A stretch of 64,000 nucleotides of DNA from an uncultured bacterium (lineage in GTDB: Bacteria > Cyanobacteriota > Vampirovibrionia > Gastranaerophilales > Gastranaerophilaceae): NCBI GenBank assembly GCA_949296355.1, contig CASFPS010000004.1, positions 1-64,000 of the forward strand, in the 5' to 3' direction. This document shows, one piece after another, positions 1 to 64,000 of this stretch. Position numbers and translations under genes: made by a program. The notes below the pieces were generated by a model. That model had not been told where the DNA came from. It ran no database searches and worked only from the letters and a program-made list of their open reading frames with translations. Positions within the stretch are counted from its first letter, which is position 1; every line of letters starts with the position of its first letter.

Positions 1-113
1 TGTGCGGCAAAAATATTGTTATTTTTGACCGTGAGACAAACTTTCCCTTTTATAATCCCTTTTCCCTTTTTCCGCTTGAGGCTAATTCAAGCTTTTTTTT
101 GTATATATATAAT

Positions 114-139
114 GAAGCCCCCGCGTACGCGGGGGCTTC
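114..139 (-). terminator. Terminator of first flagellin gene
   Basis: A perfect 26-base palindrome (GAAGCCCCCGCG followed by its complement) lies 20 bases beyond the flagellin stop. It is GC-rich in an AT-rich surrounding, but no clean U-run follows on either strand, so it may stop transcription from both sides or act as an RNA 3' end stabiliser. Nothing else recognisable is seen in bases 1-113. Confidence 0.7.
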
Positions 140-158
140 TTATCACTATTTAAGAATA

Positions 159-1277
159 TTATATTAAGTTCAACGCAATACTTGGTGTTTGGTTTGCAGT
201 TGAAAGCAGTGTTGCAGTTGATTGCTGCAGAATCTGATATTTGATAAAGTTTGATGATTCTGTTGCAACATCAGCATCCTTAATTGCTGAATTTGCCGCA
301 ACAATGTTTTCCTTTTGTACGTCGATAGCATCAACAGCTGACTCTACTCTGTTCATATAAGCACCGATTAATGTTCTTCTGTCTGATACGTTTTCGATAG
401 CTTCGTCGATGAATTGTAAAAATTCACGGGAAGTAGAGTCGTCAGTATAAACAGCATCACATATTGCAGTTATACTTGAAACGCTATTTTCTCCGGTACC
501 ATCATTATTAATATCATATATAGTATCTTTTATTGCTGTATAACCCAACTTCGAATAATCATAAGTTTTTCCGTTACTTAGTTCTACTGATTGTCCTGTA
601 ATTCTTGCTAAAAGAGCAGGAGTTTCATAATTTATATCAACCCCAGTTGCCGCTTGAGCACCGCCATTAGTCGGGTCGCTTTGACCTCTTAAGAACCAGT
701 TTTCTGTAGTTCTACCGGCTTCATTTTCAATAAATAAGGCTGTACAAGTTGCAGAAGCAAATAATGAACTGTCTAAATTAATAATATTTTCTATACCGGA
801 ATTATTACTTACCTGCAGGTTTACACCGGTTCCGTTTAAGTATGCAGAAGATGTACCATCTAATAATTTTATACCGTTAAAATCAATAACCTGACATAGA
901 CGGTTAATTTCTAACATTCTCTGCTGAACTTCAGTTCTTATTGCCTGCATTGAAGATGTACCGTAAGTACCGTTTGCTGCCTGTTCGGTCAAGTCTCTGA
1001 TACGCTGAAGGTAATCACCTACAATATCAAGAACACCTTCCGCTGTATCCAGCAGTGATAAGCCCATTGTTGTATTAGATTGTGCAACATCATAACCTGA
1101 AATTTGAGCTTCCATTAAAGTTGACACTGCAGAACCTGCCGCATCATCAGCACCGGAATTTATTTTAAAACCGGTTGATAATCTTTCCATTGCAGTATTC
1201 ATACTGCTTGTTGCCGCTGACAGGTTACGTTGAGCCGTCAGAGAGGCAAGGTTTGTGTTAATAGTGATTGAAGCCAT
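159..1277 (-). CDS. Flagellin (paralogue 1)
   Basis: This is the structural subunit of the flagellar filament, 372 residues, exported by the flagellar secretion apparatus. The N-terminal D0/D1 helix region (about residues 1-140) shows INTNLASLTAQRNLS, RLSTGFKINSGADDAAG and the classic QRIRDLTEQAANGTY segment; the C-terminal D0 region ends in QQSTATLLSTANQTPSIALN. The centre (about 150-290) is variable and surface-exposed in the family. Cysteines at about 128, 178 and 273 are unusual, since flagellins are generally cysteine-free. The start is supported by AAAAGGAGATC just upstream of ATG. A second flagellin lies at 3294-4322 and shares both ends but not the centre. No flagellar operon genes are adjacent. 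The symbol fliC/hag fits the family, but which paralogue this is cannot be told. Confidence 0.96.
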   Translation of the reverse strand: MASITINTNLASLTAQRNLSAATSSMNTAMERLSTGFKINSGADDAAGSAVSTLMEAQISGYDVAQSNTTMGLSLLDTAEGVLDIVGDYLQRIRDLTEQAANGTYGTSSMQAIRTEVQQRMLEINRLCQVIDFNGIKLLDGTSSAYLNGTGVNLQVSNNSGIENIINLDSSLFASATCTALFIENEAGRTTENWFLRGQSDPTNGGAQAATGVDINYETPALLARITGQSVELSNGKTYDYSKLGYTAIKDTIYDINNDGTGENSVSSITAICDAVYTDDSTSREFLQFIDEAIENVSDRRTLIGAYMNRVESAVDAIDVQKENIVAANSAIKDADVATESSNFIKYQILQQSTATLLSTANQTPSIALNLI

Positions 1278-1653
1278 TCTTTTGATCTCCTTTTCTTATT
1301 TACTTCTTCCATGAACATAACAACAGTCATGCCAAATAAATCAGCAATAACAATTGTGATAGCTGTTCTGAAGGATTTTAGTCCTTCACACTACCATAAT
1401 AAATACGTTTAAGGAAAAATTAAATTCTCAATAAGTTAGAAATTTCTATAACTTTAGTTTTGTTTTTTCTGAATTGTAAATGGGGTAGTTTTAACTTGAT
1501 CGGATAAAATGTGCTATATACGGAGTTTAGCATAAGTTAAAGAGATTCATCGGACTCAAGTCCTCTGAATGACGGCACTCCGAGAAGCAAGCCTATAAGC
1601 TTGCAGTCATTCTGAACCCGACAATAATTCAGGGGTGAAGAATCTCTTTAACT
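1278..1653. other. Gene-free spacer: flagellin leader and repeat downstream of lepB
   Basis: This 376-base gap holds the upstream region of the first flagellin (minus strand) and a palindromic repeat next to lepB. A small hairpin, TGAAGGA/TCCTTCA, lies at 1369-1388 in the presumed flagellin leader. I do not see a clear sigma-28 type promoter. The right-hand part (1536-1652) is the inverted repeat described separately. Confidence 0.6.
1536..1652. repeat. Long imperfect palindromic repeat (AAAGAGATTC family)
   Basis: The outer arms are GTTAAAGAGATTC at 1536-1548 and its perfect complement at 1640-1652, with imperfect inverted pieces between them (for example TCTGAATGAC against GTCATTCTGA). The right arm begins one base after the lepB stop codon, so it would form a hairpin in the lepB 3' end. 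A partial copy starting with the same 13 bases occurs at 24839. Confidence 0.75.
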
Positions 1654-2292
1654 CTATAAACCTTTTATATGAGTCAATGGCCAGAATAAAAATACGGCAC
1701 GACCTATAAACCGTTCTTTTGGCAAAGTTCCCCAGAACCGGCTGTCCATTGAATTACCTCTGTTATCTCCCATCATAAAATACTGCCCCTCAGGAATAAT
1801 CAAAGGTCCGCAATACATATCAGACTTGCACTTGTGGAAATCATACTCACTCATTATGTACTCTTCTTCCAGAGGTTTATCGTTTATATAAACTTTGTAA
1901 GCACCGTTTTCCAATTGTTTAATTTCCAATTTCTCGCCCGGAAGCCCGACAACCCTTTTTATATATGCGACATCTTTGCAGAAAAATCCTGTAAGGCGGC
2001 TAAAGACTGCCCACGGAGTAGTTTTAAGTTTTACAAACGGCGGATAAAATATCATAATATCACCGCGTTTAGGAGTGTTTTCAAAACTATGTGTTTTTAT
2101 AAGATTAGGGAATTTAGTAAGCTTTTCCACGACAATTCTGTCGCCCTCAACGAGCGTAGGCTTCATTGAACCCGAAGGAATCCACCTTAATTCAGCAACA
2201 AAGAATCTTATTAAAATAACTGCTATAACGACAAAAACAATAGTATCAATCGTTTCTTTTATATTTGCTTTTAGCTTTTTTTTATCAATCAT
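1654..2292 (-). CDS. lepB: Signal peptidase I
   Basis: Membrane-bound serine protease that removes signal peptides from exported proteins; the active domain faces the outside of the cytoplasmic membrane. It has 212 residues. One N-terminal membrane segment (about 17-32) is followed by the catalytic serine motif PSGSMKPTL (Ser42), the catalytic lysine in YIKRVVGLPGE (Lys112) and the family box GDNRGNSMDSRFWG (about 175-188). The catalytic Ser/Lys pair is intact. Its ATG overlaps the stop of the polyprenyl synthetase gene (ATGA), so the two are translationally coupled. A palindromic repeat follows the stop immediately. Confidence 0.97.
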   Translation of the reverse strand: MIDKKKLKANIKETIDTIVFVVIAVILIRFFVAELRWIPSGSMKPTLVEGDRIVVEKLTKFPNLIKTHSFENTPKRGDIMIFYPPFVKLKTTPWAVFSRLTGFFCKDVAYIKRVVGLPGEKLEIKQLENGAYKVYINDKPLEEEYIMSEYDFHKCKSDMYCGPLIIPEGQYFMMGDNRGNSMDSRFWGTLPKERFIGRAVFLFWPLTHIKGL

Positions 2293-3089
2293 AAACTTTT
2301 TAATAATTCTCCCAGCCCTTCTTTATATATATTATCAGGCAAAAGTCCGATATCTCTTCTTATCCTTTCCTGATAATTATCTATTAAATCCATTGTTTTT
2401 TCAACACCTAATATATCTTTCGGAGTGAAAATTTTATTCTTTTTATCCGATTCGATTGATTGCCCGGTTAAATCATTTTTTAACTGAAAAAATATACCGA
2501 AGTTTTTTGCAAACCTTACAGCTTTCTCTCTATCCAGACTCTCAATAACAGCACAACTTTCCAGAATAGCTTCAAAAAGACTTGCGGTCTTACCCTCGCA
2601 TATTTTTATATAATCTTCGATTGCAGGAACTGAACCGCGTGTAAAAAACTGATTTATCTCCGCTTCGCACATTTCTTTAGTACATTTTAAAAATATTTGT
2701 AAAATTTCTTTATTATCAATATTTAATAATTTTTGCGTTGCTGCAGATAAAAGATAATCTCCGGTAAGTATTGATAAATTAGGAGAAAATACAGTATTAA
2801 AAGAAGGTTTACCTCTTCTTGCAGAAGCATCATCCAGAACATCATCGTGCAAAAGCGAAGCATTATGAATAATTTCTCCTGCAGTGAGAATGTGTATACT
2901 GTTTTCTGAAACCTTTTTGTTATTTGCTTTTAAATAAATAGCTGAAACAATGGAGCGGATTCTCTTTGAACCGGATTGCAGGAGTTCTTGCAGGTTTTTT
3001 TTTATATTTTCGGCCTCAATTGTAATTCCGGAAATTTCTTCGTTTACCCGCTCTAACTCTTCTTTTATTAATAATATTACACTTTCCAT
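2289..3089 (-). CDS. Polyprenyl diphosphate synthase family protein with altered second Asp motif
   Basis: The trans-isoprenyl diphosphate synthase fold is recognisable: SGSKRIRS (the usual GGKRIRP), the first aspartate-rich motif DDVLDDASARRG (residues 82-93) and LTGDYLLSAA. Such enzymes extend isoprenoid chains for quinones or carrier lipids. At the second aspartate-rich site the family has FQxxDDxxD, but here it reads FQLKNDLTGQ (about 201-210), so two metal-binding acids are missing. The protein is also short (266 residues against about 320). It may be a non-catalytic partner of a two-subunit enzyme or have changed specificity. It precedes lepB with a 4-base overlap. The ATG has no obvious ribosome-binding site. 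Confidence 0.85.
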   Translation of the reverse strand: MESVILLIKEELERVNEEISGITIEAENIKKNLQELLQSGSKRIRSIVSAIYLKANNKKVSENSIHILTAGEIIHNASLLHDDVLDDASARRGKPSFNTVFSPNLSILTGDYLLSAATQKLLNIDNKEILQIFLKCTKEMCEAEINQFFTRGSVPAIEDYIKICEGKTASLFEAILESCAVIESLDREKAVRFAKNFGIFFQLKNDLTGQSIESDKKNKIFTPKDILGVEKTMDLIDNYQERIRRDIGLLPDNIYKEGLGELLKSL

Positions 3090-3154
3090 GGTTTGAATAA
3101 TAGCATAAACGTGGTATCGGGTAAATTAGTTTATATGGCAATTAAAAATATAGT

Positions 3155-3186
3155 AAAAAGGGAAAACCTTTTCGGGCTTTCCCTTT
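3155..3186 (-). terminator. Terminator of second flagellin gene
   Basis: On the minus strand AAAAGGGAAAGCC pairs with GGTTTTCCCTTTT around a short loop and runs into a U-rich tail. It sits about 110 bases past the stop of the flagellin at 3294-4322 and before the polyprenyl synthetase start. Confidence 0.8.
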
Positions 3187-3293
3187 TATTAATACTATCC
3201 CTAATCAACACACCAGCATGATATTCGTCCTTTTTTCATGAACACCTCTCATCGCTGATATCAGGAATATTTTAAATATATTCTTGATAAATA

Positions 3294-4322
3294 TTAAACT
3301 AAGTTCAATGCGATACTTGGTGTTTGGTTTGCGGTTGCCAACAGGGTTGCAGATGCTTGCTGTAGTATTTGAGCTTGTATATAGTTAGATGATTCTTCTG
3401 CAACATCTGTATCTCTTAAAGTAGATAGAGATGATGTTAAGTTTTGAGATTGTACATCTATCGCTGTAATTGCTGATTCTACTCTGTTTTGCGCAGCACC
3501 AATTTTAGTTACGCGTGATGATATATTATCTATTGCTGCATCAAGAAAATCTAACATTTCTTTTGCACCATTTCCATCTTGGCTATCAGATGCTAATTTA
3601 TAAGAATCTGTTTTTGGATCTAGACACACTAAACCACTACAAGCTGCTGCGAGAATTTTATTAATGTTTTCATCATCAAAATCAATAGCGGTACCATCAT
3701 TATTTGCTTGTTTTAGCATAGTATCAAGAGTTATACCGTTAGAATTTGCACCAGTAAGCCCGCTAAACAAGCCACTTACAGTTGCACTTCTAAATAAATC
3801 TACATTTAATGTTATAACACTGGCGTTATCACCATTTATACCTACTTGCAAGTTAATACCATCAGAAGTAATTCCAACACCTGATGGAACACCGTCATCA
3901 ACATAAGACATAAGCTTAATACCGTTAAATTCAGCATTTGAAGCTACACGCGTGATTTCATCCAATCTTGCTTCAATTTCTGCTTGAATAGCTTTGAGTG
4001 AAGCAGATGCATATGTGCCGTTTGCAGCTTGCTCGGTCAAGTCTCTGATACGTTGCAAGTGATCAGACAACAGAGCGTAGCTTTGTTCTGCTGAAGTCAA
4101 CATATCAGAACCGGTTGCGGCATTATCTGCAGCAACATCAAGCGAACCTAGCTGGGTTTCCCACATGTTTGCAATTGAATACCCTGCAGCATTGTCCTTA
4201 GCATGGTTAATTTTGTAACCTGTTGACATTCTCTCTAAAGAGGTGTTCAAATTTGTCGTCGCACTGTTCAAGCTCCTTTGAGCAATGATTGACGAAATGT
4301 TTGTGTTGATTGTGAGTGCCAT
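3294..4322 (-). CDS. Flagellin (paralogue 2)
   Basis: Second filament subunit, 342 residues. The N-terminal helix region has INTNISSIIAQRSLNSATTN, RMSTGYKINHAKDNAAGYS and QRIRDLTEQAANGTYAS; the C-terminus ends in QQASATLLATANQTPSIALN, nearly the same as paralogue 1. The central part (about 140-260) is unrelated at a glance to that of paralogue 1, as expected for a variable surface domain. Cysteines occur at about 228 and 233. A good ribosome-binding site (GAAAGGAGATT) precedes the ATG. The leader of about 750 bases is unusually long and structured (see 4381-4620). A filament made from two subunit types is likely. Confidence 0.96.
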   Translation of the reverse strand: MALTINTNISSIIAQRSLNSATTNLNTSLERMSTGYKINHAKDNAAGYSIANMWETQLGSLDVAADNAATGSDMLTSAEQSYALLSDHLQRIRDLTEQAANGTYASASLKAIQAEIEARLDEITRVASNAEFNGIKLMSYVDDGVPSGVGITSDGINLQVGINGDNASVITLNVDLFRSATVSGLFSGLTGANSNGITLDTMLKQANNDGTAIDFDDENINKILAAACSGLVCLDPKTDSYKLASDSQDGNGAKEMLDFLDAAIDNISSRVTKIGAAQNRVESAITAIDVQSQNLTSSLSTLRDTDVAEESSNYIQAQILQQASATLLATANQTPSIALNLV

Positions 4323-5076
4323 AGTTGGAATCTCCTTTCTCTTTTTCTCTTCGATACGTACTTTTGTGGAACAAACAGGCTAAAAAGCGCAGTTTGCCCC
4401 GAACTGCACAATCCATGTGCAGCACTCTATGTTACTCGTTTTTTTGCTGATTTTTTCCTTCTCCTGTACGGAAAAGGTGCAATACTATTCTCACCCCGCA
4501 CCTGTTGTTGCAGTAGCGGGTAGGGGCTTAGCCGCACCTAAAAAAGCACAGTTTTCCCCGTGACTGCTTCTATGTATAGAAACAGCCTGACTAAGCCTTT
4601 TTGCATAAGGCTATTTTTAGAAATTTACTCTCTTTCTTTTATTTATTGATATGTACCCTTTATCACACAATCCAAATCAGATTGATTACCCTTGAAAATA
4701 AATAAACGATTGACTACACATTTTTCATAAGCTTGCCGGCATCCTTTGCCTGCCCCACTTATTCAAAACATACATTCCATGTATTTTTCGAACTTTCCTC
4801 CAAGATTGGAGACTTACTCCTTAGTACTTTATCTCATCCGTTCACAAACCGTTGTTACCATCCTTGACAAAATACTCATCCTGAAATACTTGTTCTTTAC
4901 TTTTTAGATTTGTGATATATACTTTTTACACTAACATTATTGCAACATAATATAACGAAAGTAAACTCTTTTTTTTCATTTTTTTACAAATCTTAAATAA
5001 AGTTAAAATTTATTAACAAAAAAGGCAATTTTTACAAAGATATAAACTTTATATATATAACAAGGAGTATAAACAC
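4323..5076. other. Gene-free spacer between flagellin 2 and the plus-strand gene at 5077
   Basis: This 754-base region carries the flagellin 2 leader and promoter (minus strand) and the promoter and ribosome-binding site of the 5077 gene (plus strand; AAGGAG at 5062-5067). Bases 4381-4620 contain repeated stem-loops. The stretch 4620-5060 is AT-rich with no convincing reading frame; I see no clear sigma-28 or sigma-54 promoter. Confidence 0.6.
4381..4620 (-). promoter_or_regulatory. Structured leader RNA candidate upstream of flagellin 2
   Basis: Read on the minus strand, a compact three-way junction can be drawn: P1 GGUGC (4538-4534) with GCACC (4480-4476); P2 GGC-UAA-GCC (4533-4525); P3 CCCGC with GCGGG inside. 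The segment CUAAGCC of P2 (4531-4525) is also perfectly complementary to GGCUUAG at 4597-4591, an alternative pairing. Two related stem-loops flank it, both of the form CAGU-CGGGG-ACUG followed by GCUUUUU (about 4382-4407 and 4541-4567). It matches no riboswitch class I know. Function is inferred only from position and pairing potential. Confidence 0.4.
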
Positions 5077-5589
5077 GTGGTACACGTATCTAATCAATCA
5101 CAACAACCAAAAGTCTGGATAAACGGACAATACATGCCGGCAAGCAGAGAAGCTGACGGCAAATGGTACGTTGAAGTTGACGGGAAGCTTGTTGAGGTTG
5201 ATCCTAACGATTTATTTGGTGTAAATAGCCATTGGGAAGAATTGGATGCCAGTTTTGAAGAGAGAAAGGAATTCCATAAAGGCTGGAAAAATCACTGGCT
5301 TGCTCTGCAAGGACTGGCAGGTGATGCATATAATGCCGCAATAGGCGCTTATAAGACAGCTTCGCAAAAATATGCCGAAGTTACTCAGGGCTTGAGTTTC
5401 TCTGAACTTACAGGCAGCAAGAAAAAAGAAGCGCAGCAATATATGACAGAAATGTCCGCAGCAGGTTCACAAAAGAGAAGGGCTGTTTCGGATAGCATAT
5501 TCTACGGCAGACTCGCTGTTGATGAAGCTTTTGCAATGCAGGATTATTCAAATCTGCAGGCTGTTGCATTTAAAATGTCCCAGGCATAG
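5077..5589 (+). CDS. Hypothetical protein, 170 residues
   Basis: I do not recognise a family. The gene starts at GTG with a strong AAGGAG site nine bases upstream. The first 50 residues resemble a small beta structure (KVWINGQYMPAS, GKWYVEVDGKLVEVD) and the rest is probably helical, with no signal peptide or membrane segment. A Trp/Tyr-rich N-terminal part and a helical alanine-rich tail suggest a soluble or surface-associated protein. It is followed after 79 bases by the dehydrogenase gene on the same strand, which has its own ribosome-binding site. The frame is clearly coding in base composition. Confidence 0.75.
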   Translation: MVHVSNQSQQPKVWINGQYMPASREADGKWYVEVDGKLVEVDPNDLFGVNSHWEELDASFEERKEFHKGWKNHWLALQGLAGDAYNAAIGAYKTASQKYAEVTQGLSFSELTGSKKKEAQQYMTEMSAAGSQKRRAVSDSIFYGRLAVDEAFAMQDYSNLQAVAFKMSQA

Positions 5590-5668
5590 TAATATTAAAT
5601 TGCCCGTGTGAAGAATATCTTTTTTATCAGATAGCTCCATACTGAATGATAAAAGGAGACTGTTTCTG

Positions 5669-6679
5669 ATGAAGATGCTTATGTTTGATTTCCGTGATTC
5701 TGAAAAAGAATTTTTCAATACTAACGACTTAAAAGATTTTGAAATAACGTTCATAAATGAACCGCTTAATGAAACAACTGTTATAAACGAAAATACTCTG
5801 AATGATACGGATGTCATAAGTGTTTTTACAACTTCTAATTTAACCAAAGAGGTTTTATCAAAATTTAAGAACCTCAGAATAATTTCAACCCGCTCAAGCG
5901 CATTTGATCACATTGATCTGGATTATTGCACAAATCATAATATTGCAGTATTTAATATAGAACAATACGGAAGAAGTTCCGTTGCAGAGTATTCAACAGC
6001 ACTAATACTGGCACTTATAAGGAATCTGCTTCCTGCATATTATGACATGAAGGAGCATACAATCAATCATAAAAATTATGAAGGCAGAGTCCTAAGTTCA
6101 TACACCATAGGTATAATAGGTTGCGGTGCAATCGGCTCAGCTGTAGCTAAGATTGCACACTTTTTCGGAATGAAAGTACTTATCCATTCTTATATGAAAA
6201 ATCCGGAATTAACAGGAAGCTGCAAGTTTGTAAGTTTAGATGAATTACTTGAAAAATCTGATATAATAACGCTCCATCTTCCATATAACGGAGAAAATTA
6301 TCACATGATATCTACAGAACAATTTGATAAGATGAAAGACGGTGTATATATTGTAAACACTGCCCGAGGGGAACTTCTGGATATAAAAGCCTTATATGAC
6401 AACCTTGTGAAAGGTAAAGTTCTCGGAGCGGCACTTGACGTACTTGAATGCGAATTTATAAGTACATATAAAGGAGAAATGGCAGCGGTTATGGAAGAAA
6501 CCGCTCAGCATTGCGTAGAAACAGCGCTCATTACTCAAAAACTTTTTGCAATGAAAAATGTAATAATAACCCCGCATATCGGATACAATACAAAAGAATC
6601 CGTAGACTATATCCTTTCTGAAACTTTTAACCTTATAAGAGATTACATAAAAGGTGTAAATACCAACCGCGTCTGCTAG
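5669..6679 (+). CDS. D-isomer-specific 2-hydroxyacid dehydrogenase
   Basis: NAD(P)-dependent oxidoreductase that interconverts 2-keto and D-2-hydroxy acids, with D-lactate dehydrogenase the closest type in length and layout (336 residues). The nucleotide-binding loop is GCGAIGSAV (151-159), the catalytic Arg lies in NTARGEL (Arg233), the Glu in DVLECEF (about 260-262) and the His in ITPHIGYNT (His303), so the active site looks complete. After the second strand of the Rossmann fold, where NAD enzymes have an acidic residue, the sequence is VLIHSYMKN, which may point to relaxed or NADP preference. AAAAGGAG precedes the ATG. A tandem repeat array begins right after the stop. The exact substrate cannot be read from sequence. 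Confidence 0.92.
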   Translation: MKMLMFDFRDSEKEFFNTNDLKDFEITFINEPLNETTVINENTLNDTDVISVFTTSNLTKEVLSKFKNLRIISTRSSAFDHIDLDYCTNHNIAVFNIEQYGRSSVAEYSTALILALIRNLLPAYYDMKEHTINHKNYEGRVLSSYTIGIIGCGAIGSAVAKIAHFFGMKVLIHSYMKNPELTGSCKFVSLDELLEKSDIITLHLPYNGENYHMISTEQFDKMKDGVYIVNTARGELLDIKALYDNLVKGKVLGAALDVLECEFISTYKGEMAAVMEETAQHCVETALITQKLFAMKNVIITPHIGYNTKESVDYILSETFNLIRDYIKGVNTNRVC

Positions 6680-6988
6680 GGGGGGGTAAATGTATTGAGC
6701 CGGAAGGAGAAACTACAAGTCTTATGTCACGAGGGAGGGTAAATGTATTGGGCTGGAAGGTGAAACTACAAGTCTTATGTCTGAATAAGGGTAAATGTAT
6801 TGGGCTGGAAAGTAAAACTACTAGACTAATGTCTGGACAAGGGTAAAGTCGGTTGGGCATACCTGCCCAACAACAAAATTCGGTGTATATTTAAAAACCA
6901 ATAATAAATTGTAAATCGGCTTTACAACGCCGGCATTAACTTATCGAATTTCCTTTTTTTTTACTCCGCTTTGTGCTAAACTTTATTT
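6680..6988 (+). repeat. Tandem array of 52-53 bp GGGTAAATG units
   Basis: Three full units plus a partial fourth follow the dehydrogenase stop. The GTAAA words fall at 6686, 6739, 6791 and 6843, spacing 53, 52 and 52. Each unit reads GGGTAAATGTATTG, a (G)CTGGAA segment, ACTACAAGTC or similar, then TATGTC. Similar single units occur near 24741, 24926, 32273, 32414, 42156, 42387, 42664 and 42834. The rest of this spacer (about 6860-6988) is AT-rich and holds the ruvB upstream region; a CCGGTTGGGC-like palindrome at about 6851-6870 (GTTGGGC/GCCCAAC) could be a terminator. Confidence 0.85.
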
Positions 6989-8059
6989 ATGGCAATAATA
7001 TCAGACGACAGCGGGTTAGAAAAGAGGGTTAAGAAAAATCCGGTAATTAAGCCTGAGACAATCGAATACGATAATACTTTTGAGAATACAATAAGACCTA
7101 AAGATTTTGAAAGTTACATAGGGCAGACTTCTTTAAAAGAGACTTTGAAAATTATTCTCGAAGCCGCAAAACGACGCAATAAACCTTTAGACCACATGCT
7201 TTTTTACGGACCGCCGGGGTTGGGTAAAACTACAATTGCCGGTGTAATAGCTTCTCAGATGGGTGTTGAAATTAAAATAACTTCAGCACCGGCTCTTGAA
7301 CGCCCGAGGGATATAATAGGTATATTGATGTCGCTGAAAGGCGGAGAAATCTTATTTATAGATGAAATTCACCGTCTAAATAAAGTCGCGGAAGAAATTC
7401 TTTATCCGGCAATGGAAGATTTCACCCTTGATATGACTACAGGTAAAACTCAGACTGCTAAAACTTTACGCATTCCGCTTCCTAAGTTTACTCTAATAGG
7501 TGCAACCACAAAAGCAGGGGAACTTTCAAGCCCGCTAAGAGACCGTTTCGGAATGATTCACCGCCTTGAATTCTATACAGTAGAAGAGCTTGCTAAGGTT
7601 GTAGAAAGAACCGCAAAAATTCTGGAAATTGATATAACTCCCGACGGAGCCAGAGCTATAGGTATGCGCTCTCGCGGCACGCCAAGAATTGCTAACAGGC
7701 TTGTAAAGCGAGTTTCTGATTTTGCCATAGTAAAATATGACGGCAAAATAGACGAAAGAGTTGCGAATGAATCTCTTGATATCTTAAAAATAGATGAATT
7801 CGGGCTTGATAATACCGATAGAGCGCTGCTGAATCTTATTATAGAAAAGTATGACGGCGGACCTGTCGGAGTTGAGACTATTGCGGCAGCTTTGAGTGAA
7901 GATGTGAGAACAATAGAAGATGTCTGCGAGCCTTACCTTCTGCAAGCCGGCTTGCTGCAGAGGACTCCGCGCGGCAGAAAAGTTTCGCCGGAAGGTTACA
8001 GACATCTGGGTAAAAAAATGCCTTCAATGCAAACGAGATTATTTGGAGAAGAAGATTAG
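6989..8059 (+). CDS. ruvB: Holliday junction branch migration helicase RuvB
   Basis: AAA+ motor that with RuvA drives branch migration of Holliday junctions during recombination and repair. It has 356 residues. The Walker A loop is GPPGLGKTT (74-82), Walker B is ILFIDEIHR (about 120-128), sensor 1 is in TLIGATT and the arginine-finger region is in SSPLRDRFG. The C-terminal winged helix ends in GYRHLGKKMP, as in the family. The N-terminal extension of about 30 residues is slightly longer than in many RuvB. No clear ribosome-binding site precedes this ATG, but the family alignment supports it. ruvA and ruvC are not in the window. Confidence 0.97.
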   Translation: MAIISDDSGLEKRVKKNPVIKPETIEYDNTFENTIRPKDFESYIGQTSLKETLKIILEAAKRRNKPLDHMLFYGPPGLGKTTIAGVIASQMGVEIKITSAPALERPRDIIGILMSLKGGEILFIDEIHRLNKVAEEILYPAMEDFTLDMTTGKTQTAKTLRIPLPKFTLIGATTKAGELSSPLRDRFGMIHRLEFYTVEELAKVVERTAKILEIDITPDGARAIGMRSRGTPRIANRLVKRVSDFAIVKYDGKIDERVANESLDILKIDEFGLDNTDRALLNLIIEKYDGGPVGVETIAAALSEDVRTIEDVCEPYLLQAGLLQRTPRGRKVSPEGYRHLGKKMPSMQTRLFGEED

Positions 8060-8170
8060 GATATAACCGGTGATTTAATATTCATTTCTCAAACACGCTC
8101 CCACCTCCGGCTCCCGCTATCGTTTCGAAATAAATATTAAACCACCTTGCAGCATAAAGAGAGAATATTA

Positions 8171-9277
8171 ATGAAGAAATTTTTACTAATAGTATTTGCC
8201 ATATTTACAATGATTTTCATGCCGGCATTTGCTGACAATGAAGAAGGGAAAATTCTCCCGTCAGAAACAGGAGTTGTTGAGAGCGTGGAATACGTTGATC
8301 TTGAAGATGATGCGGTTTCGCAGACAAAACAACGTATTCTGGTAAAACTTCTGAGCGGCGAATTTAAAGGTGAAACTGTAGAGCTTGATAATATGCTTAC
8401 GGGAAACCCTTATTATGACATAAAACTCAAAAAGAATACCAAAGTAATACTCCATGCTGAGGATAACGGCAGCGGGATTGAATATTCTATAGAAGATATT
8501 AAGCGCGCCGGAACTCTCGGCTGGCTTTCGCTGATTTTCTGCGTCCTTCTTTTATATATCGGGAGAAAAAAAGGGCTCTACAGCCTGTTTTCAATAGGTT
8601 TAACAGTTATTCTTATAACACACGCCCTCTCGCCTCTCATCCTTTTTGGAATGAATCCGGTTCTGGCAACATTAATTATTTGTGTTATATCCACAGCTGC
8701 CACTATGTATCTTGTAGGCGGTTTTAATGCGAAGAGTTCTTCGGCAGTAATTGGCGCGATTTTAAGCCTGTTATTTGCCGGAGCTTTATCGTATATAACA
8801 ATGTTAACTGCACATCTTACAGGATTCACCGGAGAAAACTCCATGTTTCTCTATACAGCGCATCCGGAACTTGATTTCATAAGTATAACAATTTCCACAA
8901 TGATAGTCGCAACACTTGGGGCTGTTATGGATGTTGCTATGTCTATAGCAAGTACTATTAATGAAATCTATATAACGGATGAAAATAAAACCGTCAAAGA
9001 TTTGTTTATATCAGGAATGAATGTCGGACGTGATATTATAGGAACAATGGCAAATACTCTTATACTGGTTTATCTTGGGGGCTCACTGCCTCTAATACTG
9101 CTTGCCGGAAATATCGACCTGCAAAAATTTATCAACCTTAATCAAGTAGTAACAGAAACCGCTTCAGCACTTATAGGAAGTATTGCAATTGTTATCTGCG
9201 TACCATTTACCGCAATAGCTGCTTCTGAGATGATTAAACATTTCTCAAAAAAGGAAGAGGATTTTATTATTGATTGA
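8171..9277 (+). CDS. YibE/F family membrane protein
   Basis: A polytopic membrane protein with the signature of the YibE/F family: GAVMDVAMSIASTINE, GRDIIGTMANTLILVY and the GGSLPLILL segment. A signal peptide (MKKFLLIVFAIFTMIFMPAFA) is followed by an extracytoplasmic beta-rich part (about 22-115) and seven or eight membrane helices. The family function is unknown; a transport role has been suggested. An earlier in-frame TTG at 8147 exists, but ATG at 8171 gives a proper signal peptide and has a purine-rich AAAGAGAGAA site. It stands alone between ruvB and a secreted protein gene that starts 51 bases downstream on the same strand. Confidence 0.88.
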   Translation: MKKFLLIVFAIFTMIFMPAFADNEEGKILPSETGVVESVEYVDLEDDAVSQTKQRILVKLLSGEFKGETVELDNMLTGNPYYDIKLKKNTKVILHAEDNGSGIEYSIEDIKRAGTLGWLSLIFCVLLLYIGRKKGLYSLFSIGLTVILITHALSPLILFGMNPVLATLIICVISTAATMYLVGGFNAKSSSAVIGAILSLLFAGALSYITMLTAHLTGFTGENSMFLYTAHPELDFISITISTMIVATLGAVMDVAMSIASTINEIYITDENKTVKDLFISGMNVGRDIIGTMANTLILVYLGGSLPLILLAGNIDLQKFINLNQVVTETASALIGSIAIVICVPFTAIAASEMIKHFSKKEEDFIID

Positions 9278-9328
9278 AATTAGCTCTCTAATGTGTTACA
9301 ATCAACCTGAATATCGGAGGAGAGAACA

Positions 9329-10006
9329 ATGAAAAAATTAATTATATTAATGCTTGCTTTATGCATGACATCATTCAGTGCTTTTGCAGGAACATTTAAG
9401 GCTGATGCCAGAACAAAGAGAATCCCTGCAGGAACAGTTTTCCAGCTTGAATTTTTACAGCCTGTAAGCACTTTTTCGGGATGTGAAGGAGATTCCTTTG
9501 TTGCGACCTTAAAGAATGAATTATCAACAGATGCCAATGTAATTTTACCCTCCGGCTCTGTTGTCAGAGGAAGTATTAATAAAGTTAATACAGCAAAAAG
9601 ATTCTCTCGCGGCGCTAAACTTTATCTGGACTTTGACCACGTAGTAACTCCAAACGGGCGCCAAATACCTTTAGATATGGCAGTTTGTCAGTTTGATAAC
9701 ATATATTATGACGGAGCTTTATATAAAAACCTCGGTTATGGTGAAGCATTGAAAAAAAATTATGAACGCGGAGTAGAAATTACTAAAAACGCTACTGCTT
9801 ACGGAATGAGCGCCGGTGAATCCGCTCCGGGTATCCAATATCTGACGGCTCCGATATGTGCAATAGGAGGTTTTATCGGCGGTGTAGGCTACTGGATAGG
9901 TGACAGTGTTGCTGATATGTTTAGAAAAGGTCAGGACGTTTTTATCAACAAAGGCGATGTCCTGAGCGTGAAGTTACTTAACCCTATTGATATACCTGTA
10001 TACTAA
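9329..10006 (+). CDS. Secreted hypothetical protein, 225 residues
   Basis: The N-terminus is a clear signal peptide ending in FSAFA. The mature part begins with a beta-rich segment (about 33-115: RIPAGTVFQLEFLQPVST, then VILPSGSVVRGSINK and a hydrophobic strand), a layout that resembles small beta-barrel proteins with a 'level of expression set by pore or wall' look such as TrbI/VirB10 beta domains, but the match is only suggestive. A Gly-rich hydrophobic segment lies at about 175-195 (GGFIGGVGYWIG). The C-terminal part repeats the theme (KGDVLSVKLLNPIDIPVY). It probably acts in the periplasm or outer layers. GGAGGAGAG precedes the ATG. Confidence 0.8.
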   Translation: MKKLIILMLALCMTSFSAFAGTFKADARTKRIPAGTVFQLEFLQPVSTFSGCEGDSFVATLKNELSTDANVILPSGSVVRGSINKVNTAKRFSRGAKLYLDFDHVVTPNGRQIPLDMAVCQFDNIYYDGALYKNLGYGEALKKNYERGVEITKNATAYGMSAGESAPGIQYLTAPICAIGGFIGGVGYWIGDSVADMFRKGQDVFINKGDVLSVKLLNPIDIPVY

Positions 10007-10043
10007 ATTACAATTGTAGGACATATTATAAACGCAATAAAAA

Positions 10044-10063
10044 GCCTCTTTTGAGGAAGAGGC
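10044..10063. terminator. Bidirectional terminator
   Basis: Stem GCCTCTT/AAGAGGC with a six-base loop. On the minus strand it is followed at once by UUUUUAUU, fitting the end of the gene at 10149-10664; on the plus strand a weaker U-run follows after several bases and could serve the secreted protein gene. Confidence 0.8.
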
Positions 10064-10148
10064 GAGGGGAATTTTTTAAGTTAATAGGTCTACACTTCAC
10101 GATTTTCTACACACTATAAAGTTTTTAGAGTAGATTTTTTATCAAACG

Positions 10149-10664
10149 TTATCCAAGTCCGAACTTAGGTGCGCTATCCCGCGCCTCTTCGGATGCTAAT
10201 TGTTTCACTGAATCAAGCATTGCACGTTTCATCTTGATTCTTTGTTCAATCTGATTCATCTCCAGCTGGATTTCCTTTTCTTTTTCATTCAAAATTTGAA
10301 TTTCCTGCTGTTTTAGAGCCTTCATAGACTCTTCCTTAAACTTCGCAAAAGCACTCATCTCTATTTGATACTGCGCCAGAGGATTACCTGTCCACGGCAC
10401 CATACCGGTCATCTTCATCGTCTGAAGATTCTGCATGGCACTCATTGAACTTACCTGATTAGAAAACTGCGCAAACATTGACGCTCTCGGTAAAAGTTCA
10501 GGCGAAAGTCCGGCGATGTTATTCATCGTCATAATACTTGAACCGCCAAGAACACTCGCATATTTTTGATAATGCTCAAGTCGGGTGCGGGTCTCAATTG
10601 CCTGCTTCTCCAAGTAATTTATTTCGCGTGTTAATCTCTGGACTTCCCAGAATGCCATTAACAT
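10149..10664 (-). CDS. Hypothetical coiled-coil protein, 171 residues
   Basis: I do not recognise a family. The N-terminal 40 residues and the C-terminal 60 residues (about 100-160, rich in K/E/Q with heptad-like spacing) look like coiled coil; the middle (about 40-95) is Met- and Ser-rich with the segment GMVPWTGNPLAQYQ. There is no signal peptide. AGGTAGG six bases before the first ATG supports it; a second ATG two codons later is possible. The gene has its own upstream spacer and a strong terminator, so it is probably monocistronic. A structural or secretion-related role is possible but not shown. Confidence 0.7.
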   Translation of the reverse strand: MLMAFWEVQRLTREINYLEKQAIETRTRLEHYQKYASVLGGSSIMTMNNIAGLSPELLPRASMFAQFSNQVSSMSAMQNLQTMKMTGMVPWTGNPLAQYQIEMSAFAKFKEESMKALKQQEIQILNEKEKEIQLEMNQIEQRIKMKRAMLDSVKQLASEEARDSAPKFGLG

Positions 10665-10860
10665 AGTGAACCTACCTAACTTTTACTAACCTGCGTAACA
10701 TTAAAACTAACCTTTTAACCTTACAAATATATAAAGTATTTTTCTTTTTATAAATTGCCTTTTTTGTATTATTTTGTTAAGATTTATTAAGGTAAGGGAT
10801 AAATAAATTCGTTTTGTAAGTAAACATACACGCCCGAAGTATACAGGAGAGGATTTAATA

Positions 10861-11313
10861 ATGATTAAAGATAGATTAGAACATGCAGAAATTTATTATG
10901 GAATTTCAGAAAATTTAAAAAAAGGATTTGAATGGTTAAAGAATAATGATTTAACCGCTCTTCCGGATGGCAGATACAAGATTTCCGGAAATGAAATTTA
11001 TGCAAATGTTCAGAGCTATGAAACAAAGGATGACGCTTTATATGAAGCGCATAGAGAATACGCAGATATTCAGTTCATGATAAAAGGACGGGAAAAAATA
11101 GGAGTGGCAGATTATTCTGACTGTTCAGCAGCCGAAGAATATAATAAAGATAAAGACATCGAGTTTTTAAACTGTAATAAGCCGGATTCTTATGAGATTA
11201 TAGAAGAAGGGGAGTTTTTGGTACTCTTTCCTCAGGACGCGCATAAACCTTCAATAAATCCTGGTAATAAACAGAATGTAAAAAAAGCAGTAGTTAAAGT
11301 AAGATTACAATAA
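10861..11313 (+). CDS. YhcH/YjgK/YiaL family protein
   Basis: The 150-residue protein matches the YhcH/YjgK/YiaL (DUF386) family, small cupin-like beta-sandwich proteins linked to sugar metabolism and sometimes annotated as beta-galactosidase beta subunit. Seen here are the family stretches AHREYADIQFMIKGREKIG, FLVLFPQDAHKPSI and the end VKKAVVKV; the His/Glu/Asp residues in AHREYADIQ and the His in DAHKP are the usual metal-site positions. An ACAGGAGAGG site precedes the ATG. No sugar operon is adjacent, so the substrate is unknown. Confidence 0.93.
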   Translation: MIKDRLEHAEIYYGISENLKKGFEWLKNNDLTALPDGRYKISGNEIYANVQSYETKDDALYEAHREYADIQFMIKGREKIGVADYSDCSAAEEYNKDKDIEFLNCNKPDSYEIIEEGEFLVLFPQDAHKPSINPGNKQNVKKAVVKVRLQ

Positions 11314-11366
11314 TCAGATTTTTTATAGCTGCAATTGAATTGCCGGGAGAGTACGTTTTTGTATAA

Positions 11367-11774
11367 TTACTTACGTCCCGTGTGTATATTTATAATATCT
11401 GAAACCCACGGAAAATAACTGTATAAGCCCAAGCCTGCAGTTATTGCAAGATACAAAATAATTGCAGTTGTTATTACCTGGACAAGGGATAATCCATGTG
11501 CAACCGGAAGCGGCATATTAATTAAATAAGGAATTGCGTTTATTACAGGTATTCTATACAGAATAATATAAATTAATTCCGCAAAAGTTGCTATTAAAAA
11601 GTATAAAATAGAAAGAAAAATTGACTGCAGAATATGATAGAGAAGAAAAGGGGTTACATGTTTTTTTAGTATTGCAGCAATTATAAGCCATATAAAACCA
11701 GCCCCGCCTGCCGTTAAATATGATGCTGCTGATATTATTCTCTCTATCGGATATATTTGTCTAGATGGCTGCAA
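11367..11774 (-). CDS. Small membrane protein, possibly Tic20-like
   Basis: About 135 residues with three or four hydrophobic helices. The stretches IERIISAASYLTAGG, PFLLYHILQSIFLSILYF and the end YFPWVSDIINIHTGRK recall the layout of Tic20/DUF4870-like proteins, common in cyanobacteria, but this is a weak resemblance. Start: the open frame extends to 11843, but TTG at 11774 lies nine bases after AAGG inside the end of the TPR gene; ATG at 11783 is the alternative. The coding region overlaps the TPR gene stop by about 14 bases, so it is the last gene of the rpiB-rsfS-TPR operon. Confidence 0.6.
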   Translation of the reverse strand: MQPSRQIYPIERIISAASYLTAGGAGFIWLIIAAILKKHVTPFLLYHILQSIFLSILYFLIATFAELIYIILYRIPVINAIPYLINMPLPVAHGLSLVQVITTAIILYLAITAGLGLYSYFPWVSDIINIHTGRK

Positions 11775-12831
11775 CGATATCATCCTTTCTGTATTCATCA
11801 ATAAAGTCGTCCAGAACCTGTATAAATACAAGCTTATATTCATCGTTTTCAGGGCGCATATTTACAGCCGCTCTGTATGAATATATAGAACGTTCTACTT
11901 CATTATTCATGTAATATACATTTGCAATAAGTACATAAATACTCGGATCAAGTTTGTTAATCTTTAAAGCCTCTTTGTATTCTGTTTCGGCTTCTTTATA
12001 TTTTTTCAGGTTTGAATATAAATTACCTGCCAGAATATAAGCATTCGCTTCTTTAGGATTAATTTCAATAGCCTTTTTGTATAATTCTACAGCATCTTCA
12101 TAATCTTTAAAGTCAGATTTTGCTATAGCATAGCAGATATAAGCTTTATAATTATCTCCCGGAAGTGCAATTGCCTTTTCAAAATAATCGTAGCATTTCT
12201 TTTTATCTTTGTTTACGGCAAGAGTGTTTGCAATGCATAAAGCGACCGTTTTGTTATCCGGAGCAAGCGCAAATACTTTATAATAATACTCAAGCGCCTT
12301 ATTGTAATCAAACAACTTAAAGCAGACATTGCCTAAATCCACAAGTGCAGTAAGGTTTTCCGGGTCAAGTGATAGTGCTTTTTCATAATAAGCTCTTGCT
12401 TCTACATAATCTTCAAAGTCATGATACAAAAGCGCAATCGCGTTATATATCTCCGGATCCTGAGAATTGAAATCCAGCGTCCTGTTATAAAAATGTAATG
12501 CTTTCGGGAAATTTTTTAATTCAGCATAAGTATTGGCAAGATTGTAGTATACAAGATAATTGCTCGGATTTACAAGCATTGCCTGATTAAAGTATTTCAA
12601 AGCTTTTTTATAGTCTTTTGAATAAAACCAGATGCTTCCGAGATTCAAAAGTGTCTGCAAATCCTTCGGATCAATTTCAAGTAAACTTTCATATACAGAA
12701 ATGACTTTCTCATACTGGTTATCCATTGCATAGTATTTTGCAAGTTCATGATAATGATCAGTATTTTTAGGCTCCAGTGCCATTTTTAATACGGTTTTTT
12801 CAATAGCTTTATTTAATTCTTTTTTATCCAT
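11761..12831 (-). CDS. Tetratricopeptide repeat protein
   Basis: The 356-residue protein is almost wholly TPR repeats: at least eight 34-residue units, recognisable by phrases such as LLNLGSIWFYSKDYKKALKY, VYYNLANTYAELKNFPKAL and LVDLGNVCFKLFDYNKALEY. There is no signal peptide or membrane helix, so it is a cytoplasmic protein-protein scaffold. The ribosome-binding site (GAGAGAT) is at the end of rsfS, whose stop lies three bases upstream. Partner proteins cannot be read from sequence. Confidence 0.93.
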   Translation of the reverse strand: MDKKELNKAIEKTVLKMALEPKNTDHYHELAKYYAMDNQYEKVISVYESLLEIDPKDLQTLLNLGSIWFYSKDYKKALKYFNQAMLVNPSNYLVYYNLANTYAELKNFPKALHFYNRTLDFNSQDPEIYNAIALLYHDFEDYVEARAYYEKALSLDPENLTALVDLGNVCFKLFDYNKALEYYYKVFALAPDNKTVALCIANTLAVNKDKKKCYDYFEKAIALPGDNYKAYICYAIAKSDFKDYEDAVELYKKAIEINPKEANAYILAGNLYSNLKKYKEAETEYKEALKINKLDPSIYVLIANVYYMNNEVERSIYSYRAAVNMRPENDEYKLVFIQVLDDFIDEYRKDDIVAAI

Positions 12832-12834
12832 TTC

Positions 12835-13242
12835 TTATCTCTCAATATTTTCGTATTCTGAGTATTCTTTTGATTCTTCCATCCATTTTTCCTGCGGAAT
12901 GCTGAAAGCGTGATTCCAGAATTTTTCAATGGCGTAGGCAGCTCTTTCTTCCTGATGAAGAATATGTATGACCACATCACCATAATCTATAAGATTCCAG
13001 CGGTTTTTAGCGTCATTTTCTCTTCCTATCGGCAGCCTGCCAAAAGTCTGTTTCACTTTATCTGTAAGATTTTCAGTAAGTGACTTTACCTGTGTATTAG
13101 TCTGGGCTGAGCATATTACAAAATAATCAGCAAAAGAAGAAACATTACTTATATTTAGTATAGAAATATCTTTTGCAATTTTTTCTTCCAAAAATCTTGC
13201 CGCTATACAGGCAAATTTGTAAGAAGTTATATCTTCACTCAT
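12835..13242 (-). CDS. rsfS: Ribosomal silencing factor RsfS
   Basis: RsfS/YbeB binds ribosomal protein uL14 on the 50S subunit and blocks subunit joining under starvation. The 135-residue protein has the family features DISILNISNVSSFADYFVICS, the variable region GRENDAKNRWNLIDYGDVVIHI and EERAAYAIEKFW (as in the usual L.D.GD.VVH.F....R.YY.LE.LW). Its ATG overlaps the rpiB stop by four bases. Pairing with rpiB rather than nadD is less common. Confidence 0.96.
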   Translation of the reverse strand: MSEDITSYKFACIAARFLEEKIAKDISILNISNVSSFADYFVICSAQTNTQVKSLTENLTDKVKQTFGRLPIGRENDAKNRWNLIDYGDVVIHILHQEERAAYAIEKFWNHAFSIPQEKWMEESKEYSEYENIER

Positions 13243-13670
13243 TCTTCCAGCTCCAGCATATTTACTCTTCTTTCGTGTCTTCCGCCTTCAAAATCGGTAA
13301 CAAGCCACTCATCTACTATATCCAGTGCCAACCCAGGACCGATGACCCTTTCTCCTAGACAGAGAACATTTGAATTATTATGTTTTCTTGTCATTCTTGC
13401 AGAATAAGTATCGCTGCATAATGAGGCTCTTATACCTTTAAATTTATTCGCAGCAATAGACATCCCGATACCGGTTCCGCAAACAAGTATTCCTCTACCT
13501 GCCTCTAAAAGAACTTTTTTAGCGACTTCTTTTGCAATAACAGGATAATCACACGAATCCTCGCTATAGCATCCTACATCTTCCACTGTTATTCCCTGCT
13601 GTTCAAGATGTGCTGCTATTATCGTTTTAAGGCTGAATCCACCGTGGTCTGAGCCTATTATTACTTTCAT
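13239..13670 (-). CDS. rpiB: Ribose-5-phosphate isomerase B
   Basis: Interconverts ribose-5-phosphate and ribulose-5-phosphate in the pentose phosphate pathway. RpiB/LacAB features: IIGSDHGGF (substrate-binding Asp-His), GILVCGTGIGMS with the catalytic cysteine, and LCLGERVIGPGLA. The frame opens at 13703, but the ATG at 13670 (MKVIIGSDHGG) fits the family and has AGAGGGGA just before it, giving 143 residues. First gene of the operon with rsfS, a TPR gene and a membrane protein. Confidence 0.96.
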   Translation of the reverse strand: MKVIIGSDHGGFSLKTIIAAHLEQQGITVEDVGCYSEDSCDYPVIAKEVAKKVLLEAGRGILVCGTGIGMSIAANKFKGIRASLCSDTYSARMTRKHNNSNVLCLGERVIGPGLALDIVDEWLVTDFEGGRHERRVNMLELEE

Positions 13671-13752
13671 GCTTATTTCCCCTCTTTGTAACAATTGTAA
13701 CATTTTTGCAATAATTTATCAATAATGAACATTTTTTTTATTTAATATATAT

Positions 13753-14523
13753 ATGCTAGGTTGTATTAATACTGCTTATCCTGTGTTTAAGGCGTCAATT
13801 TCTGATAAGGATATTGACGGTTTTGAGCATGCTAAACAATATTTTAGCGACTGTTATCTTATGACAACGCTGGAAACTCTTTCACATACCCCTAACGGCA
13901 GGAAAATTCTAAAAGAGCAAATTGAATATGATGACAATAATCCAAAATTGATTAATTGTTATTTGTACAAAAATAATGGTGAAAAAGAAAAATATACAAT
14001 TCCGACAAATGCAGTCGTTGACGGATATGAGAAACTCTATAAACAACAGTCTAATGAAATTATCAGAAGTATGGACATATCGGTTGCCGAGTATGAAAAG
14101 AAATACAAATCAAAGCCGTGGATTTGCAGAGTGACGGATAATTTTAAAACATACAGATTTGAAAACAATATACCGTCTCATTTTATGAAAATTCTTACGG
14201 GAAAAGAGCCTCATGTTATCGGTGAAACAGATTTTAATGTAGATTTGGAAGGATATAGAGAGCAGGTAATGGCGCTTTTTGAGCGTATGGATAAAGAAAA
14301 AGACCATAGCTTTGTAATGGGAACAGGTATAAAAATGCTTGACGGCAGAACCTGGCATGTGTATGTCGTAGAGGATGTGGATTTGAATAACAATACAATA
14401 ACAGTAAAAGAAAAACGCGGGAATAATCCGAAAACAATGAGTATTGATACGGCTTTAAGAACTTTTAAATTTATTGTCGGGTATTTTAACGGCGATCTTG
14501 CTAAAACGGAATCTCAACAATAA
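13753..14523 (+). CDS. Calpain-like (family C2) cysteine protease candidate
   Basis: The 256-residue protein carries AKQYFSDCYLMTTLETL (Gln29, Cys34), which has the spacing of the calpain active-site box QGxLGDCWLLAAL. Further on, RTWHVYVVEDVD (His202) and VKEKRGNNPKTMS (Asn224) fit the expected His and Asn of a papain-fold triad, followed by a final FIVGYF strand. The Gly before Asp-Cys is replaced by Ser and Trp by Tyr, so it is divergent. No signal peptide or membrane segment is seen; the 'Cys4' at the N-terminus is not in a lipobox. No ribosome-binding site is visible before the ATG. Its 3' end overlaps the convergent histidine kinase gene by 23 bases. Activity is inferred, not shown. Confidence 0.6.
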   Translation: MLGCINTAYPVFKASISDKDIDGFEHAKQYFSDCYLMTTLETLSHTPNGRKILKEQIEYDDNNPKLINCYLYKNNGEKEKYTIPTNAVVDGYEKLYKQQSNEIIRSMDISVAEYEKKYKSKPWICRVTDNFKTYRFENNIPSHFMKILTGKEPHVIGETDFNVDLEGYREQVMALFERMDKEKDHSFVMGTGIKMLDGRTWHVYVVEDVDLNNNTITVKEKRGNNPKTMSIDTALRTFKFIVGYFNGDLAKTESQQ

Positions 14524-15751
14524 ATGTAGAGCCGTTATTTACCTCACTCATCAAAGAAATTTTGCCTTCATGAAGCTCCACAAGTTCTTTTGTAATTGTA
14601 AGTCCTAAGCCTGTTGAACTTTCTTTTTTCGTGTATGCGCTGTCTAATTGTACGAATTTAGCAAAAATTTTTCCGTGGTATTTTTTATCAATTCCAATGC
14701 CGTTATCGTGAACAGAGATTTTAAAAGCCTCATCATTCGCTGTAACTGTAATATCAACTGTATCATTTTCAGGTGAATATTTAACAGCATTACTTATAAG
14801 ATTGTACAAAATCTGCTGGATTTTTTGATAATCGGCAAACACTTCAAAATCAACCGGCATATCTTTATTTAATATAATATTTTTTTTCTGAGCAAGCGGC
14901 ATAAGAATATTGCATGCTTCATCAACCGCCCTTGATATCCAGAAGGTGCTTTTCACTATCTTCATTGCATTGGCTTCTATTTTAGACATATCTAAGATTT
15001 CATTTATCATCCCGAGAAGATGTGTCGCTGAAACCTTGATATCATTGATATACTCTTCCTGCTTTTGATTTAAATTCCCGTATAGCTGAGTTGATAATAT
15101 ATCAGAAAATCCGAGTATTGAATTCAATGGAGTTCTAAGCTCGTGCGATACATTTGCCAGAAACTCATTTTTGACTTTATCGGCTTCCAGAATTTTTTCG
15201 TTTTGTTCTTTTATTGTCTTGTACGCTTTATTTTTTTCGATTATGCCGTCTTTTAAAGCTTTTAGCTGCAATTTAAACACATTAGAAAGTTCTGAATCTT
15301 TAAGTACGTAAGAAAGTATTGCAGAAGCAGCTTCAAGAGCTTCCAAATCATTCTGTTTATAGAAGTTGATTTCTTTTTTCGCTAGTACAATAATTCCGAA
15401 CACTGTTGATTTTATAGCTATTTTAGAAACCAGAAAAGAGCCTGAATCTTTTAATCCAAGGGTTTTAATAAGCATATCCGACCGGTTTAATATAGAGCCC
15501 TCTTTTGAAAAAATAATTTTTTTTAACCTTTCATTTACTGGATATACTGTATCGTCTTTAATACGATTTTTTTTATATGTATATTTTAACTGCAAGCTCT
15601 CTGGGTTTACAAAATAAATAAACCCTTCATCAAAAATCAGAAATTTTTCAAGCTTTCTGAATAAGTTTACTCCTGTTTGAGCTTCTGTAATATTAATCTC
15701 AAACAAAGATGGTAAAGCTTTAAGAATTTTTTCAGGAGTTAACAATGGCAT
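14501..15751 (-). CDS. Soluble sensor histidine kinase
   Basis: The 416-residue protein has a GAF-like N-terminal sensor region (about 10-150), a helical linker (155-195), a HisKA domain with FLANVSHELRTPLNSILGF (phosphorylated His203) and a HATPase domain with N box NLISNAVKYS, G1 DNGIGID and G2 GLGLTI. No membrane helix is predicted by eye, so it senses a cytoplasmic signal or a partner. No response regulator lies nearby. AAGGAAAT precedes the ATG, located just after the stop of the TPR membrane protein gene, suggesting co-transcription with it. Confidence 0.94.
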   Translation of the reverse strand: MPLLTPEKILKALPSLFEINITEAQTGVNLFRKLEKFLIFDEGFIYFVNPESLQLKYTYKKNRIKDDTVYPVNERLKKIIFSKEGSILNRSDMLIKTLGLKDSGSFLVSKIAIKSTVFGIIVLAKKEINFYKQNDLEALEAASAILSYVLKDSELSNVFKLQLKALKDGIIEKNKAYKTIKEQNEKILEADKVKNEFLANVSHELRTPLNSILGFSDILSTQLYGNLNQKQEEYINDIKVSATHLLGMINEILDMSKIEANAMKIVKSTFWISRAVDEACNILMPLAQKKNIILNKDMPVDFEVFADYQKIQQILYNLISNAVKYSPENDTVDITVTANDEAFKISVHDNGIGIDKKYHGKIFAKFVQLDSAYTKKESSTGLGLTITKELVELHEGKISLMSEVNNGSTFIVEIPF

Positions 15752-15755
15752 AAAA

Positions 15756-16502
15756 TTATTTCCTTATTTTACAGTATTTGCTTAGATACTCTTCATCTTT
15801 TTTCACAAAATCCTGCCTGTTAATTTTCTTAGAAAGATCTACCCGCCTTTTTACCATCTCACAGGGCGGATTCATTAAACAACGATGTTTATTGTATAGT
15901 TTGAAGTATTCATTTATATAATTGTATGCAAGTTTGTAAGATTTTAATTCTATAAATGTTTTACTGATTTCACTATAAAGCAGCATTTTATTTAAATCAT
16001 TTTTTTCAACATTATTTTTATTCAATAACACTTTTATTGCATTATCATAATCTCCGAGTTTTATGTATGTTTTAGATACTATAAAAGTGCTTATAAGTTC
16101 CTGATTTTTAATGATTTTACAGCCTTTTTCATGCGCATTTATTCCCGATTTGTAATCTTTTTTTAGAAAATACAAAGCTGTCAGGTGGTTATACAGCATA
16201 TTTTTTTCAAAAGGATTAATAGATAATTTTGCCGCTAATTCTCTATTTTGTATTGCTTTTTCAATGTTTTTAGGTGTCTGCTTCAGGTAATTTCTTGCTC
16301 TGTTTTCAAAATAATACGGAAAAAAAGAGTACACAATAAATAAGAAAATCAAAGTTAAAATAAATTTATTTTTCTTATAGCTTTTTGTTTTGGGATTTAT
16401 TTTTCTCAGAGCAATAAAAACAATGATAAGCAAAATTATTAACAAATAAAAAATTACATTATCAAACAAAAACGAATATGAATTAACTAAAGAATTTATC
16501 AT
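15756..16502 (-). CDS. Membrane-anchored TPR-like protein
   Basis: The first 65 residues carry two hydrophobic segments (VIFYLLIILLIIVFIAL and FILTLIFLFIVYSFFPYYF) and the rest is helical with TPR-like pairs (for example NHLTALYFLKKDYKSG and TFIVSKTYIKLGDYDNAI). Very lysine- and asparagine-rich, 248 residues. It ends four bases before the histidine kinase ATG, so the two probably form one transcript and may act together, for example as input for the kinase. No enzymatic motif is visible. Confidence 0.78.
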   Translation of the reverse strand: MINSLVNSYSFLFDNVIFYLLIILLIIVFIALRKINPKTKSYKKNKFILTLIFLFIVYSFFPYYFENRARNYLKQTPKNIEKAIQNRELAAKLSINPFEKNMLYNHLTALYFLKKDYKSGINAHEKGCKIIKNQELISTFIVSKTYIKLGDYDNAIKVLLNKNNVEKNDLNKMLLYSEISKTFIELKSYKLAYNYINEYFKLYNKHRCLMNPPCEMVKRRVDLSKKINRQDFVKKDEEYLSKYCKIRK

Positions 16503-16620
16503 GTATTCTCCTGTATATCCCCTATTTTATACTTTGAGTAATTGTTTTAACCGCTATAATTAAATACCCTTGACTTGCAGTCACACAAATCAACCTGATT
16601 ATATTTATATTCCCCCCTTA

Positions 16621-19617
16621 CTATCCTGCAGAGAGTGAGAATATGTCGTAAATTTCCTGATCAGAAAGCTCTGTAATAATCTTTTCGCCTTCATAGACCG
16701 CAATATCTGCCAGTTCTTTTTTAGATTTCAGCATCTCGTCAATTTTTTCTTCAAAAGTTCCTAATGTTATAAGCCTGTGCACCATAACATTCTTATCCTG
16801 ACCGATACGGTAAGTTCTGTCTGTAGCCTGCTCTTCTACAGCCGGATTCCACCAGAGATCATAATGAATAACGTTTGTAGCACTCGTAAGGTTCAAACCT
16901 GTTCCGCCTGCTTTAAGAGAAAGAATCATGATTTTTCTGTTATCATTATTTTGAAAATCGTCAATAAGATTTTCTCTTTGCGGAACCGTTAATGAACCGT
17001 GGAAGAACGACGGCTCTGTTGCGCATTCTTCTGAGAGAATTTTTGTTAACAGATCCCCCATTTCTTTATATTGGGTAAATATAAGCGTCTTTTCATTATT
17101 GTCTAAAATACTCTGTACAAGAGAAACGCATTTTTCAGTTTTGCCGGAGAGCTCTTTTGACATCTCACCGCTCTTTAAGAAATGATATGGATGATTGCAG
17201 ATTTGTTTCAAGGCAGTAATAAGCTTAAAAATATTACCTCTTCTGTTTACACCCGTAAATCCGCTTATCTTTTCCATCATTTCATTAAGTGTTTTTTCAT
17301 ACAAAATTGCCTGCGGTTTAGCCAGATAGCAATAGTCATTCATAACCATTTTGTCCGGAAGGTCTGATATAACGTGCTTGTCTGTTTTTAATCTTCTCAA
17401 AACAAACGGCGATATTGAGAGTTTAAGCTTTGACGCTCTTGAGGTCTCTTTAAAGCGTTCAATAGGAACTGCATAACTCTTCTGGAACTCTTTTAGAGAG
17501 CCTAAATAACCTTTATTAATAAAATCAAATATACTCCATAGCTCAGTAAGCCTGTTTTCAACCGGAGTACCGGTCATTGCGATTTTAATGTCGGATTTCA
17601 AAGATTTTATTGCAAGAGTCTGCGCTGTATCAGGGTTTTTGATGTTTTGCGCTTCATCAACAATTACCATACCCCAGCTTTGCTTTTTCATCTCTTCAAC
17701 ATCAATTCGCATAATTGCATAAGTTGTTAAGATTACATCATTTTTTAAGTCCAGTTTTCTGTCAAGCCCGTGATATGTTGCAGCTTTAAGCGACGGAGCA
17801 AACATCTGCAGCTCTTTCATCCAGTTACCCATAAGTGTTGTAGGGCAAATAACAAGAACCGGAGCCTTAAGCTTCTTTTCTTCTTTAAGTTTCAGAATTA
17901 AACTTATTACCTGAATAGTTTTACCTAACCCCATATCGTCTGCCATGCAGCAGCCGAAACCTTTAGAAACATTTGTCCAGAGCCATTTCAGACCTGTCAT
18001 CTGATAAGCTCTTAATTCGCCCTTCAATTCTTCCGGCTGGGAGACTTCAACCGGTTTTGCAAAGTCTTTTATAACGTTTGCATAAGCTTCATCATAATTA
18101 AAATCATAATTTTGAAGTTGACCGGACATAGAGGCGTGTATAAGTTCCAGGCGCGTCATTTTCTTGTGATTAGCGTTCTTTATCTGGTCTATTAATTTAA
18201 GCCCTTCAGCTTTATCTACAAGAATGTATTTGCCGTTGTATTGAATAAGTCCGTTGCTCTCATTAACAAGTTTATTAAATTCCTCAAGTGAAATCTTTTC
18301 ATCACCGAGCGAGACTTCATAGGAAAATTCTAAAATATCATCAAGTGAAATAGCACTTGTTGACACCGTATTAAATATCTGCATTAATTCAGCCGAGCGT
18401 GAAGCTTTGACTTTTGCATTAATTGAAGCTCTCGGGATAATAATATTTGTTAATTCATCCGGCAGAATTACTTCAATCTGGGCTTTTTGGAGATAGTAAG
18501 CAGTTTGTGCAATGATTTTGTATACTTCATTCAGGCTTAATGTCAGCGATAATTTGTCCTCATCTTCAAACAGAGTCTCAAGTTCAGGCATATAGCGTAC
18601 AGCATAATTGAGCTGCTTTTCAATAATCTTACCGATATCCTCTGTATCCAAATCCCAAATTTTGTCTTTTTCGTACAAATCATCAAGAAGTATGCATTCA
18701 TTTGTTTTTCTATTTTTGATATGTATTTTTAATTCAAACTTATCATCACTGATTTTATTAACTTTAAAGAACGGAATGAGATCATATTTGCCGAGATACA
18801 ATTCATCAAACCACTGGGCAATATTTTCCGCAATATCTTTACCTTTCATCAGGCAGCGCTGCTCAAGGTCTTTAATCATATAATGTCCGGATTTAATATC
18901 TTTAAATCTGTACGCTTTTATTCCTAGAAATTTGTATATAAGGTAATTCAAATACTCTCTTACAAACCTCTCAACAAAGTTTTTTGGCTGAACACCTTTT
19001 ATAAACAAATTCTCGGGAAGATTTTTTTCCAGTTCATTTATGATTTTTGCGGACTCTTTGTTTGAAATAATCGGCTCGTACACGATTCTGAACGAACTTC
19101 CGGCAGCAGTTTCTCTTCTGTGCACGGACGGAATAAAGTATAATTTTTCAATCAGTTTCATAACAAAATGCGTAAGTTTGTTAAAATACGCAAAAGTTCT
19201 TGTTAAGTATGAAAAATCAACAATTTCTCCAAACCCGCCAAAGTAATCTAAAACCAAATCCAGAGGCATAATATAACCGATTTCACCGTTAACTTCTTTA
19301 GAAGAAAACCTGAACATTGAGCCTTTTGATTTTAAATAAAACTGAAAATTATTTGTAGGTGTTACAAAAAAGCTTAGCTTTGGATTTTCGGCAGTTCCGT
19401 CATTAATAAGATAAAAATCCGTATTTCTGACCGGAGAATTAGGAGAGAGAAAAATCCCTTCAAACTCATCTTCAACAAGCTGATAAATTAAACTCAAAGT
19501 GTAGCGGAAATCCTTGTTCTTAAACCCTTCCGGATTTTCACTCAAGTTGAAGAAAAATTCATCAACATTGTTTTTCTTTAGTGATAAGTCTATATTTAAA
19601 GGTTTTGTTTCTGTCAT
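16621..19617 (-). CDS. SNF2 family DEAD/H-box helicase-like ATPase
   Basis: The 998-residue protein has an N-terminal region of about 500 residues without a recognised domain, then a complete SNF2 motor: motif I DDMGLGKTIQVISL (about 558), Ia ICPTTLMGNW, II VIVDEAQNIKN, III MTGTPVENRL, IV LIFTQY, V LSLKAGGTGLNLT and VI DRTYRIGQD. Bacterial members move along double-stranded DNA and remodel proteins on it, in transcription or repair. AGAGAGA precedes the ATG. It appears monocistronic; no methyltransferase or nuclease gene is nearby, so it is not an obvious defence system. Confidence 0.94.
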   Translation of the reverse strand: MTETKPLNIDLSLKKNNVDEFFFNLSENPEGFKNKDFRYTLSLIYQLVEDEFEGIFLSPNSPVRNTDFYLINDGTAENPKLSFFVTPTNNFQFYLKSKGSMFRFSSKEVNGEIGYIMPLDLVLDYFGGFGEIVDFSYLTRTFAYFNKLTHFVMKLIEKLYFIPSVHRRETAAGSSFRIVYEPIISNKESAKIINELEKNLPENLFIKGVQPKNFVERFVREYLNYLIYKFLGIKAYRFKDIKSGHYMIKDLEQRCLMKGKDIAENIAQWFDELYLGKYDLIPFFKVNKISDDKFELKIHIKNRKTNECILLDDLYEKDKIWDLDTEDIGKIIEKQLNYAVRYMPELETLFEDEDKLSLTLSLNEVYKIIAQTAYYLQKAQIEVILPDELTNIIIPRASINAKVKASRSAELMQIFNTVSTSAISLDDILEFSYEVSLGDEKISLEEFNKLVNESNGLIQYNGKYILVDKAEGLKLIDQIKNANHKKMTRLELIHASMSGQLQNYDFNYDEAYANVIKDFAKPVEVSQPEELKGELRAYQMTGLKWLWTNVSKGFGCCMADDMGLGKTIQVISLILKLKEEKKLKAPVLVICPTTLMGNWMKELQMFAPSLKAATYHGLDRKLDLKNDVILTTYAIMRIDVEEMKKQSWGMVIVDEAQNIKNPDTAQTLAIKSLKSDIKIAMTGTPVENRLTELWSIFDFINKGYLGSLKEFQKSYAVPIERFKETSRASKLKLSISPFVLRRLKTDKHVISDLPDKMVMNDYCYLAKPQAILYEKTLNEMMEKISGFTGVNRRGNIFKLITALKQICNHPYHFLKSGEMSKELSGKTEKCVSLVQSILDNNEKTLIFTQYKEMGDLLTKILSEECATEPSFFHGSLTVPQRENLIDDFQNNDNRKIMILSLKAGGTGLNLTSATNVIHYDLWWNPAVEEQATDRTYRIGQDKNVMVHRLITLGTFEEKIDEMLKSKKELADIAVYEGEKIITELSDQEIYDIFSLSAG

Positions 19618-19875
19618 TATATTCTCTCTTATTTTGTAATATTCCCCCCGTCCTTTGCGGGAGAAGGAAGAATTTCATAGTGAACGCCGTTTAACGAACT
19701 TAGAAATTTTGGTGAGGAGTTAACCTCGTTTAAGATTGCTTCGGGCTGTTTTGGATAATCCAATGATATCTTGTAGTATTCCCCTCGCCCCCTTGTGGGA
19801 GAGGGAGCAGTCGTGCTTGAGCCGGAAGGCGAAAGCTACGAATGCGGGAGAGGGGTTAATTCCCGCTCCCACTCG
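19618..19875. repeat. Repeat-filled spacer downstream of gpmI
   Basis: A G+C-rich palindromic repeat at about 19781-19856 runs CCCTCGCCCCCTTGTGGGAG then AGGGAGCAG, TTGAGCCGGAAGGCGAAAGC and ATGCGGGAGAGGGG. Related copies occur at 32260, 42484 and, inverted, about 50680-50745. Bases 19729-19755 (GTTTAAGATTGCTTCGGGCT) match 34829 closely. No gene is seen. Confidence 0.8.
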
Positions 19876-21414
19876 TTACTTTATTAAACTGTCACAATCC
19901 ATTTCTTCCGGTTTTTTTATACCCATAAGCTCCAAAACCGTCGGCGCAACATTGCATAAAGCTCCGTCATTTTTTAATTCAACCTTTTCCGGCGCATTAA
20001 TTACTACCAGAGGAACTTCATTTGTTGTGTGCGCTGTCTGCGGTTTACCTGTCGTTTCATCTACCATAACCTCTGCATTGCCATGATCAGCCGTAAGTAC
20101 CATTGTTACATTGTTTTCTTTACACTTTTCAGCAATTTTACCTACACATTCATCAACAACATGACATGCTTTTGTTGCGGCTTCAATTACGCCTGTATGA
20201 CCAACCATATCAGGGTTAGCAAAGTTAACCAGAATAAATCCGTATTCTTTATTTTCAATAGCTTTTAATACATTCTCACAAACCGTCGGAGCGCTCATTT
20301 CAGGCTGCATATCGTAAGTTGCAACTTTAGGTGACGGAACAAGAACTCTTGTTTCATGCGGCTGCGGTTCGTCTATACCGCCGTTAAAGAAGAACGTAAC
20401 GTGTGCATACTTCTCTGTTTCAGCGGTTCTAAACTGCTTAATTCCGTTAGCTTCCAATACATCCCCGAGAATATTCTTCAAATGAGTCTTAGGGAAAGCC
20501 ACTGGGAAATTGAATGACTCATCATAGCTTGTCATTGTGCAGTAATAAATGTTATTCAAAACTTTTTTGCGGTTGAATCCGTCAAAGTCCTTGAAATTAA
20601 TAGCTTTTGTAATTTCTCTTGCTCTGTCCGGTCTGTAGTTAAAGAAGATAATTGCATCATTGTCGTGAATTCTGCTTACATTTACCCCTTCTTCGCTGCC
20701 AATTGCAGTAGGAAGAACAAATTCATCAGTAACGCCGTTTTCATAAGATTTTTTAACACCTTCTACAGCAGATTCTGCATGTTCGCCTTCTCCAAATAGC
20801 AGGCAGTTATACCCTTTTTCAACTCTATCCCAACGGTTGTCTCTGTCCATAATGTAGTATCTTCCGATAACCGTTGCAACAGGAGGCAGGTTGTATTTCT
20901 TTAATTCATCTTCTACAGTCTGTAAATAAGTGCAGGCGCTTGAAGGCGGAGTGTCACGACCGTCAAGGAAGGCGTGTACATAAACTTTTTTCAAACCTTC
21001 ATCTGCTGCAAGCTTTATTAATGCTAAAACATGGTCTAAAGACGAATGTACACCGCCGGTTGATACAAGCCCGTAAATATGCAGTGATGAATTATTCTTT
21101 TTGGCATGCTCGATTGCTTCAAGGAATTTTTCATTTTTGAAGAATGAACCGTCTTTAATAGCTCTGTTTATCTTTGATAAATCCTGATAAACCACTCTTC
21201 CGGCGCCTAAATTTAAGTGACCGACTTCGCTGTTGCCCATTTGACCGTGCGGTAGTCCTACATATTCGCCGTCAGCATGGATTCTTGTTGACGGGTAGTC
21301 TTTTATTAACTCCTGAACATGAACAGGATGTGAAAGTTTTGTTGCATCATATTTTTCAGAGCCGGCAGAAATTCCCCAGCCGTCCATAATACATAATAAA
21401 ACTCTGTTAGTCAT
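19876..21414 (-). CDS. gpmI: 2,3-bisphosphoglycerate-independent phosphoglycerate mutase
   Basis: Glycolytic enzyme converting 3-phosphoglycerate to 2-phosphoglycerate without a bisphosphate cofactor, two-Mn alkaline-phosphatase fold. It has 512 residues, the usual length. Metal Asp in CIMDGWG (Asp11), catalytic Ser62 in MGNSEVGHLNLGAGR, ADGEYVGLPHGQ, FLDGRDTPP, IGRYYIMDRDNRWDR, the FFNYRPDRAREIT stretch and the C-terminal metal sites NFANPDMVGHTG and LTADHGNAE are all present. GAGGAGAT precedes the ATG. Appears monocistronic. Confidence 0.98.
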   Translation of the reverse strand: MTNRVLLCIMDGWGISAGSEKYDATKLSHPVHVQELIKDYPSTRIHADGEYVGLPHGQMGNSEVGHLNLGAGRVVYQDLSKINRAIKDGSFFKNEKFLEAIEHAKKNNSSLHIYGLVSTGGVHSSLDHVLALIKLAADEGLKKVYVHAFLDGRDTPPSSACTYLQTVEDELKKYNLPPVATVIGRYYIMDRDNRWDRVEKGYNCLLFGEGEHAESAVEGVKKSYENGVTDEFVLPTAIGSEEGVNVSRIHDNDAIIFFNYRPDRAREITKAINFKDFDGFNRKKVLNNIYYCTMTSYDESFNFPVAFPKTHLKNILGDVLEANGIKQFRTAETEKYAHVTFFFNGGIDEPQPHETRVLVPSPKVATYDMQPEMSAPTVCENVLKAIENKEYGFILVNFANPDMVGHTGVIEAATKACHVVDECVGKIAEKCKENNVTMVLTADHGNAEVMVDETTGKPQTAHTTNEVPLVVINAPEKVELKNDGALCNVAPTVLELMGIKKPEEMDCDSLIK

Positions 21415-21465
21415 ATTATAAATCTCCTCATTAAAGTCTTTTAACCCTTCAAGTTTATGACAAAA

Positions 21466-21581
21466 GGGGGCAAATGTAAAGTACTACGTACGTAGACATG
21501 GGGTCGGATGACATTGGTAAAATGACCAGGATTGTATTAAAACTACCTGTCATCCTCAATGTATTATTACAAGATAGTGAT
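21466..21581. repeat. Direct repeat copy 1 (about 116 bp)
   Basis: Nearly identical to the block at 21608-21723, 142 bases later. It begins GGGGGCAAATGTA, contains CGTAGACATGGGGTCGGATG and an inner inverted pair GGATGACA/TGTCATCC. With copy 2 it fills most of the 316-base spacer between gpmI and the TPR gene; no reading frame of interest is present there. Confidence 0.85.
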
Positions 21582-21607
21582 GTTAAGCACCTCCGCTTAT
21601 TGTAAAA

Positions 21608-21723
21608 GGAGGTAAATGTAGAGTACTAAATACGTAGACATGAGGTCGGATGACATTGGTAAAAAGACCAGGATTGTATTAAAACGACCTGTCATCCTCA
21701 ATGTATTATTACAAAATAGTGAT
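21608..21723. repeat. Direct repeat copy 2 (about 116 bp)
   Basis: Second copy, beginning GGAGGTAAATGTA, with about eight differences from copy 1 by eye. The start resembles the GGGGTAAA unit seen elsewhere in the window. It ends just before the TPR gene stop at 21731, so it lies in that gene's 3' flank. Confidence 0.85.
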
Positions 21724-21730
21724 AAACCCG

Positions 21731-22771
21731 CTACTTATAGCTGTAAATATTGGCGCCTGAATGAATATGTTTAATCTGGCGTTTCATATCCTCGACTTTA
21801 TCCGGCAAATTCTCTTTCTGATATATATTCATTGCAATTTGATAATTCTTTTCAGCATCCTGCATGTAATCAGGATTATCGTATCCTGACATTAATTGCA
21901 GAGTCTGGGCAAGAAGAACATACCCCTCCGGTTTTCTCGGATTAATTTTTACTGCCTCTTCAAAACATTCTTTAGAATCAATTATATGCCCTTCTATATG
22001 GTTTTTGTATCCTTCAAGTATTTTCATCGGATAAGCAAAAAGATTTTGTTTATCAAATACCTTGAGTTCAAGAAGAAAAGAAATTTCCATCAAATCTTTA
22101 TCCTGATACATATCAGTAAAACGGAAATGTGAAATAAAATATTTAGGAAATACAGAATCTAACTGTTTAAGTATTTCCGCTTTCTTCTCATTTTTTCCTG
22201 CAAGCTCATAAATACCGGCTTCCTTCAAAAGTTTAATCGGGTTATCTTTATCTAACATATCTATTACATACAAAAGTTTAAGACCTTTGGCGAGTTCATC
22301 CCTTGCAAGAGCAAAGGCAACTTCCTGAAAGATAAAGCGGATTGTTTTATATTTATTAAACTCAAACAAGCTTAAAATATAATTCTTAGCAACTTCTTCC
22401 TGCGAAGAATATACGTAAGAAAGAAATTTTATTCTTTTTACATTAAAATTATTCTTATCCCACTCTAATATTTTATTTGCATCTAATATTGCTTCATAAA
22501 AATTAGACATTTCAAAGTTTAAATTCATTCTTTCATAATACGCATCTTCTTTTTTTACACAATGAGTTATTACATAAGTAAAATCAGAATATGCATCTTC
22601 ATACATAAGCAGCTTATGACAGAGCCTGCCGCGTTTCAAAAATGTCTCAGACGGTTTGAACTCTTCTCTTACAAGAAAATTCAACTTATCAAGAGCTGCT
22701 TCATAGTTATTTTCTGATATATCCTTATCAACAGATTTTAATGAAATTAAGTGTTTAATGTTGTCTAACAT
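21731..22771 (-). CDS. TPR repeat protein
   Basis: The 346-residue soluble protein contains TPR-like helical pairs, clearest at ETFLKRGRLCHKLLMYEDAY (about 58-77) and PRKPEGYVLLAQTLQLMSGY (about 280). There is no signal peptide or membrane helix. GAGGGA precedes the ATG. It lies about 100 bases downstream of dnaA on the same strand and may be read through from it. Partner and function are unknown. Confidence 0.85.
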   Translation of the reverse strand: MLDNIKHLISLKSVDKDISENNYEAALDKLNFLVREEFKPSETFLKRGRLCHKLLMYEDAYSDFTYVITHCVKKEDAYYERMNLNFEMSNFYEAILDANKILEWDKNNFNVKRIKFLSYVYSSQEEVAKNYILSLFEFNKYKTIRFIFQEVAFALARDELAKGLKLLYVIDMLDKDNPIKLLKEAGIYELAGKNEKKAEILKQLDSVFPKYFISHFRFTDMYQDKDLMEISFLLELKVFDKQNLFAYPMKILEGYKNHIEGHIIDSKECFEEAVKINPRKPEGYVLLAQTLQLMSGYDNPDYMQDAEKNYQIAMNIYQKENLPDKVEDMKRQIKHIHSGANIYSYK

Positions 22772-22875
22772 TCTTGTTATCCCTCATTGCGGTTAAGGAG
22801 CTTATTTCACATCCCTTTTACCCCTACACTTATTATTTATCATAAAGTTTTTACAAAAACGAGTATCCTGTCCGG

Positions 22876-24261
22876 CTATAAAAGTTTCAACGCCTGTCGG
22901 ATTTCTCTGAGCGCTTCCGTAACTTCTTTATTTGTATCTTTTTCTTTTTTGATTTTTTCGTGCGCAAACATCATAGTTGTATGCTTTTTGTTAAAATATT
23001 CGGCAATATTTACAAAACTTTGATTGGTAATTTCTCTTGATAAATAGATTGCAACATGTCGTGCAAAAGATACTTTCTGACCTCTTGCAGAACCCTTTAT
23101 ATCATTTATGTCAACATCAAAATATTTTGCAGTAACTCCCGCAATCCTGTCAAAAGTTATTTCCGTATCGCTTTCTTTACATTTTAAGACTTCTGATGCA
23201 AGCTTTAAAGTAAGCGGCTGCTCTGTAATTTCAGCGTAAGCGCAAACTTTTGTAAAAGCTCCTTCCAGCTCACGGACATTATTTGAGAAATTTCTTGCAA
23301 TATACATCAAGGCTTCTTCTTCATACTTTAAATCATTATTTTCTGCAAGTTTTTTTATAATTTCAAATCTGGTATTTACTTCCGGCGGCGTAAGTTCAAT
23401 CATCAGCCCCATTTCAAACCTTGAACAAAGAGCCGCCGTAAGCGTAGGAATTTCTTTCGGAACCCTGTCTGAGGTTATAACAATCTGCTTCCCTTTATTA
23501 TACAAACTGTCAAATGTGTACTGCAGATTTTCCATGGATTTTATTTTTGATTCGATAAACTGAATATCATCAATCAAAATAACATCAATGTTTGTATATT
23601 TTCTGTTAAACTTTGACATGTTTTCTATATTATTATTGGTCTTTCTGCTATTGGAAATATAATCATTTACATAATCCTCTGTCTTTGTGTATTTGACTTT
23701 AAGTTTAGGATTATTGAATATAATATAGTGTCCTATAGCCTGCATTAAGTGTGTTTTACCCAGCCCGGAATTTCCGTAGATAAAAAGCGGATTGTATTTT
23801 CCCGCAGGATTTTTTGCAACTGCAAGAGCGGCAGAATATGCGAATTTATTACTCTCTCCCACTACAAAATTTTCAAACTTGTATTTAAGATTCAAATTAG
23901 CAGCCGACTGCATGTTGGATAAATTTTCTAAAGCCTGCTCTTTTAAAGACTTATCATTAATTTTCTTTGTAAGTTTTTCAGATTCTTTTTTTAAAGTCTT
24001 TGCTGCATTTTCGTCATAAATTATTACAACTCTTGAATTCTCATCACCTGATACGCGCTTTAGGGCTTCCCTCATTAAATCATAGTAGTTGCGCCTTAGA
24101 ATATCGCGCCCCATCATTTGTCCCGTAACGAGAGTAAGGACACCTTTATCGTATCCTGAAATTTCCAGCGGATAAATCCACGGATGAGCATTCTCCGGCA
24201 AAGCGCCGAGCAATTCTTCTTTTACTTGCTCCCAGAAACGTTTTAATTCAATATTTTCCAT
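22876..24261 (-). CDS. dnaA: Chromosomal replication initiator DnaA
   Basis: AAA+ protein that binds DnaA boxes and opens the origin. It has 461 residues: domain I (1-90), a short lysine-rich linker, AAA+ domain III with Walker A YGNSGLGKTHLMQAIGHY, Walker B VILIDDIQF and sensor/box VII regions, and DNA-binding domain IV ending in ARHVAIYLSREITNQSF and KKHTTMMFAHEKI. dnaN, gyrB and recF are not next to it; neighbours are tRNA-Cys, rpsU and a TPR gene. One DnaA-box-like 9-mer, TTATCACAA (minus strand, 24268-24276), lies just upstream; there is no box cluster, so an origin here is not supported. No strong ribosome-binding site is seen. Confidence 0.98.
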   Translation of the reverse strand: MENIELKRFWEQVKEELLGALPENAHPWIYPLEISGYDKGVLTLVTGQMMGRDILRRNYYDLMREALKRVSGDENSRVVIIYDENAAKTLKKESEKLTKKINDKSLKEQALENLSNMQSAANLNLKYKFENFVVGESNKFAYSAALAVAKNPAGKYNPLFIYGNSGLGKTHLMQAIGHYIIFNNPKLKVKYTKTEDYVNDYISNSRKTNNNIENMSKFNRKYTNIDVILIDDIQFIESKIKSMENLQYTFDSLYNKGKQIVITSDRVPKEIPTLTAALCSRFEMGLMIELTPPEVNTRFEIIKKLAENNDLKYEEEALMYIARNFSNNVRELEGAFTKVCAYAEITEQPLTLKLASEVLKCKESDTEITFDRIAGVTAKYFDVDINDIKGSARGQKVSFARHVAIYLSREITNQSFVNIAEYFNKKHTTMMFAHEKIKKEKDTNKEVTEALREIRQALKLL

Positions 24262-24312
24262 ACAAGACTTGTGATAAATTTGTAGACATTAAGCCGGATT
24301 TCCAATAAAAAA

Positions 24313-24383
24313 AGGCGACACCCGGATTCGAACCGGGGGTAAAAGCTTTGCAGGCTTCTGCCTTACCACTTGGCCATGTCGCC
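24313..24383 (-). tRNA. tRNA-Cys (GCA)
   Basis: A complete cloverleaf on the minus strand: acceptor GGCGACA with TGTCGCC, D arm GCC-AAGTGGTAA-GGC, anticodon loop CTGCAAA (anticodon GCA) on stem GAAGC/GCTTT, short variable loop and T arm CCCGG-TTCGAAT-CCGGG. The discriminator is U73, as expected for cysteine. CCA is not encoded. A U-run follows the 3' end and may act in termination. Confidence 0.97.
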
Positions 24384-24457
24384 GTACAATCAATCATAAA
24401 ATAAACATACCTTATTTTCAAGAGGCTGAGAATATTAAAGTTTTGCATGCATAAAAA

Positions 24458-24484
24458 ATGCCCCGCCTCTACAAGACGGGACAT
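24458..24484 (-). terminator. Terminator of rpsU
   Basis: On the minus strand ATGTCCCGTC pairs with GGCGGGGCAT (with G-U pairs) around an eight-base loop, followed by a U-run. It begins eight bases after the rpsU stop. Confidence 0.85.
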
Positions 24485-24491
24485 TTTTATT

Positions 24492-24665
24492 TTATACTTT
24501 GCGCTTACGAGCGGCTTCTGATTTACGTTTTCTTTTAACGCTTGGCTTTTCGTATCTTTCGCGTTTTTTGACTTCTGATAAAATACCGGCTTTCTGGATT
24601 TTTTTCTTAAATCTTCTTAAAGCGCTTTCGATACTTTCGTTTTCGCCAACTTTAACTTCTGCCAT
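24492..24665 (-). CDS. rpsU: 30S ribosomal protein bS21
   Basis: A 57-codon gene. The translation [20 protein letters not shown] continues with [20 protein letters not shown] and a very basic tail ending ARKRKV, the standard bS21 pattern. bS21 sits on the 30S platform near the anti-Shine-Dalgarno region and assists initiation. AAGGTGGTG nine bases before the ATG supports the start, and a strong terminator follows. Single-gene unit upstream of tRNA-Cys and dnaA. Confidence 0.97.
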
Positions 24666-25035
24666 TTATATTTTCACCACCTTTATAGCAACTATGTGTA
24701 ACACGATTTATGATATAACAAGCAAAATAGTTTTTCAAGTGGGGGGGGAAATGTATTAGGCTAAAAAGTAAAACTCTAAACAAATTGAACATCAGCGCGC
24801 ATTCCCTCTCCAACGGGGAGGGCTAGGGAGGGGGTTAAGTTAAAGAGATTCTTCGCCCCCGAACTACTGTCGGGCTCTGAATGACAGCAATCTTGTCAGT
24901 TTACTTCCCAGTTTGCCCCCATTGCAGGGGGTAAATAAATTGGGTTGGTAAGTGAGACTACAAATCTGGCGTCATTGCGGGGGAACAGGCATTCAGCCCG
25001 AAACAATCTAATGTGCGGCACTCTGTAATACTCGC
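24666..25035. repeat. Composite of intergenic repeats downstream of fliD
   Basis: This 370-base spacer is a patchwork. 24741-24776: a degenerate GGGG(T)AAATG unit. 24796-24836: CGCGCATTCCCTCTCCAACG then GGGAGGGCTAGGGAGGGGGT, as at 50213-50251. 24839-24893: the GTTAAAGAGATTC family with CGAACTACTGTCGGGCTCTG. 24926-24975: a GGGGTAAATAAATTGGG unit that runs into GGCGTCATTGCGGGGG, followed by CAGCCCGAAACAATC, that is, the CGTCATTGCG...GAAGCAATC palindrome. No gene is visible. Confidence 0.8.
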
Positions 25036-28000
25036 CTAAAATCCAAGAAAAGAACTGTATTGCTGCTGCATTTGACCGATAAGGATGTCCATGGATGAGA
25101 ATTTCTTTTCCAATCTGGCGCGGTATTTTTCTATTGCAGTATTTTCTTTACTGATTTTTTCATTTAAATTATTAATTTGTCTCTGGAAAGACTTTTCAGT
25201 GATAGCAAAATACCCTGATACAGCCTGCAGCGAGTTCTCAAGAAGAGTTTCCACCTGCGTAAAGATACCTTTGTTATCAACTCCGCCGATTAAAAGATCT
25301 TTAACAGCGTCATGCTCGGCTTCGTATGCGTCAAAGAATTTTTCTTTATCAAATGTCAGACTTATAATACTTGAATTTGATGTAGAAATATTGCTTGCGC
25401 TCGCCGCATCAACGGAGATACCGATTGCATCGAGGTTTCGGAATATTGTTGCGCCCCTGTCGGAACTTGTCATAAGGCTTCTGAGCTGGTTTCTAATCAT
25501 CTTAAGAGTTGTCTGGTTATGGAGAGCACCGTCGTTTGCTATAGCCTCGTCAACGTTTTTCATAAGTTCGTTGTAGGAATCTACGATATCGGATAGAGCT
25601 GTCGCAACACTTTCTTTGTCGTTTTCCACTGTAACTTTTACCGCAGAGCCTGCAGTTAAGCCGTTGAGGTTAAGCGTAACGCCTTTGAGCCTTGTAATAT
25701 CACTTGTAACGGTGTTTGAAGAAGCTGTATAAGTTGTCCCGTTGATTCTGAACTGGGCGTTGCTTCCGAGGGTTTGGGTTTCGATGTTCATTTTGGTGGA
25801 TTTTATTGTTCCGTCCGGATTCCATTCAGATGAGGTGAATCCCATAATGTCGGTGAAGTTGCTTGTTCCGGCTTCAATGTTAATGAGCGCCGCGCCCGAG
25901 GTTCTTGCTTCAATAACGAGTTTTCCGTCTATGCTGTCCCAGTAGGCGGTTGCGTTAGTATCTTCGTTGTTGTTAATTTGTGACACAATGTCGGCAATTG
26001 TGGTGTTACTGTTGATGTTAATAACTGCAGTTCCTATCGTGAAGGAGCCTGTTGTAACTTTTCCTGCCCTGAAGATTCCGTCAGCGGTTACGAGAGAGTC
26101 TGAGTTTACGGTATACAAAGCTCTTGCGCTTTTAGCCTGATTATCTTCTTTTATTAAACCCGTAACGGCGAGGAAGTTTGACGTGTCGGTTGTGTTACCG
26201 ACTTCTACGGAGACATCATCGTCTTTGGAGTAGAAGATTAGGTGTCCTTCTTCGAATTTCAGGTCTAAGTCGGAGTATTTTGAGGCGAGCATAGCGCGCA
26301 GGTCGCTGAACGTATCGTCTGCTTCGATGTTCAGGAGGATTTTTTGACCGTTTCTGTAGACTGAGAGAGTTCCGCCTGTAATATTAAGCGTGCCTAATTT
26401 AGTGTTCAAATCAGCGTATGAAGCGGCGGAGAAGGAGTGTTCTTCTATAATTGTGGTAGTTTCTTCAACTTTATCAGTGCTGAACATCATGCCGACGAGG
26501 TTGTTTTTAAGATTAAGTTCCAGACCGGCGTTCGGGTTTCCGAGGGAAGAGGTTGTACCGGCTGCCACAATGCTTGCTCCGCCGTAGATGTAGAGTTTAC
26601 CGTTATTAAAACTTGCAGCAATTCCGGCGGTTTCAAGTTTGTCGATTAGCGACCCGATTGTATCTGTTTCTCTTATACGTATAGTGCTAACATCTCCGTC
26701 CGGAGTTGTAATAACGAGATTACCGGCTGTTTTAAGTGTAGTTCCGCCCCAGGCGGTGTCGAATTCCGTAAGGAGTGTATCCTCTGTAGCGGTAGTGAAC
26801 GAGGTTACGGTTGTGTAAGTTTGCAGGAGCTCTTCGTAGTTGTAAGTTTTTTCGCTGTTTGCGGCAGGGAAAAGTACGTCAACAACGTTAGATGCGCCGT
26901 TAACAGAGGAGGATTTTTGGATGTAAGCATCTCCGTTTCCGGTAATCCTTATTACAGAGGAGTTTCCGTTGTTTATAATACTTGTCTGTAATCCGAAGGT
27001 TTCGAGCGTGTCGAGGAAATCACCGACAGTTTCGTCTGAGGATATGAGGGCGGTGTATTTAACGCCGTTTACCCTTATGTTGAATTCACCGCTTGTAACT
27101 CCGAGTTCGGAAAGCAGGGTGTCGCGCGTTACAGCTGAAACTGCGGTAACAGTACCCAGTACGCCGTTTGTTGCGGCTGTATTTTCGTAAGTTTTTATTG
27201 TGGTAATTGTGTAAGAGCCGTTATTTCCGATTGTTGATGTAATATTGAGCGCGGATTTAATACCGGAGGACATATTTGTAATGTATGCGTCATCGGACTG
27301 ATTGATGTAGATTTTTCCGCCGCGGACGGAGGCAGTCAAACCATATTCACCGAGCGCGCCGAGAATATCACCTACGGTATCTGAGGCTGTAACGGAGATT
27401 GTGAAGGCTTTACCGTTCTGCGCACCTGTAATTGTCTGGTTTCCGCTCATACCGAGCTGGGAGAAGAGAGTTTCTTCACTCATAAGGACAGAACTTGTTG
27501 TATATTCCGTTTTTTCGCTTACGGTTGTGGTTGTGGTCTCTGTTTTTTGTGTAGTTACGGTGTAGGTATTACCTGCGCCGATGTTTGAAGTTATACCTAA
27601 AGCCTTTTTGAGGTTAGAAGACATGCCAGTCAGGTAAGCATTTTCACTGCCGTCGATGTACAGTTTGCCGCCTCTTACAGAGGTATTGAACCCGTAGTCT
27701 TCCAATTCATTTGCAATATCCCCGACCGTGTCATTTGAAGTTACGGTCATGGTGAAGGTTCTGCCGTTGTAGACACCAACGATTGTTTCGGAATTTGATG
27801 TCATACCGAGCTGGGAGAAGAGAGTTTCTTCACTCATAAGGACATTTTGAGTTACGTTAACTGTTGTTTCTACAGGAGTTGTGACTGTAGTTTTAATTGT
27901 GCTTGTTGTGTAGGTTTTACCGCTTCCGGCAGTGAGTTTAAGGGCTGATTCAAGATTGTCAGTTATCCCCAGAATATAGTGGGAATCATCACCGCTCAGA

Positions 28001-31000
28001 GTAAGTTTTCCGCCGGAAACACTGGCTGCAATACCTGCATTGGCAAGCAGCAAAACCATATCAGAGAGGCTTGTATTGCTGTCTACAGAGATAGTTCTTG
28101 TGGTTGTTCCGTTTTGAACGGTTATGAAGTTCGAGCCGGTAACGCCGAGTGCACCGAGTTGAATATCGGTATTAGCAGAGGCAAGCGTAACTGTCTGGGT
28201 CGAACTTGTTTCCACTGTCCTTATGGTGTAGCCCTGACCTCCGCTTTCCATAAGATTCAGGGCGCTCTTGAGGTTGGTTGTCATACCTAAGATATAGTGT
28301 GTGCTGTCACCGGAGAAAGTGAATTTCCCGTTTGTGACATCGGTTGTAATGCCGACGCCTGCAAGGGCAGAAGAGAGCTGGTTTACTGTTGTAGAAGCGT
28401 CTACTGTTACTACACTTGTTGTTGAGCCGTTTTTAACTGTTATATAGTTAGTGGAGTTGACTCCGACAGAAGAGAGCGCAACATTGGAGGCGCTTGAGCT
28501 TATGTAAATTGTGGATATATAAGTGCTGCTTCCGCCCGAGCTTCCGCCTCCTCCGGAATCACCGCCCGTCGTCTGGTTCGGAATAACGGTATACCCGACT
28601 CCCGAATCCATATTCAGAGCAACCCTCAAATCTGCAGTCATACCGAGAATATAATGTGTGTCATCCCCGACAAACGTGACTTTGCCGTTAGTAATATAGG
28701 TGTTTATACCAACTTCTCGAAGCTTTTGCACTAAGTCGGTGCCATTACCAGTATTAGATATAGCTGTCAATCCATCAACCATAATAGTAGTTATAGTAGC
28801 ACCGTTCTGTACTGTTATATAATTCGTTGTAGAGACACCTATGTCTCGCAGCTCAATATGATAGTCAAAAATTAAAGTATCACCTGCATGCAACGTTCCG
28901 GCACTCAACACAACGTCATTTTTCAATGTTACTGATTCGCCAGATGTAAGTTCAACAGGTTTTGTTGTACCTTGAGGTTCGGATGAGGTGTCGCCCTCCG
29001 CAGTGCCAACCAGCTTGAGTGCGTCGGAGAGGGCGGAGGAGACAGAAAGAATAGTTGCATTGCCGCCGCCGTTGATAACGAGTATTCCGTTTTCTGCACT
29101 GACTTGAAGCCCCGCATCTGTAAGTTTTTCAAGGATAGAATCATCAGCAGAGATTACAATGTTTTGTATACCGGAAGAAGTCTGTACAACAACAGTCTGA
29201 GCACTGCACCCGTCACCCAGAAGCTCTTTAAGAGTAGTAGCACTATTCAACTGGTTATGTACTTTCAATTCCGGAAGTGCAGACGAGCCTGTATACATCC
29301 AGCCGTTTGCATCAGTAAATCCGATAGCTTCTATATAATCTGCAGTAAACATAGAGCCTTCAACACCGGTAGCGCCTAAAACGTCAGGTGAGGAGCCAGA
29401 ATAAACGACAGTATTATTAGACGAATTATAGTAAATGCCGGAAGCTATGATGCTGGAGCTACTAGCTCGACCTAGTATCGCACCGGCAAGATTGCCTTCG
29501 CTTTTTCCTAAAACTAATACATTTTGTATTGTCTTAGTGCCATAATTATCATAATCACAACCTACTAACCCGCCTGCCATTTCTCGGTACATTGAAGCAT
29601 CTGATGTTGCTGTTACATTAGCGGATGTATATGAAGATAAAATATTAAAAGACTTGTCAGTATACCCTATGAGCCCGCCGGCGTAGGCATTGGCACTAGC
29701 ATAACTGCTGGTCTGAGCGGCGGTAATACTGCCTGTTACATAGGAGTTGCTTATCTCAACCCTGTCATGAGCAGACCCGATGAGCCCGCCCGCGTAGGCA
29801 TTACTTTTGGAGGAATCGGTAGCAGAGATGGTTCCGGCGACATAGGAGTTGCTTATTTTAACATCGTAACCAGCCTGCCCGATGAGCCCGCCCGCGTAGG
29901 CATCACCGTTGGTGGAGGAATCGGTAGCAGAGATGGTTCCGGCGACATAGGAGTTGCTTATCTCAATCCCGTCAGAAATAACTCTCCCGATAAGCCCGCC
30001 GACATAGGTATCGGTTCCGGATGGAGTGTCTGAAATTGATATATTACCGGTTACATAGGAATTACTTATTTTAGTGTCACCTGCAACCCCGATTAAACCT
30101 CCGACCGCTCCGCTCGGATTGACAGTGATATTACAGCTTATACCGACGTTTCTTATCTCGGCACTTTGTGTATAGCCGAACAGACTGTTTTTGAGGTTCT
30201 TGATTACATGTCCCTGACCATCAAATATACCATTAAAACTATGACTATTAAAATTATCCTTATCTCCTATGGAAGTCCAGCTGCTGTATCCGGAAAGGTC
30301 TATATCATTAGTAAGAACAATGGTTTTTCCCTCTAATGTATTGCCGTTATTTACAACTGTTGCAAGTTGCGCCAAAGCTTCCGCGCTGCCGATACCTATT
30401 GTAGTATAGTTAGCTATTGCACCATTTAAAAGAGTTGCGTCTGTAACCGTTATCTCTGGATTTATTACTCTGTCAGAGCCAAGTGAGGTCGAGGTTTTGT
30501 TCGTTACATAAACTGCAGAGCTTGACTGCATACTGCTGTAACCTTCTGTTCCCCCGCTTTCCTCACCGCCTCCCGGAGAGGTTGTCGTAACAACTTTTGT
30601 ATAATAAACTCCGCTCGAAGATGTCATATCAACTGCTATTGTCTCGGTTGTAGAAGTCGTCACAACAGTAGAATAAGTCAATACGCCGGAGGAAGTAGTA
30701 TCGACAGCAGTTGTTGAAGTCGTGGTCAAAGTGGTTGTTGAATAAACCGTCGTCAACTCACTGACTACCGTATTATAGTCTACAGCCGAGCCTGAGGAAA
30801 TACCGGTACCCACCGTACTCGTTGATGTATGCGTCTGGGTCGTAGTTGTATAAATTGTCGTTGTCTCTTCCGTTACAGTATCATAATCTACAGCCGAGCC
30901 GGATGAGATTCCCGCACCCGAAGTCGTAGTTATCGTAGTTGTTACAACCCCGACACCAAGTTTATCCATCAAACCGCCCGAAACATAATTGCCGCTTGTA

Positions 31001-32214
31001 GAGCTTATAGATACAACGCCGTCTTCCAATCTTCCCTTAATGCCAAAATCAGAAAGACGGTCAAACAAGCTCTCAAAAGTCATACTGTCAGTTACGGTAA
31101 CGCTGCCGACCTTTACGCCCGTTTCGTCAAAAATGCTTATCTCTCCCTTGCCGTCCGGTACAAAATCAGTAATCTTATCGTACAACTGCGCGGTTCGAAT
31201 CTCTGTATAATTCAAACCGTCACTCGTCTGGGTATTATGGTTTACGGAAGTCTTAAGACCCAGAGCAGAAATCAAATTAGTCGTACCGTCGTCAGTTATC
31301 TCCGCATCGGTTATCGACAAAACACCGTCATTAAACGATGCCTCAATACCCTCACCCTGCATTGCATCTACAAATTCTTCTATAGTTGAGTTGTTCGTTA
31401 TCTGAAAACTATACTCAACACCGTTTGCCTCAATCTTTACAGTACCGTCTTTTACGCCAAGTGTACTAAGTTTAGTCTCACCGGTCGCTGTCGCAACAAT
31501 CGTATCAACCGTCGAAACTTCAAGATCACCGCTCTCATACCCGCCGGTTTCGCTTAAATTCAACGCCTCAACTATCCCCGTACCAACAGTTCCGTCATCC
31601 TGCACTGTCAAAGTATCATCTATATCATCACTGTCAAGATTTACGCTGAATATCCCGCTCGTCTCATTGTAATTAGCGCTCACACCGATATTCTGGAGTT
31701 TCTTAATTAAATCCTGTATCGTATCATCTTCCGCAAGCTCCAAAACGTGCTTCGTACCGTTCACAGTAACCCCGATTTCTCCGGCTCTTACCCCGATACT
31801 CTTTAATGAAGAATCCAATGTAGCCGTCTGGGATTCAATAATAGTCTTTGTCGTGTTTAACCCGCTTATTGCCTGAGTCTCAGTCGCAAGCTTATCAACA
31901 AACACATCATAAGTACCCTCTTCTGCCTCCGTAGTTGCCGCAGCAGTTAAAACACTCGTATCAGTCGAAGTCGCAAGCTTCTGCGCAAAAATATCCATCG
32001 TCGGAATACCAAAACTCGCATCTGTTACCTTCTCAATCATAGATTTGAACGACGAGAAAAAAGACTTAATATTGCTCAAAGTCTCCTGTAAAGATTCTAC
32101 AGAAGTTTTTTCCTCTTCATAAGTCTCAACCTTAGCTTCTCTAAGCGCAGTCAATGATTCCACCCACGATGAGGTGTCAAGTCCTGATGCTAATCCGCTG
32201 AATGATATACTCAT
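25036..32214 (-). CDS. fliD: Giant flagellar filament-capping protein FliD with IN-like repeats and a GLUG/beta-helix insert
   Basis: At 2392 residues this is several times the usual FliD (about 450-700). The start MSISFSGLASGLDTSSWVES (residues 1-110) is the FliD N-terminal domain and the end (about 2190-2392: DIVDSYNELMKNVDEAIAND to QMQQQYSSFLGF) is the FliD C-terminal domain with its terminal coiled coil, so both cap-forming ends are intact. Between them lie many copies of a flagellin-IN-like module (strand, DTIxDLxxxLxxxGI, GxLxIxG, LGM/L). About 415-580 is Thr/Ser-rich; about 605-985 is a GLUG-type beta-helix (EALAQLATVVNNG, LTNDIDLSGYSSW, then 34-residue repeats such as YAGGLIG...ISNSYVAG). 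A Gly/Ser linker is near 1215. Codons are richer in G+C than in neighbours. AAAAAGGA precedes the ATG. It likely caps the filament and may be an adhesin. Confidence 0.93.
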   Translation of the reverse strand: MSISFSGLASGLDTSSWVESLTALREAKVETYEEEKTSVESLQETLSNIKSFFSSFKSMIEKVTDASFGIPTMDIFAQKLATSTDTSVLTAAATTEAEEGTYDVFVDKLATETQAISGLNTTKTIIESQTATLDSSLKSIGVRAGEIGVTVNGTKHVLELAEDDTIQDLIKKLQNIGVSANYNETSGIFSVNLDSDDIDDTLTVQDDGTVGTGIVEALNLSETGGYESGDLEVSTVDTIVATATGETKLSTLGVKDGTVKIEANGVEYSFQITNNSTIEEFVDAMQGEGIEASFNDGVLSITDAEITDDGTTNLISALGLKTSVNHNTQTSDGLNYTEIRTAQLYDKITDFVPDGKGEISIFDETGVKVGSVTVTDSMTFESLFDRLSDFGIKGRLEDGVVSISSTSGNYVSGGLMDKLGVGVVTTTITTTSGAGISSGSAVDYDTVTEETTTIYTTTTQTHTSTSTVGTGISSGSAVDYNTVVSELTTVYSTTTLTTTSTTAVDTTSSGVLTYSTVVTTSTTETIAVDMTSSSGVYYTKVVTTTSPGGGEESGGTEGYSSMQSSSAVYVTNKTSTSLGSDRVINPEITVTDATLLNGAIANYTTIGIGSAEALAQLATVVNNGNTLEGKTIVLTNDIDLSGYSSWTSIGDKDNFNSHSFNGIFDGQGHVIKNLKNSLFGYTQSAEIRNVGISCNITVNPSGAVGGLIGVAGDTKISNSYVTGNISISDTPSGTDTYVGGLIGRVISDGIEISNSYVAGTISATDSSTNGDAYAGGLIGQAGYDVKISNSYVAGTISATDSSKSNAYAGGLIGSAHDRVEISNSYVTGSITAAQTSSYASANAYAGGLIGYTDKSFNILSSYTSANVTATSDASMYREMAGGLVGCDYDNYGTKTIQNVLVLGKSEGNLAGAILGRASSSSIIASGIYYNSSNNTVVYSGSSPDVLGATGVEGSMFTADYIEAIGFTDANGWMYTGSSALPELKVHNQLNSATTLKELLGDGCSAQTVVVQTSSGIQNIVISADDSILEKLTDAGLQVSAENGILVINGGGNATILSVSSALSDALKLVGTAEGDTSSEPQGTTKPVELTSGESVTLKNDVVLSAGTLHAGDTLIFDYHIELRDIGVSTTNYITVQNGATITTIMVDGLTAISNTGNGTDLVQKLREVGINTYITNGKVTFVGDDTHYILGMTADLRVALNMDSGVGYTVIPNQTTGGDSGGGGSSGGSSTYISTIYISSSASNVALSSVGVNSTNYITVKNGSTTSVVTVDASTTVNQLSSALAGVGITTDVTNGKFTFSGDSTHYILGMTTNLKSALNLMESGGQGYTIRTVETSSTQTVTLASANTDIQLGALGVTGSNFITVQNGTTTRTISVDSNTSLSDMVLLLANAGIAASVSGGKLTLSGDDSHYILGITDNLESALKLTAGSGKTYTTSTIKTTVTTPVETTVNVTQNVLMSEETLFSQLGMTSNSETIVGVYNGRTFTMTVTSNDTVGDIANELEDYGFNTSVRGGKLYIDGSENAYLTGMSSNLKKALGITSNIGAGNTYTVTTQKTETTTTTVSEKTEYTTSSVLMSEETLFSQLGMSGNQTITGAQNGKAFTISVTASDTVGDILGALGEYGLTASVRGGKIYINQSDDAYITNMSSGIKSALNITSTIGNNGSYTITTIKTYENTAATNGVLGTVTAVSAVTRDTLLSELGVTSGEFNIRVNGVKYTALISSDETVGDFLDTLETFGLQTSIINNGNSSVIRITGNGDAYIQKSSSVNGASNVVDVLFPAANSEKTYNYEELLQTYTTVTSFTTATEDTLLTEFDTAWGGTTLKTAGNLVITTPDGDVSTIRIRETDTIGSLIDKLETAGIAASFNNGKLYIYGGASIVAAGTTSSLGNPNAGLELNLKNNLVGMMFSTDKVEETTTIIEEHSFSAASYADLNTKLGTLNITGGTLSVYRNGQKILLNIEADDTFSDLRAMLASKYSDLDLKFEEGHLIFYSKDDDVSVEVGNTTDTSNFLAVTGLIKEDNQAKSARALYTVNSDSLVTADGIFRAGKVTTGSFTIGTAVININSNTTIADIVSQINNNEDTNATAYWDSIDGKLVIEARTSGAALINIEAGTSNFTDIMGFTSSEWNPDGTIKSTKMNIETQTLGSNAQFRINGTTYTASSNTVTSDITRLKGVTLNLNGLTAGSAVKVTVENDKESVATALSDIVDSYNELMKNVDEAIANDGALHNQTTLKMIRNQLRSLMTSSDRGATIFRNLDAIGISVDAASASNISTSNSSIISLTFDKEKFFDAYEAEHDAVKDLLIGGVDNKGIFTQVETLLENSLQAVSGYFAITEKSFQRQINNLNEKISKENTAIEKYRARLEKKFSSMDILIGQMQQQYSSFLGF
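27448..27844 (-). repeat. In-frame DNA repeats inside fliD (IN module duplication)
   Basis: The 43-base word starting CATACCGAGCTGGGAGAAGA occurs at 27448-27490 and again at 27802-27844, 354 bases (118 codons) apart, encoding LMSEETLFSQLGM in both places. The spacing equals one module, so this is a recent in-frame duplication. Other near-copies of 34 codons lie at 29782-29858 and 29884-29961 in the GLUG part. Confidence 0.85.
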
Positions 32215-32958
32215 GTTTCGGTTCCTTTTTGGGGTTACTGTTGTTGTTTTTTGTGGATTCCCTCGCCCCTTGCCGGCGCCCGATTTGTAGTTATACGTCC
32301 GGTTGGGATATATTTACCCCGGGAGAGGGAGCAGTTGTTCTTGAGCCGAAAAGCGAAAGTTACGAATGCGGGAGAGGGGCTGATATCCCCTGTAGAGTTT
32401 CCCTCGCCCCTTGCCGGCGCCCGATTTGTAGCTATACGTCCGGTTGGGATATATTTACCCCGGGAGAGGGGCTGATTTTCAGTTAATGTTGGGTTAGTAA
32501 ACCCAACCTACATTTATCTGGAAAGGTTAGCGCGATTATCGGGTTTGTCATGTTTCACCCCCCTTCGACCTTCGGTCACTTCCCCCGCAAGGGGGGCAGA
32601 TGCGCCGGCGCTCGTTTGATGTAACACGGGTTGACCGACCTTGCGCCGTTCCTTCCCTGGAGGGAAGGTTAGGATGGGTGCTAATTTTAAAGTTTATCAC
32701 CCTCTCCTTATCTCCCTCTTTTAGGGAGAGAGACGCTCCGGCGCTCAACTGTCGCGCCCGTAGCGGCAAACCGATTACGGCGGTGTATAAATTGTCTTCT
32801 TATTCTGCATATCTATATCCTTATGGGGTAACTAATTTTGAAAGGAAAGGTACCGGTTCCCCGATACCCGCTCCTTACATAAAGAACGAATAATTCCGGA
32901 GCTTTTGTTGTCTTATCAAGTAAATAAGCTCTTTTTAGGAATTCTTTTTCTTATTCGC

Positions 32959-32983
32959 GTAACATTTTTGTATAAAATGTTAC
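32959..32983. promoter_or_regulatory. Palindrome GTAACATTTT-N5-AAAATGTTAC (site 1)
   Basis: Perfect ten-base arms around five bases. A second site lies at 33123-33146 and both are preceded by TTCGC. They flank an AT-rich 140-base stretch upstream of the small plus-strand gene at 33248. An operator for a dimeric regulator or a Xer-like recombination site are both possible; nothing in the window decides. Confidence 0.45.
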
Positions 32984-33122
32984 ACACATCCAATAATTTT
33001 AAAAGACTTCCATTTAGTATTATAGCATATTTCAGAAATTTGTGAACCCCCTGAGTTAAAAATTCAAAAAAAATATAAAAAAATAAATCCTTTATTCATG
33101 CATATTTGAAACCAAATTTCGC

Positions 33123-33146
33123 GTAACATTTTATACAAAATGTTAT
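33123..33146. promoter_or_regulatory. Palindrome GTAACATTTT-N4-AAAATGTTAT (site 2)
   Basis: Second copy of the palindrome at 32959, with nine of ten arm pairs perfect and the centre ATAC. The core AACATTTTATACAAAATGTT resembles the outline of a dif site (arms around TATACA), but arms do not match known dif closely. It is about 50 bases upstream of the -35 at 33196. Confidence 0.45.
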
Positions 33147-33195
33147 GCTTTTAGTTTTTATGAGGGTTTCAGGGGTAAATTTTGATAAATCAGTA

Positions 33196-33224
33196 TTGAC
33201 AGCCATCTTACTTAATGCTAAAGT
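33196..33224 (+). promoter_or_regulatory. Sigma-70-type promoter of the small gene at 33248
   Basis: TTGACA at 33196-33201, a 17-base spacer and TAAAGT at 33219-33224. The transcript would start about 33231, just before the ATG at 33248. Confidence 0.5.
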
Positions 33225-33247
33225 TAAGTGTCTTGGAATTAAGAATT

Positions 33248-33421
33248 ATGGAATTAACTACCGAAGAAACTGTCACAAAATTGTTGTCGGCTAATGAAGT
33301 TTTGCACGTTAAGCCGAAAACTCCTCTTATCTCAAATCCGTTTGAAACACTCGGAGAATTCCTAAAAAACGTTAAACCCGAACCCTCTCCATATGAAGGA
33401 AAATATGTTTTTATAAAATAA
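33248..33421 (+). CDS. Small hypothetical protein, 57 residues
   Basis: The frame opens at 33215, but ATG at 33248 (MELTTEETVTKLLSANEVLH) lies directly after a promoter-like pair and gives 57 residues. No strong ribosome-binding site is visible. The stop is followed immediately by a strong terminator, so promoter, frame and terminator together support a real gene. No family, signal peptide or membrane helix is recognised; proline-rich middle (VKPKTPLISNPFETLG). Two palindromic sites upstream could regulate it. Confidence 0.5.
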   Translation: MELTTEETVTKLLSANEVLHVKPKTPLISNPFETLGEFLKNVKPEPSPYEGKYVFIK

Positions 33422-33445
33422 AAGCCTCCTGTTTAAAGGAGGCTT
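33422..33445. terminator. Bidirectional terminator
   Basis: AAGCCTCC pairs with GGAGGCTT around TGTTTAAA. U-rich stretches follow on both strands (stronger on the minus strand), serving the small plus-strand gene and the converging gene at 33451. Confidence 0.9.
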
Positions 33446-33450
33446 ATTTA

Positions 33451-34710
33451 TTATAATTCAGTTGTAAACTTATAACCGTTGCGTTTAAGATGTCCGGAGG
33501 CTGAATCATATTCATATTCTACCGAGGTTACATCATTTTTTGCTAATTTAGCACCCACACCAAATTCTGTTACCGTTACTTTATACTTAGGTGAATCTTT
33601 CTCTTTCTGCTCAAATTTGTATTTATTCTTCTGCGAACCGTGCGCCGTACAATCAACCGAGTATGAAATCTTACCGTCTTTATCCTGCTGTACACCGCTT
33701 ATTTTACCTTGTATCCATTGATCTGTTACTGATTCGTGTGTATTCTGCGCTATTTTTACGTCAATTCCGGCTTTTTCAAGTAAAAGCAATACTGATATAT
33801 TGTTTGCATCTTTTATAACGCCGCCGTTTTCAATGCCAAGTTTCTTTAAATACTCTGCGGCTTGTTCAGGTGTTAACTTGGAAATGTCATCTCGTGTTAA
33901 GCCGCGGATTTGATCTGCTGTTAAGTCATTGTTGTTACCTGTTCCATTAACTGCGCCATTATTGTCTGCACCGCCGTTATTGTTTACCGGGTCGGTATTG
34001 TTATTCGGATCCGTATTATCATCTGGGTTAGTTTTTTTGCCGAAATCATCAGACTCGATATCTTCGCCCCAATTATGTGCTTTAGCCAGAGCCTTAAGAT
34101 CATCTAATAAATGCTGATATTCCGCTTCATCAGTTGTAGCATGGTGTGGTTCGTTTTTACTTAATTCTTTATCTGCTTTTATTTTATTATATAGCTCTTT
34201 TAATTCTTGAGGTGTTAAATCAGCCTTATTTTGTAATGCAGTGACATCTTTGCCATAATCAGCAATTTTCTGTCTATCAGGGTCATTGCATTCAAGATCT
34301 TTATTGCCTTCGACCTTATCTCTGTCACCGTCGTCGTCGCTTGCCTTCTTGCGTTTGACACTGCCGTCATCATCGTCACCAACTCTTGAGCCGCCGCCAA
34401 ACCAGCCGCCACCCCAGGATGGAATGCCAAATCCGCCAAAGCCAAAATTATTAAACATCGGTAATCCGAAACCGCCCATTCCGAATCCTCCGAAGCCCAT
34501 ATTCATTCCGCCGCCAAATAAACCGCTGAATAAACCGCCGAAAGCGTTACCCAATCCGTAGCCAAAGCCGCCCCAGAATCCGCCGCCGTGCCCGTTGCAG
34601 TCTATATTATATGTAGTATTAAATATACTGCCATAGTTATTCCCGCCCCCGCATCCGGAGTGGAACATCTCGTAGTGTTTAAATGAGCTGTGACAATTAA
34701 TTCTGGTCAT
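33451..34710 (-). CDS. Glycine-rich hypothetical protein with acidic middle, 419 residues
   Basis: I do not recognise a family. Residues 20-115 are extremely glycine-rich with F/W/M/L interspersed (GGFGMGGFGLPMFNNFGFGG, SWGGGWFGGGS), a film- or assembly-like composition. Then DDDDGSVKRKKASDDDGDRD is strongly charged, about 125-260 is helical and Asn/Asp-rich (DPNNNTDPVNNNGGADNNG), then LTADQIRGLTRDDISKLTPE repeats, and the C-terminal 110 residues look beta-rich. No signal peptide is present, although the composition suggests secretion or an appendage. CGAGG precedes the ATG by eight bases. It may belong to a family private to this lineage. Confidence 0.75.
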   Translation of the reverse strand: MTRINCHSSFKHYEMFHSGCGGGNNYGSIFNTTYNIDCNGHGGGFWGGFGYGLGNAFGGLFSGLFGGGMNMGFGGFGMGGFGLPMFNNFGFGGFGIPSWGGGWFGGGSRVGDDDDGSVKRKKASDDDGDRDKVEGNKDLECNDPDRQKIADYGKDVTALQNKADLTPQELKELYNKIKADKELSKNEPHHATTDEAEYQHLLDDLKALAKAHNWGEDIESDDFGKKTNPDDNTDPNNNTDPVNNNGGADNNGAVNGTGNNNDLTADQIRGLTRDDISKLTPEQAAEYLKKLGIENGGVIKDANNISVLLLLEKAGIDVKIAQNTHESVTDQWIQGKISGVQQDKDGKISYSVDCTAHGSQKNKYKFEQKEKDSPKYKVTVTEFGVGAKLAKNDVTSVEYEYDSASGHLKRNGYKFTTEL

Positions 34711-35065
34711 ACTCTGTACCTCGTTTATTCTTACATCTGTTATATATATAAAGTATGTAAATTATATTGAATTTCACTATTTGTGATATTTATTACAAAT
34801 CTTTACAATTGTATTAAGCAAAGTTTTGTTTAAGATTGCTTCGGGCTGTTTTGGCTGTCCCCTCGCAATGACGCCAGGCTCCACGCTACTTTAATATACA
34901 TCTTTCTGAATCCATTAATTTTGTAAAGTTTTGTAACAATATTCGTCAAATCCCTAAAGTTTTTGAAAATTGTGCCGATATATGTATTACATGGAACAAG
35001 GGTTTAATAATCTAACAGAAATTTAGATTATTTACCAAAGAAGCTCGGAAAAGGAGCAAGGGATT
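34711..35065. other. Spacer with an uninterrupted CGTCATTGCGAG palindrome
   Basis: Between two divergent genes. 34829-34873 reads GTTTAAGATTGCTTCGGGCT then GTTTTGGCTGTCCCC and TCGCAATGACG; its complement CGTCATTGCGAGGGGA...GAAGCAATC is the 'empty' form of the repeat found interrupted at 24926, 42148 and 42655. The rest is AT-rich and holds the promoters of the two genes. Confidence 0.65.
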
Positions 35066-35473
35066 ATGGGATTAAACGTATCGGCATCAATGGCTTACAA
35101 TTTAGACAACGGAGAAATTCTCAGAAACGCCGCAAAAAATATTCTAAACAAAGGCGGCGCATCTGAGGAGGCTACCAGAAACATTATTGAAAAAACTCTT
35201 TTCAATAATGATGCCGTTCTCCGTGAAGTTTACACAAATCCTCAAATGTCTGTTTTAAAAGCTTCTACACAAATTACACTCAATGAGTCATTGAAAGAAA
35301 CTTTGAAGTATCTTAAAGAACATGCAAACAGAAAGGTTGCAAAAGAACCTGTACTCGGTGAATTATGGAATATTTTTACTGCCAACAATGAAGCTTCTGA
35401 AAAAAATCCTTACCACGGTGAATTATACGATTTTGAAATAGACAAAAACGCAAAAAATATTTTTGCGGCATAA
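35066..35473 (+). CDS. Hypothetical protein, 135 residues
   Basis: No family recognised. Soluble, helical, starting MGLNVSASMAYNLDNGEILR, with no signal peptide; a Glu/Lys-rich middle and an end DFEIDKNAKNIFAA. AAAAGGAGCAAGG precedes the ATG. A strong hairpin follows the stop. The N-terminal Ser/Asn-rich 15 residues, helices after that and no signal peptide are features also seen in 5077 and 49298; type III or flagellar export is conceivable but not shown. Confidence 0.75.
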   Translation: MGLNVSASMAYNLDNGEILRNAAKNILNKGGASEEATRNIIEKTLFNNDAVLREVYTNPQMSVLKASTQITLNESLKETLKYLKEHANRKVAKEPVLGELWNIFTANNEASEKNPYHGELYDFEIDKNAKNIFAA

Positions 35474-35494
35474 AAAGATATCTCCTCACAAAAA

Positions 35495-35522
35495 GGCGGA
35501 ATTTGATTTATCAAATTCCGCC
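35495..35522. terminator. Bidirectional terminator
   Basis: Perfect 12-base stem GGCGGAATTTGA/TCAAATTCCGCC around a TTTA loop. On the minus strand a UUUUU run follows, ending the 35542-36444 gene; on the plus strand it lies just past the 35066 gene. Confidence 0.9.
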
Positions 35523-35541
35523 TCCTCGTTAATTTCTCTGT

Positions 35542-36444
35542 TTATAAAACCATTGCAAGAATCATTAATATCATTGCCCCAATCTCCATTGCAGTTGACA
35601 TTCTTTGGGTAAATTTATTAGAATCGTATCTTTGTGACGACTTTTTAGCCTGATTTACGCTATTAAGACGTTTTATTCTGCTTGTTGTATCTTCATTAGA
35701 AAACTCGGTACCAAATGTCTCATATTCAAGCTGCGCAAGTTCGTCATTCAAATTTGTATTGCTATAATCAGGTGCAGGAGCAGCACCGCCTATAAATTCG
35801 TCACCATAATTGGCATAAGGTCTTGAGTAATTTCTCTGTCCAAATGGCATTGCAAAACGGCTGAATGAGCTTCCTGAAAGGTCATTTGAGCTTAGAGCAT
35901 TATCTCTGTTATCCCTGTATTCATGTGCAAATCTATCAGTATAATCAACGGTTTCCGGCATGATTTCCGCTTTTATTCTATCCATCCTTGTTGCATAATC
36001 ATCTACATCATACACTTTGCCGAACAGTTTCTTCTCAATTGTAACAATTCTTGTATGAAAATCCCTGTTTTTGTAGGTTTCATTAAAAAGTTTTTTCTCA
36101 ATTTCATCCACAATAGGATAATTAACAGTACTATCAGCAACTGTATCATTTTCTTCTGCAAAAGTATCTTCTACAGGCGGAATTTCAAGCCCGATTACAT
36201 CAGCTGAAATGTCGCCGGAAAGTTTTGTGAGTCTTTTATTCACATCTCCGGTATAAGTTTTCCCGTAAATAGTTTTTTCCAACCTCTCAACACGTTCCTT
36301 TGTAGAATCTTTTGGATAGTCAAAGCCGTAAATATCATTTTCTATTTTGGATATTTTAGAAGATTGCGTTGTTATTGCGGCATAAGTTGGATAACAAACG
36401 GCTATATAACAAAATATAAGTATTATTGAGACAATTTTTTTCAT
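35542..36444 (-). CDS. Secreted protein with repeated 'IYG/LFG...Y...R...LE' motif
   Basis: Signal peptide MKKIVSIILIFCYIAVCYPT ending in YAA, then at least five repeats of about 30 residues of the pattern E-(I/L)-(Y/F)-G-x-x-Y...R-x-x-(R)-L-(E): ENDIYGFDYPKDSTKERVER, EKTIYGKTY, EKKLFNETY, EKKLFGKVY and LEYETFGTEFSNED. A hydrophobic C-terminal helix (IGAMILMILAMVL) suggests membrane anchoring. AAGGTGG before ATG at 36444 supports this start rather than the longer frame at 36468. Function unknown; a periplasmic or surface role is likely. Confidence 0.8.
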   Translation of the reverse strand: MKKIVSIILIFCYIAVCYPTYAAITTQSSKISKIENDIYGFDYPKDSTKERVERLEKTIYGKTYTGDVNKRLTKLSGDISADVIGLEIPPVEDTFAEENDTVADSTVNYPIVDEIEKKLFNETYKNRDFHTRIVTIEKKLFGKVYDVDDYATRMDRIKAEIMPETVDYTDRFAHEYRDNRDNALSSNDLSGSSFSRFAMPFGQRNYSRPYANYGDEFIGGAAPAPDYSNTNLNDELAQLEYETFGTEFSNEDTTSRIKRLNSVNQAKKSSQRYDSNKFTQRMSTAMEIGAMILMILAMVL

Positions 36445-36598
36445 AGTGATACCACCTTGTGATACCACTATAAAATTTTACTAAAATCTTCTCTATTGAA
36501 CCGCCAATCAGAATATTTTTTACGAAAAATCAATAAAATTTAGTAATTCAATGAACCGATTCAAAATTTATATTAACAATTTCTTCTAGACCAAAAGG

Positions 36599-37249
36599 CT
36601 AAATATAAAGTTTTGCAAAATCTAAATCACTTTTTATTGTAATTTTTATATTCGTGTAGCTTCCGTTTACAATATAGACAGGAATTCCAAGATATTCAAG
36701 CATAGAAGAATCATCCGTAAAATTACCGTCTTTAAGCTTTTCGTGTGCATCTTTTATGATTGAAGTTTTAAATGCCTGCGGAGTTTGTGTATTATAAAGT
36801 TTTGACCGGTCAATTGTTCTTATAATACGTCCTTCGGAATCAACTTCCTTTATTGTATCGGTAGTTTTTGTCATAACAGACACTGCTTGCTTGTCAACTA
36901 CAGCTTTTAATACGTATTCTATCGTATCTTTTCTTATAAGCGGTCTTGCCCCGTCATGAATAAGGAGATAATCATTTTTAACAACCTGCAGGGCATTGCA
37001 GACTGACTTTTGTCTCGTGCTTCCGCCCTCTATTATTTTTATTTTTGAATCCGTCAGCAATGCTTTTAATTCATCAGTAATAGAAGCATTTGCAGGTATA
37101 ATAATTTCAGTTATTTCATCAAAATCAACAAATTTTGATACAGTCTCTTCAATAACGGTTCTGTCTTTTATTTTTTCCAGAAGTTTATTTGTGTTTCCGT
37201 ATCTGGACGAAGTCCCGCCCGCCGGTATTATTACAGAAAATTTATTCAT
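36599..37249 (-). CDS. ispD: 2-C-methyl-D-erythritol 4-phosphate cytidylyltransferase
   Basis: Transfers CMP to MEP in the non-mevalonate isoprenoid pathway. The nucleotide-binding start FSVIIPAGGTSSRYGNTNKL replaces the usual AAGxGxRMG; VLIHDGARPL reads LLIHDGARPLI here, and TPQAFKTSII and the DDSSMLE segment are present. 217 residues, usual length. Two ATGs are adjacent; the second has GGAGG at ideal spacing inside the end of thiL. It overlaps the thiL stop, so the two are coupled. Confidence 0.95.
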   Translation of the reverse strand: MNKFSVIIPAGGTSSRYGNTNKLLEKIKDRTVIEETVSKFVDFDEITEIIIPANASITDELKALLTDSKIKIIEGGSTRQKSVCNALQVVKNDYLLIHDGARPLIRKDTIEYVLKAVVDKQAVSVMTKTTDTIKEVDSEGRIIRTIDRSKLYNTQTPQAFKTSIIKDAHEKLKDGNFTDDSSMLEYLGIPVYIVNGSYTNIKITIKSDLDFAKLYI

Positions 37250-38108
37250 CATCTCCTCCGAAGTGGTTATATAAATTCAATTCATCATAATTCTTGTATT
37301 CATTTTCTCCGATTTTCAAAATGTAATTCTGCTTTGGAATCACTTCCCCTATAATTTCACAGTCCGCAAGCTCTTGCAAAAAATCTGCAGGAACTGCCGC
37401 AACAAGATTGTAGTCCTCCGCACCAAATATTCCTTCAATATCTTTTGCTATTATACTCACCCCGCTTGACTCTGCTATTTTAAATAAAGCGTCAGCTAAG
37501 CCGTCTGACGTGTCCATCATTGCATAATCTTTTTGAATATGTTCTGATATCTCTCTTGAGAATTGCTCGTCTAATTGCGGCTCTAAATGCGCTCTTATAA
37601 ACTTTGAGTCTTTTAACCCGAGTTTTAACTCTTCTAGCCCTTTTGAACTCAGCCCGAAAGAACCCCTTGATATAACTTTGTATCCGGCTTTTGCAGCGCT
37701 TCTTGAGGAAATTTTTCTGCCTCTTGTAACTCCTATAGCTGTTATAGAAATATAAATCTTATCAGCTCCTGTAATATCACCACCGATGATTTTTGCTCCG
37801 TGTAAAGCTTTTTCAGCCCCGCTATAAAACTCTTTTACAAAATCTCCGGTTATATCAGAAGGCAAAGAAAGGGCAATTGTAATATAAGCCGGTTTTGCGC
37901 CGGAAGCCAGAACATCGCTTATATTAACGGCAACTGATTTGTACCCGAGCTGATAAGGAGTACACCATTTTCTTTTAAAATGCACATCTTCAACCAGACT
38001 GTCCTGAGATACAACAATACCTAAATCCTTTAGATAAGCACAATCGTCTCCTATGTACTCATCTCCGATTTGATTTTTTATAACATTTATTAAATCAAGT
38101 TCTTTCAT
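37242..38108 (-). CDS. thiL: Thiamine-monophosphate kinase
   Basis: Phosphorylates thiamine monophosphate to the active diphosphate. AIR synthase-like fold: IGDDCAYL (usual GDDAA), QDSLVEDVHFKRKW, GYKSVAVNISDVLASGAKP, GGDITGADKIYISITAIG and MMDTSDGLADALF are diagnostic. 288 residues, slightly short. No strong ribosome-binding site is seen. Coupled with ispD; a hairpin (38124-38152) lies just upstream of its ATG. Confidence 0.95.
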   Translation of the reverse strand: MKELDLINVIKNQIGDEYIGDDCAYLKDLGIVVSQDSLVEDVHFKRKWCTPYQLGYKSVAVNISDVLASGAKPAYITIALSLPSDITGDFVKEFYSGAEKALHGAKIIGGDITGADKIYISITAIGVTRGRKISSRSAAKAGYKVISRGSFGLSSKGLEELKLGLKDSKFIRAHLEPQLDEQFSREISEHIQKDYAMMDTSDGLADALFKIAESSGVSIIAKDIEGIFGAEDYNLVAAVPADFLQELADCEIIGEVIPKQNYILKIGENEYKNYDELNLYNHFGGDDE

Positions 38109-38123
38109 TGCTGCATTTTAGAG

Positions 38124-38152
38124 GGGCGGAGCTTTTGAAAAAAGCTCCGCCC
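38124..38152 (-). terminator. Hairpin after lysS
   Basis: A perfect 13-base stem (GGGCGGAGCTTTT and its complement) around GAA lies seven bases beyond the lysS stop. The U-run after it is weak, so it could be an attenuator or processing site before thiL-ispD. Confidence 0.7.
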
Positions 38153-38159
38153 TTATAAA

Positions 38160-39695
38160 TTAATTTTCTACTTTCTTTAATGTCGGGAACGCTATAACAT
38201 CTCTTATTGTAGGAGAATTTGTAAGAAGCATAACCAGCCTGTCGATTCCCATTCCCATACCGCCTGTCGGCGCAAGACCGTATTCGAGAGCATTGATGTA
38301 ATCTTCATCAATTGACATAGCCTCCTCATCACCGTTGGCTTTTGCAAGTGCCTGAGCTTCAAATCTATGACGCTGGTCAATCGGGTCGGTAAGTTCTGAA
38401 AACGCATTCGCAATTTCCCAGCCGTTTACTCTTGTCTCAAACCTTTCGGTCAATCTGTCATTATCTCTGTGAACTTTTGCCAGAGGAGAAATTTCTCTCG
38501 GATAATCGAGAATATGAACCGGCTGAATCAAGGTAGGTTCTACTTTTGCCTCAAAGACAGCTTCTACAATCTGTCCCCAGTTCATACCTTCATCCACTTC
38601 TACATGCATTGATTTTGCTTTATCATAAGCTTCTTTAGGTGTAAAGAATTCACCGAAGTCCACGCCTGTATATTCTTTAATTGCGCCGAGCATTGTTTTT
38701 CTGTCCCACGGAGGAGTCAGGTCTATGTCGTTATCACCGTATTTGATTTTTGTTGTTCCGAGAACCTCCTGAGCTACATAAGCTACAAGATTTTCTGTAA
38801 GAACCATCATTTCATTGTAATCCACATAAGACTGGTAAAGCTCAATCATTGTAAATTCCGGATTGTGACGGGTATCAATACCTTCATTTCTGAAACATCT
38901 TGAAAGCTCAAAGATTTTCTCGCTCAAACCGCCAACCATAAGTCTTTTTAAGTGAAGTTCAGGAGCTATTCTTAAAGTCAAGTCCATATTTAAAGCATTA
39001 TGGTGAGTAATAAACGGTCTTGCATTAGCTCCGGAAGCCTGAGTGTGAAGCATTGGGGTTTCAACTTCTAAGAATCCCTGATTAGTCAAATATTCTCTTA
39101 CTTTCTGGATAATAAGGCTTCTTTTTCTGAATGTGTCTCTGGTTTTCTCGTTTACAATTAGGTCAACATATCTTTGTCTGTACTTGGTTTCAGTATCAGA
39201 CATTGTATGATACATTTTTAACTGTTCCAGCTTCTCCTCGCTTATCTGCTTGTTAGGAAGCGGAAGAAGTGATTTTGAAAGCATTTTAAAGTTTTTAGCT
39301 TTTATTGATAACTCACCTCTCGGAGTTCTTCTGATTGAGCCGTAAAAACCTAATATATCTCCGATATCAACCAGTTTTAGAGTTTTAACCATCTCAGGAT
39401 CCATATTCTCTTTGTGAGAAAATATCTGGATTTTTCCTGTTGTATCCATCAGGTCGATAAACATACCGGAATTTCTGATTGCCATAACTCTTCCGGCTAC
39501 AGAGTAGAAATCTTCAGTTTCTTCGCCTGCCGGAAGATCTTTATATTTTTCCTGTAAATCCTTGGCATCTGCATCTTTATCAAACGCATACGGATATGGA
39601 TTTATACCTTTATCAGCAAGTTCTGCAAGTTTTTGAATTCTTGTCTGTCTTATTGATTCTTTTGCCGATACAGGCTCTTTTGTTTGTTGTGTCAT
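38160..39695 (-). CDS. lysS: Lysyl-tRNA synthetase, class II
   Basis: Charges tRNA-Lys. 511 residues: OB-fold anticodon domain (about 60-165; VAGRVMAIRNSGMFIDL), class II motif 1 (RKRSLIIQKVREYLTNQGFL), motif 2 (FRNEGIDTRHNPEFTMIELY) and motif 3 (GLAPTGGMGMGIDRLVMLLT). FDVDFGG-like KAANGDEEA segment and EISPLAK are as expected. GAGGAT precedes the ATG. Followed by a hairpin and thiL. Confidence 0.98.
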   Translation of the reverse strand: MTQQTKEPVSAKESIRQTRIQKLAELADKGINPYPYAFDKDADAKDLQEKYKDLPAGEETEDFYSVAGRVMAIRNSGMFIDLMDTTGKIQIFSHKENMDPEMVKTLKLVDIGDILGFYGSIRRTPRGELSIKAKNFKMLSKSLLPLPNKQISEEKLEQLKMYHTMSDTETKYRQRYVDLIVNEKTRDTFRKRSLIIQKVREYLTNQGFLEVETPMLHTQASGANARPFITHHNALNMDLTLRIAPELHLKRLMVGGLSEKIFELSRCFRNEGIDTRHNPEFTMIELYQSYVDYNEMMVLTENLVAYVAQEVLGTTKIKYGDNDIDLTPPWDRKTMLGAIKEYTGVDFGEFFTPKEAYDKAKSMHVEVDEGMNWGQIVEAVFEAKVEPTLIQPVHILDYPREISPLAKVHRDNDRLTERFETRVNGWEIANAFSELTDPIDQRHRFEAQALAKANGDEEAMSIDEDYINALEYGLAPTGGMGMGIDRLVMLLTNSPTIRDVIAFPTLKKVEN

Positions 39696-39768
39696 TTATT
39701 TTATCCTCATACTTACATTACTCTTAATTAATATTTTAACATAAACATTTTTGTGCAAAAATAAAGAT

Positions 39769-40083
39769 ATGAAGATTTTACCTGTAATAGCAAACACAAA
39801 CAGAAATATAAAACAGGCATCAGTAAGATTTAAGACGGCATACCGGACAGGATACAATAATGCAAAACTGTATTCGCAGCAGCATAAATACGGAAGCATA
39901 AAAAAAGCCTGCGGAATAAGTATTGGTGTAACAAAGGAAATTGTAAAAACAACAACGATAGATGATTTGCCTTATATTGCCGGAGCTATCGGCCTTATGA
40001 CACCTATTCCGTTTGCAAGCGCAACAATGTTCATACTCGGTAAAATTACCCAGGTTATTGTTAAGCGCCTTCATAAACCTTAA
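39769..40083 (+). CDS. Hypothetical small membrane-active protein, 104 residues
   Basis: The frame opens at TTG 39751, but ATG at 39769 (MKILPVIANTNRNIKQASVR) is more likely. Basic N-terminal 50 residues; two hydrophobic segments in the second half (YIAGAIGLMTPIPFASATMF). No family recognised. The plus-strand terminator at 40141 follows. Divergent from lysS. Ribosome-binding site weak, so expression is uncertain. Confidence 0.6.
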   Translation: MKILPVIANTNRNIKQASVRFKTAYRTGYNNAKLYSQQHKYGSIKKACGISIGVTKEIVKTTTIDDLPYIAGAIGLMTPIPFASATMFILGKITQVIVKRLHKP

Positions 40084-40140
40084 TAAAACAATTTACAAAT
40101 CTCATTGAGTCTGGTATACTCAAAATGTGAATAGTTTCTT

Positions 40141-40176
40141 AAAAAAAGAACGGTCAAACATTCCCGTTCTTTTTTT
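40141..40176. terminator. Terminator before rimP
   Basis: AAAAAAAGAACGG pairs with CCGTTCTTTTTTT; a strong U-run follows on both strands. It ends the unit at 39769 and isolates rimP-nusA. Confidence 0.9.
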
Positions 40177-40242
40177 ATTGGGGGTAAATGGAAATGAATC
40201 AGAGTATTCCCCAAAAGCTTAAATGTCACAGGAAGGAGTCTT

Positions 40243-40725
40243 ATGAAGCAGGAAATTAACAGACACGAAATCCTTGAAAAGATAACGCCTCTCATTGAAA
40301 ATACTGCGCTGAGATTCAATCTTATACCAATAGAAATTGATTTCAGCAAAGAAAATCACAAATGGTTTTTAAGGATATTTTTGTACTCTTACGAAAAAGA
40401 CATAACTCTTGATGATTGCGAAAACGTAACAAGAAGCCTGAATGATTTTCTGGATGAATTAATTCCGGTTAAATATTATCTTGAAGTTTCATCTCCCGGA
40501 TTGGAGAGAAAATTCAAATCAGATAAAGAGTTTTTAATATTCAAAGGCAGAAGAATAAGTCTGAAGTTAAAAACTCCGCTTGAGGGCGAAACAGAAAAGA
40601 TTTTTAAAGGTGAAATCTTAGACTGGGATGATAATTTAGGACTTAAATTCTTTAGGTTTGACGACGGAGAAGAAATTCAGATTCCAAAATCAAACATACA
40701 ATCAGCAAAACTATACATTGATTAA
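40243..40725 (+). CDS. rimP: Ribosome maturation factor RimP
   Basis: Assists 30S assembly. 160 residues with the family pattern: EILEKITPLIENTALRFNLI at the start, HKWFLRIFLYS, TLDDCENVTRSLNDFLDE, YYLEVSSPGLERKFKSDKEF (the SPGLxRPL box, with RKF) and the C-terminal SH3-like domain. GGAAGGAG at perfect spacing. Coupled with nusA 17 bases downstream, the usual rimP-nusA order. Confidence 0.96.
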   Translation: MKQEINRHEILEKITPLIENTALRFNLIPIEIDFSKENHKWFLRIFLYSYEKDITLDDCENVTRSLNDFLDELIPVKYYLEVSSPGLERKFKSDKEFLIFKGRRISLKLKTPLEGETEKIFKGEILDWDDNLGLKFFRFDDGEEIQIPKSNIQSAKLYID

Positions 40726-40742
40726 GATAAGGAGAATAAATA

Positions 40743-41981
40743 ATGATTAAAATCGGAACAGCATTATTTGAAGCTTGCGAAGAGCTTGAAAGAGAACGCG
40801 GGATATCAAAAGAAGTTTTGATATCATCGCTTTGCGACGCAATGGTTGCAGCGTATAAAAAACACATGCACGTTAAAGAAGCTGCTAATATAGAAGCAAT
40901 TCTTGATGAACAGACAGGTGAAATAGGTGTATTCAGTACAAAAACAGTTGTTGAAACTGTAGAAGATCCGGATACACAAATTTCATTAGAGGATGCTAAA
41001 GAAATTGATGACGAAGTAGAAGTTGATGACGAAGTTAAGATTGAAGTCACTCCGGAACAATTCGGACGTATTGCTGCTCAATCTGCTAAACAGGTTATTA
41101 CCCAGAGAATAAGAGATGCAGAAAGAAATAACATTTTAAACGAATTCCTTGAAAAGAAAGGAACTTTAACAACAGGTATTATTCAAAGGGTTGAGAATAG
41201 AAACGTTATCGTAAATATCGGCAAAACTGATGCTATAATGCCTCAGAAAGAACAAATTCCGCGTGAATACTACAAACCCGGTAACAGAATCAGAGTTTTT
41301 GTTCTTAATGTAAAAGAAACAAACAGACTTCCTCAGGTTATTGTATCTCACGCACATCCTGAAATTGTAAGAGAATTATTTGAACTAGAAGTTCCTGAAA
41401 TTGAGGACGGAATTGTTGAAATTAAATCTATTGCAAGAGAAGCAGGTTTCAGAACAAAAATAGCAGTTTGGTCAAATGATCCGGAAGTTGATTCAGTCGG
41501 AGCCTGCATAGGACCTAGAGGTTCCAGAATCCAGACTATCGTAGGCGAATTAAAAAATGAAAAAATCGATATTGTAAGATGGTCTCAGGATCCGGTTGAA
41601 TATATCGTTAATGCTATATCTCCTGCAAGAGTTGTATCAGTTGATATTATGACAGATGATGAAGAAACTAAAGATGCTCTTGTAGTTGTTCCGGATGATC
41701 AGTTATCACTGGCTATCGGAAGAGAAGGTCAAAACGTAAGACTTGCACACAGATTAACCGGCTGGAAAATAGATATTAAGAGCGTTTCCCAGATGGAAAA
41801 TGAAGAAGCTTCAAGAAGTGAAAATTATGACTACAACGAAGAAGCTCCGGAGGAAGAAGAACGCGCGGTTGATTCCGATGAAATTCAGGAAGAAATTGAA
41901 GAAGAAATGAACCAGCAGGCTCTTGATGAAGAGGATTTAGAGGAAGAACCTGTTGAGGAAGAAGAAACTTCTGAAGAATAA
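40743..41981 (+). CDS. nusA: Transcription termination/antitermination factor NusA
   Basis: Binds RNA polymerase and RNA and affects pausing and termination. 412 residues: N-terminal domain (1-125), S1 domain (about 130-205; TTGIIQRVENRNVIVNIGKT), two KH domains with GACIGPRGSRIQTIVGELKN and AIGREGQNVRLAHRLTGWKI. The C-terminal part is a highly acidic tail (about 350-412) in place of the longer repeats of proteobacteria. AAGGAG precedes the ATG. Strong terminator 20 bases after the stop. Confidence 0.97.
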   Translation: MIKIGTALFEACEELERERGISKEVLISSLCDAMVAAYKKHMHVKEAANIEAILDEQTGEIGVFSTKTVVETVEDPDTQISLEDAKEIDDEVEVDDEVKIEVTPEQFGRIAAQSAKQVITQRIRDAERNNILNEFLEKKGTLTTGIIQRVENRNVIVNIGKTDAIMPQKEQIPREYYKPGNRIRVFVLNVKETNRLPQVIVSHAHPEIVRELFELEVPEIEDGIVEIKSIAREAGFRTKIAVWSNDPEVDSVGACIGPRGSRIQTIVGELKNEKIDIVRWSQDPVEYIVNAISPARVVSVDIMTDDEETKDALVVVPDDQLSLAIGREGQNVRLAHRLTGWKIDIKSVSQMENEEASRSENYDYNEEAPEEEERAVDSDEIQEEIEEEMNQQALDEEDLEEEPVEEEETSEE

Positions 41982-41999
41982 TTGGTAAATATATTAAAG

Positions 42000-42029
42000 G
42001 CGGGTAACTTTAAGGTTACCCGCTTTTTT
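42000..42029 (+). terminator. Terminator of rimP-nusA
   Basis: GCGGGTAAC pairs with GTTACCCGC around TTTAAG, followed by UUUUUUA. Classic intrinsic terminator 19 bases after the nusA stop. Confidence 0.95.
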
Positions 42030-43055
42030 ATTAATCAAAGTTAGAAATGCGAATGGATGTAAAGTCATTGTTTATACAAAATTACCAATAAACTGTCGTT
42101 TAATAAGTTATGAGAAGTTTGGAAGTTTAGAAGGTTTTAAAAACCACGTCATTGCGGGGTAAATGTTTGGACTGGTGGGCAAAACTACTAGTTGGGCGTC
42201 ATTGGGAGGGAATATCCATTCATCCCGAAGCAATCCAGAACGAATTTTACAATCAAAAACCGGCGTTCTTCCGCGCCCGATAATCGCGCCTACCTCCCAA
42301 GTTGGGGAGGTCGCAGTTGTGCGAACGCCAGTGAGCTACAAATGCGGGTGGGGTTCTAACAAAACTAATCCCCATCCTAACCTTCCCGGGGTAAATATAT
42401 TGGTTTGGTATGTAATACTACAAGCAGGATGTATTTATCCGTGGAAGGAATGCGCTTGTGTCATTCAATTAGCGCATTTCCCTTGCACATTTGGGGAGAG
42501 GGAGCAGCCGTTATTGAGCCGAAAGGCGAAATTTACGGATGCGGGTGAGGGGCTGAATATTATCCGAACAATCACCCATCCCAACCTTCCCTCAATTAGG
42601 GAAGGAGCGTACGTTGTCGTTCAATCTTTGCTTTCTCCTCGCCTTCTAAACTCCACGTCATTGCGGGGTAAATGTTTGGACTGGTAGGCAAAACTACTAG
42701 TTGGGCGTCATTGGGTGGGAATATCCATTCATCCCGAAGAAATCCGGAACGAATTTTACAATTAAAAACAGGTTGGGTGAAACCCAACAATAACAATATG
42801 GATTGCCGCGTCGCTCTCGCTCCTCGCAATGACGCCCAACTGGTAGTTTTACCTACCGACCCAAACATTTACCCCCCGCAATGACGCAAACTATTTACCC
42901 CTTGCCCCTTTGGGGAGAGGGCAGAATTTGTTAGCGAGCAATGCGAGCTTAGAAATTCGGGAGCGGGGCTAAAAAGCAGTTACTTCAACAACTTCCCCCC
43001 CTACCTTGCTAAAAAAATTTATAATCAAAATCTTCAAATAAATTCTAAATGAATT
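42030..43055. repeat. One-kb composite of nested intergenic repeats
   Basis: 42148-42238 and 42655-42756 are two closely similar blocks: CGTCATTGC, then a GGGGTAAATGTTTGGACTGG unit with ACTACTAGTTGGG, then CGTCATTGGG and a ...CCCGAAG(C/A)AATCC tail. 42804-42885 carries the same arrangement inverted. 42387-42442 is a GGGGTAAATATATTGGTTTG unit lying inside a CCATCCTAACCTTCCC/GGAAGG palindrome, seen uninterrupted at 42578-42610 (CCATCCCAACCTTCCCTC). 42484-42556 and 42893-42970 are GGGGAGAGGG family copies. A long open frame on the plus strand is a chance reading. No gene is supported. Confidence 0.85.
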
Positions 43056-43502
43056 TTACAAATTTTGATGCGTATTTACATCATCAGCTTTATTTCTTTG
43101 TAAATCTGTGTTTTGTTGTTCAAGTTCTTGTATTTTTAATTCTGTATCTCTAGCTTTCAGCATTGCCTGAACTATTTTATCATCAGCACTCTGCTTTTTT
43201 ATATCGGCAAAAATAGCTTTTAATTCTTCCTCACTAAGTCCTTTTGGCGTTTTTACACATACCACAATTCTGTTTTTTTTGAAAGTGAAATATGAGGCTA
43301 TTATAATTCCCCACAATAATATACCCTGCAATACCCCTATTGCGGGAATATTGTTAAAACAACCGGCAATGAAATTCCACACCTGCATCGCAACCCATCC
43401 CGGAAATGCTATAAAACCTACCGAAAGACAGCATAATACAAGCCCCAGTATTATTATGCCTTTTATGCCTCTAATCTGTATAACATTCAAATTCTTTTTC
43501 AT
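43056..43502 (-). CDS. Hypothetical membrane protein, 148 residues
   Basis: Two or three membrane helices in the first 75 residues (GIKGIIILGLVLCCLSVGFI, GVLQGILLWGIIIASYFTF) followed by a polar, probably coiled-coil C-terminus (KIVQAMLKARDTELKIQELE). No family recognised. A TTG one codon upstream also opens the frame, but AAGAGG spaced five bases from ATG supports 43502. It follows ligA by about 30 bases on the same strand and could be co-transcribed with it. Confidence 0.7.
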   Translation of the reverse strand: MKKNLNVIQIRGIKGIIILGLVLCCLSVGFIAFPGWVAMQVWNFIAGCFNNIPAIGVLQGILLWGIIIASYFTFKKNRIVVCVKTPKGLSEEELKAIFADIKKQSADDKIVQAMLKARDTELKIQELEQQNTDLQRNKADDVNTHQNL

Positions 43503-43534
43503 CAAAACCTCTTGTAAACTTAGCTCATAGAGCT

Positions 43535-46772
<3,238 letters not shown>

Positions 46773-46789
46773 TTATCCACCCCGCAGGA

Positions 46790-47338
46790 TTACCCGACTG
46801 AATTATTAGCGCCAACATCTTCAACGCCTGATTCTGTTGTAACTCTTACATCCGAAATTGTACCGTTAAACTTGTAACTTTCACCTTCAAGAGTTACGGG
46901 AAGTCCCATTTTTATTTTGTTTCCGCCGACAACCGCGCCGTCTTTTGTAATTTTTGCCTTATCTGTAATTGTTATAATTGCATCAAATATTGCCGGCTGT
47001 GCAGGATCTTTTATCAGAATATACTGCTCTTTTACTTTTGGAGCAGCAATTGCAGTCTGCCTTGCCTGAGATGTAACCTTTACTACATTCAATTCTGTAT
47101 AAGGGACATTTCTTATAGTGATAAATGTTTTATCCTGAGATTTTATAGGGAATTCTTCTCCTGTAACAGTTACACCTCTCAAAAATACTTGAAATGTAAT
47201 AGGAGAGGTTGCTTCTATTTGCTTATCAGCAGTCTGTCTAAAATGCTTTGTTGTTGCAACTCCGACAATTAAAGCAATTATAACACCCAAAACTATTACA
47301 AAATCAACAATATTAAATTTCCCGAATAAGTTTTTCAC
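46790..47338 (-). CDS. DUF4330-like secreted/membrane-anchored protein
   Basis: 182 residues: an N-terminal membrane anchor (NIVDFVIVLGVIIALIVGVA) followed by a beta-rich extracytoplasmic domain (PITFQVFLRGV...). The start FGKFNIVDFVIVLGVIIAL fits DUF4330, found mainly in cyanobacteria and Firmicutes. Function unknown. GTG start at 47338 with GGAGAG six bases ahead. Located two bases after the hldE kinase, before the O-antigen ligase-like gene. Confidence 0.75.
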   Translation of the reverse strand: MKNLFGKFNIVDFVIVLGVIIALIVGVATTKHFRQTADKQIEATSPITFQVFLRGVTVTGEEFPIKSQDKTFITIRNVPYTELNVVKVTSQARQTAIAAPKVKEQYILIKDPAQPAIFDAIITITDKAKITKDGAVVGGNKIKMGLPVTLEGESYKFNGTISDVRVTTESGVEDVGANNSVG

Positions 47339-47340
47339 AA

Positions 47341-48369
47341 TTACTCTCCTTCATCTGCATTAAAGTTGTCCGGAATGGACTTCAAAATTTCATCTATAGT
47401 AGTTGTAGCACAGCCAAACTGCTTTATTACAATACCGGCGGCTATATTGCCTATAATTGCCGCATATACAGGAGTTGCGCCGCTTGCTAAAGCAAGTGTA
47501 TAAAGAGCTGTTACGGTATCACCGGCACCGGTCACATCAAAAACTTCTGCCTTATTGAAAACAGGGATGTGAGTATAATGGTCGTTATTATCAACCACAA
47601 CCATACCTTCCGAACCGCATGTAATAAGTACAGAATCAGCCCCGGATTGTTCAAGTAAGATATTGGCAGCTTTTAAGAAATCCTCTTTATTTTCAAGTTT
47701 AAAACCTACATGTTTTTGTGTGTCCGGAAGATTAGGAGTCATAGAAGTAATTCCGTAATATTTATCCAGATTCTTCTGAGCGTCAACCACAACTTTTTTG
47801 TGCAAATTATTGGCAAATCTTATAGTAGCCCTTATAACTCTTTCCGAAAGAGTTCCTACATGGTAATCTGAAATAATAACAGCATCACATTCGCCCATCA
47901 GTTTTTCTATTTGACTGATTAATTTATCCTCTGTTTCTTTAGATAGAGGGGAATTTGTCTGTCTGTCAATTCTTACAATCTGCTGGGTTATTGAATGCGA
48001 ACAGGAACCGGAAATTCTGGTTTTTGTAATAGTTTTACGTTCTTTATCCGTAACAAGCGAAGAACAGTCTATATTAGCTTCTTTAAAAGCATTCTTCAAA
48101 TCCATTGCCTGATAATCGTCGCCTACAACTCCAATTACACAAACTTTACCGTCGTTTATTGTAGAAACATTGTGGGCAGCATTTGAAGCTCCGCCTAAAA
48201 TATATTTAGTATGTGTATGCTGCAAAATTAACACCGGTGCTTCTCTTGAAATTCTCTCCGTATCACCGTAAACCATTTCATCAAGAGCCAAATCACCTAC
48301 AACAAGTATTTTTGCATTCTTTAAATTTTTTACTGTATTAATTAAACAGTCCCTGTCGATATGATACAT
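47341..48369 (-). CDS. rfaE1: D-glycero-beta-D-manno-heptose-7-phosphate kinase
   Basis: PfkB-family kinase making ADP-heptose precursors for lipopolysaccharide core. 342 residues, the kinase half of HldE only: ILVVGDLALDEMVYGDTERI, SREAPVLIL, LGGASNAAHNVSTI, VIGVVGDDYQ, VVDAQKNLDKYYGI and the ATP/anion hole VFDVTGAGDTVTALY. There is no C-terminal adenylyltransferase domain. Presence suggests an LPS-like envelope. GAGAGA precedes the ATG. Confidence 0.95.
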   Translation of the reverse strand: MYHIDRDCLINTVKNLKNAKILVVGDLALDEMVYGDTERISREAPVLILQHTHTKYILGGASNAAHNVSTINDGKVCVIGVVGDDYQAMDLKNAFKEANIDCSSLVTDKERKTITKTRISGSCSHSITQQIVRIDRQTNSPLSKETEDKLISQIEKLMGECDAVIISDYHVGTLSERVIRATIRFANNLHKKVVVDAQKNLDKYYGITSMTPNLPDTQKHVGFKLENKEDFLKAANILLEQSGADSVLITCGSEGMVVVDNNDHYTHIPVFNKAEVFDVTGAGDTVTALYTLALASGATPVYAAIIGNIAAGIVIKQFGCATTTIDEILKSIPDNFNADEGE

Positions 48370-48445
48370 TTCAATCTCTCTTATGATTGCCTAATGACTA
48401 AAACTCATATATAATATAATCATACAATAAAAAAGAGAGTTCGGC

Positions 48446-49294
48446 ATGGCTGATAAAAATATTTCTAACGATAAAGATTCTATTGATATTAATGAATTAG
48501 CTTCTTTAAATGATGATATTTCTCCTGAATTGATAGAGCAATTACAGCAGAAACTCTCGCAGGATGCCATGTCATTTAATGAAACCGGCAATAAAAACAG
48601 TTCCTCAAATTTTAATGTAAATGATGATGCAACACTTTTTGAAGAGCCTTCTGAACAAAAAGAAAATTCTGTATCACCGGAGCAGGCAACACCGCAGCCG
48701 ACAGTAAAAAAAGAATTTAATCTGGATAAAAATTTTGACGACAATTTTATAAAAAAATATAAAGCAAGATTAAACAAACAAAAGGAAGCCGGAGCTGATG
48801 CTAATAAAACCGAAGCCGAAAATTCTATCAGCAGCGCAGCTTTTTCGGAAAACACTGAAGAAAATACGGAAGAAAATATAGAACAGCTTACTAATGGCAA
48901 TATATCCGAAAGAAAAATAACCCCTGCACAAAAGAATTATAATGACAGCCTTGATTTTTTAGACGGAAACGTAAAGTACTCAAAGTATGTTATTTATATT
49001 GACCCGCAGAATGTTGATTTCATTGACAGCCTGACTGTAAAAGAACGCAAAAATCTTATTAATAACATATTAAGAGAACAAGACGACATTGCAATTACCA
49101 AACATCGTTTCAAAATTATTAATACGGTTATTAAACACGTTATAGTTGCAATCTTGACAATTACAGTCTCTATTCCGGTAATTTACTGGACAATAAATGC
49201 CTCATTAGAAGCAACAATAAACAATTACAGGCGTTCGCAGTCAAATTTCCAAACACTATATAAAGAAAACGGGAAAATTACAAATACGCGTTAA
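48446..49294 (+). CDS. Hypothetical acidic protein with C-terminal membrane helix, 282 residues
   Basis: The first 175 residues are acidic, Asn/Ser/Glu-rich and probably disordered (DSIDINELASLNDDISPELI). The C-terminal half has helical segments and a membrane helix (VIKHVIVAILTITVSIPVIY, about 230-250) followed by a short basic tail. No family recognised. AAGAGAG precedes the ATG. Divergent from the heptose kinase, convergent with 49298. May be a tail-anchored membrane protein with a long cytoplasmic arm. Confidence 0.72.
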   Translation: MADKNISNDKDSIDINELASLNDDISPELIEQLQQKLSQDAMSFNETGNKNSSSNFNVNDDATLFEEPSEQKENSVSPEQATPQPTVKKEFNLDKNFDDNFIKKYKARLNKQKEAGADANKTEAENSISSAAFSENTEENTEENIEQLTNGNISERKITPAQKNYNDSLDFLDGNVKYSKYVIYIDPQNVDFIDSLTVKERKNLINNILREQDDIAITKHRFKIINTVIKHVIVAILTITVSIPVIYWTINASLEATINNYRRSQSNFQTLYKENGKITNTR

Positions 49295-49297
49295 TAT

Positions 49298-49990
49298 TTA
49301 ATCTTTATCACCGATAATAGCATCAGCAAGAACGGTTCCCAGTTTGTACCCGCCAATTGAAGCACAAACAAAGCCTATACCTTTAAGCATACCCGGTAAA
49401 AATTTAAGTGATTTGTTAAAGAATGTTTTAGTGGCGCAATAATCTTTGAGTGCAGAGACCTGTTTTTCAACAAAAGGATTTCTCTTATAAAGAGCTTCGC
49501 GAGCGACAGCAACACGTTTTCCGTCGATTTTCTTTATAACAGGCATACCGATTATTCTTTTTGCAGCAGCTTCTGCCGTAAACATCGTTCCGAGTCCGAG
49601 AGTTTCCCTAATAGCGGCTTCTTTTTTATCATCAGCAGTTAAAACTTTAACGGCACCGGTTGCCATAATTAGCGGGTTTATATAATTAGAAGTAAAGTTT
49701 AAAACTTTACCGACACCATTTAAGACTTTATCACCTTTTGCAATTGCCTTGATTGATTCTTCGGCGCTTGTAAATCCGGCAGCGAGTGCGTTAGTAGACT
49801 CTTTAGCTATTGCGGATACTCCTTTTGCAGCATTTAAGACCTGACCTCCAGCAATATCCATATTCATAGCAGCGACAAACGGATTGGTTTCGGATAAAGC
49901 GTCGGCACCTGAATTAGCCCTTCTGGAAGAAAATATGCCGCTTGAAACTATTGAAGGCATAAATGATGTAATTGCTAATCCTGATGACAT
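49298..49990 (-). CDS. Hypothetical protein, 230 residues
   Basis: No family recognised. Alanine- and glycine-rich with amphipathic or hydrophobic helices (GLAITSFMPSIVSSGIFSS; YINPLIMATGAVKVL; GMLKGIGFVCASIGGYKLGT), no cleavable signal peptide. It may be membrane-associated or a colicin/phage-like helical protein; nothing decides. AAGGAT precedes the ATG. Confidence 0.7.
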   Translation of the reverse strand: MSSGLAITSFMPSIVSSGIFSSRRANSGADALSETNPFVAAMNMDIAGGQVLNAAKGVSAIAKESTNALAAGFTSAEESIKAIAKGDKVLNGVGKVLNFTSNYINPLIMATGAVKVLTADDKKEAAIRETLGLGTMFTAEAAAKRIIGMPVIKKIDGKRVAVAREALYKRNPFVEKQVSALKDYCATKTFFNKSLKFLPGMLKGIGFVCASIGGYKLGTVLADAIIGDKD

Positions 49991-50803
49991 ATATTTAAAT
50001 CCTTACAACACTAACTAATAACACACTATATTTATATAAAGTTTTGATTGAAGTAATAATTTCAAAAAAATGATAAATCTTTACAAATTGTAATAATTTT
50101 ACTCAATCTCCGCATTGCTTTTTGCCGGCTTGAAGTGCATGTCAATTGACCATCAACGCACCACCCCTCTCCCCTTGCGGATGAGAAGAATGCGCTAATC
50201 GAACGACAGCGCGCATTCCCTCTCCAGCGGGGAGGGCTAGGGTGGGGGTGAACAATCGAACGACAACGCGCATCCCCTCGCACCTTTGGGGAGAGGGCTA
50301 GGGAGAGGGGCTGAGTAATAGAAACATTGGGTAGACTCCGCGCGACAACTATTTTCAAAAGCTTTTGTCGGGCTAAAGCCCGACCTATTACTTATTTTTA
50401 ATTTCACCCCCCTTTGTCACTCCGTGACATTTCCCCCGCAAGGGGGGCAAAAACCCCATACGCATTACCATTGCCCTTGAAGAAGAATAAACATCCAATT
50501 AACGCAGCCAACTTCTTCCCCCCTTGCGGGGGAAGAGGATTTGCGGACGGACGTAAGTCCGGATAGCGAGCAAAACGAACGAACAGGAGCTCTGCTCCGA
50601 AAGTGAGATTTTGCGAGCGTGGAGCAAATCCAAGACAGTACCCGAAGGGGGATGGGGGGTAGTGAATTTGTAATAACCCCTCACCCGCATCTGTAGCTTT
50701 CGCATAGCTCAAGCACATCTGCTCCCTCTCCCGCAAGGGGCGAGGGGAAATGCGTTAACCGAGCGATAGCGCGCGTTCCGCTCATTTCATTTCTACTAAA
50801 AAA
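49991..50803. repeat. Repeat-filled spacer of 0.8 kb
   Basis: Upstream 49991-50100 is AT-rich. 50160-50310 holds several CCCCTCTCC/GGGGAGAGG palindromes, among them a GCGCATTCCCTCTCCAGCGG GGAGGG block like 24796. 50366-50392 is GTCGGGCTAAAGCCCGAC. 50404-50450 is TTTCACCCCCCTTTGTCACT...CCCGCAAGGGGGG, the same family as 32565. 50680-50750 is an inverted copy of the GGGAGAGGGAGCAG...GAGCC family. Two long open frames here are chance readings of repeats. No gene is supported. Confidence 0.8.
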
Positions 50804-52147
50804 TTAAGCCTCTTCGGAACTCTCTTCCTCGACTACCGGTTCACGATAAATTTGCAATTTTGTTATTCTTGCACCTTCAATCTCTTTAACGGTAAATGTT
50901 AACCCGTTAAACGATACTGTATCACCGATTTCTGCAATCCTGCCGAGGAGCTTTACCACAAGACCGGCAATTGTATCAACGTCATCTTCTTCAAATTGAG
51001 ACTCTCTCAGGCTGAAAAATTCTACAAATTCGTCAATGCGCATCATGCCGTTTGCAATATAAGTGTTTTCTCCAATCTCTTTGATATTTGCTTCGGCATC
51101 TTCATCAAACTCGTCCTGAACATCTCCTATAATTTCTTCCAAAACATCTTCCAGAGTAATTAAACCTGATGTTCCGCCGAACTCGTCTATAACAACCGCA
51201 ATCTGGCAGTGGCGTTTTTTAAATTCGATTATAAGATTATCTAAAGTCATTGTCTCCGGAACAAGAATCAATGGTCTGATAAGTTTGTTGATTGAATAAT
51301 TTTCCTTCGTCATATTCATTGTATAAAGGTCTTTGACGTGGATAAAGCCTAAAATCTTATCAATATTTTCTTCGTAAACAGGGTATCTTGTATACTGATT
51401 TTCCATTGCGGTTTTATTAAGTTCTTCATAGGAAATATCATTCGGAATACAAACCATATCCGTTCTTGGTATCATAACCTGTTTTGCCATCAAATCAGAG
51501 AATTTAAACATATTATGAAGCATTTCTGCTTCTGTTTCATTCAAAACTCCTTCATTATAGCTTGCATCAACGAGCATATCCAGCTCTTCCGTAGAATGCA
51601 CAAGAGATGCATCCTCAGAATTAGCATGACAAGCCGCAAGAATTTTGTTACCTGATACTTCAAGGAGCAATACAAACGGTTTCAAAACAGTTATAAATAT
51701 ATCCATTGGTGTTGCAATCATCAAAGACAATGATTCAGGATGTCTTAATGATATGCATTTTGGCAGTTGTTCGCCAAGAAGCACGTGGAAATATGTTACT
51801 AACACGAATGATATTGGAACAGCTATCATATGAGCCGATATTACACTATGAGACGCGGTAAAGAAGTTTATAGCCGGCTCAATAATCTGAACAATGGTAG
51901 ACTCTGCAACCCAACCTAATGCGATACTTGCAATTGTTACACCTAATTGAGCTGCTGCAAGCATTCTGTTTACATCATTAACAAGTTTTAAAGCTTTTTT
52001 TGCATTCTTGTTACCTTCGTTTGAAAGCTGCTCTAAACGGGTCTTTCTCACTTTTACCAGTGAAAACTCTGCTGCTACAAAAAAGGCATTAACGAAAAGC
52101 AAAAATAATATTATAAAAACATTAATAAAAAAATCTGTTATACCCAT
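50804..52147 (-). CDS. Hemolysin C/CNNM family membrane protein with CBS domains
   Basis: 447 residues: DUF21 membrane domain (about 1-190; FFVAAEFSLVKVRKTRLEQL and AAAQLGVTIASIALGWVAES), CBS pair (about 210-330; VMIPRTDMVCIPND, TRYPVYEENIDKILGFIHVKD) and a C-terminal CorC/HlyC domain. The family (often called hemolysin, TlyC or CorC-like) is linked to Mg/Co efflux; toxicity is not implied. GAGAG precedes the ATG. No operon partner. Confidence 0.95.
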   Translation of the reverse strand: MGITDFFINVFIILFLLFVNAFFVAAEFSLVKVRKTRLEQLSNEGNKNAKKALKLVNDVNRMLAAAQLGVTIASIALGWVAESTIVQIIEPAINFFTASHSVISAHMIAVPISFVLVTYFHVLLGEQLPKCISLRHPESLSLMIATPMDIFITVLKPFVLLLEVSGNKILAACHANSEDASLVHSTEELDMLVDASYNEGVLNETEAEMLHNMFKFSDLMAKQVMIPRTDMVCIPNDISYEELNKTAMENQYTRYPVYEENIDKILGFIHVKDLYTMNMTKENYSINKLIRPLILVPETMTLDNLIIEFKKRHCQIAVVIDEFGGTSGLITLEDVLEEIIGDVQDEFDEDAEANIKEIGENTYIANGMMRIDEFVEFFSLRESQFEEDDVDTIAGLVVKLLGRIAEIGDTVSFNGLTFTVKEIEGARITKLQIYREPVVEEESSEEA

Positions 52148-52238
52148 TTACTCTCTTATACCTTTAAATTATACATATAATTTTACACCAGCGCAGAATT
52201 TTTTGCAATATTAAGCCGTCCATAATATAATAAAACTT

Positions 52239-53189
52239 ATGAATACAGGCGCTTTTATTATACCTACAGGGATTGGAGCTTCAATAGGTGGGTTTGCAGG
52301 TGACGCAAGCTTCTGGGCAAGAAAGTTTGCAGAAAAATGCCGTTTGATTGTAAATCCTAATGTTGTCAATGCAGCGTGTTTTTCCGGTATTACTGAAAAT
52401 ATGCTTTATGTTGAAGGGTATTCGCTTGATGAATTTTTCAAGGGTAAAATAAACTTAATTCCATCTAAAAATAACAAAGTCGGGATTATTTTTGATAAAG
52501 CTATTACAAAACCTGTTTTAAATGTTCATATAAACACTATAAATGCAGTAAAAACCGTTTACGGTACAAATATAGCGGGCTATGAAATAACAGACGAAGA
52601 AGTCGGAGTAGAATTTTTTGTTGATAAATCCGGCGCTTCCGCGGGAAATGTTAAAAATTTGACAACGCTTAAATTTGCAGCAGAAAATTTAATAAAAAAG
52701 GGGGCAGAGGCTATTGCAATAGTCTGCAGATTCCCTGACGAGCAGGGCGAGGATTATGCAAACGGAATAGGTGTTGACCCTGTAGGCGGCGTAGAAGCAA
52801 TTATATCGCATTATATTTCTAAAGAATTTAATATTCCCTGCGCTCACGCTCCGGCATTTGATGATATAACAATAAGTACGGAAATCGTCGACTCCAGATG
52901 CTCAGCAGAATACATAACCCCGACCTTTCTCCCCTGTATTCTTCTAGGGCTTGCTCAAGCGCCGAAACTTTCAATAACTGACGGAGTAAATATTGACAAT
53001 CTTGACTATCTTATTATTCCTTATAATTCAACCGGATCAATTCCTGTTCTTGAGATGACAAAACGAAAGAAACCGGTTTATGCGGTAAAAGAGAATTCAA
53101 CCGTACTCAATATAACTCCTGAAAATTTTGCAAAAGATTGTACTGTAGTTGATACATATTTTGAATTGTACAACAAGCTTTTTAATTAA
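52239..53189 (+). CDS. DUF3326 family protein
   Basis: 316 residues. The start GAFIIPTGIGASIGGFAGDA matches DUF3326, a soluble family of unknown function known chiefly from cyanobacteria and plastid-bearing eukaryotes. A probable substrate loop is RFPDEQGEDYANGIGVDPVG and the end VDTYFELYNKLF. No membrane segment. It has a weak ribosome-binding site. Presence supports a cyanobacterial-lineage host. Convergent with tig. Confidence 0.85.
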   Translation: MNTGAFIIPTGIGASIGGFAGDASFWARKFAEKCRLIVNPNVVNAACFSGITENMLYVEGYSLDEFFKGKINLIPSKNNKVGIIFDKAITKPVLNVHINTINAVKTVYGTNIAGYEITDEEVGVEFFVDKSGASAGNVKNLTTLKFAAENLIKKGAEAIAIVCRFPDEQGEDYANGIGVDPVGGVEAIISHYISKEFNIPCAHAPAFDDITISTEIVDSRCSAEYITPTFLPCILLGLAQAPKLSITDGVNIDNLDYLIIPYNSTGSIPVLEMTKRKKPVYAVKENSTVLNITPENFAKDCTVVDTYFELYNKLFN

Positions 53190-53198
53190 CATAACAAA

Positions 53199-53224
53199 AT
53201 GCGGGCTGAAAATTCAGCCCGCAT
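53199..53224. terminator. Bidirectional terminator between DUF3326 and tig
   Basis: ATGCGGGCTGAA pairs perfectly with TTCAGCCCGCAT around two bases; U-rich runs follow on both strands. Confidence 0.95.
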
Positions 53225-53241
53225 TTTTTCTTGATGATAAA

Positions 53242-54534
53242 TTATTTCAATTTAACAGTATTATTATCTGCTAAAAATTTAGTAACTTTTTCATTCAAAG
53301 CCTGATGTGAAATAGCATTGAATACTCCCGGAGTCTGAGACAATTGTTTTACAAGAGTATTAGCGTCTATCTGGTACATTCTGCTTAATTCAGAAAGCTT
53401 AGCTCCAAACTCTGCCTGAGATACTACAATTTTTTCTTCTTTAGCAATTTTATCAATTACAAGTGAATTTTTAACTCTAACTGCAGCATCTTCTTTAAGA
53501 CTCTTCATAATTTCATCATATCCTTGAGCCTGCACTGCCTGCTCCCATGTAAATCCCTGCATAGCAAGCTTCTGTTTGTATTCTTCTACAAGCTGGTCTG
53601 CTTCTCTGTCTATCATTGACTGCTGAATATCGACTTTTGCATCACCTGTAACTTTTTCAAAAATTGCTTTTTCAGAATTCACTCTGTCAATATCAGCTTT
53701 TTGAGTATCAAGATATTTTTGGATATCTGCTTTCAAATCATCAACAGTTTTGAATGGTCCGATTTTTTGTACAAATTCATCTGTTAATTCCGGCAAAACC
53801 TTTGATTTAATTTCATTAATTTTGCACTTGAAAACTGCCGGCTGACCTGCAAGTTTCTTTTCGTGATATTCTTCAGGGAAAGTAACATTGATTTCAAATT
53901 CTTCACCTAAAGTTCTGTCAACGAGCTGCTCTGCAAAACCTGGAATAAAGCTTGAATGAGCAAGGTCTAAAGTATAGTTTTTAGCGTCTCCGTGCTCAAT
54001 CTTTTCTCCGTTAGAAAAACCTTCAAAATCAAAAACAACCGTATCAGTTGCCTGAGTTTTTCTGTCAGTTACAACAACAGTAGTTGCGTGCTGCTCCAAC
54101 AAACCATCTATAGATTTTTGAAGTGCATCTTCCGGAGTCTTGTATTCATCAACTTCAATAGTCAAACCTTTGTACTCGCCTAAAGTAACTTCAGGTCTTA
54201 ATTCTATCTTTGCAACGATTTTTAAGTCTTCACCGATTTTGTAGTCATAAGATTCAACGTATGGCTGGGCAACAACATCAAAATCATTTTCTTTAATTAC
54301 ATCAGAAAAAATTTTCGGAAGCGCATTCTCTAAAGCTTCGTGCTTAATTCTGTCCTCACCTATATTTTGCTCAACAATATTTCTGGGAGCTTTTCCTTTT
54401 CTAAACCCCGGAATATTTACATACTGCGCAAGTCTTTTTGCTGCATTATTGTAATAATTAACCGCGTCCTTAGCTGGAATTTCAATATCAACCTTTACTA
54501 CATTTTCAGGTTGTTTTTCAATAGTTGTTTTCAT
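53242..54534 (-). CDS. tig: Trigger factor
   Basis: Ribosome-bound chaperone with peptidyl-prolyl isomerase activity. 430 residues: N-terminal ribosome-binding domain with the signature PGFRKGKAPRNIVEQ (the usual GFRxGKxP loop), FKBP domain (about 160-245; DTVVFDFEGF...HGDAKNYTLDLAHSSFIPGF) and the C-terminal helical chaperone cradle. GAGGAT precedes the ATG. Single gene; clpP and clpX are not adjacent. Confidence 0.97.
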   Translation of the reverse strand: MKTTIEKQPENVVKVDIEIPAKDAVNYYNNAAKRLAQYVNIPGFRKGKAPRNIVEQNIGEDRIKHEALENALPKIFSDVIKENDFDVVAQPYVESYDYKIGEDLKIVAKIELRPEVTLGEYKGLTIEVDEYKTPEDALQKSIDGLLEQHATTVVVTDRKTQATDTVVFDFEGFSNGEKIEHGDAKNYTLDLAHSSFIPGFAEQLVDRTLGEEFEINVTFPEEYHEKKLAGQPAVFKCKINEIKSKVLPELTDEFVQKIGPFKTVDDLKADIQKYLDTQKADIDRVNSEKAIFEKVTGDAKVDIQQSMIDREADQLVEEYKQKLAMQGFTWEQAVQAQGYDEIMKSLKEDAAVRVKNSLVIDKIAKEEKIVVSQAEFGAKLSELSRMYQIDANTLVKQLSQTPGVFNAISHQALNEKVTKFLADNNTVKLK

Positions 54535-54667
54535 TTATAAATCCTCTTTTTCAATACTTTTACATATATAAAACTACTACAAACAGAGGATATTGTAAAC
54601 CTTTTAGTAATTTGGGGTAAATTATGGGGGGGGAGTCAATCTATTTTCCTCAGGAATCAGATAAAAA

Positions 54668-54695
54668 AGCAGGATGGCATTATTACCATCCTGCT
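54668..54695 (-). terminator. Terminator of rpoB-rpoC1-rpoC2
   Basis: On the minus strand AGCAGGATGG pairs with CCATCCTGCT around an eight-base loop, followed by UUUUUAUC, about 20 bases past the rpoC2 stop. Confidence 0.95.
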
Positions 54696-54714
54696 ATATC
54701 TCTCTTAATATATT

Positions 54715-57700
54715 CTAGTTTGAACTATTACTATCATCAGTGCCTAATTCCGGAGCGCCGAACATTCCTTCGATTTCCTCCAGAATTGCGGCAGGTTTTC
54801 TTGCCTGATTACGCTGTGCAGCACGCTTTTGAGCTTCTCTGTCGCGTTCTTCACTTGCGTAAGTCAAATGATGGAAACCTGTACCTGCAGGTATTAAACG
54901 ACCGATAATAACGTTTTCTTTCAAACCTCTTAACAGGTCTTTTTTACCTTCTACAGCTGCTTCTGTCAGAATTCTTGTAGTTTCCTGGAATGAAGCGGCT
55001 GAGATGAAGCTTTCAGTATTCAAAGATGCCTTTGTTATACCGAGAAGCATATATTCGCAGGTTGCTTCCTGACCTTCATGTTCTCTTACAGCTTTGTTTT
55101 CGTTTTCAAATACCTGAACTTCAACAAGCTCGCCCGGTAAGAGATTTGTATCACCTGAATCAATTACTCTTACTTTCTTTGTCATCTGACGTACGATAAT
55201 TTCAATGTGTTTATCGGCAATTTCAACACCTTGTGAGCGGTAAACACGCTGAACTTCGTCTACCAGATACTGCTGAGCTTCTTCAGGACCGCAAAGTCTG
55301 ATAACATCGTGCGGATTCAAAGGACCGCTTGTTAAAGGCTGACCTTTTTTGATTTTTTGCTTATTCTGAACAACAATACTTGCATCAATTGCAAATTTGA
55401 TTTCAGTTCTGCTTCCGCCTTCTGTTACGAGGAACAATCTCGGAACTTCATCTTCAATTTCAATTTCAGCAACACCGTCTGTTTCAGCTAAAATAGCACA
55501 ATCTTTTGGTTTTCTTGCTTCAAGAAGTTCTTCAACTCTCGGCAAACCTTGAACGATATCGCCTGTTTTTTCTCTTTCAAATACGAGAGTTGCAAGCATA
55601 TCACCTCTGAGTACCAGAGAGCCTTCTTCAACCTGCAACATTGTACCTGGGCTGATTAAGTACGGACGACCGTTTCTGATAGTTACTGATTTTGAAGTTA
55701 CATCAATAATCTTACCTGAAACTGTTGCAACTTCGCCTGATTCAGCAAGCAGAGAATCAAGTTTAATAAAGTCGCCTTTCTTAACAGACGGTTTTGATTT
55801 AGTATTGATTACTGTTTCAAAATTTTCGCAGTTCAAAAGTAATCTTCTTGACTCGCTTACATCACCCTTGATTGATGCAACACCGTCATTCAAAGCCAGA
55901 ACTTCCGTCTTAGCAATAGGTGTTTTAGGATCAATTACCTGACCATTATCAACAAGGAGTTCTGTTTGAAGCGAACTGTTAAGCTTAGAATTGCCTTCCA
56001 ATTCTCTTCTTACAATCAATGTTTCTAATACAACAATCTTTAACTCGCCTTTTTCGTCTAATTCTACAAGACCTTTAAGGTGAGATAAGTATCCTTGCAT
56101 TTGAAGAACTAAACTTGTTCTTGTTAGAGTTGCACCATCAAGGTTTCTTACTCTTGCACCGTCTTTGTACTGTAATTGCGTTACAGGAACAATGTTGATA
56201 AGTTCATCTGTTGTATTAAATTTGATAGAAACATCTCTCTGGTCTATGAACATCGGCTGAACCGGTCTTACAAGAATCTGGATTGGTTTATCCTCCAAAG
56301 ATTCTTCCTCTAAAGCAGATGTATCGATTTCTTCATCAAGATCATCAATATCAAGATCATCAAAATCCATTTCCATTATTGTGACAATAGAAGTTTCATT
56401 AGCCTTAATACCTTTAGCAATAGTTGTACCGGCTTCTACAACAGAGCCTTCTTCAACTTTAAGTTCTGAAACACTTGATAAAGTATGAACTTCACCAGGT
56501 CTGATTGTTACTTCGTGGATAACTTCATTAAATTCCTTGAATTCAACAATACCGTCGATGTGGCAGTATACGTCTTTTACAACTTCTGTACCTGCTGTAA
56601 CAAAAGTTCCGTTATCTACCATCTTCAATGAAGAGTCTTTATTAATCTGGTGAACTTCTTCCGGAACAAATACAATGTTACCAGGTTTTGTAACGATTTG
56701 ATTTTCATCAACTTCTACATCAACGTATTTGATTTCACCTGATGAAGATACTGAGCACTCGTCATCAACAAGTTCAGCAATAATCATACCGTTTTCAACA
56801 GTTGTATCAATCGGAGCTTTAACGATATATTTTTCACCGGTCTTCTTAACTGTCCACAATTGTTCTTTCTTAGTTTGTTCAAAAGATGCGTTTGCAGGAG
56901 TTAATGAAGCAATTACAATAGTAATTTCCTTACCTTGAACAATTTTATTGATTTTGTTCTTTCCGGATTTTACGGCTTCTACTACTAAATCTTCTGAATA
57001 ACGGACTTCTCCCCCGTGTTCTGAAATCATAATAGTTTCAGCTAATTTATCACCTGCTTTAACTTTCTGCTCGTCAGATACAAGAACCTTAGAACCGCCA
57101 GGAAGGTTATAAACATCACCACCTATAATCCATACAATACCGTTTTTGTTAGCGGTTCTTGAAATATTACCCTGTCTGTCTTTCTTTTCATCTGCAACAA
57201 AGTCTTCAAATAATACCATACCTGACATATCAGCATTAATATCTTTTGTAGCTTTTTCTGTCAGACGACCCGAATCATTAGCTGATGGTCTGAATTCTGC
57301 AAGTTTAAAGTTCTTTTCAACTTTCATACCGTCTTCAAAGAATACTGTTGCGCCGGCAGGAATATGATATTTTGTTGATTTTTTAGCACCTTTTACTTCA
57401 ATATCGGCTTCATAAATAGAAACTCTTACAACATCACCGTGACGGGTTCTGAGTTCTCTTGTTTTGAGCTTAGATTCAACAGTACCGGCTTCTGTTGCGT
57501 GAATTTCTTTTGTAGCTTCTTTAACACCTACAGCACCGCCTGTGTGGAAGGTTCTCATTGTAAGCTGTGTACCTGGTTCACCGATTGACTGAGCTGCAAT
57601 AATACCGATAGCTTCACCAACATCAACAAGTTTCTGGGTAGTCATTGCCCAGCCGTAGCACTTCTGGCAAACACCATATTCAAGACCGCAGGTTAAACCT

Positions 57701-58578
57701 GAACGAACTTTCAATTCCTGAAGGTTCAAGTGCGCAATCTTTTTAATATCTTTTCTGTCCATTGTAGTATTTTTAGCTACTAACAATGTTGTGCCGTCTT
57801 CATCGTAAATATCCTGAGCAACGGTTCTGCCTAACAATCTGTCAATCAACGGAACAATAACATTGTCACCGTCACAAATCGGCTTCATATTAATGCACTT
57901 GTCAGTACCGCAGTCTTTGTCTCTTATAATTACATCCTGAGCTACGTCAACAAGACGTCTTGTTAAGTAACCTGAGTCAGCAGTCTTAAGAGCTGTATCT
58001 ACCAGACCTTTACGTGCACCGTATGATGAAATGATGTATTCAGTCACTGACAAACCTTCTTTGAAGTTAGAAGTAATCGGCATGTCAACGATTTGTCCCT
58101 GTGCGTCAGCCATCAAGCCTCTCATACCAACCAACTGAGATACCTGAGATAAGTTACCTCTTGCACCTGAGAATGCCATCATATATACCGGGTTCAATTT
58201 ATCGAAGTTTTCAACAACCTGCTCTGTTAATCTTGCGGTTGTTTCAGACCAGGTGTCAATAACCTTGGTATATCTTTCAACTTCTGTGATTTCACCTTTT
58301 AAGTATCTGTTTGTAGATTTTTCAATTTCAGCTTCAGCTTCTTTTAGCAATTCCTTCTTTGATTCAGGAACTGTAAGGTCAGCAATAGAAATTGTTACAC
58401 CTGATTTTGTTGCATATTTATAACCCAAATTCTTAAGTGTGTCTGCAAGTTCTGCAGTTTTAGCACCGCCGAATTCAAGATAAATCTGAGCAAGCAACTT
58501 ATTCAAGCCCTTTTTGTCCATTTGTTTGTTAATGAACTCAAGAGTGTGAGTTTTTGCATGTGTATAAGTATTTTCCAT
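54715..58578 (-). CDS. rpoC2: RNA polymerase subunit beta'' (RpoC2)
   Basis: C-terminal half of the split beta' subunit, 1287 residues. The start ([20 protein letters not shown]) matches the point where E. coli beta' continues after the active-site domain, the same split as in cyanobacteria. The secondary channel/bridge region ([20 protein letters not shown]), zinc ligands ([13 protein letters not shown]) and trigger-loop start ([16 protein letters not shown], about 330-347) are intact. A large insertion of about 650 residues (about 350-1000) separates it from [20 protein letters not shown], a size and place that fits cyanobacterial SI3; it is rich in beta motifs and carries an acidic stretch. 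GAGGAA precedes the ATG; 45 bases after rpoC1. Confidence 0.96.
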
Positions 58579-58623
58579 ATTTATATATTCCTCAATTTCT
58601 CTATTATTTTTTAAATAATTTGA

Positions 58624-60333
58624 TTAAGCTAATGCTTTTCTTACGGCTTCATTGAATATAATTCTACCAACAGTAGTTTCTATTCTCTTACCTTTTTCAT
58701 CACGTACCACAATCTTGTCGTGAAGAGAAATTACCTTAGCTTCCAATGCAGCAATTGCGTCATCAAAGCTGTAGAAGTAACCTTTCACTTCTTGTTCCGG
58801 ATTCTTCAATATTGTTAAATAGTAAAGTCCGAGAACCATATCTTGTGAGTGTGTAATAATCGGTTTGCCGTTTGCCGGAGCCAATATATTATTGGTTGCA
58901 AGCATAAGCATTCTTGCCTCGGTTTGAGCTTCAATTGAAAGCGGAACGTGAACAGCCATTTGGTCACCGTCGAAGTCAGCGTTGAATGCTGTACATACCA
59001 ATGGGTGAAGCTGAATTGCACGACCTTCAACCAATTTAGGTTCAAATGCCTGAATACCTAATCTGTGAAGGGTCGGAGCACGGTTCAATAATACCGGATG
59101 TCCGTCAATGATTTCTTCTAAGATATCCCAGACTTTTGCGTCTGATCTTTCAATCATTTTCTTGGCAGATTTGATATTTTGAACAAATCCTCTTTCAATT
59201 AATTTATTAACAACAAAAGGCTTGAATAATTCGATAGCCATTTCTTTTGGCAGACCGCACTGGTTAAGCTTCAACGAAGGACCGACTACGATTACAGAAC
59301 GACCTGAGTAGTCAACACGTTTACCTAACAAGTTTTGACGGAAACGACCCTGTTTACCTTCAATAATGTTAGATAATGATTTCAGCGCTCTGTTATTTGG
59401 TCCGACAACGGTTCTTCCGCGTCTGCCGTTATCAATAAGAGCATCAACAGCTTCCTGTAACATACGTTTTTCGTTTCTTACGATAATTTCAGGAGCACCC
59501 ATTTCCAGTAATCTCTGTAAACGGTTGTTTCTGTTAATTACTCTTCTGTACAAGTCGTTTAAATCAGATGTAGCAAATCTTCCGCCGTCCAGCTGAACCA
59601 TAGGTCTTAAATCCGGAGGTGTAACAGGAAGTACATCCATAATCATCCATGTTGGCTCAGTTTCAGAAGAAATTAAAGAATCAAGCAATCTTAATCTCTT
59701 GATTAATTTGCCTTTTCTCTGAACAGAGGTTACATGACCAGCCAGTTCTGTTCTGATTTCATCAGCAAGTTCGTGAATATTTATTTCACCAAGTAGTTTC
59801 TTAATTGCTTCTGCACCGATTCCGACTTCAAGTTTGGATTCTTCATTTTCCATCATAAAGTCTTCATATTCTTCTTCCGAAAGAAGCTGTAATTTCTTGA
59901 ACGGGCTGTCTGCAGGATCAATTACAACATAGTTATTAAAGTAAATAACCTGTTCCAAGTCCTTCAATGTCATATCAAGAAGCAGACCCAAATAAGACGG
60001 AATACCTTTCAAGAACCAGATGTGAGATACAGGAGCTGCAAGCTTGATGTGTCCCATTCTGTGACGTCTTACTTTTGAATCAGTAACTTCTACACCGCAT
60101 CTTTCGCAGATAATACCTTTATGACGAACTCTTTTGTACTTTCCGCAATAGCATTCCCAGTCCTTTGTAGGTCCAAAGATTCTTTCGCAGAAAAGACCGT
60201 CACGTTCAGGTTTTAAAGTTCTGTAGTTAATTGTTTCAGGTTTTGTAACCTCGCCGTAAGACCACTTCAAAATCCTTTCAGGTGAAGCGATACTTATGCG
60301 TATATAATCAAAATAATCAATACTTGTAGACAA
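58624..60333 (-). CDS. rpoC1: RNA polymerase subunit gamma (RpoC1)
   Basis: N-terminal half of beta', 569 residues. The zinc ribbon [20 protein letters not shown] (about 60-79), [34 protein letters not shown] and the catalytic Mg loop [16 protein letters not shown] (about 448-463) are present. It ends shortly after [20 protein letters not shown], as cyanobacterial RpoC1 does. Start is TTG with AAGGAG at a good distance, since this frame starts [14 protein letters not shown]. Its ribosome-binding site overlaps the rpoB stop. Confidence 0.97.
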
Positions 60334-60345
60334 TTTTCTATCTCC

Positions 60346-63300
60346 TTATATTTCACCGAGTGTAGCTGATGTATCAAAGAAGTTAATATTTAACAACTCT
60401 GAATCAATGTCCGATAAAGTTCTCTTTGGAGCAGCTTTTCTCAAATCGTCCATATCAGACATCAAGTCAACTTCTACACCGTTTTTCTTAGCTACTGTAA
60501 TATCTAAACCGATACTTTGCAATTCTCTTACAAGTACCTTAAATGATTCAGGAATACCAGGTCTAGGAATATTGTCACCCTTAACGATTGCTTCATAAGC
60601 TCTGTTACGTCCGTTAACATCATCTGATTTGATTGTTAACATTTCTTGCAGAGTATAAGCTGCACCGTAAGCTTCCAATGCCCAAACTTCCATTTCACCG
60701 AATCTTTGACCGCCGAACTGTGCCTTACCGCCTAACGGCTGTTGTGTTACTAATGAGTAAGGACCTGTTGAACGTGCGTGAATCTTATCATCAACAAGGT
60801 GGACAAGTTTCAGGATATAAGATAAGCCGACTGCAATCGGTTCATCAAACGGCTCGCCTGTTCTTCCGTCAATCAGATAAACTTTACCGTCTTCTCTTAC
60901 CCAATCGCATCCTGATTCTTTGATACCTCTTAGAAGTTCTGCCTTTGTTGCAATTTCAGACTGGTTGTCGCCGTATCTTTCGTCAAAAGACGGAGCTTCA
61001 TAGTGTTCACCGGTTAAGTATGCTGCCAAACCTAACAAGCATTCATAAGTTTGACCAACGTTCATACGGGAAGGAACACCAAGAGGGTTTAATACGATAT
61101 CTACCGGAGTACCATCAGGCAGGAACGGCATGTCTTCTTTAGGAAGTATTCTTGAAACAATACCTTTGTTTCCATGACGTCCTGAAAGTTTATCACCAAC
61201 AGAAACCTTACGTTTTTGAGCAATATAAACTCTGATTACTGTATTTGCTCCAGGCGGCAATTCGTCACCTTTTTCTCTGTCGAATACTTTAACGTCAAGA
61301 ACTCTTCCGCCTTCACCATGAGGAACTCTTAAAGAATTATCTTTAACATCTCTAGCCTTTTCAGCAAAGATTGCTCTTAAAAGCTTTTCTTCCGGCGGAT
61401 GTTCTGATTCACCTTTCGGAGTAACTTTACCGACAAGGATATCGTCAGCGTAAACTCTTGCACCGATACGAACAATACCGCGTTCGTCTAAGTGTCTCAA
61501 AGCTTCCTCTGAAACGTTCGGAATTTCTCTTGTGATTTCTTCCGGACCGAGTTTTGTCTGTCTTGCATCTATTTCCAATTTTTCAATGTGAACAGATGTA
61601 AATATATCATCATGTACGCATCTTTCGGAAAGAAGGATAGCATCTTCGAAGTTATATCCTTCCCAAGGCATATATGCAACCAGAATGTTTTTACCGATTG
61701 AAAGCTCTCCGCAGCTTGTAGAAGCACCGTCTGCAATTACATCGCCCGCATGAACCTTATCACCTTCGTGAACAATCGGTTTCTGGTTAATACATGTATC
61801 CTGGTTAGAACGTACATATTTCATTAATGTATGTAAGTGCTGCTTGCCGTGAACATCTCTGATAATGATTTCTTCACCGACAACTCTTTCTACAACACCG
61901 TCAACTTTAGCGCAAACTACCATACCTGAGTCTTTTGCGACTCTTCTTTCCATACCGGTACCTACAACTGGTCTTTCCGTAATAAGAAGAGGTACTGATT
62001 GACGCTGCATGTTTGAACCCATCAAAGCTCGGTTAGCATCGTCGTGTTCAATGAACGGAATCATAGAAGTTGCAACAGAGATAATCTGGATAGGGCAAAC
62101 ACCCATATAGTCAACTTTTGAAGATTCGCACATGATAAATTCCGATCTGTAACGAACAGGAATTTGTGATGCTTTAAATGTTTTATCCGGATTCAACTGA
62201 ACGTCTGCCGGAGCGCATCTGTAGTTTTCATCTTCATCTGCTGTCATATATACAACTTCGTCAGTTACTTTGCCGTCTTTTACAACAAAGAACGGAGATT
62301 CAATAAAGCCGTATTCATTAACTCTTGCGTGAGTTGCAAGTGAACCTATCAAACCAGCGTTCGGACCTTCCGGAGTTTCGATAGGACAAATACGTCCGTA
62401 GTGGGAAGGGTGAATATCACGAACCGCAAAACCGGCTCTTTCTCTCTGCAAACCGCCGGGTCCTAATGCTGAAATACGTCTCTTGTGGGTTAATTCAGCA
62501 AGCGGGTTAATCTGGTCCATGAACTGTGATAACTGAGAAGAACCGAAGAATTCTTTCAATGAAGCAACTAACGGTTTTGTATTCAACAAGTTCAACGGAG
62601 TTAATGTTTCAGAATCCTGAAGGGTCATTCTTTCTTTAACAATTCTTTCAATTCTTGATAAACCAACTCTGAACTGGTTTTGAAGAAGTTCGCCTACTGA
62701 ACGGATTCTTCTGTTTCCTAAGTGGTCAATATCATCTAAAGAACCTTCGTCATAAGTCAGATTAATCAAGTATTCAATAGATGCTACAATATCCTGAACA
62801 GTAAGAGTTCTCTGGTTTTTAGAGATATTCAGGTTTAATTTCTTATTCAATTTATAACGACCTACACGACCGATATCGTATTTCTTTTCATCAAAGAATC
62901 TTGATTCAAGAATCTGACGTCCGCCTTGAGCAGAAGCCGGATCTCCCGGTCTTAATTTCTTGTATAAGTCGATTAAAGCATCATCTGTAGTTTCAGTAGT
63001 ATCTTTATCCAATGTTTTCTTCAAGAATTCAAAGTGAGTGAACAAAGATTCCATCTCTGATACTGTAATACCCATTGCCTTCAACAGAGTTGTAGCAAGG
63101 ATTTTTCTGTTTTTATCAATCTTAACGTAAATAATATCGTTAGAATCCGTTTCAATCTTTAACCATGCCCCGCGGTTAGGAATCATTGTAGCGTTATAAA
63201 GTCTCTTACCTGTAGGAGAGATTTCTCTCTTGAAGTAAACGCCAGGGGAACGGACAATTTGCGAAACGATAACACGTTCTGCACCGTTAACGATAAATGT

Positions 63301-63660
63301 ACCTTTATCAGTCATTGTAGGAATATCACCGATATAGACTTCCTGTTCTTTGATTTCACCGCTGTCACGGTTAACAAGTCTTACCATTACACGAAGCTGT
63401 TTTGCATAAGTTGCATCGTGAATGCGGGCTTCTTCAACCGTATATTTTGCATTATCAAACGTGTAGTTAGGAAGGAAGTGGAGTTCTAATCTGCCTGTGT
63501 AATCTTTTACAGGAGAAAAAGCCAATAACTCTTCTTTTAAACCTTCTTTTAAAAACCATTCAAATGATTTTTTCTGCACGTCAATTAAATCCGGTAAATC
63601 ATCCAAACGAGTATTAGGTATACCCATTGGAGTTACTCTTTTTGCATATTCTGTCGACAT
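60346..63660 (-). CDS. rpoB: RNA polymerase subunit beta
   Basis: 1104 residues, the length typical of cyanobacteria and actinobacteria rather than E. coli. The rifampicin region ([20 protein letters not shown]), [20 protein letters not shown]-like [18 protein letters not shown], the Gly-rich SGRHGNKG, and the C-terminal [20 protein letters not shown] segment are intact. GAGGTG precedes the ATG. First visible gene of the rpoB-rpoC1-rpoC2 unit; ribosomal proteins normally upstream are beyond the window end. Confidence 0.98.
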
Positions 63661-64000
63661 TAATTCACCTCATCTATTCTAATGATGTACTATATAAAAA
63701 ATTTATTATTTTTGTTCTACTTTTATTTCGGACATAATTATCCCATATACAGCATGTTATCTTATCGTACAACATCAAAATGACGAGTCAAGTTAATAAG
63801 GGTATAATGCACAATTTTTCAAGTGGTTTGTTTACAAAAATTTACAAAGAAGTAAATTTGAAGGCGAATAATTGCCAGATTTCTGCGAATAAAAAATCTT
63901 TTCTTTGTACGAACAAACCAGCTCAAATATGGTAGTATAACTTAAAATATCGTATAAAATTGCTATCATAATTGCATTAGGTCGATTACTTGCGTATAGT
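63661..64000. promoter_or_regulatory. Region upstream of rpoB with a possible promoter
   Basis: No gene is visible in the last 340 bases. On the minus strand TTGACT (63791-63786), 16 bases and TACGAT (63769-63764) form a promoter-like pair about 100 bases before the rpoB ATG. The stretch is AT-rich. If rplL lies further out, this promoter would let rpoBC be expressed on its own. Confidence 0.4.

What the first reader, a model, noticed from the sequence alone, without database searches (positions are those of the whole stretch)
25036..32214. Giant FliD filament cap of 2392 residues
Seen: FliD-type N-terminus (SGLASGLDTSSWVES) and FliD-type C-terminal domain with terminal coiled coil frame a single uninterrupted gene of 7.2 kb. 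Known: FliD caps are usually 450-700 residues and form a ring at the filament tip. Inference: repeated IN-like modules extend the variable outer region into a long stalk, making the cap a large surface organelle part, probably an adhesin.
Basis: partly seen in the sequence, partly recalled or inferred. Interest (0 to 1): 0.78.

Follow-up and report, generated by a model that had tools for sequence, protein, structure and literature searches.

The report
Giant flagellar-tip cap protein, second copy
Gut bacteria of the order Gastranaerophilales carry, beside their ordinary flagellar cap protein FliD, an ancient second version 3 to 8 times longer whose two ends are conserved while its long modular middle can be completely different between near-identical genomes, which suggests (but does not prove) a variable sticky tip on the flagellum.

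Summary
In detail: 25036-32214, on the MINUS strand, is one open frame of 2392 aa with FliD_N (10-112) and FliD_C (2150-2384) at its ends. E. coli FliD aligns collinearly to both. Between them lie 13 beta-grasp "IN/FliD-head" modules (normal FliD here: 2), a Thr/Ser-rich stretch and a GLUG block. It is not the only fliD: a normal 578-aa fliD lies on another contig, and a third locus holds a broken giant. All 16 genomes found with such giants also carry a normal FliD. Sizes are bimodal (577-590 vs 1557-4700 aa in one set; up to 6589 elsewhere). All giants form one clade beside the normal FliDs of three genera: one old duplication. Intact orthologues are under purifying selection. The gene sits in an 8.5-kb segment absent from the same site in two relatives. 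Against a genome 97-98% identical in flanking DNA, both ends of a second giant match 92-96% (nt) while the central 4.7 kb is unrelated. A normal FliD elsewhere is confirmed; loss of cap helices is not. Best reading: an export-competent accessory cap subunit carrying a swappable adhesive head. Cap assembly and adhesion are inferred, not shown. New variant of a known kind.

The parts
25036..32214 (-). giant fliD gene, 2392 aa
31879..32187 (-). FliD_N (aa 10-112), leg N-terminal helices
   Evidence: Pfam E 9.8e-16; aligns with E. coli FliD 3-128
31555..31806 (-). module m1 (aa 137-220)
   Evidence: own HMM; beta-grasp in AF2 model, pLDDT about 80
31255..31470 (-). module m2 (aa 249-320)
30952..31152 (-). 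module m3 (aa 355-421)
30415..30951 (-). Thr/Ser-rich stretch (aa 422-600)
   Evidence: sequence
29245..30267 (-). GLUG-motif block (about aa 650-990), inside the part that differs most from the near-clonal orthologue L119
   Evidence: Pfam Glug 1.9e-12, 4 stretches; six GLxG motifs at 706-882; residues 600-1200 41-69% identical to L119 against 85-100% elsewhere
26872..29220 (-). modules m4-m10 (aa 999-1781), about 115-aa period; m5-m7 and m8-m9 recent tandem duplicates
   Evidence: AF2 pLDDT about 80-90 for m6-m10
27447..27844 (-). 44-bp exact direct repeats (27447-27490, 27801-27844) at equivalent points at the start of m8 and m9
   Evidence: D6
25837..26733 (-). modules m11-m13 (aa 1828-2126); m12 and m13 correspond to the two head modules n1, n2 of normal FliD
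   Evidence: m13-n2 57%, m12-n1 39% identity
25063..25767 (-). FliD_C (aa 2150-2384)
   Evidence: Pfam 1.6e-36; profile vs PDB FliD E 2e-33; Foldseek prob 1.00
25042..25212 (-). C-terminal 57-residue helix (aa 2335-2391)
   Evidence: AF2
24744..33232 (.). 8.5-kb segment absent at this site in G108 and G335 (flanks contiguous there)
32215..32986 (-). upstream region with 72-bp direct repeats, about 80-95% conserved in front of giants in L119 and L121
32957..33148 (.). pair of inverted GTAACATTTT/AAAATGTTAC elements, also upstream of giants L119, L120, L121; role unknown

Best explanation
This gene encodes an accessory, giant paralogue of the flagellar filament cap protein FliD. Shown by computation: it arose by one duplication older than three genera of Gastranaerophilales; it kept both FliD leg halves and the ancestral head modules; the head was enlarged by repeated duplication of a beta-grasp IN/D2-D3-like module plus inserted cassettes (here GLUG); intact orthologues are under purifying selection; the gene is gained, lost and relocated between near relatives; and its centre can be replaced while the ends stay nearly identical. 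Inferred: it is exported unfolded by the flagellar type III system using the FliD N-terminus, joins the cap at the filament tip (alone or mixed with normal FliD), and displays a loop of modules with a variable centre that binds surfaces, mucus, feed particles or partner microbes; variation helps it change target or escape recognition.
For: FliD_N and FliD_C intact, collinear with E. coli FliD; intact C-terminal helix and folded modules, fold matches to FliD caps Z 10-14 and a stalk module to Salmonella FliD D2-D3 Z 7.5, rmsd 2.8. One clade of 25 giants, support 100/99, beside the 18 normal FliDs of the same genera. All 16 genomes with such giants also have a normal FliD. dN/dS 0.02-0.13 along closer pairs. 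FlhA present in all 12 genus members. Constant ends and replaced middle: ends 97-100% aa, aa 500-1700 at 19-33% vs L121, with 98.3% identity in L121's flank. Literature: the FliD head lies between D1 helices and can be removed or replaced without loss of filament formation (PMC8533109); FliD binds mucus or partner cells in some species (PMC4009794).
Against: No expression, localisation or binding data. The giant's leg is only about 40% identical to the normal leg, so mixed rings are uncertain. Export of a protein this long through the flagellar channel is not shown. Relaxed constraint could also give fast-changing middles, although low dN/dS in closer pairs argues against it. 3 of 12 genus members lack a giant, so it is dispensable.
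Confidence: 0.66

Rival explanations
1. Alternative dedicated cap: the giant homo-oligomer caps a separate class of filament built from some of the several flagellins, with the size serving structure (tip sheath, drag, filament protection) rather than adhesion.
For: Six strong flagellin loci plus a weaker FlgL-like hit in the genome; two FlhA paralogues per genome in most of the genus; leg diverged from the normal one.
Against: The second FlhA also occurs in genomes without a giant (G059, G128, G359); a structural role does not need a middle that is swapped between near-identical genomes.
Confidence: 0.2
2. FliD-derived secreted adhesin: uses FliD ends only for export through the flagellar channel and then acts free or attached to filaments or cells, not as a cap.
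For: Long repetitive adhesin-like middle, Thr/Ser-rich stretch and GLUG block; a normal FliD is always present.
Against: Both leg halves are the best conserved part across giants, more than an export signal would need; long C-terminal helix intact.
Confidence: 0.2
3. Selfish or decaying repeat expansion without function: mobile gene copies that grow by module duplication and erode.
For: Broken copy at G000:C15 with lost N-terminus and an in-frame TAA; insertion polymorphism; 329-aa remnant in G111.
Against: 28 complete frames of 1557-4700 aa; dN/dS 0.02-0.13 along the whole length in closer pairs; near-identical module layout in three species (G063b, G029a, G090b).
Confidence: 0.06
4. Assembly or annotation artefact.
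For: Repeats can mis-assemble; one relative (G024) has an N gap inside its giant.
Against: Many MAGs give the same kind of gene; constrained codons.
Confidence: 0.01

Closest known systems
FliD (HAP2), flagellar filament cap (Salmonella 9gnz, E. coli 5h5v, C. jejuni 6sih/9gsx, H. pylori 6iwy)
   Same: FliD_N, head of IN/D2-D3-like modules, FliD_C, terminal helix, in the same order
   Different: 13 modules instead of 2 plus Thr/Ser-rich and GLUG blocks; 2392 aa; second copy beside a normal FliD; mobile and mosaic
FliD with extra head domains (D4 in C. jejuni, larger H. pylori head; PMC7316729, PMC8533109)
   Same: Insertion of extra globular domains into FliD
   Different: One extra domain or so against a dozen or more; C. 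jejuni D4 lies within the D1 helix bundle; not described there as a second FliD
Giant flagellins (>1000 aa; PMC6248924) and flagellinolysin (PMC7643111)
   Same: Conserved flagellar ends with an enlarged or functional hypervariable centre
   Different: Filament subunits, not caps; no Flagellin_N/C in this protein
GLUG-motif / M26 IgA1-peptidase N-region surface proteins
   Same: GLUG motif here; M26_N hits in giants L128 and L141
   Different: Here a cassette in a FliD head; no peptidase domain found in the scans

Membership tests
FliD filament cap family | FliD_N (PF02465) at the N-terminus | tested here: met
   58.6 bits, cut-off 24.8, aa 10-112
FliD filament cap family | FliD_C (PF07195) at the C-terminus, full length | tested here: met
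   126.4 bits, profile 1-236/236
FliD filament cap family | Head (D2-D3) between the two leg halves, homologous to known FliD | tested here: met
   m12/m13 match n1/n2 of normal FliD; model 737-1151 vs 5h5v Z 13.9
FliD filament cap family | Long terminal helix of the leg | tested here: met
   Helix aa 2335-2391 predicted; N-terminal helix 15-65 predicted at low confidence
FliD filament cap family | Phylogenetic placement with FliDs | tested here: met
   Giant clade beside the normal FliDs of the same three genera
FliD filament cap family | Passes NCBIfam FliD equivalog cut-offs | tested here: inconclusive
   92.9 bits vs 387; but the genome's normal FliD also fails (128.6 vs 469)
FliD filament cap family | Assembles as a ring at the filament tip and supports flagellin polymerisation | not testable with these tools
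   needs experiment
FliD filament cap family | Export through the flagellar type III system | not testable with these tools
   FliD-like N-terminus, no evident Sec signal in the sequence; FlhA present in the genome
Flagellin / giant flagellin | Flagellin_N and Flagellin_C | tested here: not met
   no such match in the Pfam scan
GLUG / M26-type surface proteins | GLUG repeats | tested here: met
   Glug 47.2 bits, cut-off 20.5, 4 stretches
GLUG / M26-type surface proteins | Peptidase domain | tested here: not met
   no peptidase domain in the Pfam scan of the window protein

The most novel reading that the evidence does not exclude
A flagellar-tip variable-receptor system: a mobile promoter-plus-giant-fliD unit whose conserved ends dock it in the cap while its central cassette is exchanged by recombination or gene conversion between copies and strains, giving a gut commensal a diversifying adhesin or antigen at the tip of its flagellum.
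Probability: 0.4. Interest if true: 0.86.

Novelty: new variant of a known kind. Interest (0 to 1): 0.77.

Why it matters
FliD is usually treated as a compact capping chaperone. Here a FliD-type protein is 4 times (in relatives up to 8-11 times) its normal size. If it caps, it tests how large a load the cap and the narrow export channel can take, and links motility to adhesion in a poorly known gut lineage (non-photosynthetic Cyanobacteria relatives). The swapped middle makes a testable case of variation at the flagellar tip. In the open-access library searched no paper describes giant FliDs; that is not proof of absence, and phyla other than the window's own were not scanned.

Tried and rejected
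AF2 of residues 1-1200: only the first three modules fold with confidence; the Thr/Ser and GLUG part does not, so its solenoid shape stays a guess. Sequence search of the GLUG region against PDB: nothing. Shared sigma-28-type promoter of giants and flagellins: one match at a flagellin and one weak one at a giant, not pursued. Spurious Pfam names on modules (ubiquitin, CBS, OTU1_UBXL, RL10P_insert) were discounted: few or no stretches passing on their own, repeated short beta-grasp-like matches. Link of giants to the second FlhA: rejected, since giant-free genomes also have it. A clean empty site for L121's giant in G000 could not be shown because L121's contig ends just past the gene.

Full report
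What is there. The frame at 25036-32214 is on the minus strand: 2392 aa, ATG start, one stop. Pfam finds FliD_N at 10-112 (9.8e-16), FliD_C at 2150-2384 (1.6e-36), four GLUG motif stretches and a weak Flagellin_IN match. E. coli FliD aligns to both ends in order, 3-128 and 216-447. A profile built from the protein's own repeats finds 13 modules with a start-to-start spacing near 115 aa; normal FliDs of the same group have 2 as a rule.

Not the only fliD. The own genome (2.09 Mb, 99% complete) has three FliD_C loci. G000:C3 is a normal FliD (578 aa from its MTISFSG start). G000:C15 is a broken giant: its N-terminus is gone and the frame is split by an in-frame TAA. By synteny and by the tree it corresponds to the intact 2481-aa giant of G335. 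All 16 genomes found with giants of this clade also have a normal FliD; in G135 that copy runs off a contig end.

How widespread. In 146 genomes of the family and 386 of the phylum, giants occur only in the window's own family; FliDs elsewhere in the phylum have open frames of 504-799 aa, apart from fragments. In the window's genus 9 of 12 genomes have at least one. Record titles of matching public contigs name Candidatus Gastranaerophilales / Melainabacteria, with gut and rumen sources among them. Sizes in that set are bimodal: 27 complete normals (577-590 aa) and 28 complete giants (1557-4700 aa), nothing between. G040 and G117 reach 6589 and 6017 aa.

Origin. A tree of the two conserved ends puts all 25 giants, from three genera, in one clade (100/99), beside the 18 normal FliDs of those same genera. 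So one duplication preceded the genera. The window gene is nearest to G335b (94/97).

Constraint. G063b and G029a (2400 and 2402 aa) are 87% identical with dN/dS 0.02, 0.06 and 0.05 for N-terminus, middle and C-terminus; other closer pairs give up to 0.13 (G063b/G090b, G063a/G090a), and G086/G315 up to 0.19; dS is high, so these ratios are rough. Three species share nearly the same layout of 19 modules.

Architecture and growth. The two C-terminal modules m12 and m13 match the two head modules of normal FliD (39% and 57%). m1, m10, m12 and m13 have clear partners in G335b (51-64%). m5-m7 and m8-m9 are more like each other (49-59%) than like anything in G335b, so the centre grows by local duplication. 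An exact 44-bp repeat lies at equivalent points at the start of m8 and m9. AF2 of residues 1193-2392 (38 sequences) has mean pLDDT 73.8; modules are beta-beta-alpha-beta-beta domains at about 80-95, and the last 57 residues form one helix. The model matches solved FliD caps (Foldseek probability 1.00; Z 10-14); the first module in the model matches Salmonella FliD D2-D3 (Z 7.5, rmsd 2.8). Relative domain placement is not reliable (pTM 0.35).

Mobility. In G108 and G335 the window's flanks up to 24743 and from 33233 are contiguous; the 8.5 kb between, holding little but the giant and its upstream region, is absent. Upstream sequence of 0.5-0.8 kb, about 80-95% identical, precedes the giants in L119 and L121.

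Swapped middle. One MAG (bin4; L119, L121, L183) is 97-98% identical to the window's genome in flanking DNA. Its giant L119 is 85-100% identical to the window's over most of the aligned length but 41-69% at residues 600-1200, which holds the GLUG region. Its other giant L121 has the first 200 residues at 99-100% and residues from about 1900 on at 97-99%, while 500-1700 show 19-33%; at DNA level the homologous blocks end at window 31526 and 26812, with no match between. Across 44 giants, pairs with similar N-termini regularly have far less similar middles. This is what cassette exchange or gene conversion of the ends would leave; which of the two is not resolved, and part of the contrast reflects faster evolution of the middle.

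How it probably works. Shown: FliD ends, modular head, constraint, mobility, mosaic structure. Inferred: export by the flagellar system (FlhA present), docking in the cap, a loop of modules held at both ends by the leg, and a variable centre facing outward. Precedents: the FliD head of P. aeruginosa can be removed or exchanged without loss of flagella (PMC8533109); FliD has been reported to bind mucus or partner cells in some species, with conflicting results in others (PMC4009794). Flagella genes are known in some Gastranaerophilales (PMC4040986, PMC5877343).

A second, more distant set. In four genomes of another genus (G033, G064, G092, G112) and in G137 and G274, FliD-like frames of 3012-11051 aa occur, with 18-48 modules, a C-terminus scoring 29.7 bits for FliD_C in the one tested, and an N-terminus related to FliD by profile comparison (probability 96.7, E 4.6e-10). 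Giant size may have arisen twice.

Limits. Metagenome-assembled genomes for the most part; no expression or localisation data; other phyla not surveyed; the novelty statement rests on an open-access library.

Noticed in passing
L064 2501 (-) joined with L065 to 35656; also L066/L067, L068/L069, L062/L063, L071, L072, L073, L059, L108: Second, divergent group of FliD-like giants, up to 11051 aa (33-kb frame, 48 IN modules). In G033, G064 and G112 a 3012-11051 aa gene lies head to head with another FliD-like giant (3980-3981 aa in G033 and G112; running off the fetched stretch in G064).
   Followed up: partly
G000:C4:88679-90670 and G000:C30:11913-13889; also L004 3615-5087: Two full FlhA paralogues per genome in most of the genus, plus a 490-aa protein matching only the FlhA C-terminal part. 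Not tied to presence of the giant.
   Followed up: no
L005 upstream of 11411; same in L060, L079, L080, L097: Normal fliD genes share a conserved TTGAAA-spacer-TATAAT-like promoter; giants do not share it.
   Followed up: no
upstream of giants in L047-L051 and of flagellin L011: Leader with TTCAAGGACGCTTGGACG (giants) and GCAAGGACGC (flagellin), resembling CsrA-type sites.
   Followed up: no
L046 9902-10891: 329-aa gene with only the two giant-type FliD ends and no modules: real internal deletion or assembly collapse.
   Followed up: no
L103 3566-16509: Two giant fliDs in tandem (1302 aa and at least 3004 aa) in G414.
   Followed up: no
window 11310-35533 versus L119: The segment with the giant is inverted and joined at 11310 in the near-clonal MAG: a rearrangement-prone region.
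   Followed up: partly
window 32258-32329 and 32399-32470: 72-bp direct repeats (99% identical) just upstream of the giant; same sequence upstream of giants in L119 and L121.
   Followed up: partly
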